Origin: Gammaproteobacteria bacterium
Lineage (GTDB): Bacteria; Pseudomonadota; Gammaproteobacteria; JAADGQ01
Length of the DNA: 49,713 nucleotides
NCBI GenBank assembly: GCA_015490755.1
Contig: WFXF01000044.1
Coordinates: 1 to 49,713 of the forward strand
Reading direction: 5' to 3'
How positions within the stretch are numbered: position 1 is the stretch's first letter; each line of letters begins with the position of its first letter. Positions 1 through 49,713 of the stretch are shown one piece after another. Under the pieces are notes generated by a model. It was not told where the DNA came from. It ran no database searches and saw only the letters and a list, made by a program, of their open reading frames with translations. Position numbers and translations under genes: made by a program.

Positions 1-147
1 CCGGCTTCCTTCAGACCGCCCCTCGCGGGTTGGCCCTTGCCATTCGCTAGTAGTTAGCGTTAAATATCGTTCATTAGAACAACTTAACGGTGATCTTCCT
101 ACAGAGGACTTTCACCTCATTAGTTCATGCCCATGTTGGGCGTACAC
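1..147 (-). mobile_element. Group II intron, 5' portion (runs off the left edge)
   Basis: Read on the minus strand from 147, the sequence starts GTGTACGCCC, close to the GUGYG 5' end of bacterial group II introns. It is followed at once by a GCCC/GGGC hairpin and by GGTGAAAGTCC and GAAGGAAGCCGG stretches that I recognise from domain I of bacterial group II introns. The reverse transcriptase ORF would lie left of position 1, so I cannot tell whether the intron is complete. The fifth base is A rather than the consensus G. The call rests on remembered sequence similarity, not on a folded structure. Confidence 0.6.
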
Positions 148-179
148 AATTAGCTCCATTGGACCGTCAAAAGCGTCAT

Positions 180-218
180 TTTTTTGTGTATGTCGCAGGC
201 TCCATGTTACACAAAAAA
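180..218. repeat. Perfect 11-bp inverted repeat with A/T-rich arms
   Basis: TTTTTTGTGTA (180-190) is the exact reverse complement of TACACAAAAAA (208-218), with a 17-nt loop. The A/T-tract next to a stem could act as a bidirectional terminator. It could also be the end of a small mobile element lying between the intron edge and the PIN-toxin fragment. Confidence 0.5.
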
Positions 219-230
219 GTGCCACTTTAG

Positions 231-434
231 CCGGCCAATGAGCATGGCGTTAGAGTGGCTACCAAGTGGGGAGAGATACAGGGCAAGTCGGAGAAAGAAG
301 GCAAGCCTATACCATCTATTGATGGGTTAATAGCAGTTACAGGCCTGGTGAATAATTGTGTTGTAGTTACACGAAATATATCGGATATGCAGCAAAGTTC
401 AGCGGAGTTACACAATCCGTGGGAATATACATAA
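231..434 (+). pseudogene. C-terminal fragment of a VapC/FitB-type PIN-domain toxin
   Basis: The open frame after the TAG at 228-230 encodes about 67 residues with no start codon, ending NPWEYT. It carries the second half of a VapC-like PIN domain: a GKPIPSIDGLIAVTGLV stretch holding a conserved Asp, then VVVTRN, then the typical NPWE ending. Full-length relatives are about 130-140 residues, so the half with the first catalytic Asp is missing. The group II intron edge lies 84 bp upstream, so insertion and deletion probably removed the 5' half. There is no antitoxin in the window. It is almost certainly non-functional as a nuclease. Confidence 0.75.
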
Positions 435-486
435 AAGCTCCAGCCACCGTCCCATTAGCTGTAACACAGTTGCCAAAGGAGAAGTC

Positions 487-3351
487 ATGTTGCAACCCAT
501 ACCAAAAGAGCTGGAAAACCTGATTTCCAATCTATGGCAATCATTTTGTAGTGCGGCTTCAACTGAAGACCCGTCCCTCAATCCCGATTGTTTACCATTA
601 CAAACATTACACACCGTTTGGGCAGGCAGTGACTTTGTGGCTCAAAGCTGTATTCGTCACCCAAATATGCTTTTTGAACTGGTGAGCAGCAATGACTTAA
701 ATATAACCTATGAAAAAGACAGGTATAGCGCATCTCTTTCAAAGTTACTTTCAGAGGTAACAGAAGAGACCGTACTGCTTGATACATTACGACATTTTCG
801 TCGCAGAGAGATGGTGCGTATCGCCTGGCGCGATCTCACTCAACTGGCTTCACTCAATGAAACCCTCTCCGATCTTTCTGCACTTGCTGATGCCTGTGTT
901 GATGAATCATTAACACTGCTTCATCAGTGGCAATCAAAAATTTACGGAACACCTGTAGATGAAAATTTAGTGCCGCAAAAAATGGTTGTCATCGCCATGG
1001 GTAAGCTTGGCGCTCATGAGCTGAATTTTTCTTCTGATATTGATCTGATTTTTGCCTATCCATCACAAGGCCAAACAAGCGGCGCATCCAAAAGCTTGAG
1101 TAATGGTGAATATTTTACCAAGCTTGGCCAGCGTCTTATCAATGCTTTGTCATCCTTAACGCCTCAGGGTTATGTATTTCGTACCGACATACGCTTGCGT
1201 CCATTTGGTGACAGTGGGCCAGTTGCCATGAATTTTGATGCAATGGAAGCCTACTATCAAACACATGGCCGAGACTGGGAGCGTTACGCCTGGGTTAAAG
1301 CCCGAATCATATCTGGTGATTCCACATCCGGTGAACAATTACTGAAAATTATGCGCCCCTTTGTCTATCGTCGCTATCTTGATTTCAGTGCTTTTAGAAC
1401 GCTGCGGGAGCTCAAGCAAAGTATTAACCATGATGCTGAACGTCACAAAAAAGAGAACAACATCAAACTCGGGCGGGGTGGGATTCGTGAAGTCGAATTT
1501 ATTGGTCAGGCTTTTCAATTGATTCGTGGTGGCCGAGAGCCCGAGCTTCGAGAACGCAGTATTTTAAAAGTTTTATCCTTGTTGGGGGAGAAGAATTACC
1601 TGCCTAAATACGTTGTTGATATTTTGTCTGAAGCCTATATCTTTTTACGCCGTACTGAAAACCGTCTGCAAATGATGGAAGATAAACAGACTCATACGCT
1701 TCCTGAAGAGAGATTGAGCCGTGAACGACTGGCTTTTTCTATGGGTTTTTCCAGTTGGCTGACATTTTCAGCGGCGCTTGAGCAGCATTTAAACCAGGTT
1801 CAAAGTCACTTCGAACAAGTTTTTGATGCTCCTCAAGCGGATCACACCACACAATTTTCCAAAATCTGGCAAGCCAGCGATCATTTAGAGCATGCGGTCA
1901 CGCTGCTCACTCAGTCGGGTTATGACAAGAGCGCGATTGAAATTGCTCAAGTGCTCACACAATTTCATCAATCATCACGTTATGCAAATCTGACAAAAAC
2001 TGTTAAAGAGCGCCTTGACCGGCTCATGCCTTTGCTTCTGGGTGCGATACTGAACCAAAGCTCATCAATCAAACCATTGCAGCGGCTTATCCATTTGATC
2101 GAAACCATGACCCGGCGCAGCGCATACTTTTCACTTCTCACTGAAAATCCAATGGCACTATCCCAATTAGTGCAGTTAAATCTGGCTTGTCCCTGGATTA
2201 CCGAGCAATTAACGCGCTCTCCTTTGTTGCTGGATGAACTGCTTGACCCAAGAGTGCTTTATTCACCACTCGACAAAACCAGTATGGAGGTTGAGCTGGC
2301 TTGCCAACTTCAACAAGTTGAAGATGATGATCTTGAGCATCAAATGGATCTGTTGCGCCAATTTAAAAATACCCATGTTTTGCGTGTAGCTGCTACAGAT
2401 ATTATGGGGAAATTACCGCTCATGAATGTCAGTGACTATTTAACAGCGATTGCTGAAACTGTTTTGCAACAAGCGCTGTGGCTCGCGTTAAATCGCCTGA
2501 CTAAAAAGCACGGTATGCCGCAAAGATACAAAACAGACAGTGATGTTAGTTTTGCCATTATTGGTTACGGTAAACTGGGAGGAATTGAGTTGGGCTATGG
2601 CTCTGATCTGGATCTTATCTTTTTGTATGATGATGGTCACAGCGAGCAGCAAACCACAGGCCCTAAACCAATCAGTCATGCCCAGTTTTTCACCCGATTG
2701 GGGCAAAGTATTATTCATATCCTGAATACACTGACTTCATCAGGAATACTCTATGAAGTTGATATGCGTTTACGTCCTAATGGCTCTTCCGGTCTATTGG
2801 TGAGTAGTCTGGATGCTTTTTCAACCTATCAACACTCATCGGCATGGACATGGGAGCACCAGGCGCTGATTCGGGCGCGATTTATTGCTGGTAATAACCA
2901 CAATGATCTTTGTGACAAATTTAAAGCAGTTCGGCAAAAAGTGCTTTCAACAAAAAGGTCATCCAAAGATCTAAAACAAGAGATCAAAAAGATGCGGGAT
3001 CAAATGCGCCAGGCACTCGCAAGTAAGCAGCAGGGGATATTTGACATTAAACATGCTGCAGGTGGCATCGTCGATATTGAATTTTTAGTGCAATACGGCG
3101 TACTTTCCAATGCGCACAAGCACCCCGAACTGCTTCGTTGGACAGATCATTTATGCTTGCTTGAAGCGCTTACTAAAATATGTTTTTTTACAGATGAAGA
3201 GTTTAAACAGCTGAGTCATGCTTATCGCAGCTATCGTCATGCGGGTCATCATAAAGTACTTCAGGGAGAAAAGGTTTTGGTTGATAGCCAAAGATTCAAA
3301 GAAGAAAGAGCTAAGGTTAAGGTAATTTGGCAAAAACTAATTGATAAATAA
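487..3351 (+). CDS. glnE: Glutamine synthetase adenylyltransferase / adenylyl-removing enzyme
   Basis: This bifunctional nucleotidyltransferase adenylylates and deadenylylates glutamine synthetase in response to PII (GlnB) and glutamine, so it sets nitrogen assimilation activity. The 954 residues match the usual length. Two nucleotidyltransferase cores are visible. The N-terminal deadenylylating core has GKLGAHELNFSSDIDLIF (about 172-189) and then GRGGIREVEFI. The C-terminal adenylylating core has GYGKLGGIELGYGSDLDLIF (about 690-712). The ATG at 487 follows an AAAGGAGAA ribosome site. No partner gene is adjacent. The downstream gltX is 315 bp away and probably has its own promoter. Confidence 0.97.
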   Translation: MLQPIPKELENLISNLWQSFCSAASTEDPSLNPDCLPLQTLHTVWAGSDFVAQSCIRHPNMLFELVSSNDLNITYEKDRYSASLSKLLSEVTEETVLLDTLRHFRRREMVRIAWRDLTQLASLNETLSDLSALADACVDESLTLLHQWQSKIYGTPVDENLVPQKMVVIAMGKLGAHELNFSSDIDLIFAYPSQGQTSGASKSLSNGEYFTKLGQRLINALSSLTPQGYVFRTDIRLRPFGDSGPVAMNFDAMEAYYQTHGRDWERYAWVKARIISGDSTSGEQLLKIMRPFVYRRYLDFSAFRTLRELKQSINHDAERHKKENNIKLGRGGIREVEFIGQAFQLIRGGREPELRERSILKVLSLLGEKNYLPKYVVDILSEAYIFLRRTENRLQMMEDKQTHTLPEERLSRERLAFSMGFSSWLTFSAALEQHLNQVQSHFEQVFDAPQADHTTQFSKIWQASDHLEHAVTLLTQSGYDKSAIEIAQVLTQFHQSSRYANLTKTVKERLDRLMPLLLGAILNQSSSIKPLQRLIHLIETMTRRSAYFSLLTENPMALSQLVQLNLACPWITEQLTRSPLLLDELLDPRVLYSPLDKTSMEVELACQLQQVEDDDLEHQMDLLRQFKNTHVLRVAATDIMGKLPLMNVSDYLTAIAETVLQQALWLALNRLTKKHGMPQRYKTDSDVSFAIIGYGKLGGIELGYGSDLDLIFLYDDGHSEQQTTGPKPISHAQFFTRLGQSIIHILNTLTSSGILYEVDMRLRPNGSSGLLVSSLDAFSTYQHSSAWTWEHQALIRARFIAGNNHNDLCDKFKAVRQKVLSTKRSSKDLKQEIKKMRDQMRQALASKQQGIFDIKHAAGGIVDIEFLVQYGVLSNAHKHPELLRWTDHLCLLEALTKICFFTDEEFKQLSHAYRSYRHAGHHKVLQGEKVLVDSQRFKEERAKVKVIWQKLIDK

Positions 3352-3503
3352 GAATTTTTGTTAATTCAGTACCAGAAATACTGATGGTGAATAAAAACCT
3401 ACCAATTTAGTGAGTTATGGTTTATTATAGATTTTTGTGTAAAAAAATATGACAGTTTGTGTTACTCTTGATCTTTATTAAAAAGGTTTTTTAGTTTTTT
3501 CTT

Positions 3504-3585
3504 GGCAGGAAGCTGTAGCAAAATTCGTAACGCGATTGCCCTCCAGTGATTGAAAGAGTTTCGTTTTCCTGCCTTGTTTTTTTTA
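3504..3585 (+). terminator. Long-loop hairpin plus T-run between glnE and gltX (terminator or small RNA 3' end)
   Basis: GGCAGGAA (3504-3511) pairs exactly with TTCCTGCC (3566-3573) across a 54-nt loop, and TTG plus eight T follows. The 3' side looks like a Rho-independent terminator. The stem is far from the glnE stop, at about 150 bp, so the segment may be the 3' part of a small RNA or a leader upstream of gltX. I recognise no Rfam family. The rest of the 315-bp gap (3352-3666) is AT-rich with no ORF. Confidence 0.4.
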
Positions 3586-3666
3586 AATTTTCGACATTTT
3601 TTGTTTTGCTTTCCTTTTCACTTATTTGCCCATTGTCAGTGGTAGCACGGATCAGTTTCCGTTACC

Positions 3667-5094
3667 ATGCGCACCATGAACTTAAATACACTTAAAACAC
3701 GTTTTGCACCCAGCCCGACAGGGCTGATTCATTTAGGCAATGTACGTACCGCCTTGTTTAACTGGCTAATGGCAAAAAGCCAGCAGGGGCACTTTTTGCT
3801 GCGCATTGAAGATACGGATCAGGAGCGCAGTAAAACTGAATATGTACAAGCTCTGGAGGAGGATCTGAGCTGGCTGGGTCTGAATTGGTGGCAGGGCACT
3901 CTCGATGATGGCTCACAAACGCCCTGTATGCAGTCTGACCGTAGTGCCGTTTATCATGATTACTACCAGAAGCTTGAAGAGTCCGGGCTGGCTTACCCCT
4001 GTTTTTGCAGTGGTACTGAGCTGGAAGTCTCACGTAAAGTGCAGCGCGCCTCTGGGCGAGCACCGCGTTATGAAGGACGTTGTGGCTTTCTGGGCAAAGA
4101 GGAAGTGCAAGCTAAATTGGATCAAGGCTTAAAGCCTACGCTGCGCTTTCGAGTGCCGCGTGGTGAAACAGTTGAGTTTGAAGATCTCGTTCGCGGCACT
4201 CAAAAATTTGCCAGTGATGAAATCGGCGATTTTATTATTCGTCGTGCCGATGGCACACCCGCTTTTTTCTTTAGTAATGCGATTGATGATTCATTGACCG
4301 GAGTGACTTGTGTGTTACGCGGTGAAGATCATTTAACAAATACGCCGCGTCAGTTGATGTTACTGCAAGCATTAAAATTAAGAGCGCCCGAGTATGGTCA
4401 TATCTCCATGATTGTAGGGGATGATGGTTCACCTCTCTCGAAGCGACACGGCAGTCGTAGCGTGGCTGAATTACGACAAAATGGTTACTTGCCCAATGCA
4501 GTCAATAATTATCTGGCACGACTTGGTCATTATTATAAAGATAACCAGTGCATGAGTCTGGATGAATTGGCTGCACAGTTTGGTGCATCCAATCTGGGGC
4601 GAGCTCCGGCACGTTATGATGTGGCTCAGCTGGATTACTGGCAAAAAGAGGTGATCGCGCAGATTGATGTCGAGTCGCTTTGGCTGTGGATGGGCGAAGA
4701 GGTGCACTCATTGGTTCCCCTAGATAAAAAAGAAGCTTTTATTGACGCGGTGCGCCCTAATATCAAATTACCCCATGATGCTCTGTTGTGGGCTCATCAT
4801 CTGTTTGCAAAAATGCTCGATTTACAAGGCGATGCTTTACAAATTGTCCAGCAAGCGGGCGCTGATTTTTTTAAAGCAGCTATTGAGGCTGTGACGGCAC
4901 ACCCCTCGGACTTTAAACTGCTCAATAAACAGATAAAAGAGACCACGGGTGCAAAAGGTAGAGGTTTGTTTCAGCCTTTGCGCATTGCAATGACCGGTGA
5001 ACACAATGGCCCCGAGATGAGTGCATTGTTGTCATTGATGGGAGAAGAGCGCATTCGCCAGCGCTTCGAACATTGCCTTGAAATTATTTCATAA
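3667..5094 (+). CDS. gltX: Glutamyl-tRNA synthetase
   Basis: A class I aminoacyl-tRNA synthetase that charges tRNA with glutamate in the cytoplasm. The N-terminus has the FAPSPTGLIHLGNVRTAL signature, whose HLGN is the HIGH-motif equivalent. The KMSKS-equivalent loop reads PLSKRHG at about 255-261, and 475 residues is the normal length. Neither the ATG at 3667 nor the in-frame ATG at 3676 has a strong ribosome site. The second may be the real start, because the family usually begins just before the TRFAPSPTG block. Many gammaproteobacteria carry two GltX paralogues and I cannot tell which this is. cysS follows 9 nt after the stop, so the two are probably co-transcribed. Confidence 0.96.
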   Translation: MRTMNLNTLKTRFAPSPTGLIHLGNVRTALFNWLMAKSQQGHFLLRIEDTDQERSKTEYVQALEEDLSWLGLNWWQGTLDDGSQTPCMQSDRSAVYHDYYQKLEESGLAYPCFCSGTELEVSRKVQRASGRAPRYEGRCGFLGKEEVQAKLDQGLKPTLRFRVPRGETVEFEDLVRGTQKFASDEIGDFIIRRADGTPAFFFSNAIDDSLTGVTCVLRGEDHLTNTPRQLMLLQALKLRAPEYGHISMIVGDDGSPLSKRHGSRSVAELRQNGYLPNAVNNYLARLGHYYKDNQCMSLDELAAQFGASNLGRAPARYDVAQLDYWQKEVIAQIDVESLWLWMGEEVHSLVPLDKKEAFIDAVRPNIKLPHDALLWAHHLFAKMLDLQGDALQIVQQAGADFFKAAIEAVTAHPSDFKLLNKQIKETTGAKGRGLFQPLRIAMTGEHNGPEMSALLSLMGEERIRQRFEHCLEIIS

Positions 5095-5103
5095 AGTTTA
5101 ATC

Positions 5104-6486
5104 ATGTTGCATATCTATAATAGCCTGACAGGCAAAAAAGAAAAATTCGTTCCGATTGTTCCCGGTAAAGTGGGAATGTATGTCTGTGGTATGACGGTTT
5201 ATGACTATTGTCATGTAGGTCATGCACGAGTTTTGGTGGCTTTTGATGTGGTTGCGCGTTATCTGCGCCACTCAGGGTATGACTTGACGTATGTGCGCAA
5301 CGTCACAGATATCGACGACAAGATTATCAAACGTGCCCATGAAAATGGTGAACCGTTCGAAGCATTAACTCATCGTTTCATTGAGGCCATGCATGAAGAT
5401 GCGGCATTATTAGGTGTTTTGCCTCCCGATCAGGAGCCGAAAGCCACCGCTTCGATGGATGACATTATCGCCATGATTCAAACTCTGGTGGAGAAAGAAG
5501 CAGCATACTGCGCTGCTAATGGCGATGTTTATTATGACGTGAGCCGCTTCGAGCGTTACGGGGAACTGTCGAGCAAAAAGTTGGATGATCTTCGCGCAGG
5601 TGCGCGTGTTGAGGTCGATGAAGCGAAAGATGACCCTCTTGATTTTGTTCTATGGAAATCGGCCAAACCCGATGAACCTGCATGGGATGCGCCGTGGGGA
5701 CGGGGTCGCCCAGGTTGGCATATAGAGTGCTCTGCCATGGCGGCGCGTTGTTTGGGTGACCATTTTGATATTCATGGGGGTGGCATGGATCTGAAATTCC
5801 CACACCATGAAAATGAGATTGCTCAATCTGAAAGTGCAACGGGTCATCGTTATGTGAATGTCTGGATGCATAACGGATTTGTTAATATCGATAATGAAAA
5901 GATGTCCAAATCATTGGGCAACTTTTTCACAATCCGTGATGTATTGGCACGTTATCAGCCCGAAGTGGTGCGTTATTTTATTCTTGCCAGCCATTACCGC
6001 AGTCCACTGAACTATTCCGATGAACATCTGGATAATGCCAAGTCAGCATTAGATCGCTTTTATCTGGCGTTGCGTGATCTGCCAGTTTCAAAGTTTGAAA
6101 CCGGCAGTGAATATGAGCAGCGATTTCATGATGCGATGAATGATGATTTTAATACGCCTGAAGCGTTGGCGGTACTGTTTGAAATCGTTCGGGAGATGAA
6201 TAGTCTGCGTGACTCTGATACTGAAAAGGCCACTCAATTGGCGGCACTTCTGCGCCATTTAGGTGGCATTATTGGACTGCTTCAAGAAAATTCAGAGCGT
6301 TACTTTAAAGGTGCGGAAACTGAAGATGGCATTAGTAGTGATGCTATTAATGCATTGATCGAAAAACGTAAAGTGGCGCGCCAGAATAAAGATTGGGCTG
6401 AATCGGACCGGATTCGTGATGAGTTATTGTCTCAAGGCGTGATCATTGAAGATGGCAGCGGGGAAACGAGCTGGCGTCGTCAGTGA
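5104..6486 (+). CDS. cysS: Cysteinyl-tRNA synthetase
   Basis: A class I synthetase that charges tRNA-Cys; active-site zinc gives cysteine selectivity. The 460 residues match the family. The Zn ligand Cys28 lies in [10 protein letters not shown], the HIGH motif is HVGH at 37-40, and a second Zn-ligand Cys lies in WHIECSAMA (about 209). His and Glu ligands lie in [10 protein letters not shown], and KMSKS is intact at about 265-269. The gene starts 9 nt after gltX. Its stop overlaps the GTG of the next gene by four bases, so translation is likely coupled. Confidence 0.98.
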
Positions 6487-6890
6487 GTGAACTGGGTCTT
6501 GCGCTTGTCTCATTTTTTGCAGCGACACTTTTGCCTTTTAGCTCAGAGGCTGCACTGGTGGCGGGAGTTGCTGCGGGTGTGCCCGTGCTAAATGCTGTGA
6601 TTGCTTGTTCGATCGGGAACTGCCTTGCCTGCTTGTTGAACTTTAAGCTCGGTGACTGGCTGCGGAACAAGATGCAGAATAGAATGGAGAACAGTCGCGG
6701 TGGACGGCTTTCGCTGGGCTGGATGCAGCGCTATGGCAAGGCAAGCCTGTTTCTGAGCTGGCTGCCTATTATTGGTGACCCATTAACTGTGATTGCAGGT
6801 ATGGCGCGCGTGGGTTGGTTATGGTTTATTGGCGTGATTTGTACGCTGAGAATTGTTCGCTACGTCTTCATTGCAGGTGCGATAAGCTAA
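6483..6890 (+). CDS. YqaA-like small DedA/SNARE-associated-type membrane protein
   Basis: 135 residues, strongly hydrophobic, with four or so membrane segments (about 5-30, 33-52, 85-107 and 112-132). The LPFSSEAAL start and the later [16 protein letters not shown] motif are those of YqaA-like proteins of the DedA/VTT superfamily. The superfamily is linked to lipid scrambling or transport in the inner membrane; the role of YqaA itself is not established. The start is a GTG overlapping the cysS stop (GTGA). The next gene starts in its own TAATG, so both belong to the same transcript. Confidence 0.8.
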
Positions 6891-7402
6891 TGTATGAACT
6901 TATTAAAACTTACTGGCAGCTCTGTCTTTTGCGCCTGGGGCCACAAGATCTGCCAAACTCTTCTGTTTTGTTATACGCAACACTTGTTGTTTATCTTGTT
7001 GTTGACTTTGCGTTGACTGTACTGGATCTCTCTTTTGGTGCATCAATACTTGCGGCTCTGATCGATGCGGGGCTGTTATTGGCATTTACAGGGCTATTGC
7101 TGTGGGGGCGCAGTTTACCTGAAAGAATGACTCAGGCTTTTACCGCACTGCTTGGAAGTGGTGCACTGTTGGGGGCTTTGGCATTTCCGGTTCTATCCTG
7201 GCAGTTTGCTCTAGGGGTTAAAAACCCGAATATCCTGGTGCCATCTTTACTGCTACTGGCTCTGTTTGTCTGGAATATTACTGTGGTGGGGCATATTTTT
7301 CGCCATGCACTGTCAGGGTCGATAGGGCTGGGTTTAGGGCTTGCTGTGCTCTATGTTTTTATCTCGATCAATATCATGCGATCACTTTTTTATACAGTTT
7401 AA
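6890..7402 (+). CDS. Inner-membrane protein of unknown function upstream of mpl
   Basis: 170 residues from the ATG that overlaps the preceding stop (TAATG); a longer in-frame start at 6815 would run inside the previous gene and is unlikely. After a short soluble head ([10 protein letters not shown]...) it has four to five hydrophobic helices at about 26-45, 48-70, 82-105, 113-135 and 145-165. No catalytic motif is visible. It sits 2 nt before mpl, so it is probably co-transcribed. I do not recognise the family. Confidence 0.8.
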   Translation: MYELIKTYWQLCLLRLGPQDLPNSSVLLYATLVVYLVVDFALTVLDLSFGASILAALIDAGLLLAFTGLLLWGRSLPERMTQAFTALLGSGALLGALAFPVLSWQFALGVKNPNILVPSLLLLALFVWNITVVGHIFRHALSGSIGLGLGLAVLYVFISINIMRSLFYTV

Positions 7403-7404
7403 TT

Positions 7405-8763
7405 ATGCACATCCATATTTTAGGAATTTGTGGTACGTTTATGGGCGGCATCGCATTGCTGGCACGTCAACTGGGTTATAGCGTCAGCGGTTCGGATGCC
7501 AATGTTTATCCACCCATGAGTACACAACTGTCAGATGCAGGCATTCGAATTATCGAAGGTTTTGATTCCAGCCAATTCAAACCTGAGCCTGATCTGGTGG
7601 TGGTGGGTAATGCGATGTCTCGTGGTAATAGCGCTGTGGAATATATGCTGGAACGTGGATTGGATTATACCTCTGGTCCTGCATTTTTAGCGAATTACTT
7701 ACTGAAAAATCGTTGGGTACTGGCGGTTGCTGGAACGCATGGAAAAACGACAACTTCGAGCATGCTGGCATGGATTCTGGAGTATGCGGGTTTAAAACCT
7801 GGCTTTTTAATTGGGGGAGTCCCCGAAAATTTTGGGCTGTCCGCCCGGCAAGGAGATGAGCCATTTTTTGTAGTCGAAGCGGATGAGTATGACAGCGCTT
7901 TTTTTGATAAGCGTTCCAAATTTGTTCACTATCGACCGCGAACATTGGTACTGAATAATCTGGAGTTTGATCATGCTGATATTTTTGACGATCTGGCTGC
8001 CATTCAAAAACAGTTTCACCATCTGGTGCGCACCGTTCCTGGAAATGGATTGATAATTACTCCCAGTGCTGATGAGGCATTGAGCGAAGTTTTGCAACAA
8101 GGCTGCTGGACTCCGTGTGAATATCTGGCGGATCAACGAGCTTGGCATGTCACTGATAAGTTGGCGGATGGCAGCCAATTCACAGTCATGTTTGCTGATA
8201 AAGAGATGGGGCGAGTCGATTGGTCATTGATCGGTGAGCATAATATTGCCAATGCATTGGCAGCGATTGCGGCAGCGCGCCATGCGGGTGTGATTGTTGA
8301 GCATGCTGTAGAGGCTTTATGTCACTTTAAAAGTGTAAAGCGCCGCATGGAAATTCGAGGTGTTGTCAATGGCATCACAGTGTATGATGATTTTGCCCAT
8401 CACCCTACGGCAATATCGAGCACACTGCAAGGGCTTAGGCATAAAGTGGGCAAGCAGCGAATGATTGCAATTTTGGAGCCGCGTTCAAATACCATGCAGA
8501 TGGGCATTCATCGTGATACGCTCGCGGCCTCATTAAGTGAGGCAGACCAACTGTTTATCTATCAGCCTGATGGCTTGGGCTGGGATTTGAACTGTATAAC
8601 AAGAGATGTCGTAGTGCCGACTGTATTGCTGAATAATATATCTGAAATTGTGGAAGCGGTAGTGAAGATGGCTCAGCCACAAGATCATGTGCTGATTATG
8701 AGCAACGGTGGTTTTGGGGGAATTCACGATTTGCTTATAAATAAATTAAAAGAGATAAAATAG
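7405..8763 (+). CDS. mpl: UDP-N-acetylmuramate:L-Ala-gamma-D-Glu-meso-DAP ligase
   Basis: A Mur ligase that reattaches the recycled murein tripeptide L-Ala-D-Glu-meso-DAP to UDP-MurNAc in the cytoplasm. 452 residues. It starts with the Rossmann-like ILGICGTFMGG typical of Mpl (MurC starts with GIGG). The ATP-binding P-loop is GTHGKTTT at about 110-117. Further Mur ligase motifs are EADEYDSAFFD and YDDFAHHPTAI, where the DDFAHHP block is characteristic. It lies directly upstream of ubiX with no spacer, a pairing known in Pseudomonas. Confidence 0.97.
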   Translation: MHIHILGICGTFMGGIALLARQLGYSVSGSDANVYPPMSTQLSDAGIRIIEGFDSSQFKPEPDLVVVGNAMSRGNSAVEYMLERGLDYTSGPAFLANYLLKNRWVLAVAGTHGKTTTSSMLAWILEYAGLKPGFLIGGVPENFGLSARQGDEPFFVVEADEYDSAFFDKRSKFVHYRPRTLVLNNLEFDHADIFDDLAAIQKQFHHLVRTVPGNGLIITPSADEALSEVLQQGCWTPCEYLADQRAWHVTDKLADGSQFTVMFADKEMGRVDWSLIGEHNIANALAAIAAARHAGVIVEHAVEALCHFKSVKRRMEIRGVVNGITVYDDFAHHPTAISSTLQGLRHKVGKQRMIAILEPRSNTMQMGIHRDTLAASLSEADQLFIYQPDGLGWDLNCITRDVVVPTVLLNNISEIVEAVVKMAQPQDHVLIMSNGGFGGIHDLLINKLKEIK

Positions 8764-9381
8764 TTGCAACATAATAAAACAGGGAACAGTGCGATTACGG
8801 TCGCAATCACAGGCGCATCCGGGGCGCTGTATGGTTTGAGACTGCTGGAGGCACTGCTTGAAGCGGATGAAGACGTTTATCTGTTGATCTCTGAAGCGGG
8901 CCGAACCGTGATTGAGATGGAAACGGGCTTGTTCGTTCCTGAAGATCCTGATGAGGTCGAAGAGATTTTAAGTGAATGGTTTGCCGTTGACGAAGGGCAG
9001 CTTCAGGTGTTTGATCGACGAGAGTGGACAGCGCCAGTCGCCAGTGGCTCTAATGCACCGCGCGCCATGGTGGTCTGCCCATGTTCGGGTGGAACGATCT
9101 CTGCAATTGCACATGGCGCGAGTAATAATCTGATCGAACGTGCTGCCGATGTGATGCTCAAAGAGCAGCGGCAATTGATTTTAGTTGCACGGGAAACCCC
9201 ACTTTCGACGCTTCATCTCGAAAATATGCTGAAGCTCTCTCGCATGGGTGTCACCATCATGCCGGCCAGCCCCGGCTTTTATTATCAACCACAGCATGTG
9301 GCGGAATTAGTGAATTTTATGGTTGCCAGAATACTTGATCATCTGGGTGTCGAACACGATCTGGTCGAGCGCTGGGGCTAA
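8764..9381 (+). CDS. ubiX: UbiX flavin prenyltransferase
   Basis: UbiX joins dimethylallyl phosphate to FMN, making the prenylated-FMN cofactor of the UbiD decarboxylase in ubiquinone synthesis. 205 residues. The FMN-binding start [16 protein letters not shown] is at about 16-31, followed by [25 protein letters not shown] and the [17 protein letters not shown] block, all standard for the family. The predicted start is a TTG immediately after the mpl stop, so expression probably depends on mpl translation. It ends 31 bp from the convergent kinase gene. Confidence 0.96.
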
Positions 9382-9411
9382 AAAAACGTTTCCTGGCTAT
9401 AACTTTTCATG

Positions 9412-12351
9412 TTACACACACGCTTCCTCAATCTCTGTTTCAAGTATGAGCTTGACCTCTTGATAAATGTTTTCTAAATCGCTGAATTTTTTTGCTGCAC
9501 TTTCCAGATTGGAATCGCGACCCATCACTTCAAGTTCAAAAGAGAGTTCGCTTATGGCGGTGGCTTTAAGCTGACCGGCACTGCCTTTGATTTTATGGGC
9601 GATGAACTTGACCTGTTCGGCGCTGTTTTTATGAATGGCCAGTTTCAGATCAGCAAAGCTTGTCTCAAAATTATTAATAAAGATCTGAATCAGGTTTTTG
9701 AACTGTTCATCATTACCTTGGGTTAATGTACGTAATGGCTCAAGATCACACAGCTCTTGTGTCGTTGCTGGCTCTGTTTTTATTTTATCATCGTTTGCTG
9801 TGGTACTGTTTGTGATGATTCGGCTAATGGCTTGTTGCAATTGTTCAATATTAATAGGCTTGGCAATATAATCATCCATACCGGCATCCAGACATTGGTC
9901 ACGGTCGCTGACCATCGCATTAGCGGTGGCGGCAATGATAGGGGTATGGTTATTTCCACTCTCTTCCGAGCGAATTTTTTTTGTGGCAGTCAGGCCATCC
10001 ATCTCTGGCATTTGAACGTCCATCAAAATCAGATCAAAACGGTTCTTTCGCCATAACTCCAAAGCGATACGCCCATTCTTTGCCAGAGTCATTTGGTGAC
10101 CCAGCTGAGTGAGCGCCAACTGTATGACTTGTTGATTCACTTCGTTATCTTCGGCAACCAGAATATTCAGTGGCGGTATCTTTGTATCTGACACGGTATC
10201 GTGTACATTATGGTCTCTGTTTTTTTCAATATCCTGCTCACTGCTTGCTTTGAGAACGACGATAAAATGGAAGGTGGAGCCTTTGCCCAGTTCACTCTCA
10301 ACCCAGATGCGGCCATCCATCAGTTCTACGATCTGCCTTGATATGGTCGTGCCTAATCCGGTGCCGCCATATTGACGTGTGGTTGAGTTATCCGCCTGGG
10401 TAAAGGGTTCAAAGATGGTTGCCAGTTTATCTTTAGCGATGCCTATGCCGGTATCCCGTACTGAAAAATGCAGTGAGATCGAGTTTTTCTGTCTCTCTTT
10501 TAGAGCCACATGGAGTTCAACTTCGCCTTTATTGGTGAATTTGATGGCATTGCCAAGCATATTAACGATCACCTGACGCAAACGTTCGGAGTCACCTGAT
10601 AGATAAATGGGGACATCATTAGTAATAGAGGATATCAGTTTAATACCTTTTTCACGGGCATTAATCGTATGGGTATCTATGGTGTTATCAATCAGCTTAT
10701 GGAGGTTAAAGGTCCTGTTTTCTAATATCAATTTTCCAGCTTCGACTTTTGATACATCAAGAATGTCGTTAAGCAGTGATAATAAGGTTTTTGCTGAAAA
10801 ATCGATGGTATTTAGCTGTTTTCGTTGCTCAGGTGTCAGTTGTGATTCGAGGGTGAAATGGGTCATGCCGATGATTCCATTGAGCGGCGTACGTAGCTCA
10901 TGGCTCATATTGGCCAGAAAATCTGATTTGGCAATATTTGCCTGTTGTGCTTTTTCGGCATATCTCTCTGCATCTTTTCTGGCGTACTCTGCTTCATGCC
11001 ACAGTTTTTCTGACTCTTCTAAAGTGTTTTGCAGTTGCTGGGTGCTGGCTTCTGCGAGATGTTTGGCCTCCAGTAACTCTTTGTTGGAGCGCTCAAGCTC
11101 CTGAGTGCGCTCCAGAACCTTGTGCTCAAGAGAGGCCGTCAAGTCGTGCAGCTTGGCACGTGATCTGGTGAGGCGGGAGAGCATCTCTTTGAATGAAAGT
11201 GCTAAAATACCGATCTCATCACGTCCCATCTCTTTGATTTCAACATTTTCATCACCTGAGGCAACACGGTCAGCGATTTCGCGCAAGGTAATCAGGCGAC
11301 GAGTTAATAGGCGTGAGGTGATTGCGGCCAGTACACTGATTAATAATATGGCAATAACAGCGACATAGGTTAGTTGTTGTGCCAGCCCCAAAGATTCGGT
11401 GTGGATCACCTCTTGACTGGTGACTGCACTGATGAGAAAAAAACGTGCCGGGTTGAGTGAGTCGAAATAGAGGCGGTGCGTTGCGATACCAATTTTTAGT
11501 TCGGGAATGCTGAAGCTGTCAAAAACTTCAGGATCACTTGAGATCTGATTGATATCGATCGGGTATTCATCTTGAATCATGGCGGACTCACCCAGTTCAA
11601 AAGCGAGCTGTTTCTCTTTGTCTGGATGAATAATATAGTCACCGTTTTCATTGGTAAGATAGTAACGGGTGTGGTCATGTTGCTGGTAAAGGGATGATGC
11701 CAGTTTCCGAAAGTCAACATTGATGACCAAGGCACCAAAAACCTGACCATCTGTTGAAAATACTGGAACACCGATACGTAGTACCGGTTGCAGGGGAAAG
11801 GCAATTTTACCGTGTTCCCGGTTATAGTTGACGCGTGAATAGTAGACTTCACCTGCATTTAAATGAAGTGATTTTTGAAAATAGGTGGCATCTCCTTTGT
11901 GCTGTAGATTGATCTCTTCAACAATTTCGATGCCACTTTCAGTCCGATTCACACGTACAAGTTCACGGCCATGATCGGCCAGACCAATAAGGCGGAGCTG
12001 GGTATAGGGTGCACGCTGCTCCATGATGATCTGAAAAAGTTCACCCAGTCGTCGTTGCCAATAGGCTCCACTTAAGTTTTCTACGTCATCATAACCCTCT
12101 GCACGGTAGGCTCGAATAATGCCATTAACAGCCGGTAATTGGCTTAGAAACAGCGCCTCTTCTTTTATGTTGTTTAAGCCCGTTTCCAGTACAGTGTTTT
12201 CACGTTTAAGGTCATTGGATAGACTTTCTAATGACTGTTGTTTCAGTAGAGCGCTCGCATTAATAAAAGAGATATAGGTCACTCCGATCACGCCACTTCC
12301 GGTCAGTAAAAAAAAGAGCAAGGCAATTTTTAAAGGTAATCCAAAATGCAC
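9412..12351 (-). CDS. Membrane hybrid sensor histidine kinase (Cache-like sensor, HAMP, HisKA, HATPase, REC, HPt)
   Basis: 979 residues with a BarA/ArcB-like architecture. There is a membrane helix at about 7-29, a large periplasmic region (about 35-320) resembling a double Cache domain, and a second helix at about 327-346. HAMP (about 346-400) and a coiled coil (400-475) follow. HisKA has phospho-acceptor His484 in [10 protein letters not shown]. HATPase has an N box around 597-607 ([11 protein letters not shown]) and DTGIGIA at 633-639. The receiver has Asp778 and Lys831. The HPt domain has His919 in [10 protein letters not shown]. All phosphorelay residues are intact. GTG start after AGGGG. 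No response regulator is adjacent, so the target is unknown. Confidence 0.93.
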
Positions 12352-12363
12352 TGTATTGCCCCT

Positions 12364-12567
12364 TTATTCGATAAAGCTCTGAAGCAGAAGTGTGGCCGGC
12401 CAGGCTCCTGAAATATTGCCTGCCTGGCGCAACAATATCACCTGTTGCTTGAGTTGTATCACCCGTTGGAAAACATCATTCGATGTTTTGTTGCCTATAT
12501 GGTCGGCATAGAGCGACGTGTGGAATAGTGCGAGCGTGATTATAGCCAGATATATCAGTGTCTTCAT
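12364..12567 (-). CDS. Short secreted protein of unknown function, upstream of the kinase
   Basis: 67 residues from the ATG at 12567, which has an AAGG six bases upstream; the in-frame ATG at 12573 is too close to that site. A signal peptide (MKTLIYLAIITLALFHTSLYA) precedes about 46 residues with a short helix rich in Gln and Leu (VFQRVIQLKQQVILLRQ). It ends 12 nt before the kinase GTG, so it may be co-transcribed and could act with the kinase sensor domain, though that is inference. It may be a shortened version of a longer periplasmic protein. I do not recognise the family. Confidence 0.55.
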   Translation of the reverse strand: MKTLIYLAIITLALFHTSLYADHIGNKTSNDVFQRVIQLKQQVILLRQAGNISGAWPATLLLQSFIE

Positions 12568-12648
12568 GCGCATCCTTGCAGGCGGTTATGCTATATGTAG
12601 ATATGCCTGCTTTTATCGGCGAGCTTGAAGCATTACTGGAGATGGGGC

Positions 12649-12760
12649 TTAAGGAATTTTTTCTCCTGATGCCTGAAGATCCGCATGATACGATGATCGC
12701 ACCATTGGGCCACTGGCGATATTGGTAAAACCCATTTTGTCACCAGTTTTAGCGAAGTTC
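12649..12760 (-). pseudogene. Second copy of the lipA 3' end (last ~37 codons with their own stop)
   Basis: The minus strand from 12760 translates in frame as the LipA C-terminus: [20 protein letters not shown], then RSSYHADLQ, ending ASGEKIP-stop. The intact lipA ends AEGKEVP-stop. The first 77 nt (12684-12760) match lipA 14150-14226 with only two differences; the last dozen codons diverge in DNA but keep similar residues. The homology stops exactly where the inverted repeat at 12761 begins. This looks like the original end of lipA, displaced by an insertion that supplied a new 3' end. Confidence 0.85.
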
Positions 12761-12850
12761 ACCTGGTTCCCATGCTCCAGCGTGGGAACCCATACCGCAA
12801 CATAATAATAACTCCGTATGCATCCCCACGCTGGAGCATGGGGACGAGGT
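12761..12850. repeat. Imperfect inverted repeat, ~27-bp arms
   Basis: Arms 12761-12787 and 12823-12850 are reverse complements with about three mismatches around the core CCATGCTCCAGCGTGGG, with a 35-nt spacer. The core resembles the CCCACGCTCCAGCGTGGG-type palindromes dispersed in many gammaproteobacterial genomes, so it may be a REP/MITE-like element. It abuts the end of the lipA remnant exactly. Bases 12851-12935 show no further feature. Confidence 0.7.
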
Positions 12851-12935
12851 GTGTTTATATGCTTAACTTAATGGCAGTGGGGCTAAGGGGCATGCATTTT
12901 TGCACCGTCCAATGGAGCATTTTAAAAGTTTTTAT

Positions 12936-13307
12936 TCATTGGTATGCGATTGAATCGACTCCAAATTCCACCCTGAAATTAGTTGCGTTAACTTCTGGTA
13001 TAACCCTTCCGTTTTCTCTCTTTAGAGAAACAATTCCGTAACCTTCTAGAGTTTTTAATGTCCTTGATAAGTTAGATTTTTTACGGTGACTTATTTGCTC
13101 TAATTCAGTCAAGGATCGAGGTTTTTTTTCCACAATAAGCTTTAACAATGCTTGATTCTCATTACTGAGTACTTGTGCTAGTGACTTTATGGACTCAAAC
13201 CATATCTTTGGTTCACCTGCCCCTGGCTTATATTCACCTTTTACTATGGCTATCGTTCTTTTTTGATATTTCTGCCTGGATAAAATACCAACATTCATAA
13301 TTTGCAT
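12936..13307 (-). CDS. Winged-helix (MarR-like, HVO_A0114-type) DNA-binding protein, likely antitoxin
   Basis: 123 residues from the ATG at 13307, which has TAAGG eight bases upstream; a GTG at 13316 is the alternative. The N-terminal part has GEYKPGAGEPKIWFESIKSL. A winged helix-turn-helix follows: ALLKLIVEKKPRSLTELEQI, KSNLSRTLKTLEGYGIV and a wing ending RVIPEV. This arrangement matches HVO_A0114-family proteins, commonly paired with DUF6516/TumE-like toxins. It starts 10 bp after the stop of the upstream toxin-like gene, so it is a toxin-first pair. Likely roles are toxin neutralisation and repression of the pair's own promoter; both are inferred. Confidence 0.75.
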   Translation of the reverse strand: MQIMNVGILSRQKYQKRTIAIVKGEYKPGAGEPKIWFESIKSLAQVLSNENQALLKLIVEKKPRSLTELEQISHRKKSNLSRTLKTLEGYGIVSLKRENGRVIPEVNATNFRVEFGVDSIAYQ

Positions 13308-13317
13308 TGCACTCACC

Positions 13318-13704
13318 TTAGCCTTCGTTAAATATTTTTTCTACATCAGCCCAAAAATCTTCAAGTAACTGAGCTGGGGTTTCAAACTCATACGGCTCAA
13401 TAACTTTTCTTTTATGTTTGTGATCCCATGTAATTTTTTTAGCTCCATACTTTTTCCTCTTTGCTTTAACTCCATGCGCATTGTCATAGCCTAATACCCT
13501 GACATTATTGTGATCATGCAGAGTGAGCGAATATTTTATTCCGTGCGGTATATGCTTATTCTCTACGACCAACTTCGCTTCCATCTTTGTCCAGAAACCA
13601 TTTTCCATGGGAAATATTTCACCATCAAGTTGCAACAGGATTTCTATCTCAATATCCAGTCTACTGTTTTTTGGCAATTTCCACTCCACACCTTTAGTTA
13701 TCAT
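13318..13704 (-). CDS. TumE/DUF6516-like putative toxin
   Basis: 128 residues from the ATG at 13704; the frame stays open upstream to a TTG at 13746, so the start is uncertain. The C-terminal half carries the features I associate with DUF6516 (TumE-type toxins): GIKYSLTLHD, RVLGYDNAHG, a basic stretch with DHKHKRK, then EPYEFETPAQLLEDFWADVE. The N-terminal half (to about residue 60) is less familiar. The toxin role is inferred from family and from the adjacent winged-helix protein. A 19-bp palindrome overlaps the ATG. Confidence 0.65.
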   Translation of the reverse strand: MITKGVEWKLPKNSRLDIEIEILLQLDGEIFPMENGFWTKMEAKLVVENKHIPHGIKYSLTLHDHNNVRVLGYDNAHGVKAKRKKYGAKKITWDHKHKRKVIEPYEFETPAQLLEDFWADVEKIFNEG

Positions 13705-13715
13705 TTGATGATAAC
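13697..13715. promoter_or_regulatory. Perfect palindrome over the toxin start, candidate TA operator
   Basis: GTTATCAT-TTG-ATGATAAC is a perfect 8-bp inverted repeat with a 3-base centre. It covers the ATG (13702-13704) of the toxin-like gene and lies in the gap before the oppositely oriented XRE fragment. Position and symmetry suit an autoregulatory operator for the winged-helix antitoxin. No binding evidence exists in the sequence itself. Confidence 0.5.
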
Positions 13716-13731
13716 TCGATCGTAGCACGAT

Positions 13732-14055
13732 GTGAGTTTTTTTCAACTTCTTCTAACAGAATCTTTGCAACAGATCACCCGTTACGAGCCTGGTCAACAC
13801 CGAGTATCGGCGGTTAGTCTCTATCGGCTGGCACGTGCCATGGATATTCCGCTCTCATGGTTTTTTGATAAATTTGAAGAGCATCCTGATGAGTTGGGAC
13901 TATTGGAGAATATGGTCGGTGAGTCACGAGAAAACTGGCGACCTGATGGGGAGGGTGATCAAGTGAACTTGTTAATTTCCCTGTGGAAAAGGCTCCCGAT
14001 AGAGCAGCAGAAAAAGCAGATTCTTGGGCTGCTGGAATCCATGGTGTTGAATTGA
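13732..14055 (+). pseudogene. N-terminally truncated XRE-family HTH regulator
   Basis: The frame encodes up to 107 residues. From residue 10 it reads SLQQITRYEPGQHRVSAVSL followed by YRLARAMDIPLSWFF, the recognition-helix half of a lambda-repressor-like HTH. The first 30 or so residues (helices 1-2) normally preceding this are absent and replaced by unrelated sequence at the toxin-gene edge. The C-terminal tail (ENWRPDGEGDQVNLLISLW and on) is open to the stop. A GTG at 13732 could initiate, but half the HTH would be missing, so DNA binding is doubtful. It ends 60 bp from the convergent lipA stop. Confidence 0.7.
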
Positions 14056-14114
14056 TTTTTGGCAAGTTGAGCATTTGGCTACGATATTTTTCCAATTGGG
14101 CAATTAAAATATCC

Positions 14115-15071
14115 TTACGGAACCTCCTTTCCCTCCGCCTGTAAATCAGCATGATACGATGACCGCACCATCGGGCCACTGGCGATATTGGTAAAACCCA
14201 TTTTGTCACCAGTTTTAGCGAAGTTCTCAAACTCTTCGGGCGTTATGAAACGTTTAACTGGCAGATGGTATTTGCTGGGTTGCAGATACTGGCCAATGGT
14301 GAGCATGTCACAGCCGTGATCACGCAGGTCTTGCATAACGTTTAATATCTCTTCTTCCGTTTCACCAATACCGACCATTAATCCTGATTTGGTGAGTACG
14401 TCATTTTGGCGCTCTTTGTAACGTTTGAGGAGCGTTAATGACCATTGGTAATCTGCGCCAGGGCGGGCTTGTTTGTAAAGTCTGGGTACGGTTTCCATAT
14501 TGTGATTAAACACATCAGGTGGGTTTTGTGTTAACTGATCCAGCGCAATATCCATGCGGCCTCTGAAATCAGGTACCAACACTTCAATGGTGGTCTGCGG
14601 TGTTTGCTGGCGTATTTTCTGAATGCAATGAGAGAAGTGTGCTGCACCGCCATCGCGCAGATCATCACGATCGACGGAGGTGATGACGACGTATTTTAAC
14701 TGCATCGCCTGAATTGTCTGCGCCAGTGTTGCAGGTTCGCTCTCATCCAGTGCTTTGGGTTTGCCGTGAGCCACATCACAAAAAGGGCAGCGACGTGTGC
14801 AGATGTCACCCATGATCATAAAAGTCGCGGTGCCTTTGCTGAAACACTCACCAATATTGGGGCAAGAGGCTTCTTCACAGACGGTATGTAATTTTTGCTC
14901 TTTGAGTATTGTTTTGATTCGATTGAATTCGGGGCTATTGACGGCGCGAGCACGAATCCATTTGGGTTTACGCAGGGGTGTGGTGGTGGGTACAATTTTG
15001 ATCGGAATTCGCGCCACTTTGGCTTCGCCGCGTTGGTGCGTTAATTTGTGGTTATTTGAATCTTGTTTCAT
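14115..15071 (-). CDS. lipA: Lipoyl synthase
   Basis: A radical-SAM enzyme that inserts two sulfurs into protein-bound octanoyl groups, finishing lipoate on GcvH and 2-oxoacid dehydrogenases. 318 residues. Auxiliary cluster ligands are Cys65, Cys70 and Cys76 ([12 protein letters not shown]); the radical-SAM motif CTRRCPFC gives Cys91, Cys95 and Cys98. The auxiliary-cluster Ser ligand lies in the C-terminal MVRSSYHA. The ATG overlaps the lipB stop by four bases. The last ~37 codons exist again at 12649-12760, so the present 3' end may be acquired. Lipoylation also serves the gcv operon of this window. Confidence 0.97.
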
Positions 15072-15676
15072 TGTCTGTCCAGATTTTTAAGTAACAGGCT
15101 CAAAAGCTGTTGTTCAACTTTTTTGAGGTCAACAGTATGATCAACGAGTTCTGACAATTGAGTGACTTGAAGGCCTTGATAGCCACAGGGGTTGATTTGT
15201 TGAAAAGGGGTTAGATCCATATTAACGTTCAGGCTCATCCCGTGGTAACAGCCATTACGTCGTATTCGCAGACCCAGTGCTGCAATTTTTTTGTGATCGA
15301 CATATACGCCCGGTGCATCCTGGCGGGATGTTGCCTTGATATCGTATTTTTCCAATAGTTCGATGATGGTTTGTTCTAATAGCGTGACGAGTGGGCGCAC
15401 CTTAATTTCCCTGCGTCTTATATCAAGTAGAAGATAAGCGATGATCTGGCCGGGGCCGTGATAGGTGATCTGACCGCCCCGGTCACTTTGTATGATGGGA
15501 ATATCACTGCTTGCCAAAATATGTTCAGCTTTCCCCGCCTGTCCCTGGGTAAAAACAGCGGGGTGTTCCACAAGCCATATTTCGTCTTCAGTCTTATGAC
15601 CTCTCTGGTCGGTAAAAGTACGCATATTTTGCCAGACCTGGCTGTACTCTTGTTGTCCGAGTTGGCGTACTTTCAT
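15068..15676 (-). CDS. lipB: Octanoyltransferase
   Basis: Transfers octanoate from acyl-carrier protein to the lipoyl-domain lysine, the first step of endogenous lipoylation. 202 residues. The conserved [12 protein letters not shown] block is at 66-77, the catalytic Lys130 lies in [10 protein letters not shown], and the nucleophile Cys164 in NPCGYQG. The ATG at 15676 lies 16 bp after ybeD. Its stop overlaps lipA, so LipB and LipA are translated together. Confidence 0.97.
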
Positions 15677-15692
15677 TGAAGCGAAGCTATAT

Positions 15693-15962
15693 TCAGAGTG
15701 CCATCAGAACAAGTGGGTGATCACTTAACTCTTGATAAATTGCATCGAGTTGAGCTCTGTTTGTGGCTTCAAATGTCACCGTGACAGAGGTATATTTACC
15801 ACTTTTACTGGGCCTGTTTTTGACAGCCCCTTCAGGAAGGTCATCAACATGTTTGCGCACAATACTGACGACGAGTGCATCAAATTCGTCACAGGCCAGC
15901 CCCATCGCTTTAACAGGGAAGTGACAGGGAAATTCAATTAAAGATTCTTCTTTGCGACTCAT
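15693..15962 (-). CDS. ybeD: YbeD family protein (DUF493)
   Basis: 89 residues, the typical size of YbeD, a small alpha/beta ACT-like-fold protein regularly found next to lipB in gammaproteobacteria. Visible family features are [13 protein letters not shown] at the N-terminus, the [14 protein letters not shown] strand pair, and the short [11 protein letters not shown] end. A regulatory role in lipoate metabolism has been suggested because of its location, but the function is not established. Confidence 0.93.
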
Positions 15963-15987
15963 AGCTAACTAATATTCAGGTCTGTTT

Positions 15988-16596
15988 TTAAAATACTTGC
16001 AAGGCATCAAGCAGTGCTTGTTTCTGCTTTGGAAAAAAGTGCCCTGCGCCCTGAATTGTAACAAAATTCAGATTCGTTCGTTTTTGTGCCCATTGACTGA
16101 CTGCATTGTAGGGTACGATTTCGTCTTTATCACCATGGATTACGGTAAGTGGTCTGGGGTCGTTATCAATAAAGCCGAAATCATAGAGGTTGACGGCAGG
16201 TGCAACTGCAAACAGGCGTGATACTTGAGGCATTTTTATCGCCGCTTTCAAACCGGCATAGCAGCCAAATGAAAAGCCGCCCAGCCACAGTGGAGTGTCC
16301 GGGTGCTTTGCATGTAACCATTGCAGGGCTGCAACTGCGTCATCTGCTTCGCCTCGGCCATCGTCCCACTCACCTTCGCTCTCTTCAACGCCACGAAAAT
16401 TGAAGCGTAATACGCAGCACTCTTGATGAGCGAATGTTTTTGCCATCCAGAACACCACTTTATTGTGCATGGTGCCACCGTGTTGCGGGTGGGGGTGGCA
16501 AATTACGATGGCAGCTTTGGGGTGTGGGACAGTGCTGTAAATCGCTTGCAACTGACCGGCCGGGCCGGGAAAATTACATCTTGATTGTATTGGCAA
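15988..16596 (-). CDS. Alpha/beta hydrolase
   Basis: 202 residues, a compact cytoplasmic alpha/beta hydrolase. The apparent triad is Ser109 in GFSFG, Asp158 (or Asp156) in HGDKDEIVP, and His186 in GAGHFF. The HPHPQHGGTMHNKVV block after the first strand is typical of a widespread YsgA/DLH-like family of small serine hydrolases. Substrate unknown. It starts the ybeD-lipB-lipA run on the minus strand, 25 bp before ybeD, so it may be in the same transcript. Confidence 0.88.
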   Translation of the reverse strand: MPIQSRCNFPGPAGQLQAIYSTVPHPKAAIVICHPHPQHGGTMHNKVVFWMAKTFAHQECCVLRFNFRGVEESEGEWDDGRGEADDAVAALQWLHAKHPDTPLWLGGFSFGCYAGLKAAIKMPQVSRLFAVAPAVNLYDFGFIDNDPRPLTVIHGDKDEIVPYNAVSQWAQKRTNLNFVTIQGAGHFFPKQKQALLDALQVF

Positions 16597-16638
16597 ATTA
16601 CCCCTTCCTTAAAGGTATTGGAAGCACAAAACCATTCA

Positions 16639-16860
16639 TCATTTTGAAAAATGAGCATCTAGTTTATTCAGCACATCCAACCCATGGGCTCTATTACCAC
16701 GAGCCGCCAGAGCGCGAAACCGTACTTCACTATCAAACTCTGCAAGTGCTTGAGTTGAAAGCTCTTCAATGAGCTTATTTATGCTTACATGCCGATGTTG
16801 TGCTAACGCTTTCAATCGGCTGTGTTTGTCATCAGTCATGCGAATAGTTAAAGTTGCCAT
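16639..16860 (-). CDS. Ribbon-helix-helix (CopG/Arc-like) antitoxin, module 1
   Basis: 73 residues. The N-terminal strand MATLTIRMTDDKHSRLKALA and the helix with SINKLIEELSTQAL are a ribbon-helix-helix DNA-binding fold. The C-terminal tail (VRFRALAARGNRAHGLDVLN) would bind the toxin. It begins 1 nt after the PIN toxin stop, so the toxin gene comes first and the antitoxin second, the reverse of most vapBC loci. The RA-RG-R-HxLxVL tail pattern recurs in the antitoxin at 18310. Confidence 0.85.
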   Translation of the reverse strand: MATLTIRMTDDKHSRLKALAQHRHVSINKLIEELSTQALAEFDSEVRFRALAARGNRAHGLDVLNKLDAHFSK

Positions 16861-16861
16861 A

Positions 16862-17287
16862 TCATTTATCCTTCAAAAACTCTTCAGGCGTTACAATCCG
16901 TAAACCTGGAAATTTCAATTCTGAATTTTTTAAATCACCAATGTTATTGGTAATAATATGTGTAGCATTACCAGCTAATGCCAGTTCAATCAAAAAATTA
17001 TCACCTTCATCTATAAGGTTTGGTCGCCACAAATAGTAAATTGGAACCCAGCGACAAACTGAGTAAAGGGCGTTACATAGCTCCCTTATATCATCGTTAG
17101 TTAGTGGACATAAGTTCAATACTTTCTTTCTTTGGCTTACGTCCTCATATTCAGAAAATAGAGTATTACTGATTAGAGGGTTACATTTACCTTGCAAGCA
17201 TTTCCTCAATATTTCTCTGCTTGGTCCACGGGAACCTATCAGGGCACTAATAATCACGCTTGTATCAACGACTACTGTATAAACCAT
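16862..17287 (-). CDS. PIN-domain toxin (COG1569 type), module 1
   Basis: 141 residues of a PIN-domain RNase of the family annotated as 'putative toxin-antitoxin system toxin component, PIN family'. The first catalytic Asp is Asp8 in VVVDTSVIISAL. The central Glu lies in LFSEYEDV, and the distal acidic residues lie in LIDEGDNFLIELA and NNIGDLKN. YYLWRPNL is shared with the second module. It is expected to cleave RNA with Mg2+ when free of antitoxin; the target is unknown. Confidence 0.87.
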   Translation of the reverse strand: MVYTVVVDTSVIISALIGSRGPSREILRKCLQGKCNPLISNTLFSEYEDVSQRKKVLNLCPLTNDDIRELCNALYSVCRWVPIYYLWRPNLIDEGDNFLIELALAGNATHIITNNIGDLKNSELKFPGLRIVTPEEFLKDK

Positions 17288-17336
17288 TTGTCAATGGTAG
17301 CATATATGCCGTCATAAAACTCTTTGCTGTGCCATT

Positions 17337-18266
17337 TTATTTATAAAAGCTTGCTTCGCCTTCCGGGCGGGTTTTAAAGCGTCGGTGAACCCAAAGGTAT
17401 TGCTCTGGTGTTTTGTTGATAGCCGTTTCTATAAGTTGATTGATGCGGGTTGCATCTTGTTCATCGCTGTCACCGGGGAAGTTTTCCAGCGGTGGTAGTA
17501 GCTCAAGGCTATACCCTTGCTGGTCAGGCAGGCGATGAGGAAAAAAGGGGATGACAGCTGCACCACTCATTTTTGCTAAACGGCTGGTGGCGGTGATGGT
17601 GGCTGCAGGAATACCGAAAAAAGGCACAAAAACACTGTGATGCCTGCCATAGTCCTGATCGGGCGCATACCAGATGACATTGTTTTTTTTCAGACTGCGC
17701 AGCATGCCGCGAATATCCTCGCGCGGGATAATTTTTTCAAAGTGTGCTTCTCGCCCCCGTAGAATCATCTCTTCGAGCAGTGGATTTTTATGCTGACGAT
17801 AAAGTCCGTGAAATGTACTTTTGGAGGCGGCGCTTAATAACCGGCAGCCGATCTCGAAAGATGTAAAGTGAGCGCTGAGAAGAATCACCCCTTTGCCATC
17901 ATTAAAGGCTTTTTCAAGATGCTCCAAGCCTTTGATGGTGTAGCATCCTTCCAGTTTTTTTGCGGGTGCCCACCAGCAGAGTGCAGTCTCCACAAAATAC
18001 ATACCCAGTGCTTCAAAGTGCTTGTTCAGCAGTTCGTCTTGCTCTTTTTGAGACAGCTCTGGAAAGCATTTTTGAATATTAATTAAAGCGATTTTTCTTC
18101 GGCGTCTAGAAAACTTCTTCAGAATATGCCCAAGATTCAAGCCGATACGAAGTTGTATCGAAGCGGGCAGGTGTATGGTTAGCCAAAGTCCACCTAATGC
18201 AAACCATAACCCCAAAAAACGAGGGTTGAAAAAGTGGTAAAGCGGCGTTGATTTGACTTTTGGCAT
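17337..18266 (-). CDS. LpxL/LpxM-type lipid A acyltransferase
   Basis: 309 residues of the lysophospholipid acyltransferase superfamily that adds secondary acyl chains to Kdo2-lipid IVA at the inner membrane. One N-terminal membrane helix lies at about 16-35, and the catalytic HX4E motif is His133...Glu138 (AHFTSFE). The later YAPDQDYGRHHSVFVPFFG block is typical of LpxL/HtrB proteins. I cannot decide between the LpxL and LpxM role from sequence. It lies between two PIN/RHH toxin-antitoxin pairs, all on the same strand, with 49-bp and 43-bp gaps. Confidence 0.9.
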   Translation of the reverse strand: MPKVKSTPLYHFFNPRFLGLWFALGGLWLTIHLPASIQLRIGLNLGHILKKFSRRRRKIALINIQKCFPELSQKEQDELLNKHFEALGMYFVETALCWWAPAKKLEGCYTIKGLEHLEKAFNDGKGVILLSAHFTSFEIGCRLLSAASKSTFHGLYRQHKNPLLEEMILRGREAHFEKIIPREDIRGMLRSLKKNNVIWYAPDQDYGRHHSVFVPFFGIPAATITATSRLAKMSGAAVIPFFPHRLPDQQGYSLELLPPLENFPGDSDEQDATRINQLIETAINKTPEQYLWVHRRFKTRPEGEASFYK

Positions 18267-18309
18267 AATTCTTGTTTAAAACGAGCAGTGACACAAAATA
18301 TTTACACTC

Positions 18310-18540
18310 TCAATCAATACGGTCAAAGTCTTCAGCGGGAACGTCAGCTACCCTGTCAAGAACAGACAAGGCATGTTCTCGTGAACCTCTTTTCGCTCTT
18401 TCTTGCAGATACTCCTCTGTATGCAATGCTGATAGCTTTTCAGCGATCGCATTTACAATAAACTGGTTTATGGATGTATCTCCCTTTACCTGCATAATCT
18501 CTTTTTTATAATAATCAGGAATTCTTAATGCAAAATTCAT
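18310..18540 (-). CDS. Ribbon-helix-helix antitoxin, module 2
   Basis: 76 residues. MNFALRIPDYYKKEIMQVK and SINQFIVNAIAEKLSAL give a ribbon-helix-helix domain; the acidic tail (REHALSVLDRVADVPAEDF) is the likely toxin-binding arm. It overlaps the upstream toxin stop by four bases, so the toxin is again translated first. The tail pattern (RAKRG-R-H-L-VLDR) is shared with module 1, indicating the same TA family. Confidence 0.85.
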   Translation of the reverse strand: MNFALRIPDYYKKEIMQVKGDTSINQFIVNAIAEKLSALHTEEYLQERAKRGSREHALSVLDRVADVPAEDFDRID

Positions 18541-18971
18541 CTTGGTTCACCTCTAATATCAAGAAACTGCTTGGGTGTAACAGGTTGTATGGAAAAAGAC
18601 TCTTTAACATTTCTAAAATCTTTAAGATTATGAGTAACAATGTACTCGGCATTACCATTGAAAGCAGTCTCTAATATCATGTCATCTTTGAAATCAGATA
18701 AAAAAGGTCGCCAAAGATAGTAAATTTTTTGATGTAAGGAAATAGAACAAATATCATCAACAAACAGACGGACTTCACTTTTCGTTAAATGGCTATACCT
18801 TGCTATATGCTCACTTCTCGTTAATACATCTTCAAGCTCAACGACCAAAGGAACTGATACAATGTTAATAATTTTATCGTACTGAAATAGCCACCGAATT
18901 AACTTATATGATGCACCTTGTTTCGAGTAAAGAGCGGATAGAATAACATTTGTGTCTATAACAATATTCAT
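18537..18971 (-). CDS. PIN-domain toxin (COG1569 type), module 2
   Basis: 144 residues. Asp6 in IVIDTNVILSAL starts the PIN domain, followed by VVELEDVL, the shared YYLWRPFL block, FKDDMILETA and THNLKDFRN, and PVTPKQFLD at the end. All acidic positions expected of an active PIN nuclease are present. It resembles the toxin at 16862 but is clearly diverged, so these are paralogous modules or separate acquisitions rather than a recent duplication. Bases 18972-19067 hold no gene. Confidence 0.87.
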   Translation of the reverse strand: MNIVIDTNVILSALYSKQGASYKLIRWLFQYDKIINIVSVPLVVELEDVLTRSEHIARYSHLTKSEVRLFVDDICSISLHQKIYYLWRPFLSDFKDDMILETAFNGNAEYIVTHNLKDFRNVKESFSIQPVTPKQFLDIRGEPR

Positions 18972-19067
18972 TTTTGATATTGTATATGATATTGCCTACT
19001 GATGAAAGTTATGTTAATTTTATATCGCTAGAAGAGTTAAAATCAAAACATAGAAAATGATCATTAA

Positions 19068-19083
19068 GGAACGTTCACGAAAT
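19068..19083. repeat. Solitary 16-bp copy of the mobile-element end at the moeA-like start
   Basis: GGAACGTTCACGAAAT here is identical to the left end of the palindromic element at 20069, in the same orientation, 1001 bp away. Here it supplies both the AGGA that could serve as ribosome site and the first two bases of the ATG (19082) of the MoeA-like gene. No matching inverted end is visible nearby, so it is a solo terminus or the outer end of a composite unit. Confidence 0.8.
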
Positions 19084-20086
19084 GACTGAAGAAAATCCAC
19101 TGCTGGATGCACAAAAAAAATTTATAGATGCTGTTCCATTTCGTGCAATGGCCCGCGAGAAAAAAGCACTTGAGCAAACGTTGGGTATGACGCTTTATAC
19201 TGATTTGAAATCTCCGGAAAATTCGCCCTCGTATCATCGTGCGATTGTCGAAGGTTTTTTGGTCAACACAGAAGATACACGTGAAGCTTCTGAAGAAAAT
19301 CCTGTCTCTTTTTCTATAGTGGGGGATGTGAGTCCGGGGGATGAATTTTGCCCAGGTTTTTTGAGTGGTCAGGCCGTGTCAGTGGCAACGGGCAGTATTA
19401 TTCTTGAGGGTGATTACTCTGTTGTTCGCATGTGGGAAGCGAAACGTGACGGTAATAACATCACAATTACCCGCCCTTTCCCGCCTCGATTTTTTATTGA
19501 AGAAGAGGGCTGTGAAATCAAACAGGGCAGTGTTGTGATTGAGGCCGGTGCGGTGTTGTCACCCGCTTATTTAGGTGCTGCGGCGAGTTTGGGGCTGGAA
19601 ACTTTAGAGGTTGCATCGCCTCCTAAGGTGACTGTTTTTTCATCAGGTGATGAGGTGATTCATCACTCTGAGGAGATGCGGCCCGGTGCGATACGTGATT
19701 GTAACTCGGTGATGTTAAGTGCTGCTGTGATGGAAGCGGGGGGCGTTCCTGATTTTGCGGGCATTATGAGCGATGATTTTGATGGTTTCGTTCGTAAAGC
19801 ACGAAATGCGTTAAAAACTTCGGATATGTTATTAATTTCGGGTGGAACAGCGGTGGATGGACGGGATTTTATCTCTGACCTGATTCGTGAGCTGGGTGAT
19901 TTGCTGGTGGATGGTGTGCAGATGCGTTCAGGTCGCCCTTTGATTATGGGAGTTTCTGATGGCAAACCCATTGTTTGTGTTGCGGGTTATCCGCCTGAAG
20001 CGTTGCGTGGCTTTGAGCTGTTTGGCGTGATGGCAATAAAGCAATTGTTAGGACGAAACTCTAAATTAGGAACGTTCACGAAATAA
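19082..20086 (+). CDS. MoeA-like molybdopterin-binding protein, short, lacking the C-terminal domain
   Basis: 334 residues, against about 400 for MoeA, which inserts molybdate into molybdopterin. The MoCF core is recognisable: VFSSGDEV (about 185-192), the LLISGGTAVDGRDF block (251-263) and GKPIVCVAGYPPEALRGFEL. The classic MDGYAV loop reads VEGFLV and GVSVG reads GTAVDG, so key acidic positions are altered. The protein ends just after the helix that follows AGYPPE, so the C-terminal beta-barrel domain is absent. Its last codons (LGTFTK-stop) lie in a mobile-element end. It may be a truncated or specialised paralogue; cofactor synthesis activity is doubtful. Confidence 0.8.
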   Translation: MTEENPLLDAQKKFIDAVPFRAMAREKKALEQTLGMTLYTDLKSPENSPSYHRAIVEGFLVNTEDTREASEENPVSFSIVGDVSPGDEFCPGFLSGQAVSVATGSIILEGDYSVVRMWEAKRDGNNITITRPFPPRFFIEEEGCEIKQGSVVIEAGAVLSPAYLGAAASLGLETLEVASPPKVTVFSSGDEVIHHSEEMRPGAIRDCNSVMLSAAVMEAGGVPDFAGIMSDDFDGFVRKARNALKTSDMLLISGGTAVDGRDFISDLIRELGDLLVDGVQMRSGRPLIMGVSDGKPIVCVAGYPPEALRGFELFGVMAIKQLLGRNSKLGTFTK

Positions 20087-20227
20087 CTTCTGCACTCTGA
20101 CTTGCTCTTTTGCTTCGGCTCAAACGATCTCAAGAGGCGCATAGGCCAGCTATGCGCCTCTTGAGATCGTTTGAGCCGAAGCAAAATTTCTACGCCATAG
20201 TTGCAGAAGTTATTCCGTGCACGTTCC
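20069..20227. mobile_element. MITE-like palindromic element with a 37-bp perfect hairpin
   Basis: The ends GGAACGTTCACGAAATAACT and its near-inverse (20203-20227, reading ...TTCCGTGCACGTTCC) form terminal inverted repeats of about 26 bp with two or three differences. TTA flanks both sides as a possible target duplication. The centre is a perfect inverted repeat, arms 20108-20144 and 20150-20186, with the loop GCCAG. There is no transposase, so it is a non-autonomous element. It overlaps the last codons of the MoeA-like gene, and the hairpin may terminate transcription between it and convergent gspN. Confidence 0.85.
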
Positions 20228-20293
20228 TTAGAGAGCAGCTGAGTATACGCTCTGAACAATCATTAATAGTTATTCAGGGCTGTTTTTTATCAT

Positions 20294-21052
20294 TCAAAGC
20301 GTTCCGCTGGTTTTCAATGGGATTTTACCCGTTGGGCCTGCTTTACCAATAAATTGCAGTGCTTGTTTTAGTTCGCGCGGCGCACGGGCTTTGGCTTTTA
20401 GCTCACCTTTGAAATCATAATGGCCATCTACGTTGAGCTGTAGTATGCCATTCATATCAAGTGGGCCTCCTTCTTTGGATTTGATCACACCCTTTGTGCC
20501 ATCGTCAGTCGGTTCAAGTGCCAGTGTGAAATCACCAATTTTTAGTTCACTCAATGCATCAATAACAGCATGGTTCCATGCCAGCCTGCCACTGGCAGAG
20601 GCGACTTTCATGTTATCTGAAAATTCAATCTCTTCAAGCTGACCGTCTAACACGCCTTTTAAATCAACGGGAACTGTTTGTAAAAAGGGTTTTAGGTCAG
20701 TGATCGGCATTTTTATGTCAATATCACTTAAGTTGAGACCTCCAAACAGCCTCCGGTTTAAGGTGAGATTGCCGTAGCCTCCTTCAGTAATAAATTTTGT
20801 ATCGATTGATATTTTTCCCAGCAGCAGTGACAGAGGGCGGAATTCCCAGCTGATGGCCTGGACTCGAAAACCGTTGGGCGCAATGAGTGTTTCTGCGCGG
20901 CCACTCCAGAGTGTGCCATCCACCTGGTAGAGCTTGACTGGAAGAGTGTCTTTAATCTGAGCATGAATAAAATTTGCAGGTATCGTTAATACCAGAAAAA
21001 TAATAAAGGCGATGGCACCTGTCAAAATGTATTTGAAGTATGGTTTTATCAT
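20294..21052 (-). CDS. gspN: Type II secretion system protein GspN
   Basis: 252 residues. A single N-terminal membrane helix (about 9-28) precedes a periplasmic domain with the GspN signature LPVKLYQVDGTLWSGRAETL and, later, LNLSDIDIKMPITDLKPFL. GspN is an accessory inner-membrane component of T2SS whose exact role is unclear and which some systems lack. It is the last gene of the operon, starting directly after the gspM stop with no spacer. A MITE-like hairpin lies downstream and may end the transcript. Confidence 0.92.
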   Translation of the reverse strand: MIKPYFKYILTGAIAFIIFLVLTIPANFIHAQIKDTLPVKLYQVDGTLWSGRAETLIAPNGFRVQAISWEFRPLSLLLGKISIDTKFITEGGYGNLTLNRRLFGGLNLSDIDIKMPITDLKPFLQTVPVDLKGVLDGQLEEIEFSDNMKVASASGRLAWNHAVIDALSELKIGDFTLALEPTDDGTKGVIKSKEGGPLDMNGILQLNVDGHYDFKGELKAKARAPRELKQALQFIGKAGPTGKIPLKTSGTL

Positions 21053-21538
21053 TTATAACCCCTCCATGACCAATCGTGCGTTGACTCGCCCACTTAACGA
21101 TTGAGTATCAATGGTGATACTGGTGGCTAAAATACCGTAGTTCTGTTCGAGGTAACCGAGCCAGCGCACCATGTCATTAAAATCGGCTTTATCCAGTCTG
21201 ACACGAACTTTACTGTCACCTACGGGTTCGACCCGTTTGAGTGCTGGGCCAAGTTTTCTGTTTTTTGCACTGCTGTCGATCAGGGTGAGCAGTGATTGGC
21301 CTTGTGTATTTTTTTGTGAAGGCAATGATTTTTTACGCAGCTCTGTAAATTCAGTCGCCATTTTTTTCATTTCTGAAAGTGTTGATTGTTGTTGCACGAC
21401 CGTCAGTTTCATGGAGTCAACACTTTTGCTGAAGGGCTCCCAGATGATCCAGTAGAGAAAGGCTAAAACCAAAAAAATGGCTCCAGTCACAAGAAACATG
21501 CGTTCACGAGGTTTGAGGCTTGCAAAGTACTCTTTCAT
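21053..21538 (-). CDS. gspM: Type II secretion system protein GspM
   Basis: 161 residues. A cytoplasmic head (KPRERMF), a membrane helix at about 14-32 and a periplasmic ferredoxin-like domain fit GspM, the inner-membrane partner that stabilises GspL and the assembly platform. The family is poorly conserved; size, topology and its place between gspL and gspN decide the call. It lies 2 nt after gspL. Confidence 0.92.
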   Translation of the reverse strand: MKEYFASLKPRERMFLVTGAIFLVLAFLYWIIWEPFSKSVDSMKLTVVQQQSTLSEMKKMATEFTELRKKSLPSQKNTQGQSLLTLIDSSAKNRKLGPALKRVEPVGDSKVRVRLDKADFNDMVRWLGYLEQNYGILATSITIDTQSLSGRVNARLVMEGL

Positions 21539-21540
21539 CT

Positions 21541-22776
21541 TCAGGCTTCCTTGATGAGCAGTCGTGCTTCAACTTTTTTGGTGCCAGCACTGGCGGATTG
21601 CAGATCGACAATAATGCCCCTGTTTTGTGTAAGCCTGGCTTTAAGTTGATCCAGCTTAGCCAGATCTTTTATTTCGATTTGCAGTGTCAATTGGTTATTT
21701 TTATAACTGATACGGCGTAGATCAAGCGTGGCGGTCTCTTTCAATATGGGTGCAACTTGATTCAGTAATTTTAAAAAACCACCTGAGCCCTGGCCTTGCT
21801 TTCTACGAAGGTCGGCTAAATGGCGTTCCATTTGAACGGGTGGGTTGACGATATTTTTTGCATCAGGAAATGTTTCTCTGTAGAGCTGCTCAATTTCTTG
21901 TTGTAGTGCTGCTTTTTGTGTACTCAATCGGGAGTAGTCGATCATTGTAGTGACGGCCCCTAAAAGCATTAAGATCAGTAATATGGTGAGTGTGGGCAAC
22001 CAGGGTTTCCAGAACTTTCCCATTTGCTCACGGCGGCTGTATGGGCCTTGCAGCAAGTTGAGTGTGTCAGGTTGCTCGCCATAAGTCATAGCCATCATCT
22101 GCAGTGGTGATTCGGTGCGTATGACGTGATTGAGCTGTACTGGAATATCTTTGAATGCAGCGGTGATATCAATTTCATTCTGGCATTGAATAACATGAAT
22201 GGTTTCAGGCTTTTTGTCATCTTCAGTATCAATGAGTGTCAGGTTAAGAATGGTATCCAGATTATCATTGTCGATTACAAAGCCGCTTGTATGGCCGGTA
22301 CGAACCAGAGTGGTTTCCCCCACAGTTAGAAAAGTCCAGTCCCCTTCAGTGTAAGGTATCAATAGTAGGTCGGGGGTCATGGTTTGCGGGTATATGCCGG
22401 CATCCTGCAGCTCTTTTTGCCATTTCTGCATCAGGGAATGAGGCAGGATGGCGGTATGTATCAGGTCATCATCACCTGGCTGCCCGATGGCAAAGTGCAT
22501 TTTCTCAACATCATCGATCATCTGTTCTTCGAGGCTGTAGGGCAGTGCTTTTACGATACGTTGTTTGTTTTTTGTCGGAATATGGGTGCTGGTCAGTAGA
22601 AGCTGAGTGCTGGGTACAATGATAATAATGCGTTGATGATTATGTGCAACAGTGGCGGCATCGTGTAATGTACCGCTATTAATCGGGCCTGCTTGCTCAT
22701 TATGTAAAGTGTGCTCAAGCCATTGAACCTTCTGGGTCTCCTGCTCATTAAAGCGAATGAATAGTTGGTTTTGCAT
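21541..22776 (-). CDS. gspL: Type II secretion system protein GspL
   Basis: 411 residues. An actin-like cytoplasmic domain (to about 245) includes IVKALPYSLEEQMIDDVEKM, typical of GspL. It is followed by one membrane helix (about 256-276, LTILLILMLLGAVTTMI), a coiled segment and a periplasmic ferredoxin-like domain. It recruits the GspE ATPase to the inner-membrane platform through the cytoplasmic domain. The gene lies 3 nt after gspK. Confidence 0.94.
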   Translation of the reverse strand: MQNQLFIRFNEQETQKVQWLEHTLHNEQAGPINSGTLHDAATVAHNHQRIIIIVPSTQLLLTSTHIPTKNKQRIVKALPYSLEEQMIDDVEKMHFAIGQPGDDDLIHTAILPHSLMQKWQKELQDAGIYPQTMTPDLLLIPYTEGDWTFLTVGETTLVRTGHTSGFVIDNDNLDTILNLTLIDTEDDKKPETIHVIQCQNEIDITAAFKDIPVQLNHVIRTESPLQMMAMTYGEQPDTLNLLQGPYSRREQMGKFWKPWLPTLTILLILMLLGAVTTMIDYSRLSTQKAALQQEIEQLYRETFPDAKNIVNPPVQMERHLADLRRKQGQGSGGFLKLLNQVAPILKETATLDLRRISYKNNQLTLQIEIKDLAKLDQLKARLTQNRGIIVDLQSASAGTKKVEARLLIKEA

Positions 22777-22779
22777 TGT

Positions 22780-23730
22780 TTAATAAGCCCCTTGGCCACG
22801 CATTATCACGGCAGCTTTTCCTGTATCAGGTCGATGTACTAAAGTCGTGAGCAGTTGCCGCCCACGTCCAAAGTGTGATTCACCGGATAGTATAAAATAA
22901 TTTGAGTTCACACTCAGTCTACTTAAGTCGATATTACTTGCACTCACATCATTTTGAAAACTATCTGTATCGCTGTAGCCATCTTCAGGTCGGGATTCAA
23001 CAAAAGATTCAGCATCGCTTTGTTCAATGTTTTCTCCAAGCGCCTGTATCACAGGTGCGAGTGCGGTATTGATATTAATCGGTGTACGTTCAGGCAATGT
23101 TGTGACAAAGGGTGCGAGTGTTTTATATGTTTCAGTATCAATTCCACTAATAAGCCGTAGCTCACTGGGGCTTACCATTTTTGTATTGGCGGTACGATAA
23201 GCAGGTTCTGCGCCCAGGTAGTCATAATCTTCAGCACCACTTTTGTCCACGTCACTGTTTTTATCAATCCAGTCAACTACTTTGTCGGCAATGTCAGGAT
23301 CAAGATCCAGTGCACTTAGAAGGCGTCTGAATATTTTATAATCAGGTTCACTCAGCTCTTCGTTGCCATCATCACTTTTTTTGAGCAGACTGTTTAGATT
23401 AAAACGGCTCTGCATATCTTCAATGCGGCCTACAACCTGTCCCCCATCGACATCAATGGGGGGAATGGTCATAGCCCACTCTTCACCGAGTGCATCGACT
23501 TGATTGTTTTCGCGGTCTCTTAACAAGATACCAATACCCCATGACTCGACACCTAATGCGTACATATAGGCTGTTTCAGTATTGAGTATATTGCTGGTGC
23601 GCCGGATATCAATCTGCTGACGGGAGATCATGTTGACCGCCAGTACAGTCACAAGGGCGACAACCAGAACAGCAGTGATTAATGCAACACCTTTTTGCTT
23701 GCCGGGTATGTTTAATTTTCTATCGCACAC
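22780..23730 (-). CDS. gspK: Type II secretion minor pseudopilin GspK
   Basis: 316 residues with a prepilin-like leader cut after GKQKG. The following sequence VALITAVLVVALVTVLAVNM lacks the Glu at +5, as is normal for GspK, the bulky tip pseudopilin. The large middle domain with FNLNSLLKKSDDGNEELSE and the DWIDKNSDVDKSGAEDYDYL calcium-site-like stretch are family features. The GTG start overlaps gspJ by 11 bp. With GspI and GspJ it forms the tip complex that starts pseudopilus assembly. Confidence 0.95.
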   Translation of the reverse strand: MCDRKLNIPGKQKGVALITAVLVVALVTVLAVNMISRQQIDIRRTSNILNTETAYMYALGVESWGIGILLRDRENNQVDALGEEWAMTIPPIDVDGGQVVGRIEDMQSRFNLNSLLKKSDDGNEELSEPDYKIFRRLLSALDLDPDIADKVVDWIDKNSDVDKSGAEDYDYLGAEPAYRTANTKMVSPSELRLISGIDTETYKTLAPFVTTLPERTPININTALAPVIQALGENIEQSDAESFVESRPEDGYSDTDSFQNDVSASNIDLSRLSVNSNYFILSGESHFGRGRQLLTTLVHRPDTGKAAVIMRGQGAY

Positions 23731-24379
23731 CGTTAGGTTTCCCGTAATATTCGTTGCCAGGTACCCTGAATAGTCGTTTGATTTCGCCCCATGCCTCTAA
23801 CTCAATGGTCAGCTCAACAGCGCGAGGCACTTTAATGACTCCACTCTCTTGTTCTTGCTTTGTTTTTGTCGGCCAATCCTCTTGCCAATCCATATCTTTA
23901 TCAAGAAAACGTATTGAGGCGGATTTTACTTTGGTAAGCAACAAGCTTTCCAATGGCTCTGAGCCTGGCGCACGATCCAGCACTGCCCAGCTTAAACGTA
24001 TGAGCTTGTTGTCATCTAAAGTATAGGCGATTCGTTGTAAATTGCTGCGTGGCAGAGCAGCCGGGTTCGGGCGACCCGTGCGTGTGAACTCCAGTAGAGT
24101 GCCTATGGCTTCACCATCATTTACCATAGGTTCTTCCGAGTCGCCATAACTATTGCGAACAGGGCGAGCAATGGCTTGCTCTATATCGCGTGTGATCAGA
24201 GTAAATGCAGCTTGTAACTCGGAGAGTTGTTCAGTTTTCTCTTTGGCATGGCTATAAGAGTTTAAAACGGTGGTGAGTCCGGTGTAAGTCATGAGGGAGA
24301 TGATGGAAAAAACCGTGAGCGCAACAAGCAGCTCAAGCAGTGTAAAGCCTCGGGTTTTATCTGGTCTGATATTCATCAT
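23720..24379 (-). CDS. gspJ: Type II secretion minor pseudopilin GspJ
   Basis: 219 residues. The leader peptide ends at TRG before FTLLELLVALTVFSI, a type IV prepilin N-terminus with Glu5. The rest has the GspJ pattern, including LQRIAYTLDDNKLIRLSWAV and the RAVELTIELEAWGEI strand. It overlaps gspI by four bases and gspK by eleven, so the three tip pseudopilins are translationally coupled. Confidence 0.95.
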   Translation of the reverse strand: MMNIRPDKTRGFTLLELLVALTVFSIISLMTYTGLTTVLNSYSHAKEKTEQLSELQAAFTLITRDIEQAIARPVRNSYGDSEEPMVNDGEAIGTLLEFTRTGRPNPAALPRSNLQRIAYTLDDNKLIRLSWAVLDRAPGSEPLESLLLTKVKSASIRFLDKDMDWQEDWPTKTKQEQESGVIKVPRAVELTIELEAWGEIKRLFRVPGNEYYGKPNGVR

Positions 24380-24753
24380 TCCCGACGACCTACAAATCCC
24401 CCCATTGTGGCTAATGGAGATTCGTCATTGCGTTCTGCTTTTACTTCTACGCTGAGTTTGTGTACATAATCATCTTCAGTTGAGGTAATGGTGGTTTTCC
24501 AAAACCACTCTCGCCCTGCCATTTTCATTTCCCCTGTGGTCGAGCCTGTTGCGGGAAGTAGATCGGAGACATGCAGTTCGGTAATTTTATTCATAGCCAC
24601 CCACTGTGCGATGGTTTTGTCACGCAAGTAGCTTGCATTACTGATAGTGTCACTCACTGCTTTGATGATTGCGCTCAAGGCAATGGCCAGCACGAGCAGT
24701 GCGACGGTGACTTCGATGAGCGTAAAGCCGCTGTTTTTATATGGAATGTTCAC
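24376..24753 (-). CDS. gspI: Type II secretion minor pseudopilin GspI
   Basis: 125 residues, the usual GspI size. Leader MNIPYKNSG, then FTLIEVTVALLVLAIALSAI with Glu5 intact. The later ATGSTTGEMKMAGREWFWKT block is typical of GspI. It nucleates the GspI-J-K tip complex. It overlaps gspH by four bases. Confidence 0.94.
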   Translation of the reverse strand: MNIPYKNSGFTLIEVTVALLVLAIALSAIIKAVSDTISNASYLRDKTIAQWVAMNKITELHVSDLLPATGSTTGEMKMAGREWFWKTTITSTEDDYVHKLSVEVKAERNDESPLATMGGFVGRRE

Positions 24754-25244
24754 TGTTCTTTCTGAGGATCTTTGAATTCAATTTTCCCCGTGATCTGACC
24801 GATGACGTGAAACCCCTCTGTTTCGCCATCGTAGCGCAGAAAAAGATCAAAGGGAGTAAGTTCTCCACTGGAAAAAATATAGAGGCGCACCTCTTCTTCA
24901 CCTCCAAATAGAATGGATTCGCCTTCAAGGTCAGCTTCTAAAATCATGCCTTTGGGTAACTCACGGGCTCTTAAAATTTTATCATCAACAAGAGGCGACC
25001 ACTCTTCTTCCAGGAATTGCTGAAAATCATACCCAGTCTCTTTCAATGTCACGGAATATTCACGCGAAGTCAAAATGGCCTCTTCACGGGCTAAATCCAG
25101 GAGCGCAGCCAGTCGCTGTGCCTCTTCTTTCAGTGCTGGAACTCTGTTGTCACGAAAGGATAGCGTTGCAAAGCTGAGAATGATGCCGATGATGAGCACC
25201 ACCACCATAATTTCCAGCAGAGTAAAGCCACGTGACTTGTTCAT
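24750..25244 (-). CDS. gspH: Type II secretion minor pseudopilin GspH
   Basis: 164 residues. Leader MNKSRG is followed by FTLLEIMVVVLIIGIILSFA, with Glu5 for methylation and assembly. The soluble part (RLAALLDLAREEAILTSREY and LPKGMILEADLEGESILFGG) fits GspH, which links the tip complex to the GspG shaft. It lies 3 nt after gspG. Confidence 0.94.
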   Translation of the reverse strand: MNKSRGFTLLEIMVVVLIIGIILSFATLSFRDNRVPALKEEAQRLAALLDLAREEAILTSREYSVTLKETGYDFQQFLEEEWSPLVDDKILRARELPKGMILEADLEGESILFGGEEEVRLYIFSSGELTPFDLFLRYDGETEGFHVIGQITGKIEFKDPQKEQ

Positions 25245-25247
25245 ACC

Positions 25248-25691
25248 TTACTGGTTAAGGTTCCAGTTACCTATATCTGCATTAGCGCCTTCACCACCGG
25301 GTGCATTATCGGCGCCTTGCGTATAGATGTCGACATTGCCGTGTACACCCGGGTTTAGGTATTGATAAGGTCTTCCCCATGGATCTTGAGGTAGGCGATC
25401 AATGTATCCACCATCTTTCCATGTTGCTGAATTGGCTGGTTTTTGAGTAAGTGCTTCCAGGCCTTCATCGGTTGAAGGGTAGTTATAGTTATCCAGTTTG
25501 TAGAGGTTGAGTGCATTTTCAAGGGTGCGAATATCTTGTTTGGCCTTGGTGATACGTGCGGCATCGGGACGATCCATAATTTTAGGCACAACAATGGCGG
25601 CTAAAATACCCAGAATAACGACGACAACCATAATTTCGATGAGTGTAAAGCCACTCTGTTTTTTACTGTTTTTTTGTGCGGTTTTTTGCAT
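25248..25691 (-). CDS. gspG: Type II secretion major pseudopilin GspG
   Basis: 147 residues. Leader ending KKQSG, then FTLIEIMVVVVILGILAAIV; the mature protein builds the pseudopilus shaft. The C-terminal DPWGRPYQYLNPGVHGNVDI and the Asp-rich loop (QGADNAPGGEGANADIGNWN) are the calcium-binding end of GspG. The ATG has a clear AGGGG ribosome site seven bases upstream, suited to the highest expression in the operon. 31 bp separate it from gspF. Processing needs a GspO/PilD peptidase, which is not in the window. Confidence 0.97.
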   Translation of the reverse strand: MQKTAQKNSKKQSGFTLIEIMVVVVILGILAAIVVPKIMDRPDAARITKAKQDIRTLENALNLYKLDNYNYPSTDEGLEALTQKPANSATWKDGGYIDRLPQDPWGRPYQYLNPGVHGNVDIYTQGADNAPGGEGANADIGNWNLNQ

Positions 25692-25722
25692 TTATAGATC
25701 CCCTGAAAATTTACTTGGAAAA

Positions 25723-26940
25723 TTATTTAACTAACTGATTTAAATCAAATATAGGTAGCAAGATGGCTAATACAATCAACAAGACCATCACCCCCATAAA
25801 TAAAATCATAAACGGTTCAAAGAGTCCGACCAGTGTTGCGACGGTTGATTCCATTTCTCGCTCCTGGCTATCGGCTGCTCGCTCCAGCATCTCTTCCAGG
25901 CGACCACTATTTTCACCACTGGCGATGAGTTGAATCGTCATGGGAGGAAAATAACCGCTGCGTTCCAATGCGGTGTGAATGGAGGCACCTTCTTTTACCA
26001 TTTTTGCGGCATCCTCGACTGCGCTGCGCATCGGAATATTGGATATTACGCTGGATGAGATGCGCAAACCTTCCAGAACGGGTACGCCACTGGCGGTTAA
26101 TATACTGAATGTACGAGCGAATCTTGATGAATTGAAACCGCGCACTAATGAACCGATTAATGGCAGTTTTAATAATAGACGATGATATTGTTGCTTGGGC
26201 CCCGGTTTTTTTAGCAGACTGGTGACTATAAAGACAGCAAAAGCCAGTAACACTATAAAAATCAAGCCATATTCCCGAATTACATCACTGAGACCGATCA
26301 TGATGATGGTGAGTATCGGCAGTTCTTGTCCGGTATTTTCAAAGACCTGAACAACTTGCGGCACCACATAAGCGAGTAGTGCGGTGATCACAACCACGGC
26401 AACAATGGAGATCATAATCGGATAGATCAATGCCAATGTCATTTTTTGTTGCATGGCCTGGCGGCTTTCTGTGTAGTCAGCCAGGCGCTCCAATACCATA
26501 TCGAGATGGCCGGATTGTTCACCAGCGGAGACGGTTGAGCGATACAGATCAGAAAATGCGTGAGGGAAATCTGCCAAAGCAGTGGCCAGTGTGTGGCCTT
26601 CCATCACACGAGAGCGCACGGCCATCAACATACTGCGCAAACGAGGCAGCTGACTCTGTTTAGATACCGCTTGCAGTGCTTCTTCAACGGATAAACCTGC
26701 ACGTATCAGTGTTGCAAACTGACGTGTGATGAGTGCAAGATCAGTGGCTTTGATACCACGCTTTAGTGAAAATTTCTGGTCGCTCTGTTTACTCTCTTTT
26801 TGCCGGACTTCGGTAACAGTGAGCGGAGTCCAGCCTTTGTCGCGAAGTTGTTGGCGGATTTGTTTGGCAACATCACCATCCAGTACACCTTTTCGTTCAC
26901 GGCCGGTATCATCCAGTGCGGTAAATTCAAATGCAGCCAT
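25723..26940 (-). CDS. gspF: Type II secretion inner-membrane platform protein GspF
   Basis: 405 residues, the family's usual length. Two homologous cytoplasmic domains (about 70-190 and 270-390) alternate with membrane helices at about 170-195, 215-240 and 375-400. N-terminal FEFTALDDTGRERKGVLDGD and the LIRAGLSVEEALQAV and NSGRLEEMLERAAD motifs are standard. It forms the core of the platform moved by the GspE ATPase. It lies 3 nt after gspE. Confidence 0.97.
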   Translation of the reverse strand: MAAFEFTALDDTGRERKGVLDGDVAKQIRQQLRDKGWTPLTVTEVRQKESKQSDQKFSLKRGIKATDLALITRQFATLIRAGLSVEEALQAVSKQSQLPRLRSMLMAVRSRVMEGHTLATALADFPHAFSDLYRSTVSAGEQSGHLDMVLERLADYTESRQAMQQKMTLALIYPIMISIVAVVVITALLAYVVPQVVQVFENTGQELPILTIIMIGLSDVIREYGLIFIVLLAFAVFIVTSLLKKPGPKQQYHRLLLKLPLIGSLVRGFNSSRFARTFSILTASGVPVLEGLRISSSVISNIPMRSAVEDAAKMVKEGASIHTALERSGYFPPMTIQLIASGENSGRLEEMLERAADSQEREMESTVATLVGLFEPFMILFMGVMVLLIVLAILLPIFDLNQLVK

Positions 26941-26943
26941 TTG

Positions 26944-28512
26944 TTATCCCTCACGTGTAACGCGCAGAACTTCTTCAATGGTTGTTTCACCATTTAGAAC
27001 ACGGCGCAGCCCATCATCACGCATACTGGGTGTATTGGTTCGAGCATGCGCTTCAAGCTCTTGCTCACTCGCCCCGTTGTGGATCATTTCGCTCAACGCA
27101 TGGTCAATTTCGATGAGTTCATAAATACCGGTGCGACCGTTATAGCCGGTGTAATTGCATTCGCTGCAACCTTCCGCATGGAAATGAGTGAGTGTTTCAT
27201 CATGGTTTCGAGCAAACAGTTGGTAGTCTGCTTCAGTAAACTCTGCCTGGCGTTTGCAAGCAGGGCATAATAAGCGCACCAGACGCTGGGCAAGCACACC
27301 AATGAGACTGGATGATAGTAAAAAAGCTTCAATACCCATGTCACGCATTCGTGTGACGGCACCGATGGCAGTATTGGTATGTAGTGTTGATAATACCAGG
27401 TGGCCGGTCAAACTGGCCTGAACCGCAATTTCTGCTGTTTCCAGATCTCGAATTTCACCAATCATGACGACATCAGGATCTTGGCGCAAAATGGCGCGCA
27501 ACCCTCGAGCAAAGGTCATGTCTACTTTTGAGCTGACATGTGTTTGACTGATGCCATCAATATAATATTCAATGGGGTCTTCCACCGTCATGATGTTGCG
27601 TTTTTTATCATTGACGCGACTAAGGGCTGCGTATAGTGTGGTTGTTTTGCCCGAGCCTGTGGGGCCCGTGACCAGCATAATGCCATGAGGGCGTTTGATA
27701 ATGCTGTCCATTGTGGCTAATACTTTGGGCTCCATGCCGAGTTTTTCTAAATTCAGTCGCCCTGCCTGTTTATCCAGTAGCCGCATAACAACACGTTCGC
27801 CATGTCCCGATGGGAGCGTGGAAACACGAACGTCTACGGGGCGACCTGCAATTTTCAGTGAGATACGGCCGTCTTGTGGCAAACGTTTTTCAGCGATATC
27901 CAGTTTGGCCATGACTTTAATGCGTGAGACCAAAAGCGGAGCCAATGCACGCTTGGGTTCCAGCACCTCACGCAACACACCATCGACGCGAAAGCGGATG
28001 ACCAGGCGGTTCTCATAGGTCTCTATATGGATATCCGAAGCATTTTCTTTGATGGCTTCAGTCAATAAAACATTGAGTAGCCGGATGATCGGCGCGTCAT
28101 CTTCACTTTCGAGCAGATCTTCCGGTTCGGGAAGTTCCTGGGCGAGGCGTGACAGATCCATGTCTTCCCCCAGATTGCCCATGGCTTCCATGGCATCCCC
28201 AGAACCATGTTCATAAATTTGTTGTAGCTCTGCATTAAAAGCTTCATCTTCAAGTGATTGAAGCTTGATTGGTATACCAAAAAAGCGACGTAGCTCAGCA
28301 ATGGTAGTGGTGGTTATTGATGCTTTGTGGAAAATAGTGGCGATACCATTTTCGTTGTTGTGCAGTAAAACACCGTGGCGTTTCGCATAGGCAAATGGCA
28401 ACCGCTTTGGTGTATTTTCATTGAGGCTGGCATCAGTAAGTGTTGATGCTTCATCATTTTCAATGTCACTGCCCAGAGCTTCGATCTCTTTAGTTGATGA
28501 GTCCATAATCAC
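26944..28512 (-). CDS. gspE: Type II secretion ATPase GspE
   Basis: 522 residues from the GTG at 28512, which overlaps the gspD stop by three bases; the in-frame ATG at 28506 is an alternative. The Walker A box is GPTGSGKT at 283-290, the Asp box is in MTVEDPIEYY, Walker B-like PDVVMIGEIRD is at 346-356, and the His box is in STLHTNTA. The zinc module has Cys416, Cys419, Cys449 and Cys452. All catalytic elements are present. It powers pseudopilus growth from the cytoplasmic face through GspL and GspF. Confidence 0.97.
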   Translation of the reverse strand: MIMDSSTKEIEALGSDIENDEASTLTDASLNENTPKRLPFAYAKRHGVLLHNNENGIATIFHKASITTTTIAELRRFFGIPIKLQSLEDEAFNAELQQIYEHGSGDAMEAMGNLGEDMDLSRLAQELPEPEDLLESEDDAPIIRLLNVLLTEAIKENASDIHIETYENRLVIRFRVDGVLREVLEPKRALAPLLVSRIKVMAKLDIAEKRLPQDGRISLKIAGRPVDVRVSTLPSGHGERVVMRLLDKQAGRLNLEKLGMEPKVLATMDSIIKRPHGIMLVTGPTGSGKTTTLYAALSRVNDKKRNIMTVEDPIEYYIDGISQTHVSSKVDMTFARGLRAILRQDPDVVMIGEIRDLETAEIAVQASLTGHLVLSTLHTNTAIGAVTRMRDMGIEAFLLSSSLIGVLAQRLVRLLCPACKRQAEFTEADYQLFARNHDETLTHFHAEGCSECNYTGYNGRTGIYELIEIDHALSEMIHNGASEQELEAHARTNTPSMRDDGLRRVLNGETTIEEVLRVTREG

Positions 28513-30512
28513 TGATCAGGTTTGGATTTGATATTTTGAACAGCACTGTCGTCCATAAATGGCGGTGGTAATTCTAAAAAACTTTGCACCGGAGGCATCA
28601 CAGGGGTTTCGCTGTCTGGCAACATGGATAGACCTTTCGCCTTAACTTTGAGTTGTTCAGCGCGAATATAGCTGTACTTGCCCTGACTAATGTTGCTGGT
28701 GGTGGTTGAGTCTCGCAAAATAACCGGGCGTAAAAACATCATCATATTGGTTTTGCGCTTTGTTGTTTTGCTGTAGCTGAAAAGCCGCCCAAGCAGAGGG
28801 ATATCACCGAGTAGGGGTATTTTTTGTGCACTTTCAGCGAGGTCATCTTTAATTAAACCACCAAAAACGATGATGCTGCCATCATCAACAATGACATTTG
28901 TTTTAATGGAGCGTGTATTGGTAATAAGATCCACGGCACCATCGACATTAGGGCTGATGCTTTCAACCTTCTGTTCGACTTGCATCTGTATTGCATCACC
29001 CTCATTAATTTGAGGGGTTACTTTTAATGTGATACCGATATTTTCACGTTTAATGGTCTGGAATGGGTTGCTGGGGGTTGAGCTGGAACCCACACTGGAG
29101 TAGGAGCCGGTTTTGAATGGAACATTTTGGCCGACAACAATTTCAGCCTCTTCGTTATCCATCGTGATCAGTGTGGGTGTTGATAGAATATTTGTGGATC
29201 CATCGCCTTTCAAAGCGCGAATGAGTGCACCAAAACTAAGTGCGTTATCTACGATTTTACCAACGCCGAGTGTCAGTCCGGGTGCTATGGAGGGAGAGAC
29301 CCCGGCATCGATTGCTCCCCCTATTTCTGCGATACCGGTTCCAGCACCACCAACACTGAAATTACTGATTCCTGCGGGGCGACTGGAATCACCTCCGACA
29401 GCCCACTGTACCCCAAGCTCTGCGGCCCGATTGGATGAAACTTCTGCAATGATGGTCTCAATGTAGACTTGGGCGCGTCGTATGTCCAGTTGTTCAATGA
29501 CTCTTCTAAGTGAATTAAAAAGATCTGGTGCGGCAGTAATAACCAGACTGTTGGAAAGTTCGTCAGCTTGTATATTGATGGGGGATTGAGGTGAACTGCT
29601 TGCCTTGCCCTTTTTACCCTGTTTTTCTTGCTCCAGACTGGTGCCGACTCCAGTCAGGACAGGAACCAGATCTTTGGCTTTGGCGTAATGCAGGTAAATG
29701 ACACGAGTATTTCCTTCGGTTTCGAGGGGTGTGTCAAGATGGCCAATAATACTGCGCAGCTTGGTACGGCCTGCTTTCCCGCCACCAATCAAAATACTGT
29801 TGGTGCGTTCATCTGCGATCAATGTGGGGGGGATATTACCCGATTTACCTTTTTTATTACCCTGTTGCTGCAGAGCGGTCAGTATACGTACTACCTCATT
29901 GGCAGAAGCGTGTTCAAGTGGAATGATTTCAACTTCATTATTGTCAGGCAGGTCAATACGGCTGATGATTTTAACGATACGTTTGATGTTCGCAGCCCGG
30001 TCTGAAATGATGAGCACGTTTGCTGGTGAGTAAGCGGCAAGGTGGCTTTGCTGGGGCAGTAATGGTCGTAAGATAGGCACCATTTGTGAGGCAGAGACAT
30101 TATCCAGCTGGAGTACCCGTGTGACAATTTCATCCCCTTTTCCCGGGCGTTTGCTGTTCACCATGGGAATCGCTGACTGTTTAGCATTAGCGACAGGAAT
30201 AATCTTGATTGTACCCTTGTTGCCACTAGGTACAGCGGCATAGCCATGCACTTCCAGAACTGTCAAAAAAACTTCGTAAACTTCTCTTTCATCCATTGGG
30301 TGTGATGAAACGATGGTTACTTTACCTTTGACTCTGGGGTCAATAATAAAGTTTTTTCCAGTGATCTCGGAGATCGTGCTGATGACTGCACTGAGGTCAG
30401 CCGCTTTAAGGTTAAGTGTGACAGGTTCCGCTTGGGCGGTGAATGATGCGGCCAGCAAAATAACAGCACTGAATATTTTTAATAAGCTTGTTCGATGTTT
30501 ATGTGGAAACAT
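28509..30512 (-). CDS. gspD: Type II secretion secretin GspD
   Basis: 667 residues forming the outer-membrane channel. A signal peptide cut near AQA (about 28) precedes the N0 domain (EPVTLNLKAADLSAVISTIS), N1-N3 repeats (to about 330) and the secretin core. The core contains IVVGQNVPFKTGSY, GITLKVTPQINEGDAIQMQV and the IVFGGLIKDDL segment. A linker and C-terminal tail follow (about 610-667); there is no obvious lipobox. It is 20 bp after gspC and overlaps gspE. Confidence 0.97.
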   Translation of the reverse strand: MFPHKHRTSLLKIFSAVILLAASFTAQAEPVTLNLKAADLSAVISTISEITGKNFIIDPRVKGKVTIVSSHPMDEREVYEVFLTVLEVHGYAAVPSGNKGTIKIIPVANAKQSAIPMVNSKRPGKGDEIVTRVLQLDNVSASQMVPILRPLLPQQSHLAAYSPANVLIISDRAANIKRIVKIISRIDLPDNNEVEIIPLEHASANEVVRILTALQQQGNKKGKSGNIPPTLIADERTNSILIGGGKAGRTKLRSIIGHLDTPLETEGNTRVIYLHYAKAKDLVPVLTGVGTSLEQEKQGKKGKASSSPQSPINIQADELSNSLVITAAPDLFNSLRRVIEQLDIRRAQVYIETIIAEVSSNRAAELGVQWAVGGDSSRPAGISNFSVGGAGTGIAEIGGAIDAGVSPSIAPGLTLGVGKIVDNALSFGALIRALKGDGSTNILSTPTLITMDNEEAEIVVGQNVPFKTGSYSSVGSSSTPSNPFQTIKRENIGITLKVTPQINEGDAIQMQVEQKVESISPNVDGAVDLITNTRSIKTNVIVDDGSIIVFGGLIKDDLAESAQKIPLLGDIPLLGRLFSYSKTTKRKTNMMMFLRPVILRDSTTTSNISQGKYSYIRAEQLKVKAKGLSMLPDSETPVMPPVQSFLELPPPFMDDSAVQNIKSKPDQ

Positions 30513-30532
30513 GTTAATCCTGTTACAAAATT

Positions 30533-31441
30533 TTAATTATCTAATCGGATGGTGACGATAGTGGGCGAGCCATCACGTAATACTTCCGCACTCACTTCTT
30601 CTGCTTTTGAAAGCTGTTTGAGCAGTTTCATAAGCTGCGTGCTGTTGCTCATATCGACACCATTCACTGAAGTTACAATATCGCCAGGAAACAACCCCAA
30701 ATTATTAAGAGCATCTTTATCGCGCCCAGTTTGTACACGGTAGCCTACCAGTTTGCCATCTTCTCTGTAAGGCGCTGAACGAATGATACCAATTAAACTT
30801 ACGGGGTCATTGACCAATGCATCACGATACTCACGTATTTTTTGTGTTCTGGATGCAGTGGAAGGGCGGGGTGATGATCTTTTATTATTTGAATGGCTGG
30901 ATATGTTATGACCTGTTGAACTTGTAGGTACTACTTTTTTAGGAAGACGCAGTGTTTCATGGCGACCATTATGCAAGAGCACAATATGGTCACTATGAAT
31001 CTCTTTGAGTATGGCTCCACCGGGAAGTTTTGCATCAATTGCATATGGATTTTCACCGCGTTCACTGCCTGAAGGGCTGTAGATAATTGCTCGTGCGCTT
31101 TTGCCTTGAGTCGCGATCACGCCACGCAATACAAGGTTTAAGCGAGTTTCGCGAACGACGGGTGTTGGCGTTTGGGATTTAGGGGTATCTGTACGACCAA
31201 ACAGGTTCAGTCCGGCAATGGTTCGTGCAAAACTCTCCGGTTTGGCTTGAAGAGCCATGGGGGCAGCTTCTTTAATAACTGTGGGTGCACTCTCTCTATC
31301 AGGAGCGGGCGCTAATATACGCCAAGTCAGGTCGGCTATATTATAGGCGAGTAATAAGACAAGCAAATAGGCACACACAGTCGCAGTGCGAGCCATTGTT
31401 GCTTCCTGCATCACTGGCCGCAGGTAATGTTGAATATCCAT
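30533..31441 (-). CDS. gspC: Type II secretion protein GspC (PDZ type)
   Basis: 302 residues from the ATG at 31441 (MDIQHYLRPVMQ); an upstream TTG at 31474 stays in frame but is unlikely. It has a membrane helix at about 22-40, a homology-region domain (RETRLNLVLRGVIATQGKSA and GGAILKEIHSDHIVLLHNGR) that contacts secretin N0, a Ser/Arg-rich linker, and a C-terminal PDZ domain (GLFPGDIVTSVNGVDMSNS). It links the inner-membrane platform to GspD. First gene of the T2SS operon; the 141-bp AT-rich gap to the divergent hemerythrin gene should hold promoters. Confidence 0.95.
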   Translation of the reverse strand: MDIQHYLRPVMQEATMARTATVCAYLLVLLLAYNIADLTWRILAPAPDRESAPTVIKEAAPMALQAKPESFARTIAGLNLFGRTDTPKSQTPTPVVRETRLNLVLRGVIATQGKSARAIIYSPSGSERGENPYAIDAKLPGGAILKEIHSDHIVLLHNGRHETLRLPKKVVPTSSTGHNISSHSNNKRSSPRPSTASRTQKIREYRDALVNDPVSLIGIIRSAPYREDGKLVGYRVQTGRDKDALNNLGLFPGDIVTSVNGVDMSNSTQLMKLLKQLSKAEEVSAEVLRDGSPTIVTIRLDN

Positions 31442-31582
31442 TACGGGTATTGATTTCCTGTATTCTAAAGCCAAATTTATTAGTGTTTTATAACGACTTT
31501 TAAAAAAATAATGTTAAAATCAAGAAAAATTTAGTGTCAATTATAACTGAATTTTTTAATAGTACCGGATAATAATCACATA

Positions 31583-31999
31583 ATGAAACGAGACCCTCGG
31601 TTACGTCTGCTTTCCAGTGACCATCATCAAGCACTGGTGATGGTGCGTAAGATTCAAAATGCATGTAAATCAGGTGAAATTGACCTGTCTCTTATAGGTG
31701 AGGTAAGGGTCTTTTGCATGGATGAGCTTAAGCCGCATTTTGCTCTGGAAGAGAACCATTTGTTACCAATATTGAGTAAGTATGGTGAACATAATCTTGT
31801 GGCCCGAACGTTAAGCGAGCATGAACAGATGATGAATCTTGCCACTCATCTTGAGCAAAAAAGTGCACTTCAACAGCTATCAGTGCTGTTGAAACAACAT
31901 GTTAAATTTGAAGAGCAGGTTTTGTTTGATATTATCCAGAAAAAGTTCAGTGGCGCAGAACTGAACCGTGTTTGTAGTCATTTTGCAAACATCGAATAG
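31583..31999 (+). CDS. Hemerythrin-like domain protein
   Basis: 138 residues, all within one four-helix hemerythrin-type domain. Candidate di-iron ligands are His14/His15, His52 and Glu56 (PHFALEENHLLPIL), His80 (SEHEQM), and His106 with Glu110 (KQHVKFEEQVLF). Such proteins bind O2 or NO, or act in metal or redox stress. It is divergent from gspC and convergent with the DUF2782 gene, 5 bp apart, so it is probably a single-gene unit. Function not determined. Confidence 0.85.
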   Translation: MKRDPRLRLLSSDHHQALVMVRKIQNACKSGEIDLSLIGEVRVFCMDELKPHFALEENHLLPILSKYGEHNLVARTLSEHEQMMNLATHLEQKSALQQLSVLLKQHVKFEEQVLFDIIQKKFSGAELNRVCSHFANIE

Positions 32000-32004
32000 C
32001 TCAT

Positions 32005-32286
32005 TTACCAGCTGAATATTTTCCATGAAGGTCCCACAGCTGCGGGGTCAATATCATCACGCCGGGTTTCCAGATTGCCATCACCATCGGTATCCATCAA
32101 ATAATAGGGTGGCGCATTTTTTGGCGTAATTTTGATCATGTAAAGCTGTCCGCCGATACGATACTCTTCTATCTTTTGGTCATCTTTTTGAATGATTGTC
32201 ACTTCGGGCTCAAGAACATCATTGGGCGACTCAGCGAATGAGGTGGAACCGATCAGTAGAGCAACAGTAATTAACAATAAACGCAT
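32005..32286 (-). CDS. DUF2782 periplasmic protein
   Basis: 93 residues. A signal peptide (MRLLLITVALLIGSTSFA) precedes a short domain typical of DUF2782: VTIIQKDDQKIEEYRIGGQL, YMIKITPKNAPPYYLMDTDG and an end with GPSWKIFSW. The family is small, gammaproteobacterial and often beside polA, as here. Function unknown. It lies 14 bp after the LOG-family gene and is probably co-transcribed with it. Confidence 0.9.
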   Translation of the reverse strand: MRLLLITVALLIGSTSFAESPNDVLEPEVTIIQKDDQKIEEYRIGGQLYMIKITPKNAPPYYLMDTDGDGNLETRRDDIDPAAVGPSWKIFSW

Positions 32287-32300
32287 GATGTTTTCCTGTT

Positions 32301-33020
32301 TTAGAGATTAAGCAGTTTTTCCTGCTCTTCAGCAGAGGGTTCAAAGCCTGTTTTTTCATAGTGACTGAATATAATATCAACAACTTCTTCCGGTGTGTCG
32401 GCCATTTGAAATAGTTTCGTATCTTCGGGATTAATCATTTTTTCTGTCAGCAAGCTTTTTTCAATCCAGTCAATGAGACCACTCCAAAAAGGTTTATGTA
32501 CCAAAATAATTGGAATACAGCGACTTTTACCAGTTTGAACCAGTGTCAGGATTTCAGCAAGTTCATCCAGAGTGCCAAAGCCACCAGGCATAACTACATA
32601 AGCGGATGCGTACTTTACAAACATGACTTTGCGTGAAAAAAAGTGGCGAAAGGTGAGGGAAATATCCTGATACTCATTGCCTGATTGTTCATTGGGTAGC
32701 ATGATGTTCAGGCCGATGCTGGGCGATTTTCCTCGATACGCCCCCTTGTTGATCGCTTCCATAATGCCGGGGCCGCCTCCACTGACTACGCTGAATCCAG
32801 CCTCGGATAGTGCGTAACTGATCTTTTCAGTCAATTTATAATAGGGGTGATCTCGTGGTGTACGTGCTGATCCAAACATACTGACGGAGGGCTTTATTTT
32901 AACGAGCCGTTCAAAGCCTTCAACAAACTCAGCCATAATCTGGAAAATTTTCCAGGACTCGCGATTGAGCAGTGTGTCGTCGGTGGGGGTCATACTTTGA
33001 TGAATATGTTTCTTCTTCAT
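32301..33020 (-). CDS. LOG-family (TIGR00730) nucleoside monophosphate phosphoribohydrolase-like protein
   Basis: 239 residues. The LOG signature is PGGFGTLDE at 145-153 with the preceding Arg130-Lys131 (RHFFSRKVMF), plus the Rossmann-like VVSGGGPGIMEA (78-89). LOG proteins cleave N-glycosidic bonds of nucleoside 5'-monophosphates, such as cytokinin ribotides or AMP. The larger bacterial forms act in nucleotide salvage. It is divergent from polA. Confidence 0.93.
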   Translation of the reverse strand: MKKKHIHQSMTPTDDTLLNRESWKIFQIMAEFVEGFERLVKIKPSVSMFGSARTPRDHPYYKLTEKISYALSEAGFSVVSGGGPGIMEAINKGAYRGKSPSIGLNIMLPNEQSGNEYQDISLTFRHFFSRKVMFVKYASAYVVMPGGFGTLDELAEILTLVQTGKSRCIPIILVHKPFWSGLIDWIEKSLLTEKMINPEDTKLFQMADTPEEVVDIIFSHYEKTGFEPSAEEQEKLLNL

Positions 33021-33131
33021 AATGTGACCTCAAAGATTTATGTGGGTTCAATAGAATGAAACATGTTTGTTGTTAGGTATATAAGGCATAATAAACCAAT
33101 TATTCCAAGTTGCTATAAGTTTAAAAACAAA

Positions 33132-35861
33132 ATGCCTGATCAATCAAAAACACCGTTCCTTCTTGTGGATGGTTCTTCTTATCTATTTCGTGCGTTTCAT
33201 GCACTTCCTTCACTGGTAAATTCAAAAGGTGAACCTACTGGAGCGATTTACGGTGTCGTTAATATGCTGCGCCGCTTGCTTGAACGCTATAAACCTCAAC
33301 ACCTGGCAGTCGTTTTTGATGCCAAAGGTAAAAATTTTCGCCATGAACTTTATGGTGAATATAAAGCCAATCGACCCCCAATGCCGGATGAGCTCAGAGT
33401 GCAAATTGAGCCACTGCATGAAGTGGTGAGAGCGATGGGTTTGCCTTTGCTGATTATTGATGGTGTTGAAGCGGACGATGTCATTGGTACACTCGCCAGG
33501 CAAGCCAGTGCCAGTAAAATTCCGGTAGTGATTTCCACAGGTGATAAAGATATGGCACAACTGGTGAATGAGCATGTCACCCTGATTAATACCATGACGG
33601 ATACGTTGCTTGATCCACAGGGTGTATTGGAAAAATTTGGTGTCAAGCCTGAACAGATTATTGATTATCTGGCATTGGTGGGGGATAGCTCGGACAATAT
33701 TCCCGGTGTACCCAAGGTAGGACCAAAAACTGCGGTTAAATGGTTGGCATCTTATGAAAGTATGAATAATATAATTGCGCACGCGGCTGAGATTAAAGGC
33801 AAAGTGGGTGAAAATCTGCGAGTTTCGCTGGATCAACTTACCCTGTCATATGAACTTGCTACCATTAAGTGTGATGTGGATCTGGATGAAACGCCCGAGA
33901 CATTGTGTCGTCATGCCGAAGACCATGAGCGGCTGCTAGAGTTGTTTCAAGGGTTTGGCTTTAAAAGCTGGCTGAATAAATTGCAGTCTGAACCTGTAGC
34001 CAATGAGGATCATGGTGATGCTCAATCTAAAAAAGTAGAAGAAGAGACAAATAGAGCTCAATACGATACGGTTTTCAGTGAATCTGTTTTCGAAGAGTGG
34101 TTGCAGCGTTTAGAGCAAGCTGAGCTATTTTCTTTTGATCTTGAAACCACATCGCTTGATTATATGGAAGCAGAAATTGTTGGAGTTTCATTTTCTGTTG
34201 AACCTGGTGAGGCAGCTTATGTGCCCGTAGCACATGATTATATTGATGTGCCCGAACAGTTGAAACGGGATTTTGTACTCGAAAAACTACGTCCATTACT
34301 TGAAAATGAAAACCAAAAAAAGGTAGGTCAAAACCTTAAATACGATATGAGTGTGCTGGCGAACTATGGGATCACTCTAAAAGGTATTGCTTTTGATACG
34401 ATGCTTGAATCTTATGTTCTAAATAGTACTGCAACACGTCATAACATGGATGCATTGGCCAAAAAATATCTGAACTATCAAACAACACATTTTGAAGATA
34501 TTGCAGGCAAAGGGGGAAAGCAGCTCAAATTTAATCATATAGCGATTGAGCAAGCTGCACCGTATGCGGCTGAAGATGCTGATGTGACTTTACGATTGCA
34601 TCAAGTGTTATGGCCGAAGGTGAGTGAAGATAGCAAGCGACAGGAGTTGTTTGAAAGTATGGAAATGCCGTTGCTGCCTGTGCTATCAAAAATGGAGCGG
34701 CATGGTGTTTTGCTTGATAGCGATATGTTACATAAGCAGAGTCATGAGTTGATGGAGCGTATGGTTGAAATTGAAAAAGAGGCTTATGTGCAAGCGGGCG
34801 AAGCGTTTAACCTCTCGTCACCGAAACAGATTCAAGTAATTTTGTATGAAAAACTGGGTTTGCCTGTTTTGAAGAAAACCCCGAAAAAACAGCCGTCAAC
34901 AGCTGAAACTGTCTTGCAGGAGTTGGCGCTGGACTATCCTTTGCCTAAATTGATTTTGGAGTATCGTTCACTCAGCAAACTAAAATCGACCTATACGGAA
35001 AAGTTGCCCAAACAAAAAAATGCCCGAACCGGGCGAGTGCATACCTCCTATCATCAGGCTGTAACAGCAACAGGCCGATTATCATCAAGTGATCCAAATT
35101 TACAGAATATTCCCATTCGTAGTGCTGAAGGGCGACGTATTCGGCAAGCGTTCATTGCTCCACAGGGCTATAAAATCGTTGCTGCTGATTATTCGCAAAT
35201 TGAACTGCGTATTATGGCGCACCTTTCTCAAGATCAAGGGTTATTGACCGCTTTTACTGAGGGTGTTGATATTCATCAAGCAACGGCGGCGGAAATGTTT
35301 TCTATTGCTATCGATGAAGTCACAACAGATCAGCGCCGTAGTGCTAAAGCGATTAATTTTGGTTTGATTTATGGGATGTCTGCGTTTGGCCTGGCGCGTC
35401 AGCTCAATGTTGATCGTAGTGTTGCACAGGCTTATATTGATCGCTATTTTGCGCGCTATCCAGGTGTTAAAATTTTTATGGATGCGAAGCGTCAAGAGGC
35501 GCATGATCAGGGTTATGTGGAGACTGTTTCGGGACGTCGCCTCTATTTGCCGGATATTAATTCACGCAATGGTCAGCGTCGTCAATATGCCGAACGAGCA
35601 GCGATTAATGCGCCGATGCAAGGGACGGCTGCGGATATCATTAAACTTGCGATGATCAACGTAAATCAATGGTTGGTGGACAGTCAAATAGATGCGTACC
35701 TGATTATGCAGGTTCACGATGAATTAGTGCTGGAAGTTTCGATAGGTGTATTGGATGAAGCTATTGATCAGGTCAGGCATTGCATGAGTCAGGCGCTTGA
35801 GCTCAGTGTGCCGCTGATTGTTGATATCGGTGTGGGTGAAAATTGGGATGAGGCGCATTAG
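33132..35861 (+). CDS. polA: DNA polymerase I
   Basis: 909 residues from the ATG at 33132 (MPDQSKTPFLLVDGSSYLFR). The frame is open further upstream to 33063, but those residues do not fit the family. It has a 5'-3' exonuclease domain (to about 290), then a 3'-5' proofreading domain with the catalytic pair Asp336/Glu338 (FDLETTSLDY). Polymerase motif A is DYSQIELR with Asp686, motif B is RRSAKAINFGLIYG near 735-748, and motif C is VHDE with Asp863. All activities look intact. It fills Okazaki gaps and acts in repair. A MITE lies six bases after the stop. Confidence 0.98.
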   Translation: MPDQSKTPFLLVDGSSYLFRAFHALPSLVNSKGEPTGAIYGVVNMLRRLLERYKPQHLAVVFDAKGKNFRHELYGEYKANRPPMPDELRVQIEPLHEVVRAMGLPLLIIDGVEADDVIGTLARQASASKIPVVISTGDKDMAQLVNEHVTLINTMTDTLLDPQGVLEKFGVKPEQIIDYLALVGDSSDNIPGVPKVGPKTAVKWLASYESMNNIIAHAAEIKGKVGENLRVSLDQLTLSYELATIKCDVDLDETPETLCRHAEDHERLLELFQGFGFKSWLNKLQSEPVANEDHGDAQSKKVEEETNRAQYDTVFSESVFEEWLQRLEQAELFSFDLETTSLDYMEAEIVGVSFSVEPGEAAYVPVAHDYIDVPEQLKRDFVLEKLRPLLENENQKKVGQNLKYDMSVLANYGITLKGIAFDTMLESYVLNSTATRHNMDALAKKYLNYQTTHFEDIAGKGGKQLKFNHIAIEQAAPYAAEDADVTLRLHQVLWPKVSEDSKRQELFESMEMPLLPVLSKMERHGVLLDSDMLHKQSHELMERMVEIEKEAYVQAGEAFNLSSPKQIQVILYEKLGLPVLKKTPKKQPSTAETVLQELALDYPLPKLILEYRSLSKLKSTYTEKLPKQKNARTGRVHTSYHQAVTATGRLSSSDPNLQNIPIRSAEGRRIRQAFIAPQGYKIVAADYSQIELRIMAHLSQDQGLLTAFTEGVDIHQATAAEMFSIAIDEVTTDQRRSAKAINFGLIYGMSAFGLARQLNVDRSVAQAYIDRYFARYPGVKIFMDAKRQEAHDQGYVETVSGRRLYLPDINSRNGQRRQYAERAAINAPMQGTAADIIKLAMINVNQWLVDSQIDAYLIMQVHDELVLEVSIGVLDEAIDQVRHCMSQALELSVPLIVDIGVGENWDEAH

Positions 35862-35866
35862 CTCAT

Positions 35867-36011
35867 ATTTAATATCAGGAGCTCCCGCTAGAAAATGTTT
35901 CGCTTTAAAATCAATACATTAGGATTTTACTCTTCGCAAATGCTTTGGTGATATTTTATTATTTATCAATGAGTTATGCCTGTTTTGTAGCGGGAGCTCC
36001 TGATTTAATAT
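35867..36011. mobile_element. 127-bp MITE with 15-bp perfect terminal repeats and 9-bp target duplication
   Basis: The element spans 35876-36002. CAGGAGCTCCCGCTA at the left end is exactly repeated in inverse at the right end (35988-36002). ATTTAATAT flanks it directly on both sides (35867-35875 and 36003-36011), a perfect 9-bp target-site duplication. The inside is AT-rich and non-coding. It is a non-autonomous element moved by an unidentified transposase that makes 9-bp duplications. It sits directly behind polA. Confidence 0.92.
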
Positions 36012-36065
36012 GCCAAAATCAGAGGGGGCAATGGGATAATCCCCACTCTGATGCCTTGAATCAGT

Positions 36066-36842
36066 CTATCGAGCTTCTTGCTTGATTTTGCCCGTTGCAC
36101 TATACCAGTTGCTCTCTGGATGTTTTTTCTCACGTTTGATGATGGCTTTTCTGATTTTAGACTCCAGTTTTGTTACAGAGATATCATCATATTGGGGTAT
36201 ATAGGCTAAAACAGGTTCTTCAATTAACAGTAAGATGGCTGCAGCTTTAGAATCTTCTGCATGATTGAGAAGAGAGGTGATCAATTTTTTATCCTGCATA
36301 ATGGTAATGTCTTTTCCTCGTAATGTGCCGCCTTTGGTGACATGTTTACGTAGAGGGGCGATCATGCGTTTCATTGCATCCAATGCAATACTCCGAGTTT
36401 TTTTGTTCTCTGAATTGATGAATTCGATAATCAGTGGAGCATCATTAATATCTTCAATTTGTTTGAAAACTTGCTTTAAAAGCTTTTGTGCTGCTTTTGC
36501 AACATCGGGTTTATCCGCAAGTCGTGTGAAGTAAAGTAAATCATTAAGGTCTTTGGTAACAATACTGTCTTCAAGAACCTCCATATTGCCCTGATACTGT
36601 TTTTTATCTCTTTTTGCACCGGTATAAGAGTACTCTTGAAGGTGGCTGAAAGTGGCCAGCATTAAAGCAAGTTTGCTATTTTTATCTCTTTTACGATCTT
36701 TTACGAGCTCGATTACTTTTTCATAATCATCGTTTTCGAAGTACTGTTTAGCACTTGATTGCCAATTGGCGCTTACTGAAGTGGATGCAAAAGTGATAAA
36801 CAATAATATGAGAACATGTGTTGTCAGGTTGGGTTTTTTCAT
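36066..36842 (-). CDS. Secreted alpha-helical protein of unknown function
   Basis: 258 residues. A signal peptide (to about residue 25, ...STSVSANWQ) precedes a charged, helix-rich region. FENDDYEKVIELVKDRKR resembles a TPR-like unit, and repeated two-helix stretches (about 95-160) suggest a HEAT/Armadillo-like solenoid. No catalytic motif or lipobox is visible. It is alone between the MITE and a long region of transposase debris, with no obvious operon partner. I do not recognise it. Confidence 0.7.
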   Translation of the reverse strand: MKKPNLTTHVLILLFITFASTSVSANWQSSAKQYFENDDYEKVIELVKDRKRDKNSKLALMLATFSHLQEYSYTGAKRDKKQYQGNMEVLEDSIVTKDLNDLLYFTRLADKPDVAKAAQKLLKQVFKQIEDINDAPLIIEFINSENKKTRSIALDAMKRMIAPLRKHVTKGGTLRGKDITIMQDKKLITSLLNHAEDSKAAAILLLIEEPVLAYIPQYDDISVTKLESKIRKAIIKREKKHPESNWYSATGKIKQEAR

Positions 36843-37112
36843 TTATTTATTCCTTTTAGTCTGAGTGTAATAATGCGGTTTTCAAGTTTTAAGTATACTA
36901 TTTTCGATTGATATGCATTCCAGCTTTAATAAAAGATTAATCAAGATTTGTAGTCATAATAGTTATAGTCATATCGGTCAAGTAAAAGATACATTTTCTG
37001 AATTCCAATATACCGTATTGAACTCCTAAATTTCTATGTGGAAACTAAACCATGTTTAATACTATTACTTAAATTATCTCTTTAAATCAATTATTTATAT
37101 TTTTATTGCTTG

Positions 37113-37360
37113 TTATGGCACCACACTGTCTATTTTTTTAATTCCAAGCGCATCATAAATGATTTGCTGTCGCTGTTCTGCACGAATTGTATTGTGAATG
37201 TGCAGCGTTTTTCCGTCTTTTCACGTTTCAGTAGTACCGTTACTCTATCTTGCTCCAGTCAGCTTTTGTTTATACCTTGTGTTTTAAGTTGAAAAAGCAA
37301 GGTATGAATCAGGTGGTACGCTAACAATAGAAGCCAGGCAGCGTCTCTTTGATCATTGTT
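37113..37360 (-). pseudogene. C-terminal remnant of an IS4/IS1634-like transposase
   Basis: Minus-strand frames read DQRDAAWLLLLAYHLIHTLL and FQLKTQGIN, then after frame breaks RVTVL, and finally LHIHNTIRAEQRQQIIYDAL plus GIKKIDSVVP-stop (stop at 37113-37115). I recognise this order as the C-terminus of IS4-superfamily (IS1634-like) transposases. Several frameshifts and in-frame stops show it is dead. The 36843-37112 gap to its left is AT-rich and holds nothing I can identify. Confidence 0.6.
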
Positions 37361-37564
37361 GTATGCACACAGTGGATTGCAGTGGCTTTATTATATTGCT
37401 GGTCTGCGGTGATCTCATAATACTGGGCACTGTTAAGAAAGCTTTGATTAAGTCGATATTAAAATCAGGTTGAAAATAGAATTATTCTGGTATTTCATGA
37501 AGTGAATCCGTAATAGCCGTTTTATTGCGATGACCTTCAAAGAATATTAGGGCGATTTTAGCCT

Positions 37565-37674
37565 AAATGTTTCATCCATCAATGGTAATGTCGCCACCAC
37601 TAAACTCAGTTTGTATTTTTTTGCGATTCAGAGCAGATCTGGAAATTAAAAGTAGATTGGGTATAGTTTGTCAT
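37565..37674 (-). pseudogene. N-terminal remnant of an IS1380-like transposase
   Basis: From the ATG at 37674 the minus strand reads MTNYTQSTFNFQ, then after a +1 shift KKIQTEFSGGDITIDG followed by a stop. The TQ.SF.F opening and F.GGDIT.DGG block are those of IS1380-family transposases. Only about 35 codons survive. The intervening 37361-37564 is degenerate, with a possible AQYYEITADQQYNKAT segment but no firm assignment. This is a different IS family from the remnant at 37113, so the gap is a mosaic. Confidence 0.55.
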
Positions 37675-37757
37675 GGCAAAATAGCCATGTTGTAACGATG
37701 GTGATTAGGGGAAATATTTTGAGCAACTTACAAAAAATAGTTTTAAAGGGAGCTACA

Positions 37758-38243
37758 ATGAAAAATAGATCTTTTGTGTGTAAGGGTGTTGCGGCTGTTG
37801 TGTTATCTCTGTCTGCGGTGAGTGCTAATGCTGAAATTGGTAATGGTGAATATGCTATTGGTTTTCAGTCTGGTCTTGCCAGTTATGGGTTGGTGGGCCG
37901 TGTTGGTATTACTGATGAAATCAGTGCTGAAGCTGTTTTGGGTTTCTTCGGGGTGCTATCTCATTATGGGGTGAGGGGCTTGTATACTTTAAAGGATGAA
38001 GACTATTGGAATGCGTATGCTTTTGGAACAGCGGGTTTTTTGACTTGGGACGGTTTATTCAAAGATGAATCATCTGTAGTTTTTGGTGGTGGAGTTGGTA
38101 TTGAATACGATTGGCAAGCATTTAATGAAGATCTTCCTCCTATTTCCTGGAACCTTGAACTAGGTCTTGGAGTTGCTCCTGGTTTTGATGATTACAGTTT
38201 TAGTGCTTTTGGAATTGGCGCTGGTCTTCGTTATAAATTTTAA
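37758..38243 (+). CDS. Small outer-membrane beta-barrel-like protein A
   Basis: 161 residues from the ATG at 37758, which has AAAGGGAG upstream; the longer in-frame start at 37668 overlaps IS debris. Signal peptide to ANA (about 24). The mature part alternates Gly/aromatic strands (GYAIGFQSGLASYGLVGRVG-like) and ends GAGLRYKF, with C-terminal Phe as in outer-membrane barrels recognised by BamA. The size fits an eight-strand barrel. Function unknown; a similar-style protein is at 38830. Both lie among IS remnants. A hairpin 42 bp after the stop may terminate it. Confidence 0.75.
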   Translation: MKNRSFVCKGVAAVVLSLSAVSANAEIGNGEYAIGFQSGLASYGLVGRVGITDEISAEAVLGFFGVLSHYGVRGLYTLKDEDYWNAYAFGTAGFLTWDGLFKDESSVVFGGGVGIEYDWQAFNEDLPPISWNLELGLGVAPGFDDYSFSAFGIGAGLRYKF

Positions 38244-38284
38244 ACACATTCTACTCAGATCATCTATACTTAAAATGCTTTTAT

Positions 38285-38321
38285 GTTAAAACCCTGGCTC
38301 TTTTGGAGTCAGAGTTTTAAC
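38285..38321 (+). terminator. Hairpin downstream of barrel protein A
   Basis: GTTAAAACCCTGGCTC (38285-38300) pairs with GAGTCAGAGTTTTAAC (38306-38321) apart from two mismatches that are G-U compatible, with a 5-nt loop. The stem is long and follows the gene by 42 bp. No long T-run follows, so termination is plausible but not certain. Confidence 0.55.
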
Positions 38322-38349
38322 CTTAGTCTCATTACCAATTTTACCGTTT

Positions 38350-38709
38350 TTACTGCTGTAGTAATGTTTCACTGCCCGACTTGCCCAGTCGGTTACGCCA
38401 TTTGGTCATGGTCGTTGGGTGTATCGGCATCTGATGCTGGAAATACTCTTCACCACAAAAATATTGCCAGTACGTATTTTCTATCCAGTCTCTGACGACT
38501 TGTTCATCTGATAAATCATGTAGGTGCTTCAAATGATGTAATCCTGCAATCAGGCAGGCCGCAGGTGCGCCTTTAGTGGATACAAACAGGGCGTCCCATT
38601 CTTTATCAAGGCTTTCCCAATCGATCTGTTTTGATAACTTAATCAACCACATGGTTTGTGTCCAGCATGTTGTCAAGACGCACCCTGAACAGCTCTTTCT
38701 GAGACACAT
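38350..38709 (-). pseudogene. IS5-family transposase, N-terminal fragment, frameshifted
   Basis: The minus strand encodes about 115 residues of IS5-type N-terminus: SKQIDWESLDKEWDALF, LIAGLHHLKHLHDLSDEQVV, ENTYWQYFCGEEYFQHQMPI and MTKWRNRLG. The normal opening QKELFRVRLDNMLD lies in another frame at about 38640-38700, so there is one frameshift. The catalytic C-terminal two thirds (DDE) are absent; the frame stops at 38350. A dead remnant. Bases 38710-38829 show no further gene. Confidence 0.88.
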
Positions 38710-38829
38710 TAGGGGTTGAGTGCTCGGTCGATAATAAGGGATATACCTTATTTGTGGCTGGAATCATTATCAGATAGTGTGCAATTTTATATTTTTAACA
38801 GCTGAAGCTTTAAACTATTGGAGTGTGAA

Positions 38830-39474
38830 ATGAAAAAATTGGGTTCTTCTATTGTACTGGGGCTATCTGCTATAGGCTTTAATCTGAATGCTGTCGCTGA
38901 TGAACCGACTCGTATGTTTAGTTTAGAGCAAGGGACGACTGCTGAACAGGGAGTTATCTCTATTGATCTGTATGATTCTGTAAATAGCAATCAACAAATT
39001 CGTGCGGGCATCTGGAGTGGTGAAGTCATTATTAATCGGAAAGGAATCGGGTATAAGCGTGTCATTATGCCGAATCTTGCTGTTTATGGGCAAGTGGGTA
39101 TTGATACTGCAGAAGGTGCGGACTCTAGTTTTATTGCGGGTGGTTCTTATTCTTTAATGTTAGATAGTAATTTTTCTGTAACAGCCAATTTTGAGTTAGG
39201 TACAGCGGGTATTGATAACGATTTAGAGTTTGGAATAGGCGCGGGGGCTTATTTTACTTTGGCTAATGCGGGTGAATTGAATGAAGTTAAGCTGGGTGGT
39301 GAACTACTTTTAAGTAGTGCCGACAATACTGAAGCTGCTATTCAGTTAGGTGCACGTTGGATGCCACGAGAAAATATCACTATTGATTTGTTGATTTTTA
39401 ATAACGATGTATCGAAAGCGACTGATGGCGCTTTGCAGACACCGGCAGGTATTCGAGCTAATCTCTCTTTTTAA
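38830..39474 (+). CDS. Outer-membrane beta-barrel-like protein B
   Basis: 214 residues from the ATG at 38830 (MKKLGSSIVLGLSAIGF), with GGAG eight bases upstream. Signal peptide to about residue 24 (NAVADEP). The mature chain is Gly-rich with alternating hydrophobic and polar strands and ends ANLSF, again with a C-terminal Phe. The turn-strand spacing suggests a small barrel. It has little residue identity to protein A but the same style. Function unknown. The 39475-39730 gap to yefM shows nothing recognisable. Confidence 0.72.
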   Translation: MKKLGSSIVLGLSAIGFNLNAVADEPTRMFSLEQGTTAEQGVISIDLYDSVNSNQQIRAGIWSGEVIINRKGIGYKRVIMPNLAVYGQVGIDTAEGADSSFIAGGSYSLMLDSNFSVTANFELGTAGIDNDLEFGIGAGAYFTLANAGELNEVKLGGELLLSSADNTEAAIQLGARWMPRENITIDLLIFNNDVSKATDGALQTPAGIRANLSF

Positions 39475-39730
39475 TAGTTTTAGGTTTTTAGGTCGAGAAT
39501 GTATCTATCATTATTTTTCCTGACCTACAGCCTTTTTCAATCCTGGCATTCAAAGATGGATGGAACGAAAAATGAAACAGACGGTGATGTACCTTCCAGT
39601 TGGGGCAGATGCCACTTGACTGTTACACATGCCGCACGGCTCATTTCATATTGGGCAAGGCTGGCTCTTTACGTACAAAGACAAGTACATGTACAATGAG
39701 TTGTTTGTAAAGATACTAAAGTGATCTGTT

Positions 39731-39985
39731 ATGGATGTTATGAGTTATTCATCATTTCGAAGTCATCTGGCGAGTGCCCTGGATAAGGTTAATGATGATC
39801 ACAAACCAATGATGATTACTCGCCAAAATGGTAAACCTGCCGTTGTGATGAGCCTGGAGGATTTTCAAGCTTATGAGGAGACGGCCTACTTGATGGCAAG
39901 CCCTAAGAATGCAGAGCGTCTTAATCTGGCCATTGCCGAAGTAGAGGCCGGAAAGGTAGTGCATCGCGGACTCATTGAGGAGTGA
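39731..39985 (+). CDS. yefM: YefM antitoxin (Phd/YefM family)
   Basis: 84 residues, aligning from the first Met with E. coli YefM (MDVMSYSSFRSHLAS against MRTISYSEARQNLSA). The N-terminal DNA-binding part includes MMITRQNGKPAVVMSLEDF, and the C-terminal arm (from about 55) would wrap the YoeB toxin. It acts as co-repressor of its own operon and neutralises YoeB. It overlaps yoeB by four bases (GTGA). Confidence 0.95.
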   Translation: MDVMSYSSFRSHLASALDKVNDDHKPMMITRQNGKPAVVMSLEDFQAYEETAYLMASPKNAERLNLAIAEVEAGKVVHRGLIEE

Positions 39986-40236
39986 TTTTATCTTGGGCAG
40001 AAACTGCTTGGGAAGATTATCTGTATTGGCAAAAAACAGATAAAAAAGTGGTTGGACGTATTAATAAGTTAATCAAAGGCATTAAGCGACAGCCCTTTGA
40101 GGGAGTCGTTGATCCTGATCCTCTGAAGCATAATTGGACTGGGTATTGGTCAAGGCGCATCAACCGTGAGCATCGGTTGGTTTATAAAGTCACTGATGAG
40201 GCTGTTGTGGTTATTCAGTGTCGTTATCATTATTAG
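39982..40236 (+). CDS. yoeB: YoeB toxin (ribosome-dependent mRNA endonuclease), with an E46D change
   Basis: 84 residues, the same length as E. coli YoeB and alignable end to end without gaps. It cleaves mRNA in the ribosomal A site. Conserved residues Arg65 (EHRLVY), His83 and Tyr84 (CRYHY) are present. Glu46, the catalytic base in E. coli (KPEPLKH), is Asp46 here (DPDPLKH). This conservative change may keep, lower or alter activity. GTG start overlapping the yefM stop. Convergent with dolP, 10 bp apart. Confidence 0.94.
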   Translation: MILSWAETAWEDYLYWQKTDKKVVGRINKLIKGIKRQPFEGVVDPDPLKHNWTGYWSRRINREHRLVYKVTDEAVVVIQCRYHY

Positions 40237-40245
40237 TTCATTTCT

Positions 40246-40794
40246 TTAATCCTGATACTCAAAAACTCTAACAACACGTCTGACACCTTTTATTCGACGA
40301 ACAATATCGGTAACAATATCAGCTTCTTTGCGGGTGACGAGTCCCATTAAATAGACAATTCCCCTGTCTGTTACAGCTTTGGTGTGGAATGTTCCCAGAC
40401 CTTTGTCGTTAAATAGTTTGGTTTTGATTTTTGTGGTGATCCAGGCATCATTGTTGCGCACTTTAAAGCTGCTCAGTGGCATGACGGCTATTTCATTATA
40501 AATTTCTTCTACTTTTATGACTTTGCTGGCATGTTCAATCACTCGTTTTCGTAGCTCTTCTGTCAATGCTTCGCCAGTAAGCAGGACATTATTGTCATAA
40601 CTTGTGATATTAATGCGTACTCTATTTTTGAGTGTTTTATCGGCTTGAATCCGGTTGGATATTTTCAATTCAATCGCTTGGTCTTCTACAATTGTGCCAC
40701 TGGTACGAGGGTCGGAAGCAAGGTTTACGCAGCCCTGGATGAATAATAGCGTTGTGATCAGAACTGCGAATTTTATAATATCTTTAAATTGCAT
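40246..40794 (-). CDS. dolP: BON-domain lipoprotein DolP (YraP)
   Basis: 182 residues. The lipobox ...LFIQGC puts the lipidated Cys at 22. Two BON domains follow (about 45-110 and 118-180), the first with VRINITSYDNNVLLTGEALT and the second with AVTDRGIVYLMGLVTRKEAD. DolP is an outer-membrane lipoprotein supporting envelope integrity and Bam activity. It overlaps yraN by 11 bp in the conserved lpoA-yraN-dolP order. Confidence 0.95.
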   Translation of the reverse strand: MQFKDIIKFAVLITTLLFIQGCVNLASDPRTSGTIVEDQAIELKISNRIQADKTLKNRVRINITSYDNNVLLTGEALTEELRKRVIEHASKVIKVEEIYNEIAVMPLSSFKVRNNDAWITTKIKTKLFNDKGLGTFHTKAVTDRGIVYLMGLVTRKEADIVTDIVRRIKGVRRVVRVFEYQD

Positions 40795-41158
40795 TTTGTA
40801 TCCACTCTATCTGGGTTTGTCCGGTGATGGCGATCACGTCAATACGTGAAGGGGATCGTGCAGTTATTTTATTGGATTGTAAATAGTGTTTGGCGGCAGC
40901 GATGAGCTTTGACTGCTTTCGTCGATCAATACTTTCTGTGGCACTGCCAAAAAGATTATTTTTGCGATAACGCACTTCAATAAAAACAATACTGTCTTTT
41001 TGTCGCATTACCAAGTCAATTTCACCACATTTACAACGATAGTTTTTCGTGATTAATTGCAAACCTTTTGCTTGAAGGTATTGATTTGCCTGCTCTTCAG
41101 CCCATGCGCCTTTTGTGATGGTTTTTAAGCGTTGTTGTGTATTATTGCTGGTTTGCAT
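40784..41158 (-). CDS. yraN: YraN family protein (UPF0102, nuclease-fold)
   Basis: 124 residues with the Holliday-junction-resolvase-like fold of UPF0102: GAWAEEQANQYLQAKGLQLI, then CGEIDLVMRQKDSIVFIEVR with the acidic residues Glu46, Asp48 and Glu61, and DRRKQSKLIAAAKHYL. The nuclease fold suggests DNA binding, but the cellular role is not settled. It overlaps lpoA by 17 bp and dolP by 11 bp. Confidence 0.95.
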   Translation of the reverse strand: MQTSNNTQQRLKTITKGAWAEEQANQYLQAKGLQLITKNYRCKCGEIDLVMRQKDSIVFIEVRYRKNNLFGSATESIDRRKQSKLIAAAKHYLQSNKITARSPSRIDVIAITGQTQIEWIQNAI

Positions 41159-43016
41159 GAGGTACTGCTGCTGAGGTTTTAATTACTTTTGGTATGCCGC
41201 TGACAAAGCGTGCACAAACTAATTTCCGATGAATTTGATTGTTTTCATCCATACTAAGTATTCCCGTTTCACCCTGGTATTGTTCATGGGGCGCGCTTTG
41301 CAAGCGATTCAGTTCTGTAATGACATGAAAAGCATCGCTGCCGAGCGCATACAGCCGGCCCTTGTTTGCTGTTTGCTGTGGCCAGAGTGCTGTGGCAGCA
41401 TTGTATACTTCTGATGTGGGTGTGATTGCCCCGAGTGTCCAGGGTGTGTCACAAAATATAATGTCATTCATGTCTCGGTCGGCCGCTGGGTTTGGAGTGC
41501 CTTCATAAACTCGTGAGGTGGCATAGATAGGCAAATCGGCTGCGTAATGGAATTTAAATTGAGGCCGAATCAAGCGAGCTTGGCGGGGTGATGCGGCTAA
41601 AAAAACAAAATCAACATCCTGGCGGCGACGTGGTTCAAATTTTATTGTGCGTTGCAGCAGGTTGTTGAGCTGCTTTTTGCGTTGCGCACTTTCGTTCAGA
41701 TTCAAGATGCTGCGCAGTGGGCCTGAGAAGTCGTTGTCTTTGCTGGCATAAGTCGCTTTCTCAGCAATGATGCCACCGAGTTCTTGCCAGCGCTGGTTAA
41801 ATGCATCGAAAGTTCGTTTTCCCCAGTCAGTTTGCGGGACAAAAGCAATTGCACGGGTATGGCCATCCATCCAGGCTCTGTCTGCAATTTGTCGAGCTTC
41901 ATCCTCTGGGGAGAGGCCGAATTGATATAGATTGTTGGGCAGTTTGTCAGTGGTTTCGCTGTAATTAAGGGTAAGTGTGGGAACCGGGAGTGTTTTTGGT
42001 GCACGATTGATCAGTGTGTTGACTGCTTTTTTACTGAGTGGACCTACGATAAATTCAGCGCCATCGATGACGGCTGTGTTATAAGCATCGGAGTTGCTTT
42101 GTGTGTCATAAATGCGAATGCGCGTTGATGTTTCATGGTGCAGTTGTTCTGCATAATAGGCGGCTAGAAAGCCGTCACGCAGTGATGTTGCATGCCCTGC
42201 ATAAACCCCGCTTAATGGCAAAATCAATGCAATTTGAGTGGGCTGCCCAATAGTAAGTGCAGCGCGCTCTTTGATGGAGTTTAAAATTGCACTTGTGACG
42301 GGGTGGTTAGGGTAGCGTTGTCGCCACTCAGTCAGTTTTTGTTCCTGTTGGTGACGCTGTTCAGCGATGTCAGCAAGCTCCAGCCAGCCGCTGAGTGTGT
42401 CAGGTGGGGGGGCAGTGTGTTTGCCTTGTAAAGTGCTTTTTGGGAGCGACAGGAGCGTCGTCCAGATGAATTGCTGGTTTTTTTCAATCTCTTCGCTATT
42501 TTGTAGTAGTGGTTCGCGGCGAACTCGTTCATGAACAGCAGCAAGTTTGTTGCCGAGTTTATAGTGTGCTTCAGCACGTAAATCATAATATTCGGCAATT
42601 TGTTCAAGAGGTGTATCATCTCTGATTGATATGCCAAGATAGCCGAGCACAGATCTTGGACGGTTCTCTTGATGTGCAATTTTTGCCAGAAGTATACGGC
42701 GTTTAAATTTTTGTGAGCCGGAAAGTAGACTTTCATTGATGGATTGTAATACACGCTTTGCTTTTCCTGTGTACTGACCATTAAAAAGCGCGTTGGCCAT
42801 CATGAGTTTGTAAGCTTGCTGTTGTGCGGGAGGTGCATCGGCAGCCAGTCTGTTGTACTGTCTCGCAATTTCCGCGTAATCGCCAGATGCTTCAGCACGT
42901 TGTGCATGTTGCAGGCTGGTGTTTTTTTGCTGCGTACTACACCCACCCAAGAGTGATGTGAGCAGCAATAATTGAATCCATGTTTTTAATGACGGTGCAA
43001 ACTGACGTATTGGCAT
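41142..43016 (-). CDS. lpoA: LpoA, outer-membrane lipoprotein activator of PBP1A
   Basis: 624 residues. Lipobox LLGGC gives the lipidated Cys26. The N-terminal half is a TPR-like helical domain (about 35-250). The C-terminal half is a periplasmic-binding-protein fold (PBP1_YraM) with IALILPLSGVYAGHATSLRD at about 265-285. LpoA reaches through the periplasm to stimulate the peptidoglycan synthase PBP1A. It is divergent from rsmI across 82 bp, the arrangement seen in E. coli yraL/yraM. Confidence 0.95.
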   Translation of the reverse strand: MPIRQFAPSLKTWIQLLLLTSLLGGCSTQQKNTSLQHAQRAEASGDYAEIARQYNRLAADAPPAQQQAYKLMMANALFNGQYTGKAKRVLQSINESLLSGSQKFKRRILLAKIAHQENRPRSVLGYLGISIRDDTPLEQIAEYYDLRAEAHYKLGNKLAAVHERVRREPLLQNSEEIEKNQQFIWTTLLSLPKSTLQGKHTAPPPDTLSGWLELADIAEQRHQQEQKLTEWRQRYPNHPVTSAILNSIKERAALTIGQPTQIALILPLSGVYAGHATSLRDGFLAAYYAEQLHHETSTRIRIYDTQSNSDAYNTAVIDGAEFIVGPLSKKAVNTLINRAPKTLPVPTLTLNYSETTDKLPNNLYQFGLSPEDEARQIADRAWMDGHTRAIAFVPQTDWGKRTFDAFNQRWQELGGIIAEKATYASKDNDFSGPLRSILNLNESAQRKKQLNNLLQRTIKFEPRRRQDVDFVFLAASPRQARLIRPQFKFHYAADLPIYATSRVYEGTPNPAADRDMNDIIFCDTPWTLGAITPTSEVYNAATALWPQQTANKGRLYALGSDAFHVITELNRLQSAPHEQYQGETGILSMDENNQIHRKLVCARFVSGIPKVIKTSAAVPHANQQ

Positions 43017-43098
43017 GGTGATAAATCATATTTTGTGCGTAAGAGCTGTATTATAGACAAGATCATAGATAAGTTATATCAAGATGTAGGGGATAGGA

Positions 43099-43947
43099 AT
43101 GGTCGAGAGTGCTCTTTATGTTGTTTCAACGCCGATTGGAAATCTGGATGATATAACTCCAAGAGCGTTGCAGGTGCTCTCTGGTGTGGATTTAATTGCT
43201 GCGGAAGATACGCGTCACAGCGGGCGTTTATTGCAGCACTTTTCGGTAGCAACGCGCACCATGGCACTTCATGACCATAATGAAAGGCAGGTGTGTGATC
43301 GTTTGATTGAGCGTTTGCAAAATGGTGAGTCGATTGCTTTAATCAGTGATGCGGGAACCCCTTTAGTGAATGATCCTGGCTATCATCTGGTTTATGCAGC
43401 ACATCAAAACAGAATAAAAGTCATACCCGTTGTGGGAGCCTGTGCTGCGATTGCTGCGTTATCGGTTTCGGGGCTGGCATCCGATCGTTTTGCATACGAA
43501 GGCTTTTTGCCTGCTAAAGCAGGAGCGCGAGTTCATCGTCTGGAAACATTGAAAGATGAAACACGTACACTGATTTTTTATGAAGCGCCTCATCGCATTA
43601 TTGCTTCATTGGAGTCGTTGGTTTTGGTAATGGGGTATGAACGTACGGCAACTTTGGCGCGCGAGTTGACGAAGCGCTTTGAAAGCGTCAGGCAGGCTCC
43701 ATTGGGTGAGCTACTTGAGTGGGTGCGCAGCGATCCAAACCAGCAAAAAGGAGAGATCGTTCTTGTGGTTCAGGGAGCTCCTGATCGTGGCTCTGAAGAG
43801 GGTATTGATTCTGAAGTACGGCGTATTTTGACTTTGTTATTAGATGATCTACCGACTAAGCAGGCGGCGGCACTGGCGGCAAAAATTACGGGTCTGAAAA
43901 AGAATAACCTTTATAAAGAGGCGCTTCAAATTGTCGATAAGGAGTGA
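43099..43947 (+). CDS. rsmI: 16S rRNA (cytidine-1402-2'-O)-methyltransferase
   Basis: 282 residues of the tetrapyrrole-methylase-fold family. N-terminal LYVVSTPIGNLDDITPRALQ, then LIAAEDTRHSGRLL, ISDAGTPLVNDPGY (SAM site) and FYEAPHRI, all diagnostic for RsmI. It methylates the 2'-OH of C1402 in 16S rRNA, tuning start-codon fidelity. The ATG at 43099 has a purine-rich GGGGATAGG upstream. The C-terminal KQAAALAAKITGLKKNNLYK domain is intact. Confidence 0.97.
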   Translation: MVESALYVVSTPIGNLDDITPRALQVLSGVDLIAAEDTRHSGRLLQHFSVATRTMALHDHNERQVCDRLIERLQNGESIALISDAGTPLVNDPGYHLVYAAHQNRIKVIPVVGACAAIAALSVSGLASDRFAYEGFLPAKAGARVHRLETLKDETRTLIFYEAPHRIIASLESLVLVMGYERTATLARELTKRFESVRQAPLGELLEWVRSDPNQQKGEIVLVVQGAPDRGSEEGIDSEVRRILTLLLDDLPTKQAAALAAKITGLKKNNLYKEALQIVDKE

Positions 43948-44086
43948 TCGAGGTGTTAATGTTTGGTTTTTATTGTCTCAATCGGTATAGTTCGCTGTTT
44001 GAGAATTCAGTCGCCGTCTCTTCTCATCATCTGCTGCAATTGTATCTATCTCTTTTTGTTTGGAAATAATTTATTTAGTTTTAGTT

Positions 44087-45181
44087 ATGGGTAAAAAAAC
44101 GTCTCTCTATCACAAGCATATTGAAGCAAACGCTAAAATAGTCGATTTTGGTGGTTATGATATGCCGCTACATTATGGCTCTCAAATTGAAGAGCATAAT
44201 AAGGTTCGAAGTAGTGCGGGCATGTTTGATGTTTCACATATGGTTGTGGTGGATCTGCATGGTAAAGCGGTTCGAGGCTTTTTGCGTTATCTGTTAGCTA
44301 ATAATGTTGACCGCTTGCAAGAAGCTGGAAAGGCATTGTATAGCTGTATGTTGAATGGTGATGGTGGCATTATTGACGATCTGATCGTCTATTTTATGGA
44401 TGAAAACTGGTTTCGTTTGGTGGTTAATGCTGCAACGCGTGATAAAGACCTGGCCTGGATTGAAAAACAAGCGGCTGATTTTGATGTGGCAATCGATGTG
44501 CGTGATGATTTAGCGATGATTGCAGTGCAAGGGCCAGAGGCACGCACAAAAACGCATGCCGCATTGGGCGGTGGTTTAAAACAAAAAAAAGCCGATCAAT
44601 TGGCCCCATTTTATGCCGTTGAATGTGATGGTTTTTTTATAGCACGGACTGGATATACCGGAGAAGATGGCTATGAAATTATGTTGCCGGTTGATCAGGT
44701 CGAGTCATTTTGGCAGGCGCTTTTGGAGCAATGTGTAAAACCTGTGGGGTTGGGTGCGCGTGATACGTTGCGTCTGGAAGCCGGCATGAATCTGTATGGA
44801 ACTGATATGGATGAAAGTGTGACTCCTTTGGAATCAGGGTTGGGCTGGACTGTGGCCTGGGAGCCGTCTGAACGCCATTTTATAGGTCGTGATGCTTTGC
44901 AGGCGCAGCGGAAAAAACCGGGGCATAAAAAGTTTACAGGTTTGATTCTGGATGGCAAAGGTATGTTGCGTAACCATCAAAAGGTGGTGGTGGATGGGGT
45001 TTCGGTGGGCGAGGTGACCAGTGGTAGCTTCTCTCCCACGTTAGGTAGGGCAATTGCGTTTGCCAGGGTGGATGCTTGTGTTGAAACGCACTGTAATATT
45101 GAGGTGCGTGACCGTTATCTGCCTGCAACGGTAGTGAAATTGCCATTTGTACGTCATGGCAAGTCGTGCCTGCAAAATTAA
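44087..45181 (+). CDS. gcvT: Glycine cleavage system T protein (aminomethyltransferase)
   Basis: 364 residues from the ATG at 44087 (MGKKTSLYHKHIE); the frame extends to a TTG at 44060, but the family starts near KTSLY. It transfers the methylene group from aminomethyl-lipoyl-GcvH to tetrahydrofolate and releases ammonia. Typical blocks are FGGYDMPLHYGSQIEEH, GMFDVSHM and RTGYTGEDGYEI; the catalytic Asp lies in RDTLRLEAGMNLYGTDMDE and neighbouring blocks. First gene of the gcv cluster. The 139-bp leader shows no glycine riboswitch I can recognise. Confidence 0.97.
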   Translation: MGKKTSLYHKHIEANAKIVDFGGYDMPLHYGSQIEEHNKVRSSAGMFDVSHMVVVDLHGKAVRGFLRYLLANNVDRLQEAGKALYSCMLNGDGGIIDDLIVYFMDENWFRLVVNAATRDKDLAWIEKQAADFDVAIDVRDDLAMIAVQGPEARTKTHAALGGGLKQKKADQLAPFYAVECDGFFIARTGYTGEDGYEIMLPVDQVESFWQALLEQCVKPVGLGARDTLRLEAGMNLYGTDMDESVTPLESGLGWTVAWEPSERHFIGRDALQAQRKKPGHKKFTGLILDGKGMLRNHQKVVVDGVSVGEVTSGSFSPTLGRAIAFARVDACVETHCNIEVRDRYLPATVVKLPFVRHGKSCLQN

Positions 45182-45214
45182 TTTCAAAGAGTAAAGGTAG
45201 AGAGGAGAGGTTCT

Positions 45215-45610
45215 GTGAGTGATATTCCGGCGGATTTAAAATATACCAAGTCGCATGAGTGGGTGCGGCAACTGGACGATGATGATGTTTTGGTTGGAAT
45301 TACTGACCATGCACAAGAGTTATTGGGTGATATGGTTTATGTCGAACTGCCCGCAGAGGGTGATATGCCAAGCGCGGGTGAAGAGTGTGTGGTGGTGGAG
45401 TCAGTGAAAGCTGCATCTGATATCTACTGCCCGGTCACAGCAGAAATTATTTCAGTAAACGAAGCATTGGTTGATCAGCCCGAACTGATTAATAAAGACC
45501 CTTATGGTGAAGGCTGGATCTTACGCTTGAAAGCGAGCACTCCTGATGAATTGGATGGTTTGCTCAGCGCGGATGATTATGCACAGTTCATTGCTTCAGA
45601 AACGGAATAA
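45215..45610 (+). CDS. gcvH: Glycine cleavage system H protein
   Basis: 131 residues. The lipoyl-carrier lysine is Lys65 in [22 protein letters not shown] at the start and [20 protein letters not shown] are family signatures. GTG start with a strong GAGGAGAGG ribosome site. It shuttles the aminomethyl group between GcvP, GcvT and the L protein, and is lipoylated by LipB and LipA, both encoded in this window. It lies 33 bp after gcvT. Confidence 0.97.
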
Positions 45611-45630
45611 TCACGAGAGTATCAATATCA

Positions 45631-46998
45631 ATGCCATTTATTCCACACACTGAAGATGATGTTAAAGAGATGCTGGCAGCGATTGGTGCGCCGAGCATTG
45701 AATCTCTGTTTGATGAAATCCCTGCCGCACTGCGTACAGGAGGATTAGCAACGATTCCCGAAGGTTTGAATGAGCTGGGTGTAACACAGCTCATGCAGGC
45801 GCGAGCGAAAAAGAATAAACCACTGCTTTGCTTTGCTGGTGCAGGTGCATATGAGCACCATATTCCGGCGGCGGTTTGGGAGCTGACGACCCGTGGTGAA
45901 TTCTACACAGCTTATACTCCTTATCAGGCTGAAGCGAGTCAGGGAACGTTGCAGTTGCTGTACGAATATCAAACCATGATGGCGAGTTTAACAGGGTTGG
46001 ATGTCTCTAATGCCTCGCTCTATGACGGGGCTTCGGCTTTGGCTGAGGCGATTTTGATGGCGGTGCGGTGTAATCGTAAATCAAAATCCAGACGTATATT
46101 ACTGCCGACTACGGTGCACCCTGCTTATCGAAAAGTCAGTCGCAATATCGTCAGTAATCAGGATATTATATTGGAAGAGATTCCATACTGTGCTGAAAAA
46201 GGTGCGGTTTTAGCGAAAAGTCTAGATAGATATCAGGGGGAAGATATTGCTGCGTTGGTGATTCAGCAGCCTAACTTTTTTGGTTCACTGGAAGAGGTGG
46301 ATGCACTCACTGACTGGGCACATGCTCAAGGTGCGATCGTGATTGCTGTGGTGAACCCTATGACACTGGCCGTGCTGAAACCGCCAGGTGAATGGGGAAC
46401 TTCAGGGGTTGATATCGCATGCGGCGAAGGTCAGCCACTGGGCATTCCTCTCGCAGGTGGTGGCCCCTATTTTGGTTTCATGTGCTGCAAGCAAAAACAG
46501 GTTCGACAGCTGCCAGGTCGAATTGTTGGACGTACGGTTGATCTGGACGGTAAAGAGGGTTTTACGCTGACTTTACAGGCACGTGAACAGCATATTCGCC
46601 GTTCCAAGGCGACCTCTAATATCTGTACCAACCAAGGTTTGATGACAACCGCTGCGACAATCTATCTCTCTCTGTTGGGGCCGACCGGACTACGTAGTGT
46701 TGCACAGGCATGTTTTGCCAATACTCAAAAACTGGTGGAGAGACTTGCTCAAATTGAAGGGGTTGAAGCCATTTTTAGTGGTACGCACTTTCATGAAGTC
46801 ATGATTCAGTTGCCTTGTTCGGCTGAAGCGGTTCATGAAAAGTTGTGTGAACAGGGTATTTTAGGCGGCTATGAACCTTCCGGAGAGTACCCTGAATTGG
46901 GCGATGCTCTGCTGGTGTGTGCGACGGAAACACGAACAGATGAAGAGATTGAGCACTTTGCTGTACAACTCGAAACCATAATTAAAAACTTAAATTAA
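45631..46998 (+). CDS. gcvPA: Glycine decarboxylase subunit 1 (GcvPA)
   Basis: 455 residues: the N-terminal half of what is a single ~950-residue GcvP in E. coli. [39 protein letters not shown] and [20 protein letters not shown] are standard GcvPA blocks. It pairs with GcvPB to form the PLP-dependent decarboxylase; PLP binds in GcvPB. It lies 20 bp after gcvH and 8 bp before gcvPB. Confidence 0.96.
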
Positions 46999-47006
46999 AT
47001 ACTACG

Positions 47007-48467
47007 ATGCTGATTTTTGAACAGTCACGGACAGGCCGTGGCAATGGTGCCCAAAAAATTAAGAGCGGTGCGACGTTGAGTGCACTACCTAAGCAGTTTC
47101 TGCGTGAAGCTCCGCCACTGTTGCCTGAGGTTTCTGAAATGCAGGCGGTGCGCCATTACACGCGTCTATCGCAAAAAAACTTCTCGATCGATACGCAATT
47201 TTACCCGCTAGGGTCATGCACGATGAAGCATAATCCGCGTGCTTGTAATAGGTTGGCGATGTTGCCAGAATTTTTATCGCAACACCCTCTGTCGCCTGTT
47301 TCAGCAACTCAAGGGTTTCTTGCCTCTCTTTATGATTTACAGGAGATACTCAAGGGTGTGACCGGTATGAAAGGTGTTTCACTCACACCGATGGCGGGTG
47401 CGCAAGGTGAACTGGCGGGAATAGCCATGATTCGTGCTTACCATGAATCTCGTGGCGATATTGAGCGTAATGAATTGCTGGTACCTGATGCGGCTCATGG
47501 AACAAACCCGGCGACGGGTGTGATGTGTGGTTATAAAGTACGTGAAATTCCAACGCGAGCCGATGGTGATGTGGATTTGGAGGCGCTTCGTGATGCAGTG
47601 GGGCCGCAAACAGCCGCAATTATGTTGACCAACCCGTCAACCTTGGGTGTTTTTGATCGAAAAATTGCTGAAATCTCTCAAGCCGTACATGATGCGGGAG
47701 GCTTGCTCTACTACGATGGCGCTAATTTGAATGCCATTTTGGGCAAAGTTCGGCCGGGTGATATGGGGTTTGATGTGGTGCACATTAATCTGCACAAAAC
47801 ATTTTCTACACCGCATGGTGGAGGAGGGCCTGGCTCTGGGCCAGTGGGAGTGAGTGAGCGATTATTGCCATTTTTACCCGTTCCGGTGGTGGCTCGAAAA
47901 GAGGATCAATATCACTGGTTAAGTGAAAAAGATTGCCCTGACTCTATTGGGCGTTTGTCTGCTTTTATGGGGAATGCGGGTGTGTTGCTCAGAGCCTATA
48001 TCTATTCACGCTTGTTAGGCCGTGAAGGTATGGTACGAGTGGCAGAGTATGCGACATTGAATGCCAATTATATGGCGACGAAGTTGGCTGAAGCGGGTTT
48101 TGATCTGGCCTACCCGAAGCGAAGAGCCACACACGAGTTTAGTTTGACACTTAAAAAACAGGCTAAAGAGATTGGGGCGACAGCGACTGATTTTGCAAAG
48201 CGCTTACTGGATTATGGCTATCACGCGCCGACTGTTTATTTCCCGCTGTTAGTGGCTGAGTGTATGTTGATTGAGCCGACTGAAACGGAGGCGAAGTCTG
48301 ATCTGGATGGCTTTATTGAAGCGATGAAGAAAATTTTATCTGAGGCTTCATCTGATTTGGACAAGCTACGCGCAGCACCTTATACGTTGCCGGTTAAACG
48401 TTTGGATGAGGTGCGGGCGGCGCGTGAGTTGGACTTGGTTTGGAAGCCTGTTGTTGCCGGTGAGTGA
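47007..48467 (+). CDS. gcvPB: Glycine decarboxylase subunit 2 (GcvPB, PLP-binding)
   Basis: 486 residues. The PLP Schiff-base lysine is Lys264 in [20 protein letters not shown], the hallmark of glycine decarboxylase. [16 protein letters not shown] and [16 protein letters not shown] are also typical. It decarboxylates glycine and passes the aminomethyl group to lipoyl-GcvH. Its last eight bases overlap dgkA. Confidence 0.97.
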
Positions 48468-48831
48468 GCCATCACAAAAAAAAACCTCTGAGTTTCAGCG
48501 AGTCTGTAAAGCGGCGGGATACTCTGTAGCAGGTCTGAAAGCCGTCGCTCGACACGAGCCAGCTTTTCGTACAGAGCTGCTTTTGTCTGTTTTGTTGTTT
48601 CCTCTGGCGCTCTGGCTAGGTGAAAGCGGGGTTGAACGTGCCTTGTTGATTGGTTCGCTGGTGTTGGTTTTGATTGCAGAGTTGGTGAATTCTGCAATTG
48701 AAGCCGTGGTTGATCGCATCGGATCTGAATGGAGCGAGCTGTCTGGTCGTGCAAAAGATATTGGTTCCGCTGCCGTTTTTGTGGCACTTGTTCATGTGCT
48801 GGTTGTTTGGGTATTAATAATTTGTTTTTAA
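48460..48831 (+). CDS. dgkA: Diacylglycerol kinase
   Basis: 123 residues from the GTG at 48460, which fits the E. coli DgkA N-terminus; in-frame TTG codons at 48451 and 48454 and an ATG at 48406 are alternatives. Three membrane helices (about 33-50, 55-73 and 98-120). The active-site block [14 protein letters not shown] (around 66-79) and [12 protein letters not shown] are nearly identical to E. coli. It phosphorylates diacylglycerol released by osmoregulated glucan synthesis, recycling it to phosphatidate. It overlaps gcvPB, so it may be translationally coupled. Confidence 0.95.
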
Positions 48832-48847
48832 ATATTAAGGAAAATTT

Positions 48848-49713
48848 ATGTCTGCTCTGATTTGTGGCTCTTATGCCTACGATACCATTATGGTGTTTGG
48901 TGACCAATTTAAAAACCATATTTTGCCCGACAAGGTACATATTCTGAATGTATGTTTTTTAGTACCCGATATGCGTCGTGAATTTGGTGGTTGTGCGGGA
49001 AATATTGCGTATAACTTGCACCTGCTGGGCGGAGACCCTTTGCCGATGGCTACCGTAGGTCAGGATTTTGCGCCTTACGCAAAATGGATGGACACGCTGG
49101 GTATTAGCCGTAAACACCTGAAAGAAGTTGACTCTTATACCGGGCAGGCATTTATTACGACCGACCAGGATGACAATCAGATTACAGCTTTTCACCCGGG
49201 TGCCATGAGTTTGGCGCATGAAAATAAAGTATCTGATGCGGAGGGTGTCACAATAGGAATTGTTTCCCCAGATGGGCGTGATGGCATGATCGAACATGCG
49301 GCTCAGTTTTGTGAGGCCAAAATTCCATTCATTTTTGATCCAGGTCAGGGTTTGCCGATGTTTAATGGCGATGAACTGATAAAATTTATTGAACAGGCGA
49401 CCTACCTGACTGTGAATGATTATGAGGCCGAATTGCTGCAAGAGCGTACCGGTAAAAGTCTGGAAGAGATTGCAGCACAGCTTGATGCACTGATTGTAAC
49501 GTTGGGTGGGCAAGGTTCGAAAATATATGCAGATGGAAAGGTGATTGATATCCCTGCAGTGGTACCTGCTGAAATTGCTGATCCAACAGGGTGTGGTGAT
49601 GCGTATCGTGCAGGTTTATTGTTTGGTTTGATGAACGATATGGATTGGGAGACAACAGGACGAATTGCATCACTAATGGGGTCTATTAAGATCGCTCATA
49701 AAGGCACCCAGAA
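48848..49713 (+). CDS. PfkB-family carbohydrate/adenosine kinase, 3' end beyond the window
   Basis: At least 288 residues from the ATG at 48848 (AAGGA upstream), open to the window edge; family length is about 310. PfkB features: ICGSYAYDTIMVF start, REFGGCAGNIAYNLHLLGGD substrate-binding block, LIVTLGGQGSK, and the catalytic DPTGCGDAYRAGLL with the Asp base. The family is often annotated as adenosine kinase in proteobacteria; the substrate is not certain from sequence. It starts 16 bp after dgkA. Confidence 0.93.
   Translation, partial: MSALICGSYAYDTIMVFGDQFKNHILPDKVHILNVCFLVPDMRREFGGCAGNIAYNLHLLGGDPLPMATVGQDFAPYAKWMDTLGISRKHLKEVDSYTGQAFITTDQDDNQITAFHPGAMSLAHENKVSDAEGVTIGIVSPDGRDGMIEHAAQFCEAKIPFIFDPGQGLPMFNGDELIKFIEQATYLTVNDYEAELLQERTGKSLEEIAAQLDALIVTLGGQGSKIYADGKVIDIPAVVPAEIADPTGCGDAYRAGLLFGLMNDMDWETTGRIASLMGSIKIAHKGTQ

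Follow-up and report, generated by a model that had tools for sequence, protein, structure and literature searches.

The short moeA-like gene contained in the window (the whole stretch of 49,713 nucleotides analysed here) is read as a conserved MoeA paralogue, naturally devoid of domain IV, that was struck twice, in independent events, by members of a single MITE family, a reading to which a probability of about 0.8 can be given. It draws on a repeat family, a target duplication, the length of the empty site, conserved gene ends, synteny and the match of the repeat ends to those of an ISAzo13 IS, all of which were observed. The features of the locus are collected in Table 1.

Table 1. Features at and around the moeA-like gene (positions in the window)
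Feature	Position	Strand	Basis
PIN toxin/antitoxin segment, in place of the congener's 106-bp intergenic region	18269..19078	.	BLAST alignment interrupted after 18268 and resumed at 19079; PIN_3
TAA beside the solo end, matching the target sequence of the family	19065..19067	+	TTA/TAA 3-bp duplications in most intact copies
Probable solo MITE end with AAGGA ribosome site	19068..19083	+	Exact match to 21 other genome ends
Short MoeA-like gene of 334 aa, limited to domains I-III	19082..20086	+	Pfam, orthologue lengths, AlphaFold
Left target duplication TTA, also last native codon (Leu)	20066..20068	+	Congener comparison, flank survey
Complete 159-bp palindromic MITE	20069..20227	.	Folded energy -108.9 kcal/mol, z -16.8
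GTFTK tail and TAA stop encoded by the MITE, in place of native ESS and stop	20069..20086	+	Flank joining, congener
MITE inner hairpin, 37-nt perfect arms, 5-nt loop	20108..20186	.	Lies between the convergent moeA-like gene and gspN
Right target duplication TTA	20228..20230	+	Congener comparison, flank survey

The starting point was the original prediction, made from the letters of the DNA, that the same 16-bp sequence lies at the ATG and at the stop of the gene. Both copies of GGAACGTTCACGAAAT were recovered, exact, at 19068-19083 and 20069-20084, in direct orientation and spaced by 1001 bp, and a third one, on the minus strand and with 2 mismatches (20212-20227), corresponds to the opposite end of this palindromic MITE. 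The window holds 3 matches with up to 3 mismatches, versus a shuffle mean of 0.39. Further copies, which it had been proposed to look for, were abundant in the whole genome (2.63 Mb in 94 contigs): 22 exact, 7 with one mismatch and 28 with two, 57 in all, versus 3 matches with up to 2 mismatches for a control in which the 16-mer pattern was read backwards. The 16-mer is, therefore, the end of a repeat family and not the common unrelated motif that had been contemplated as a threat to the prediction. Nearly all the ends inspected in context were found in 159-bp palindromic MITEs, in shortened forms of 57-69 bp or in single-ended fragments, and several contigs of the assembly terminate inside MITE copies.

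At the stop codon, the proposal that the copy found there forms the left terminus of a palindromic MITE proved correct: the element has terminal inverted repeats with 27-nt arms (93% complementary), it is short and multi-copy (dozens of matches in the genome) and lacks transposase coding capacity, as corresponds to a MITE, and it is bordered by a TTA/TTA duplication of the fixed 3-bp length. Likewise, the final residues of the gene do come from the mobile element, as had been claimed, with the last five codons and the stop being MITE sequence. When the MITE and one TTA are removed, the product ends in ...LLGRNSKLESS* and has 332 aa, and the orthologue of the congener, which ends in ...LLGKNFELENI*, also has 332 aa. 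Judging by these joined flanks, which restore ...LESS*, the insertion exchanged three native residues (ESS) for five (GTFTK). The MITE transposed into a TTA situated three codons before the native stop, with duplication of that TTA, and ESS gave way to GTFTK because the MITE end reads GGA ACG TTC ACG AAA TAA in that frame. The extreme C-terminus so acquired is predicted to be disordered (pLDDT 44 for the last block in AlphaFold).

Such a location is not exceptional within the family, since 5 of the 19 intact MITE copies checked sit exactly at the stop codon of an ORF or supply it (C4, C29b, C30, C44 and C73, with ORFs called mechanically), as expected from a target that is TTA or TAA. Copies at or supplying a stop include L002, L008, L017 and L023, on contigs C4, C29, C73 and C30. 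The flanks of the intact copies in the genome are mostly TTA/TTA or TAA/TAA, with one GTA/GTA. In the congener, directly past the stop of the moeA-like gene (L119, around position 3090), the sequence TTA-GGAACGG-TTA was noticed, a possible footprint of a lost MITE which, at 7 bp, is too short to judge.

At the start codon of the gene, the comparison with the congener shows that the BLAST blocks end at the start of lpxL, and homology restarts, by both BLAST and local alignment, exactly at 19079, the G of GAAATG, where the congener reads GAAATGAC. The 11 bases located 5' of this position are those of a MITE terminus and have TAA before them, and the alignment of the upstream region with the leader of the congener was no better than that of shuffles. 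Strictly foreign in this copy is only GGAACGTTCAC (19068-19078), as GAAAT (19079-19083) is also native in the start region of the congener. The notion that the ribosome site of the gene derives from a mobile element is probably right, with the nuance that GAAAT is shared by the MITE end and the native start region. The sequence of the MITE is CGAAATAACTT and that of the native start is TGAAATGACC; given that both contain GAAAT, a microhomology deletion would yield the join that is observed. Probably, a second MITE copy had been inserted, at another time, at the TAA between lpxL and moeA, and recombination of its GAAAT with the GAAATG of the native start then deleted all of it but the terminal 16 bp. 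Such a deletion would have fused the MITE end to the start codon, creating a new leader, TTAAGGAACGTTCACGAAATG, with the ribosome site kept. Single-ended remnants adjoining TTA or TAA occur elsewhere in the genome (for instance, C89:12192, C15:6540, C60 and C76).

The 5' copy is in all likelihood of MITE origin. It spans 16 bp, 5 of which are native, and its GGA is placed as the GGA of the congener, so that about 8 bp carry the argument, and some doubt remains because only about eight bases were free to match. One may suppose that only the 3' MITE is real and that the start-region sequence, GGAACGTTCACGAAATG, is a fortuitous match composed of a native ribosome site GGA and a native GAAATG, with the eight bases in between happening to fit. 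The presence of a GGA at the corresponding position of the congener, in addition to GAAATGAC, leaves few bases to explain, and the 3 control matches indicate that chance agreement with two mismatches is not zero. However, those same 3 matches at up to 2 mismatches lead to an estimate of about 0.001-0.003 occurrences per genome for the exact 16-mer; the copy abuts TAA, a target of the family, and has the terminal GG outermost, as true ends do; and the other exact copies inspected in context are MITE ends or MITE fragments. A chance match is, thus, considered unlikely, and a remnant of a second MITE is the reading retained for the 5' copy.

The original prediction had offered two explanations for the position of the repeats, and neither was borne out. 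According to one of them, a full-length MoeA was trimmed on both sides by the insertions and so deprived of its C-terminal domain, and MoeA_C (PF03454, domain IV) is indeed missing here while the other MoeA of the genome (contig C85) has it. However, all 14 aligned orthologues, 54-85% identical, have about 330-337 aa with a common start and end, a length also seen in orthologues without any repeat; the five proteins scanned by Pfam (that of the window and four orthologues) all lack MoeA_C; and the sequence 3' of the MITE aligns with the intergenic region of the congener towards gspN, with no remnant of domain IV. Nothing was trimmed, therefore, and this explanation can be practically discarded. 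The other one regards the gene as the cargo of a composite unit running from 19068 (plus) to 20227 (minus), whose outermost ends are indeed inverted and 1160 bp apart. Against this, the gene occupies the corresponding locus in the congener, in the order lpxL-moeA-gspN, without either repeat, which is the comparison with a relative lacking the flanking ends that had been proposed as a check, and the sequences bordering the supposed unit, TAA on one side and TTA on the other, are no duplication, whereas the inner MITE has its own TTA/TTA. The gene, thus, is not cargo. In a composite transposon the outer flanks would be duplicated and the unit would be absent in relatives, and neither was found; moreover, the members of the gene family are chromosomal, next to neighbours that vary, and no second copy of the whole unit was detected, all of which makes a cargo unit very improbable. 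The segment between lpxL and the gene was also considered as a mobile PIN/antitoxin unit carrying the MITE end, and this was rejected after no second copy was found in the genome or in 26 relatives. Two related PIN toxin/antitoxin pairs (16639-17287 and 18310-18971) lie one on each side of lpxL, with PIN proteins 37% identical, and both are absent at these places in the congener.

Regarding the membership of the gene in the MoeA family, MoeA_N and MoCF_biosynth were found by Pfam and domains I-III are present, with the C-terminal domain IV lacking. Given that the orthologues all have about 330-337 aa and that the scanned ones are devoid of domain IV, the short form is ancestral to this MoeA subfamily. 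Orthologues at 54-85% identity were found in 6 of the 55 relatives searched, and a second collection provided nine contigs, two of which carry the label Nitrospirota, with members that are 55-67% identical. As modelled by AlphaFold (mean pLDDT 89.9), the protein has a MoeA fold, with low confidence only at the extreme C-terminus, and a fold search matched E. coli MoeA, Cnx1E and gephyrin E, with query-normalised TM values of about 0.75-0.82 for most structures of the MoeA family. Two conserved motifs, MDGYA and PGKP, which we take to be the active-site motifs of MoeA, are not kept in the subfamily, the former being changed to VEGFL or VEGFV (Asp to Glu) and the latter to SGRP or SGKP. These changes suggest an altered or lost Mo insertase activity. 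Neighbours that might hint at the function of the protein were not conserved across the subfamily, being shared only between close genomes, and no paper on a domain-IV-less MoeA was found in the literature searched. This subfamily of paralogues, with its changed motifs and its presence in Gammaproteobacteria and in the two Nitrospirota-labelled contigs, has perhaps been repurposed. In the window, the gene is likely intact, with only three native residues lost, and would still be expressed; promoter and terminator scans of the region stayed at shuffle level.

A clue to how the MITE family moves was derived from a survey of the class, in which the end motif GGAACGNNCACGNAATAACTT occurred in many copies in 7 of 369 genomes sampled, with almost no control matches. 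In the near-complete gammaproteobacterial genome G249, ends with the motif bound a 1327-bp IS with TTA duplications and an open frame of 411 aa that matches PF07592, the ISAzo13 transposase, at 5e-105; of the first 21 bases at the ends of this IS, 18-19 are identical to those of the MITE. In another genome (G180, contig C185), degraded transposase fragments were found just inside such an end. The search for a transposase using the 16-bp end, also among the checks proposed, therefore gave a candidate in a different genome and not in that of the window: no ISAzo13 (PF07592) transposase turned up in the genome of the window, in the congener or in the family member G002 by the same search that works in G249. 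The 159-bp element itself lacks the PF07592 DDE transposase, and the relationship to ISAzo13 is proposed solely from the terminal sequences and the target duplication. Because the family has the ISAzo13 ends and the 3-bp TTA/TAA duplications, it would most likely have been mobilised in trans by an ISAzo13-family transposase, not found in the genome now and either lost or unsampled. IS5/DDE_Tnp_1 was discarded as the mobilising family, with one sub-threshold match in the genome. As for other observations, G249 contains three ISAzo13-family IS copies (L133:2058-3384, L134 and L135), whose ends match MITEs in several gammaproteobacterial genomes, together with non-autonomous derivatives of 182-356 bp, and in the congener (L118:1364-2118) two frames near a MITE end resemble, by eye, an IS1-type transposase. 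No description of ISAzo13-derived MITEs was found in the literature searched, and the family, related to ISAzo13, seems not to have been described before.

Overall, the case is genuine but ordinary, with a natural gene struck at each end, independently, by one MITE family, and the understanding of MoeA is unchanged by it. Its value is that of a small, clean example of how a preference for TTA/TAA targets lets a MITE land on stop codons at almost no cost for the protein, and of how a leader can be provided by a leftover MITE end; in addition, it connects a MITE end that is widespread in Gammaproteobacteria with the ISAzo13 family. A MITE insertion at TAA generates TAAGGA, a Shine-Dalgarno-like core that faces inward, and the TTA/TAA target is often a stop codon. 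It is tempting to view the ends of the family as ready-made translation signals that repeatedly rebuild gene ends, with a single MITE end having become here the working ribosome site of a host gene after the microhomology deletion, and this idea is advanced tentatively, as a possibility somewhat less than even.

When compared with known systems, the element shares with ISAzo13-family IS the terminal GGAACG..CACG.AATAACTT and the 3-bp TTA/TAA duplications seen in the 1327-bp IS, but it is a palindrome of 159 bp without transposase, in a genome where none was found. The gene, in turn, has the MoeA_N and MoCF domains and the fold of the MoeA/Mo insertase family, which includes the repurposed member Glp (PMC11733289), whereas the subfamily described here lacks domain IV, has Glu for the Asp of MDGYA and SGRP or SGKP for PGKP. 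A MITE that supplies the end of a gene is already known, as MITEAba12, inserted in ACX60_04650, provides the terminal residues and the stop codon of that gene (PMC6382973). The same occurs here, although MITEAba12 has other ends and a 9-bp duplication, and in the present case just three native residues were lost.

Follow-up and report, generated by a model that had tools for sequence, protein, structure and literature searches.

A Lineage-Specific MITE-Type Insertion with a 9-bp Target Duplication between polA and a Convergent Gene of a Gammaproteobacterium

Results and Discussion

A 127-bp element in a gammaproteobacterial genome, here called W, is very probably (about 0.92, judged from sequence) a nonautonomous MITE-type DNA element that entered the spacer between polA and P0002, two convergent genes. 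The insertion is real and lineage-specific, and W represents a group of MITEs that is new but of a kind already known. Its paired IHF-like sites and missing parent give this group some mild interest; it is otherwise ordinary bacterial mobile DNA. The window, meaning the whole stretch of 49,713 nucleotides analyzed, contains the following features at this locus:

33063 to 35861, plus strand: polA (DNA polymerase I), the upstream neighbor, outside the element; from the ORF list and family matches.
35867 to 35875: left copy of the target duplication, ATTTAATAT, identical to the right copy at 9/9 positions; a single target in the same-genus genome G001.
35876 to 36002: the 127-bp nonautonomous element W; from its ends, the chance control, the empty site in G001, and colinearity with copy B and two copies in genome G071.
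35876 to 35890, plus strand: left terminal inverted repeat, CAGGAGCTCCCGCTA; from direct reading and an assembly-wide search for the end.
35988 to 36002, minus strand: right terminal inverted repeat, the same over 15 bases; from direct reading and the same search.
36003 to 36011: right copy of the target duplication, ATTTAATAT; from direct reading.
36066 to 36842, minus strand: P0002 (258 aa), the convergent gene, outside the element, with a homolog in G001 that is 87% identical and without a Pfam or NCBIfam match.

Structure of the Element

Read directly, W starts with CAGGAGCTCCCGCTA and ends with TAGCGGGAGCTCCTG; the inverted ends pair at 15/15 positions, and 19 of the first 20 bases pair. 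When the whole window was scanned for an exact 9-bp direct repeat around inverted ends (at least 12/15 pairing, span 60–400 bp), the W locus was the sole match, and 0 of 60 dinucleotide-preserving shuffles of the window gave any; the direct reading and this control confirm the first-pass annotation in its description of a 127-bp MITE with perfect ends and a perfect 9-bp duplication. Within the 2.63-Mb assembly, the 15-base end occurs with zero mismatches only at the two ends of W, and with two mismatches at one more place. At 127 bp, W has no room for a transposase and is an element of the MITE type; the ORF list shows no ORF of 80 codons within it. It combines the features expected of a bacterial MITE, being short and free of a transposase gene, and the MITE reading is further backed by the terminal inverted repeats, the 9-bp target duplication, the empty site in G001, and other copies and elements with 9-bp duplications of their own.

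An Empty Site in a Genome of the Same Genus

G001 carries polA and the P0002 homolog in the same convergent order as the window, and its alignment lacks precisely W and one copy of the duplication: a single target, AGTAAATAT followed by GCC, stands where the window has ATTTAATAT followed by GCC. The polA–P0002 spacer measures 68 bp if W is removed, compared with 49 bp in G001. As the G001 spacer is otherwise diverged, the empty site rests on its position and on a short shared AATATGCC; found between the same convergent neighbors, it identifies W as an insertion and provides the empty site in relatives that had been proposed as a check. An identical locus in distant relatives, which the same annotation had named as evidence of an old conserved structure, was not seen in a DNA search of 185 genomes.

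The exact ends and duplication had also been taken to imply recent movement. This stands insofar as the insertion of W postdates the divergence from G001, barring a clean loss of W there; a closer dating does not, with no near-identical sister copy found in the assembly. Copy B (below) retains a perfect 9-bp duplication despite decayed ends, which makes a perfect duplication a poor measure of age, and the age of the insertion is only bounded by the split from G001. For this genome, W stands as one insertion specific to the lineage, placed where two genes converge.

The polA stop codon (TAG, 35859–35861) is separated from the left duplication copy by 5 bases, where six had been counted previously. 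W might instead be immobile, serving polA as a permanent regulatory hairpin or terminator, as would suit its place between convergent genes and the predicted folding of its RNA, in which the ends form a long stem from either strand (z −4.2 and −4.8 for the two strands). However, W is missing from G001 and is surrounded by an exact 9-bp duplication, other copies exist elsewhere with different flanks, and the window contains no Rfam family at gathering level; as the sole explanation, a hairpin or terminator is refuted by the G001 empty site, and we consider it scarcely credible. When scanned, the polA–P0002 spacer showed no intrinsic terminator, and a hairpin outside W was no better than shuffles (z −1.0). 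A promoter-like site lies inside W at 35933–35962 (9 of 12), one of 6 such sites in 1.3 kb against 4.0 expected. W may affect the 3′ processing of polA mRNA, as the first-pass annotation suggested, but none of these predictions points to such an effect. Concerning polA itself, the family matches start at residue 32–33 of the listed ORF (window 33063–33160), and the true start may therefore be a later ATG.

Copies in the Source Genome and in G071

One further copy, B, was found in the source genome (G000) at G000:C41:114186–114311 (L014, L195), and is 126 bp long and flanked by the duplication ATGTCGGGT at 9/9. B is identical to W at 83/127 positions with one 1-base gap, and its ends are decayed. 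No third convincing copy in this genome came from the model searches, in which few candidates were scored per genome; a third place (E 0.017, L189) was dropped for want of paired ends. The genome-wide search for the W ends that had been suggested at the outset returned the exact end only at the W locus. Nothing seen in its own genome presents W as a recently amplified element with many copies, and the one other copy found is much diverged. By eye, copy B (L014:1495–1620 and flanks) lies within an intergenic palindrome of type GTCGGGTTACGCTGCGCTAACCCGAC.

A DNA search with the whole element gave matches in 6 of 185 genomes including its own; in the other five these were 23–38 bp of an AT-rich ATTTATCAATGAGTTAT stretch and no element. 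One of the matches to this stretch lies, by eye, near apparent integrase and tRNA genes. A model of W and B, searched against the 185 genomes, revealed two full-length copies in G071 (G071a and G071b), with duplications of 9/9 and 7/9. At E 0.1 this model listed 34 of the 185 genomes, from which G000 and G071 were kept (E 2e-10 or better) and the others dropped. An alignment of W, B, and the two G071 copies spans 127 columns, of which 61 are invariant, and needs a single 1-base gap; the relatedness of their interiors lies well above shuffles (z 5.9–7.8). G071 is the only other genome found with clear interior relatives of W. Because the model searches and first looks scored few candidates per genome, copies may be missed. 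On L219 of G071, a minus-strand ORF (1723–2249) resembles, by eye, a group II intron reverse transcriptase.

Elements with Similar Ends in Other Genomes

A second model, applied to 369 genomes of the class at E 0.01, gave matches in five (G000, G071, G307, G052, and G299); the match in G299 (103 bp, E 0.0046) was dropped because its locus has no credible ends. The G052 element is 126 bp long with a 9/9 duplication. An element of 110 bp with ends like those of W and a 9/9 duplication is found in G180, on contig JAADHS010000144.1 ("Gammaproteobacteria bacterium isolate M_MetaBat.201"), where it (L044:7288–7397) interrupts a short frame that we take, by its motif, for a probable PIN-domain gene. 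A pattern search of genome contigs for AGCTCCCGCTA ends 72–102 bp apart returned this contig only, in a collection from which the window's own records may be excluded.

Matches to the end are in clear excess over control matches only in G307 (35 vs. 1), G071 (6 vs. 1), and G052 (4 vs. 1), with no clear excess in G000 (5 vs. 5), G001 (6 vs. 4), G079 (2 vs. 3), or G180 (4 vs. 7). G307 is a 58%-complete draft, from which we fetched 17 regions: 11 held new elements, 1 was the L199 element again, and 5 held none. Among the 18 G307 elements examined, 15 are of 125–126 bp and 3 of 236–244 bp with a nested palindrome. Where both flanks were present, the duplication matches at 7/9 or better in 13 of 17 elements and below 7/9 in the remaining 4, and it is perfect in 5; the flanks are on average 0.73 identical at 9 bp compared with 0.19–0.25 at 5–8 and 10–12 bp, leaving 9 bp as the sole register that stands out. 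Three G307 copies contain a palindromic insert with TATACC/GGTATA termini (L229:648–884, L241:263–498, and L244:488–731); this insert looks like a small mobile element of another type that has nested within the host element.

Across the 24 listed elements (W, B, the G071 copies, those of G052 and G180, and the G307 set, whose ends were paired without a length rule), 20 have a length of 125–127 bp, the exceptions being G180 and the three G307 copies with the nested palindrome. As judged from their sequences, what is certain to be common beyond W, B, and G071 is the ends, the duplication length, and mostly the element length (not in G180). The elements of G052, G180, and G307 may accordingly be classed in two ways. 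They could be unrelated MITEs whose transposases have a similar end preference, with the family of W consisting of W, B, and the two G071 copies. Compared with these four, the interiors of the G052 and G180 elements score within or near noise and two G307 copies reach z 1.3–3.6 (in the matching orientation), and the G180 element is 110 bp long. This reading sits poorly with the length of 125–127 bp in most elements, and with an AAAGTTTACGAAA-like stretch mid-element in W, B, G071, G052, and G307, a stretch that the model R2 may have favored; we regard it as quite conceivable, if somewhat short of even odds. The wrong-strand score of W, from its ends alone, is 34.6 bits, little less than the second-model matches score in G307 (36.8–45.8 bits) and G052 (36.9 bits), which limits the case for kinship with these elements.

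A further locus of G052 (L154:1474–1601; 24.8 bits) has other ends and no duplication and was rejected as a CAG-ended element; L154 carries the paired IHF-like motif, with TAACTCATTGAT present twice in direct orientation at a spacing of about 55 bp, which the model used for the search favors. Three plasmid records matched the polA end only, none matched the G180 flank, and phages gave no match. Viral contigs contained the exact end in 16 stretches and a looser end in 69, with pairing yielding weak pairs only (L030, L031, L092, and L104; 4–6 end mismatches, duplications of 7–8/9), which we take as chance; the paired-end pattern occurred in 7 viral stretches, in 0/7 of which the duplication exceeded 4/9.

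Copies within Open Reading Frames

G071a and the G052 element contain no stops, and the open frames around them have 357 and 1041 codons, respectively, the latter frame being cut by the fetched stretch; both are in one orientation and phase, and they make up 2 of the 24 elements inside long open frames. An insertion of 126 + 9 = 135 bp corresponds to 45 codons and keeps the frame. The frame-preserving length and the two stop-free copies would also suit an in-frame coding element like the Rickettsia palindromic elements (RPE), spreading inside proteins and keeping a 42-codon frame. We consider this very improbable, given that there is no third-position excess (differences at third/first/second positions number 3/4/4 for the two G071 copies and 14/19/12 for B compared with G071a), that W has stops and a length of 127 bp and B has a stop, and that the G307 copies have none of these frames. 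G071b is in an open stretch of 450 codons but, as far as the presumed start is correct, is probably located upstream of the coding region of its HlyD-like gene, and no homolog of the host proteins lacking the insert was found. The frame is broken in W and B, which together with the lack of a third-position excess speaks against a conserved encoded peptide as in RPE; the in-frame copies are read as tolerance and not as a coding element.

Predicted IHF-Like Sites and Transposition

Ends and duplications of this kind are, in the standard reading, the work of a trans-acting transposase with a 9-base staggered cut. For W, such a transposase would act in trans on ends of the form CAGNANYTCYCGNT and make cuts in the target staggered by 9 bases, and the gaps would then be filled by repair to give the 9-bp duplication. 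Two predicted sites for a host protein are located inside the element:

35909 to 35921, plus strand: matches the IHF consensus WATCAANNNNTTR perfectly; element positions 34–46 (consensus as quoted in PMC5896051).
35964 to 35976, plus strand: again matches the IHF consensus perfectly, at a distance of 55 bp from the first site; element positions 89–101, from the consensus scan.

W and G071a have two perfect IHF-like sites each, which 0 of 300 shuffles reproduced in either case. The pair spaced by 55 bp is found in five elements (W, G071a, B, G071b, and G052), with sites that are off by one in B (both), G071b (one), and G052 (one; the other perfect; on the other strand). The G180 element has no IHF-like sites, and the two tested G307 copies lack the pair and have no perfect sites. 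W, B, G071a, and G071b share descent, and their IHF-like sites are therefore not independent. The stiffness length of DNA is about 150 bp, and with 127 bp falling below it, help in bending might be expected. In the subgroup of W, a bending protein such as IHF could fold the short DNA at the two predicted sites so that the ends meet, a possible but doubtful scheme. Unlikely in our judgment is the broader proposal of an old, scattered lineage held at about 126 bp (12 turns of 10.5 bp) by such two-site folding by a host protein, with copies also settling in frame. Being so short and having two phased IHF-like sites, W could serve to test how a short transposon folds.

Search for a Parent Transposase

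Neither an autonomous parent nor a transposase with W-type ends was found in the loci searched, so that the parent IS envisaged in the first-pass annotation did not come to light there; draft assemblies lose repeats. PF01609 transposases were present in 4 of 6 genomes, at 14 loci in all, and no locus had W-type ends; a three-mismatch end in L046 from this search lies inside a coding frame. Among ORFs adjoining 12 unpaired ends, no transposase was recognized by eye.

It is decidedly unlikely that W arose by deletion from an ISAs1-family insertion sequence and is mobilized by an ISAs1 transposase. ISAs1-family elements of related genomes share the CAGG start and have CGC slightly further in, and PF13808 matches are present in 18 of 143 relatives, including G071 and G052. 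Their ends, however, are CAGGGCAAACGCATC or near, compared with CAGGAGCTCCCGCTA in W; clean duplications were seen at 3 of 30 PF13808 loci, each of 10 bp compared with the 9 bp at W, and neither the source genome nor G001 has a PF13808 match at E 1e-5. The duplication length of ISAs1 elements is 8–10 bp. The CAGNANYTCYCGNT-type ends together with the 9-bp duplication provide a handle for hunting an unrecognized transposase.

Comparison with Known Elements

Both in-frame copies and IHF sites have been described before in bacterial MITEs (PMC10969869, PMC2229807, and PMC5896051). Like the W group, RPE are short (105–146 bp) with inverted ends and some in-frame copies, but their duplication entry is "?" where W has a clear 9 bp (PMC10969869, PMC2229807); compared by description, the W group further differs in having no conserved peptide shown and a gammaproteobacterial host. 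The ERIC sequences of enterobacteria share with W a length of 127 bp, inverted ends, and reported in-frame copies, but are described with TA termini and 7-bp contiguous end repeats, whereas W lacks TA at both termini, having CAG/CTG ends instead, and has a 9-bp duplication (PMC2229807). QMITE2 of Coxiella burnetii resembles W in its gammaproteobacterial host, direct repeats of 7–9 bp, and frequent location in 3′ untranslated regions, and is unlike W by description in its 150–190 bp length, end repeats of 23–29 bp, GTAG REP, and lack of an IHF site in the excerpts (PMC5896051). The Correia elements of Neisseria are MITEs with an IHF site in their longer form, comparable to the IHF-like sites of W; they measure 105–155 bp with TA-type ends and one IHF site, in contrast to the two predicted IHF-like sites 55 bp apart in W (PMC2229807, PMC10969869). 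In the open-licence PMC literature, each of two end sequences retrieved one unrelated mouse paper from paper text, and no title or abstract described the group (9-bp-duplication MITEs, in-frame copies, IHF, gammaproteobacterial drafts).

Other Repeats in the Window

Two further structures were observed away from the W locus. A nested palindrome at 20068–20228 has perfect 37-bp arms (20108–20144 and 20150–20186) around a 5-base loop, with outer arms of 27 bp (93%) at 20068–20094 and 20202–20228, and is flanked by the listed ORFs 19082–20086 and 20294–21052. An inverted repeat at 12760–12851 has 36-nt arms, 86% complementary, and a 20-nt loop.
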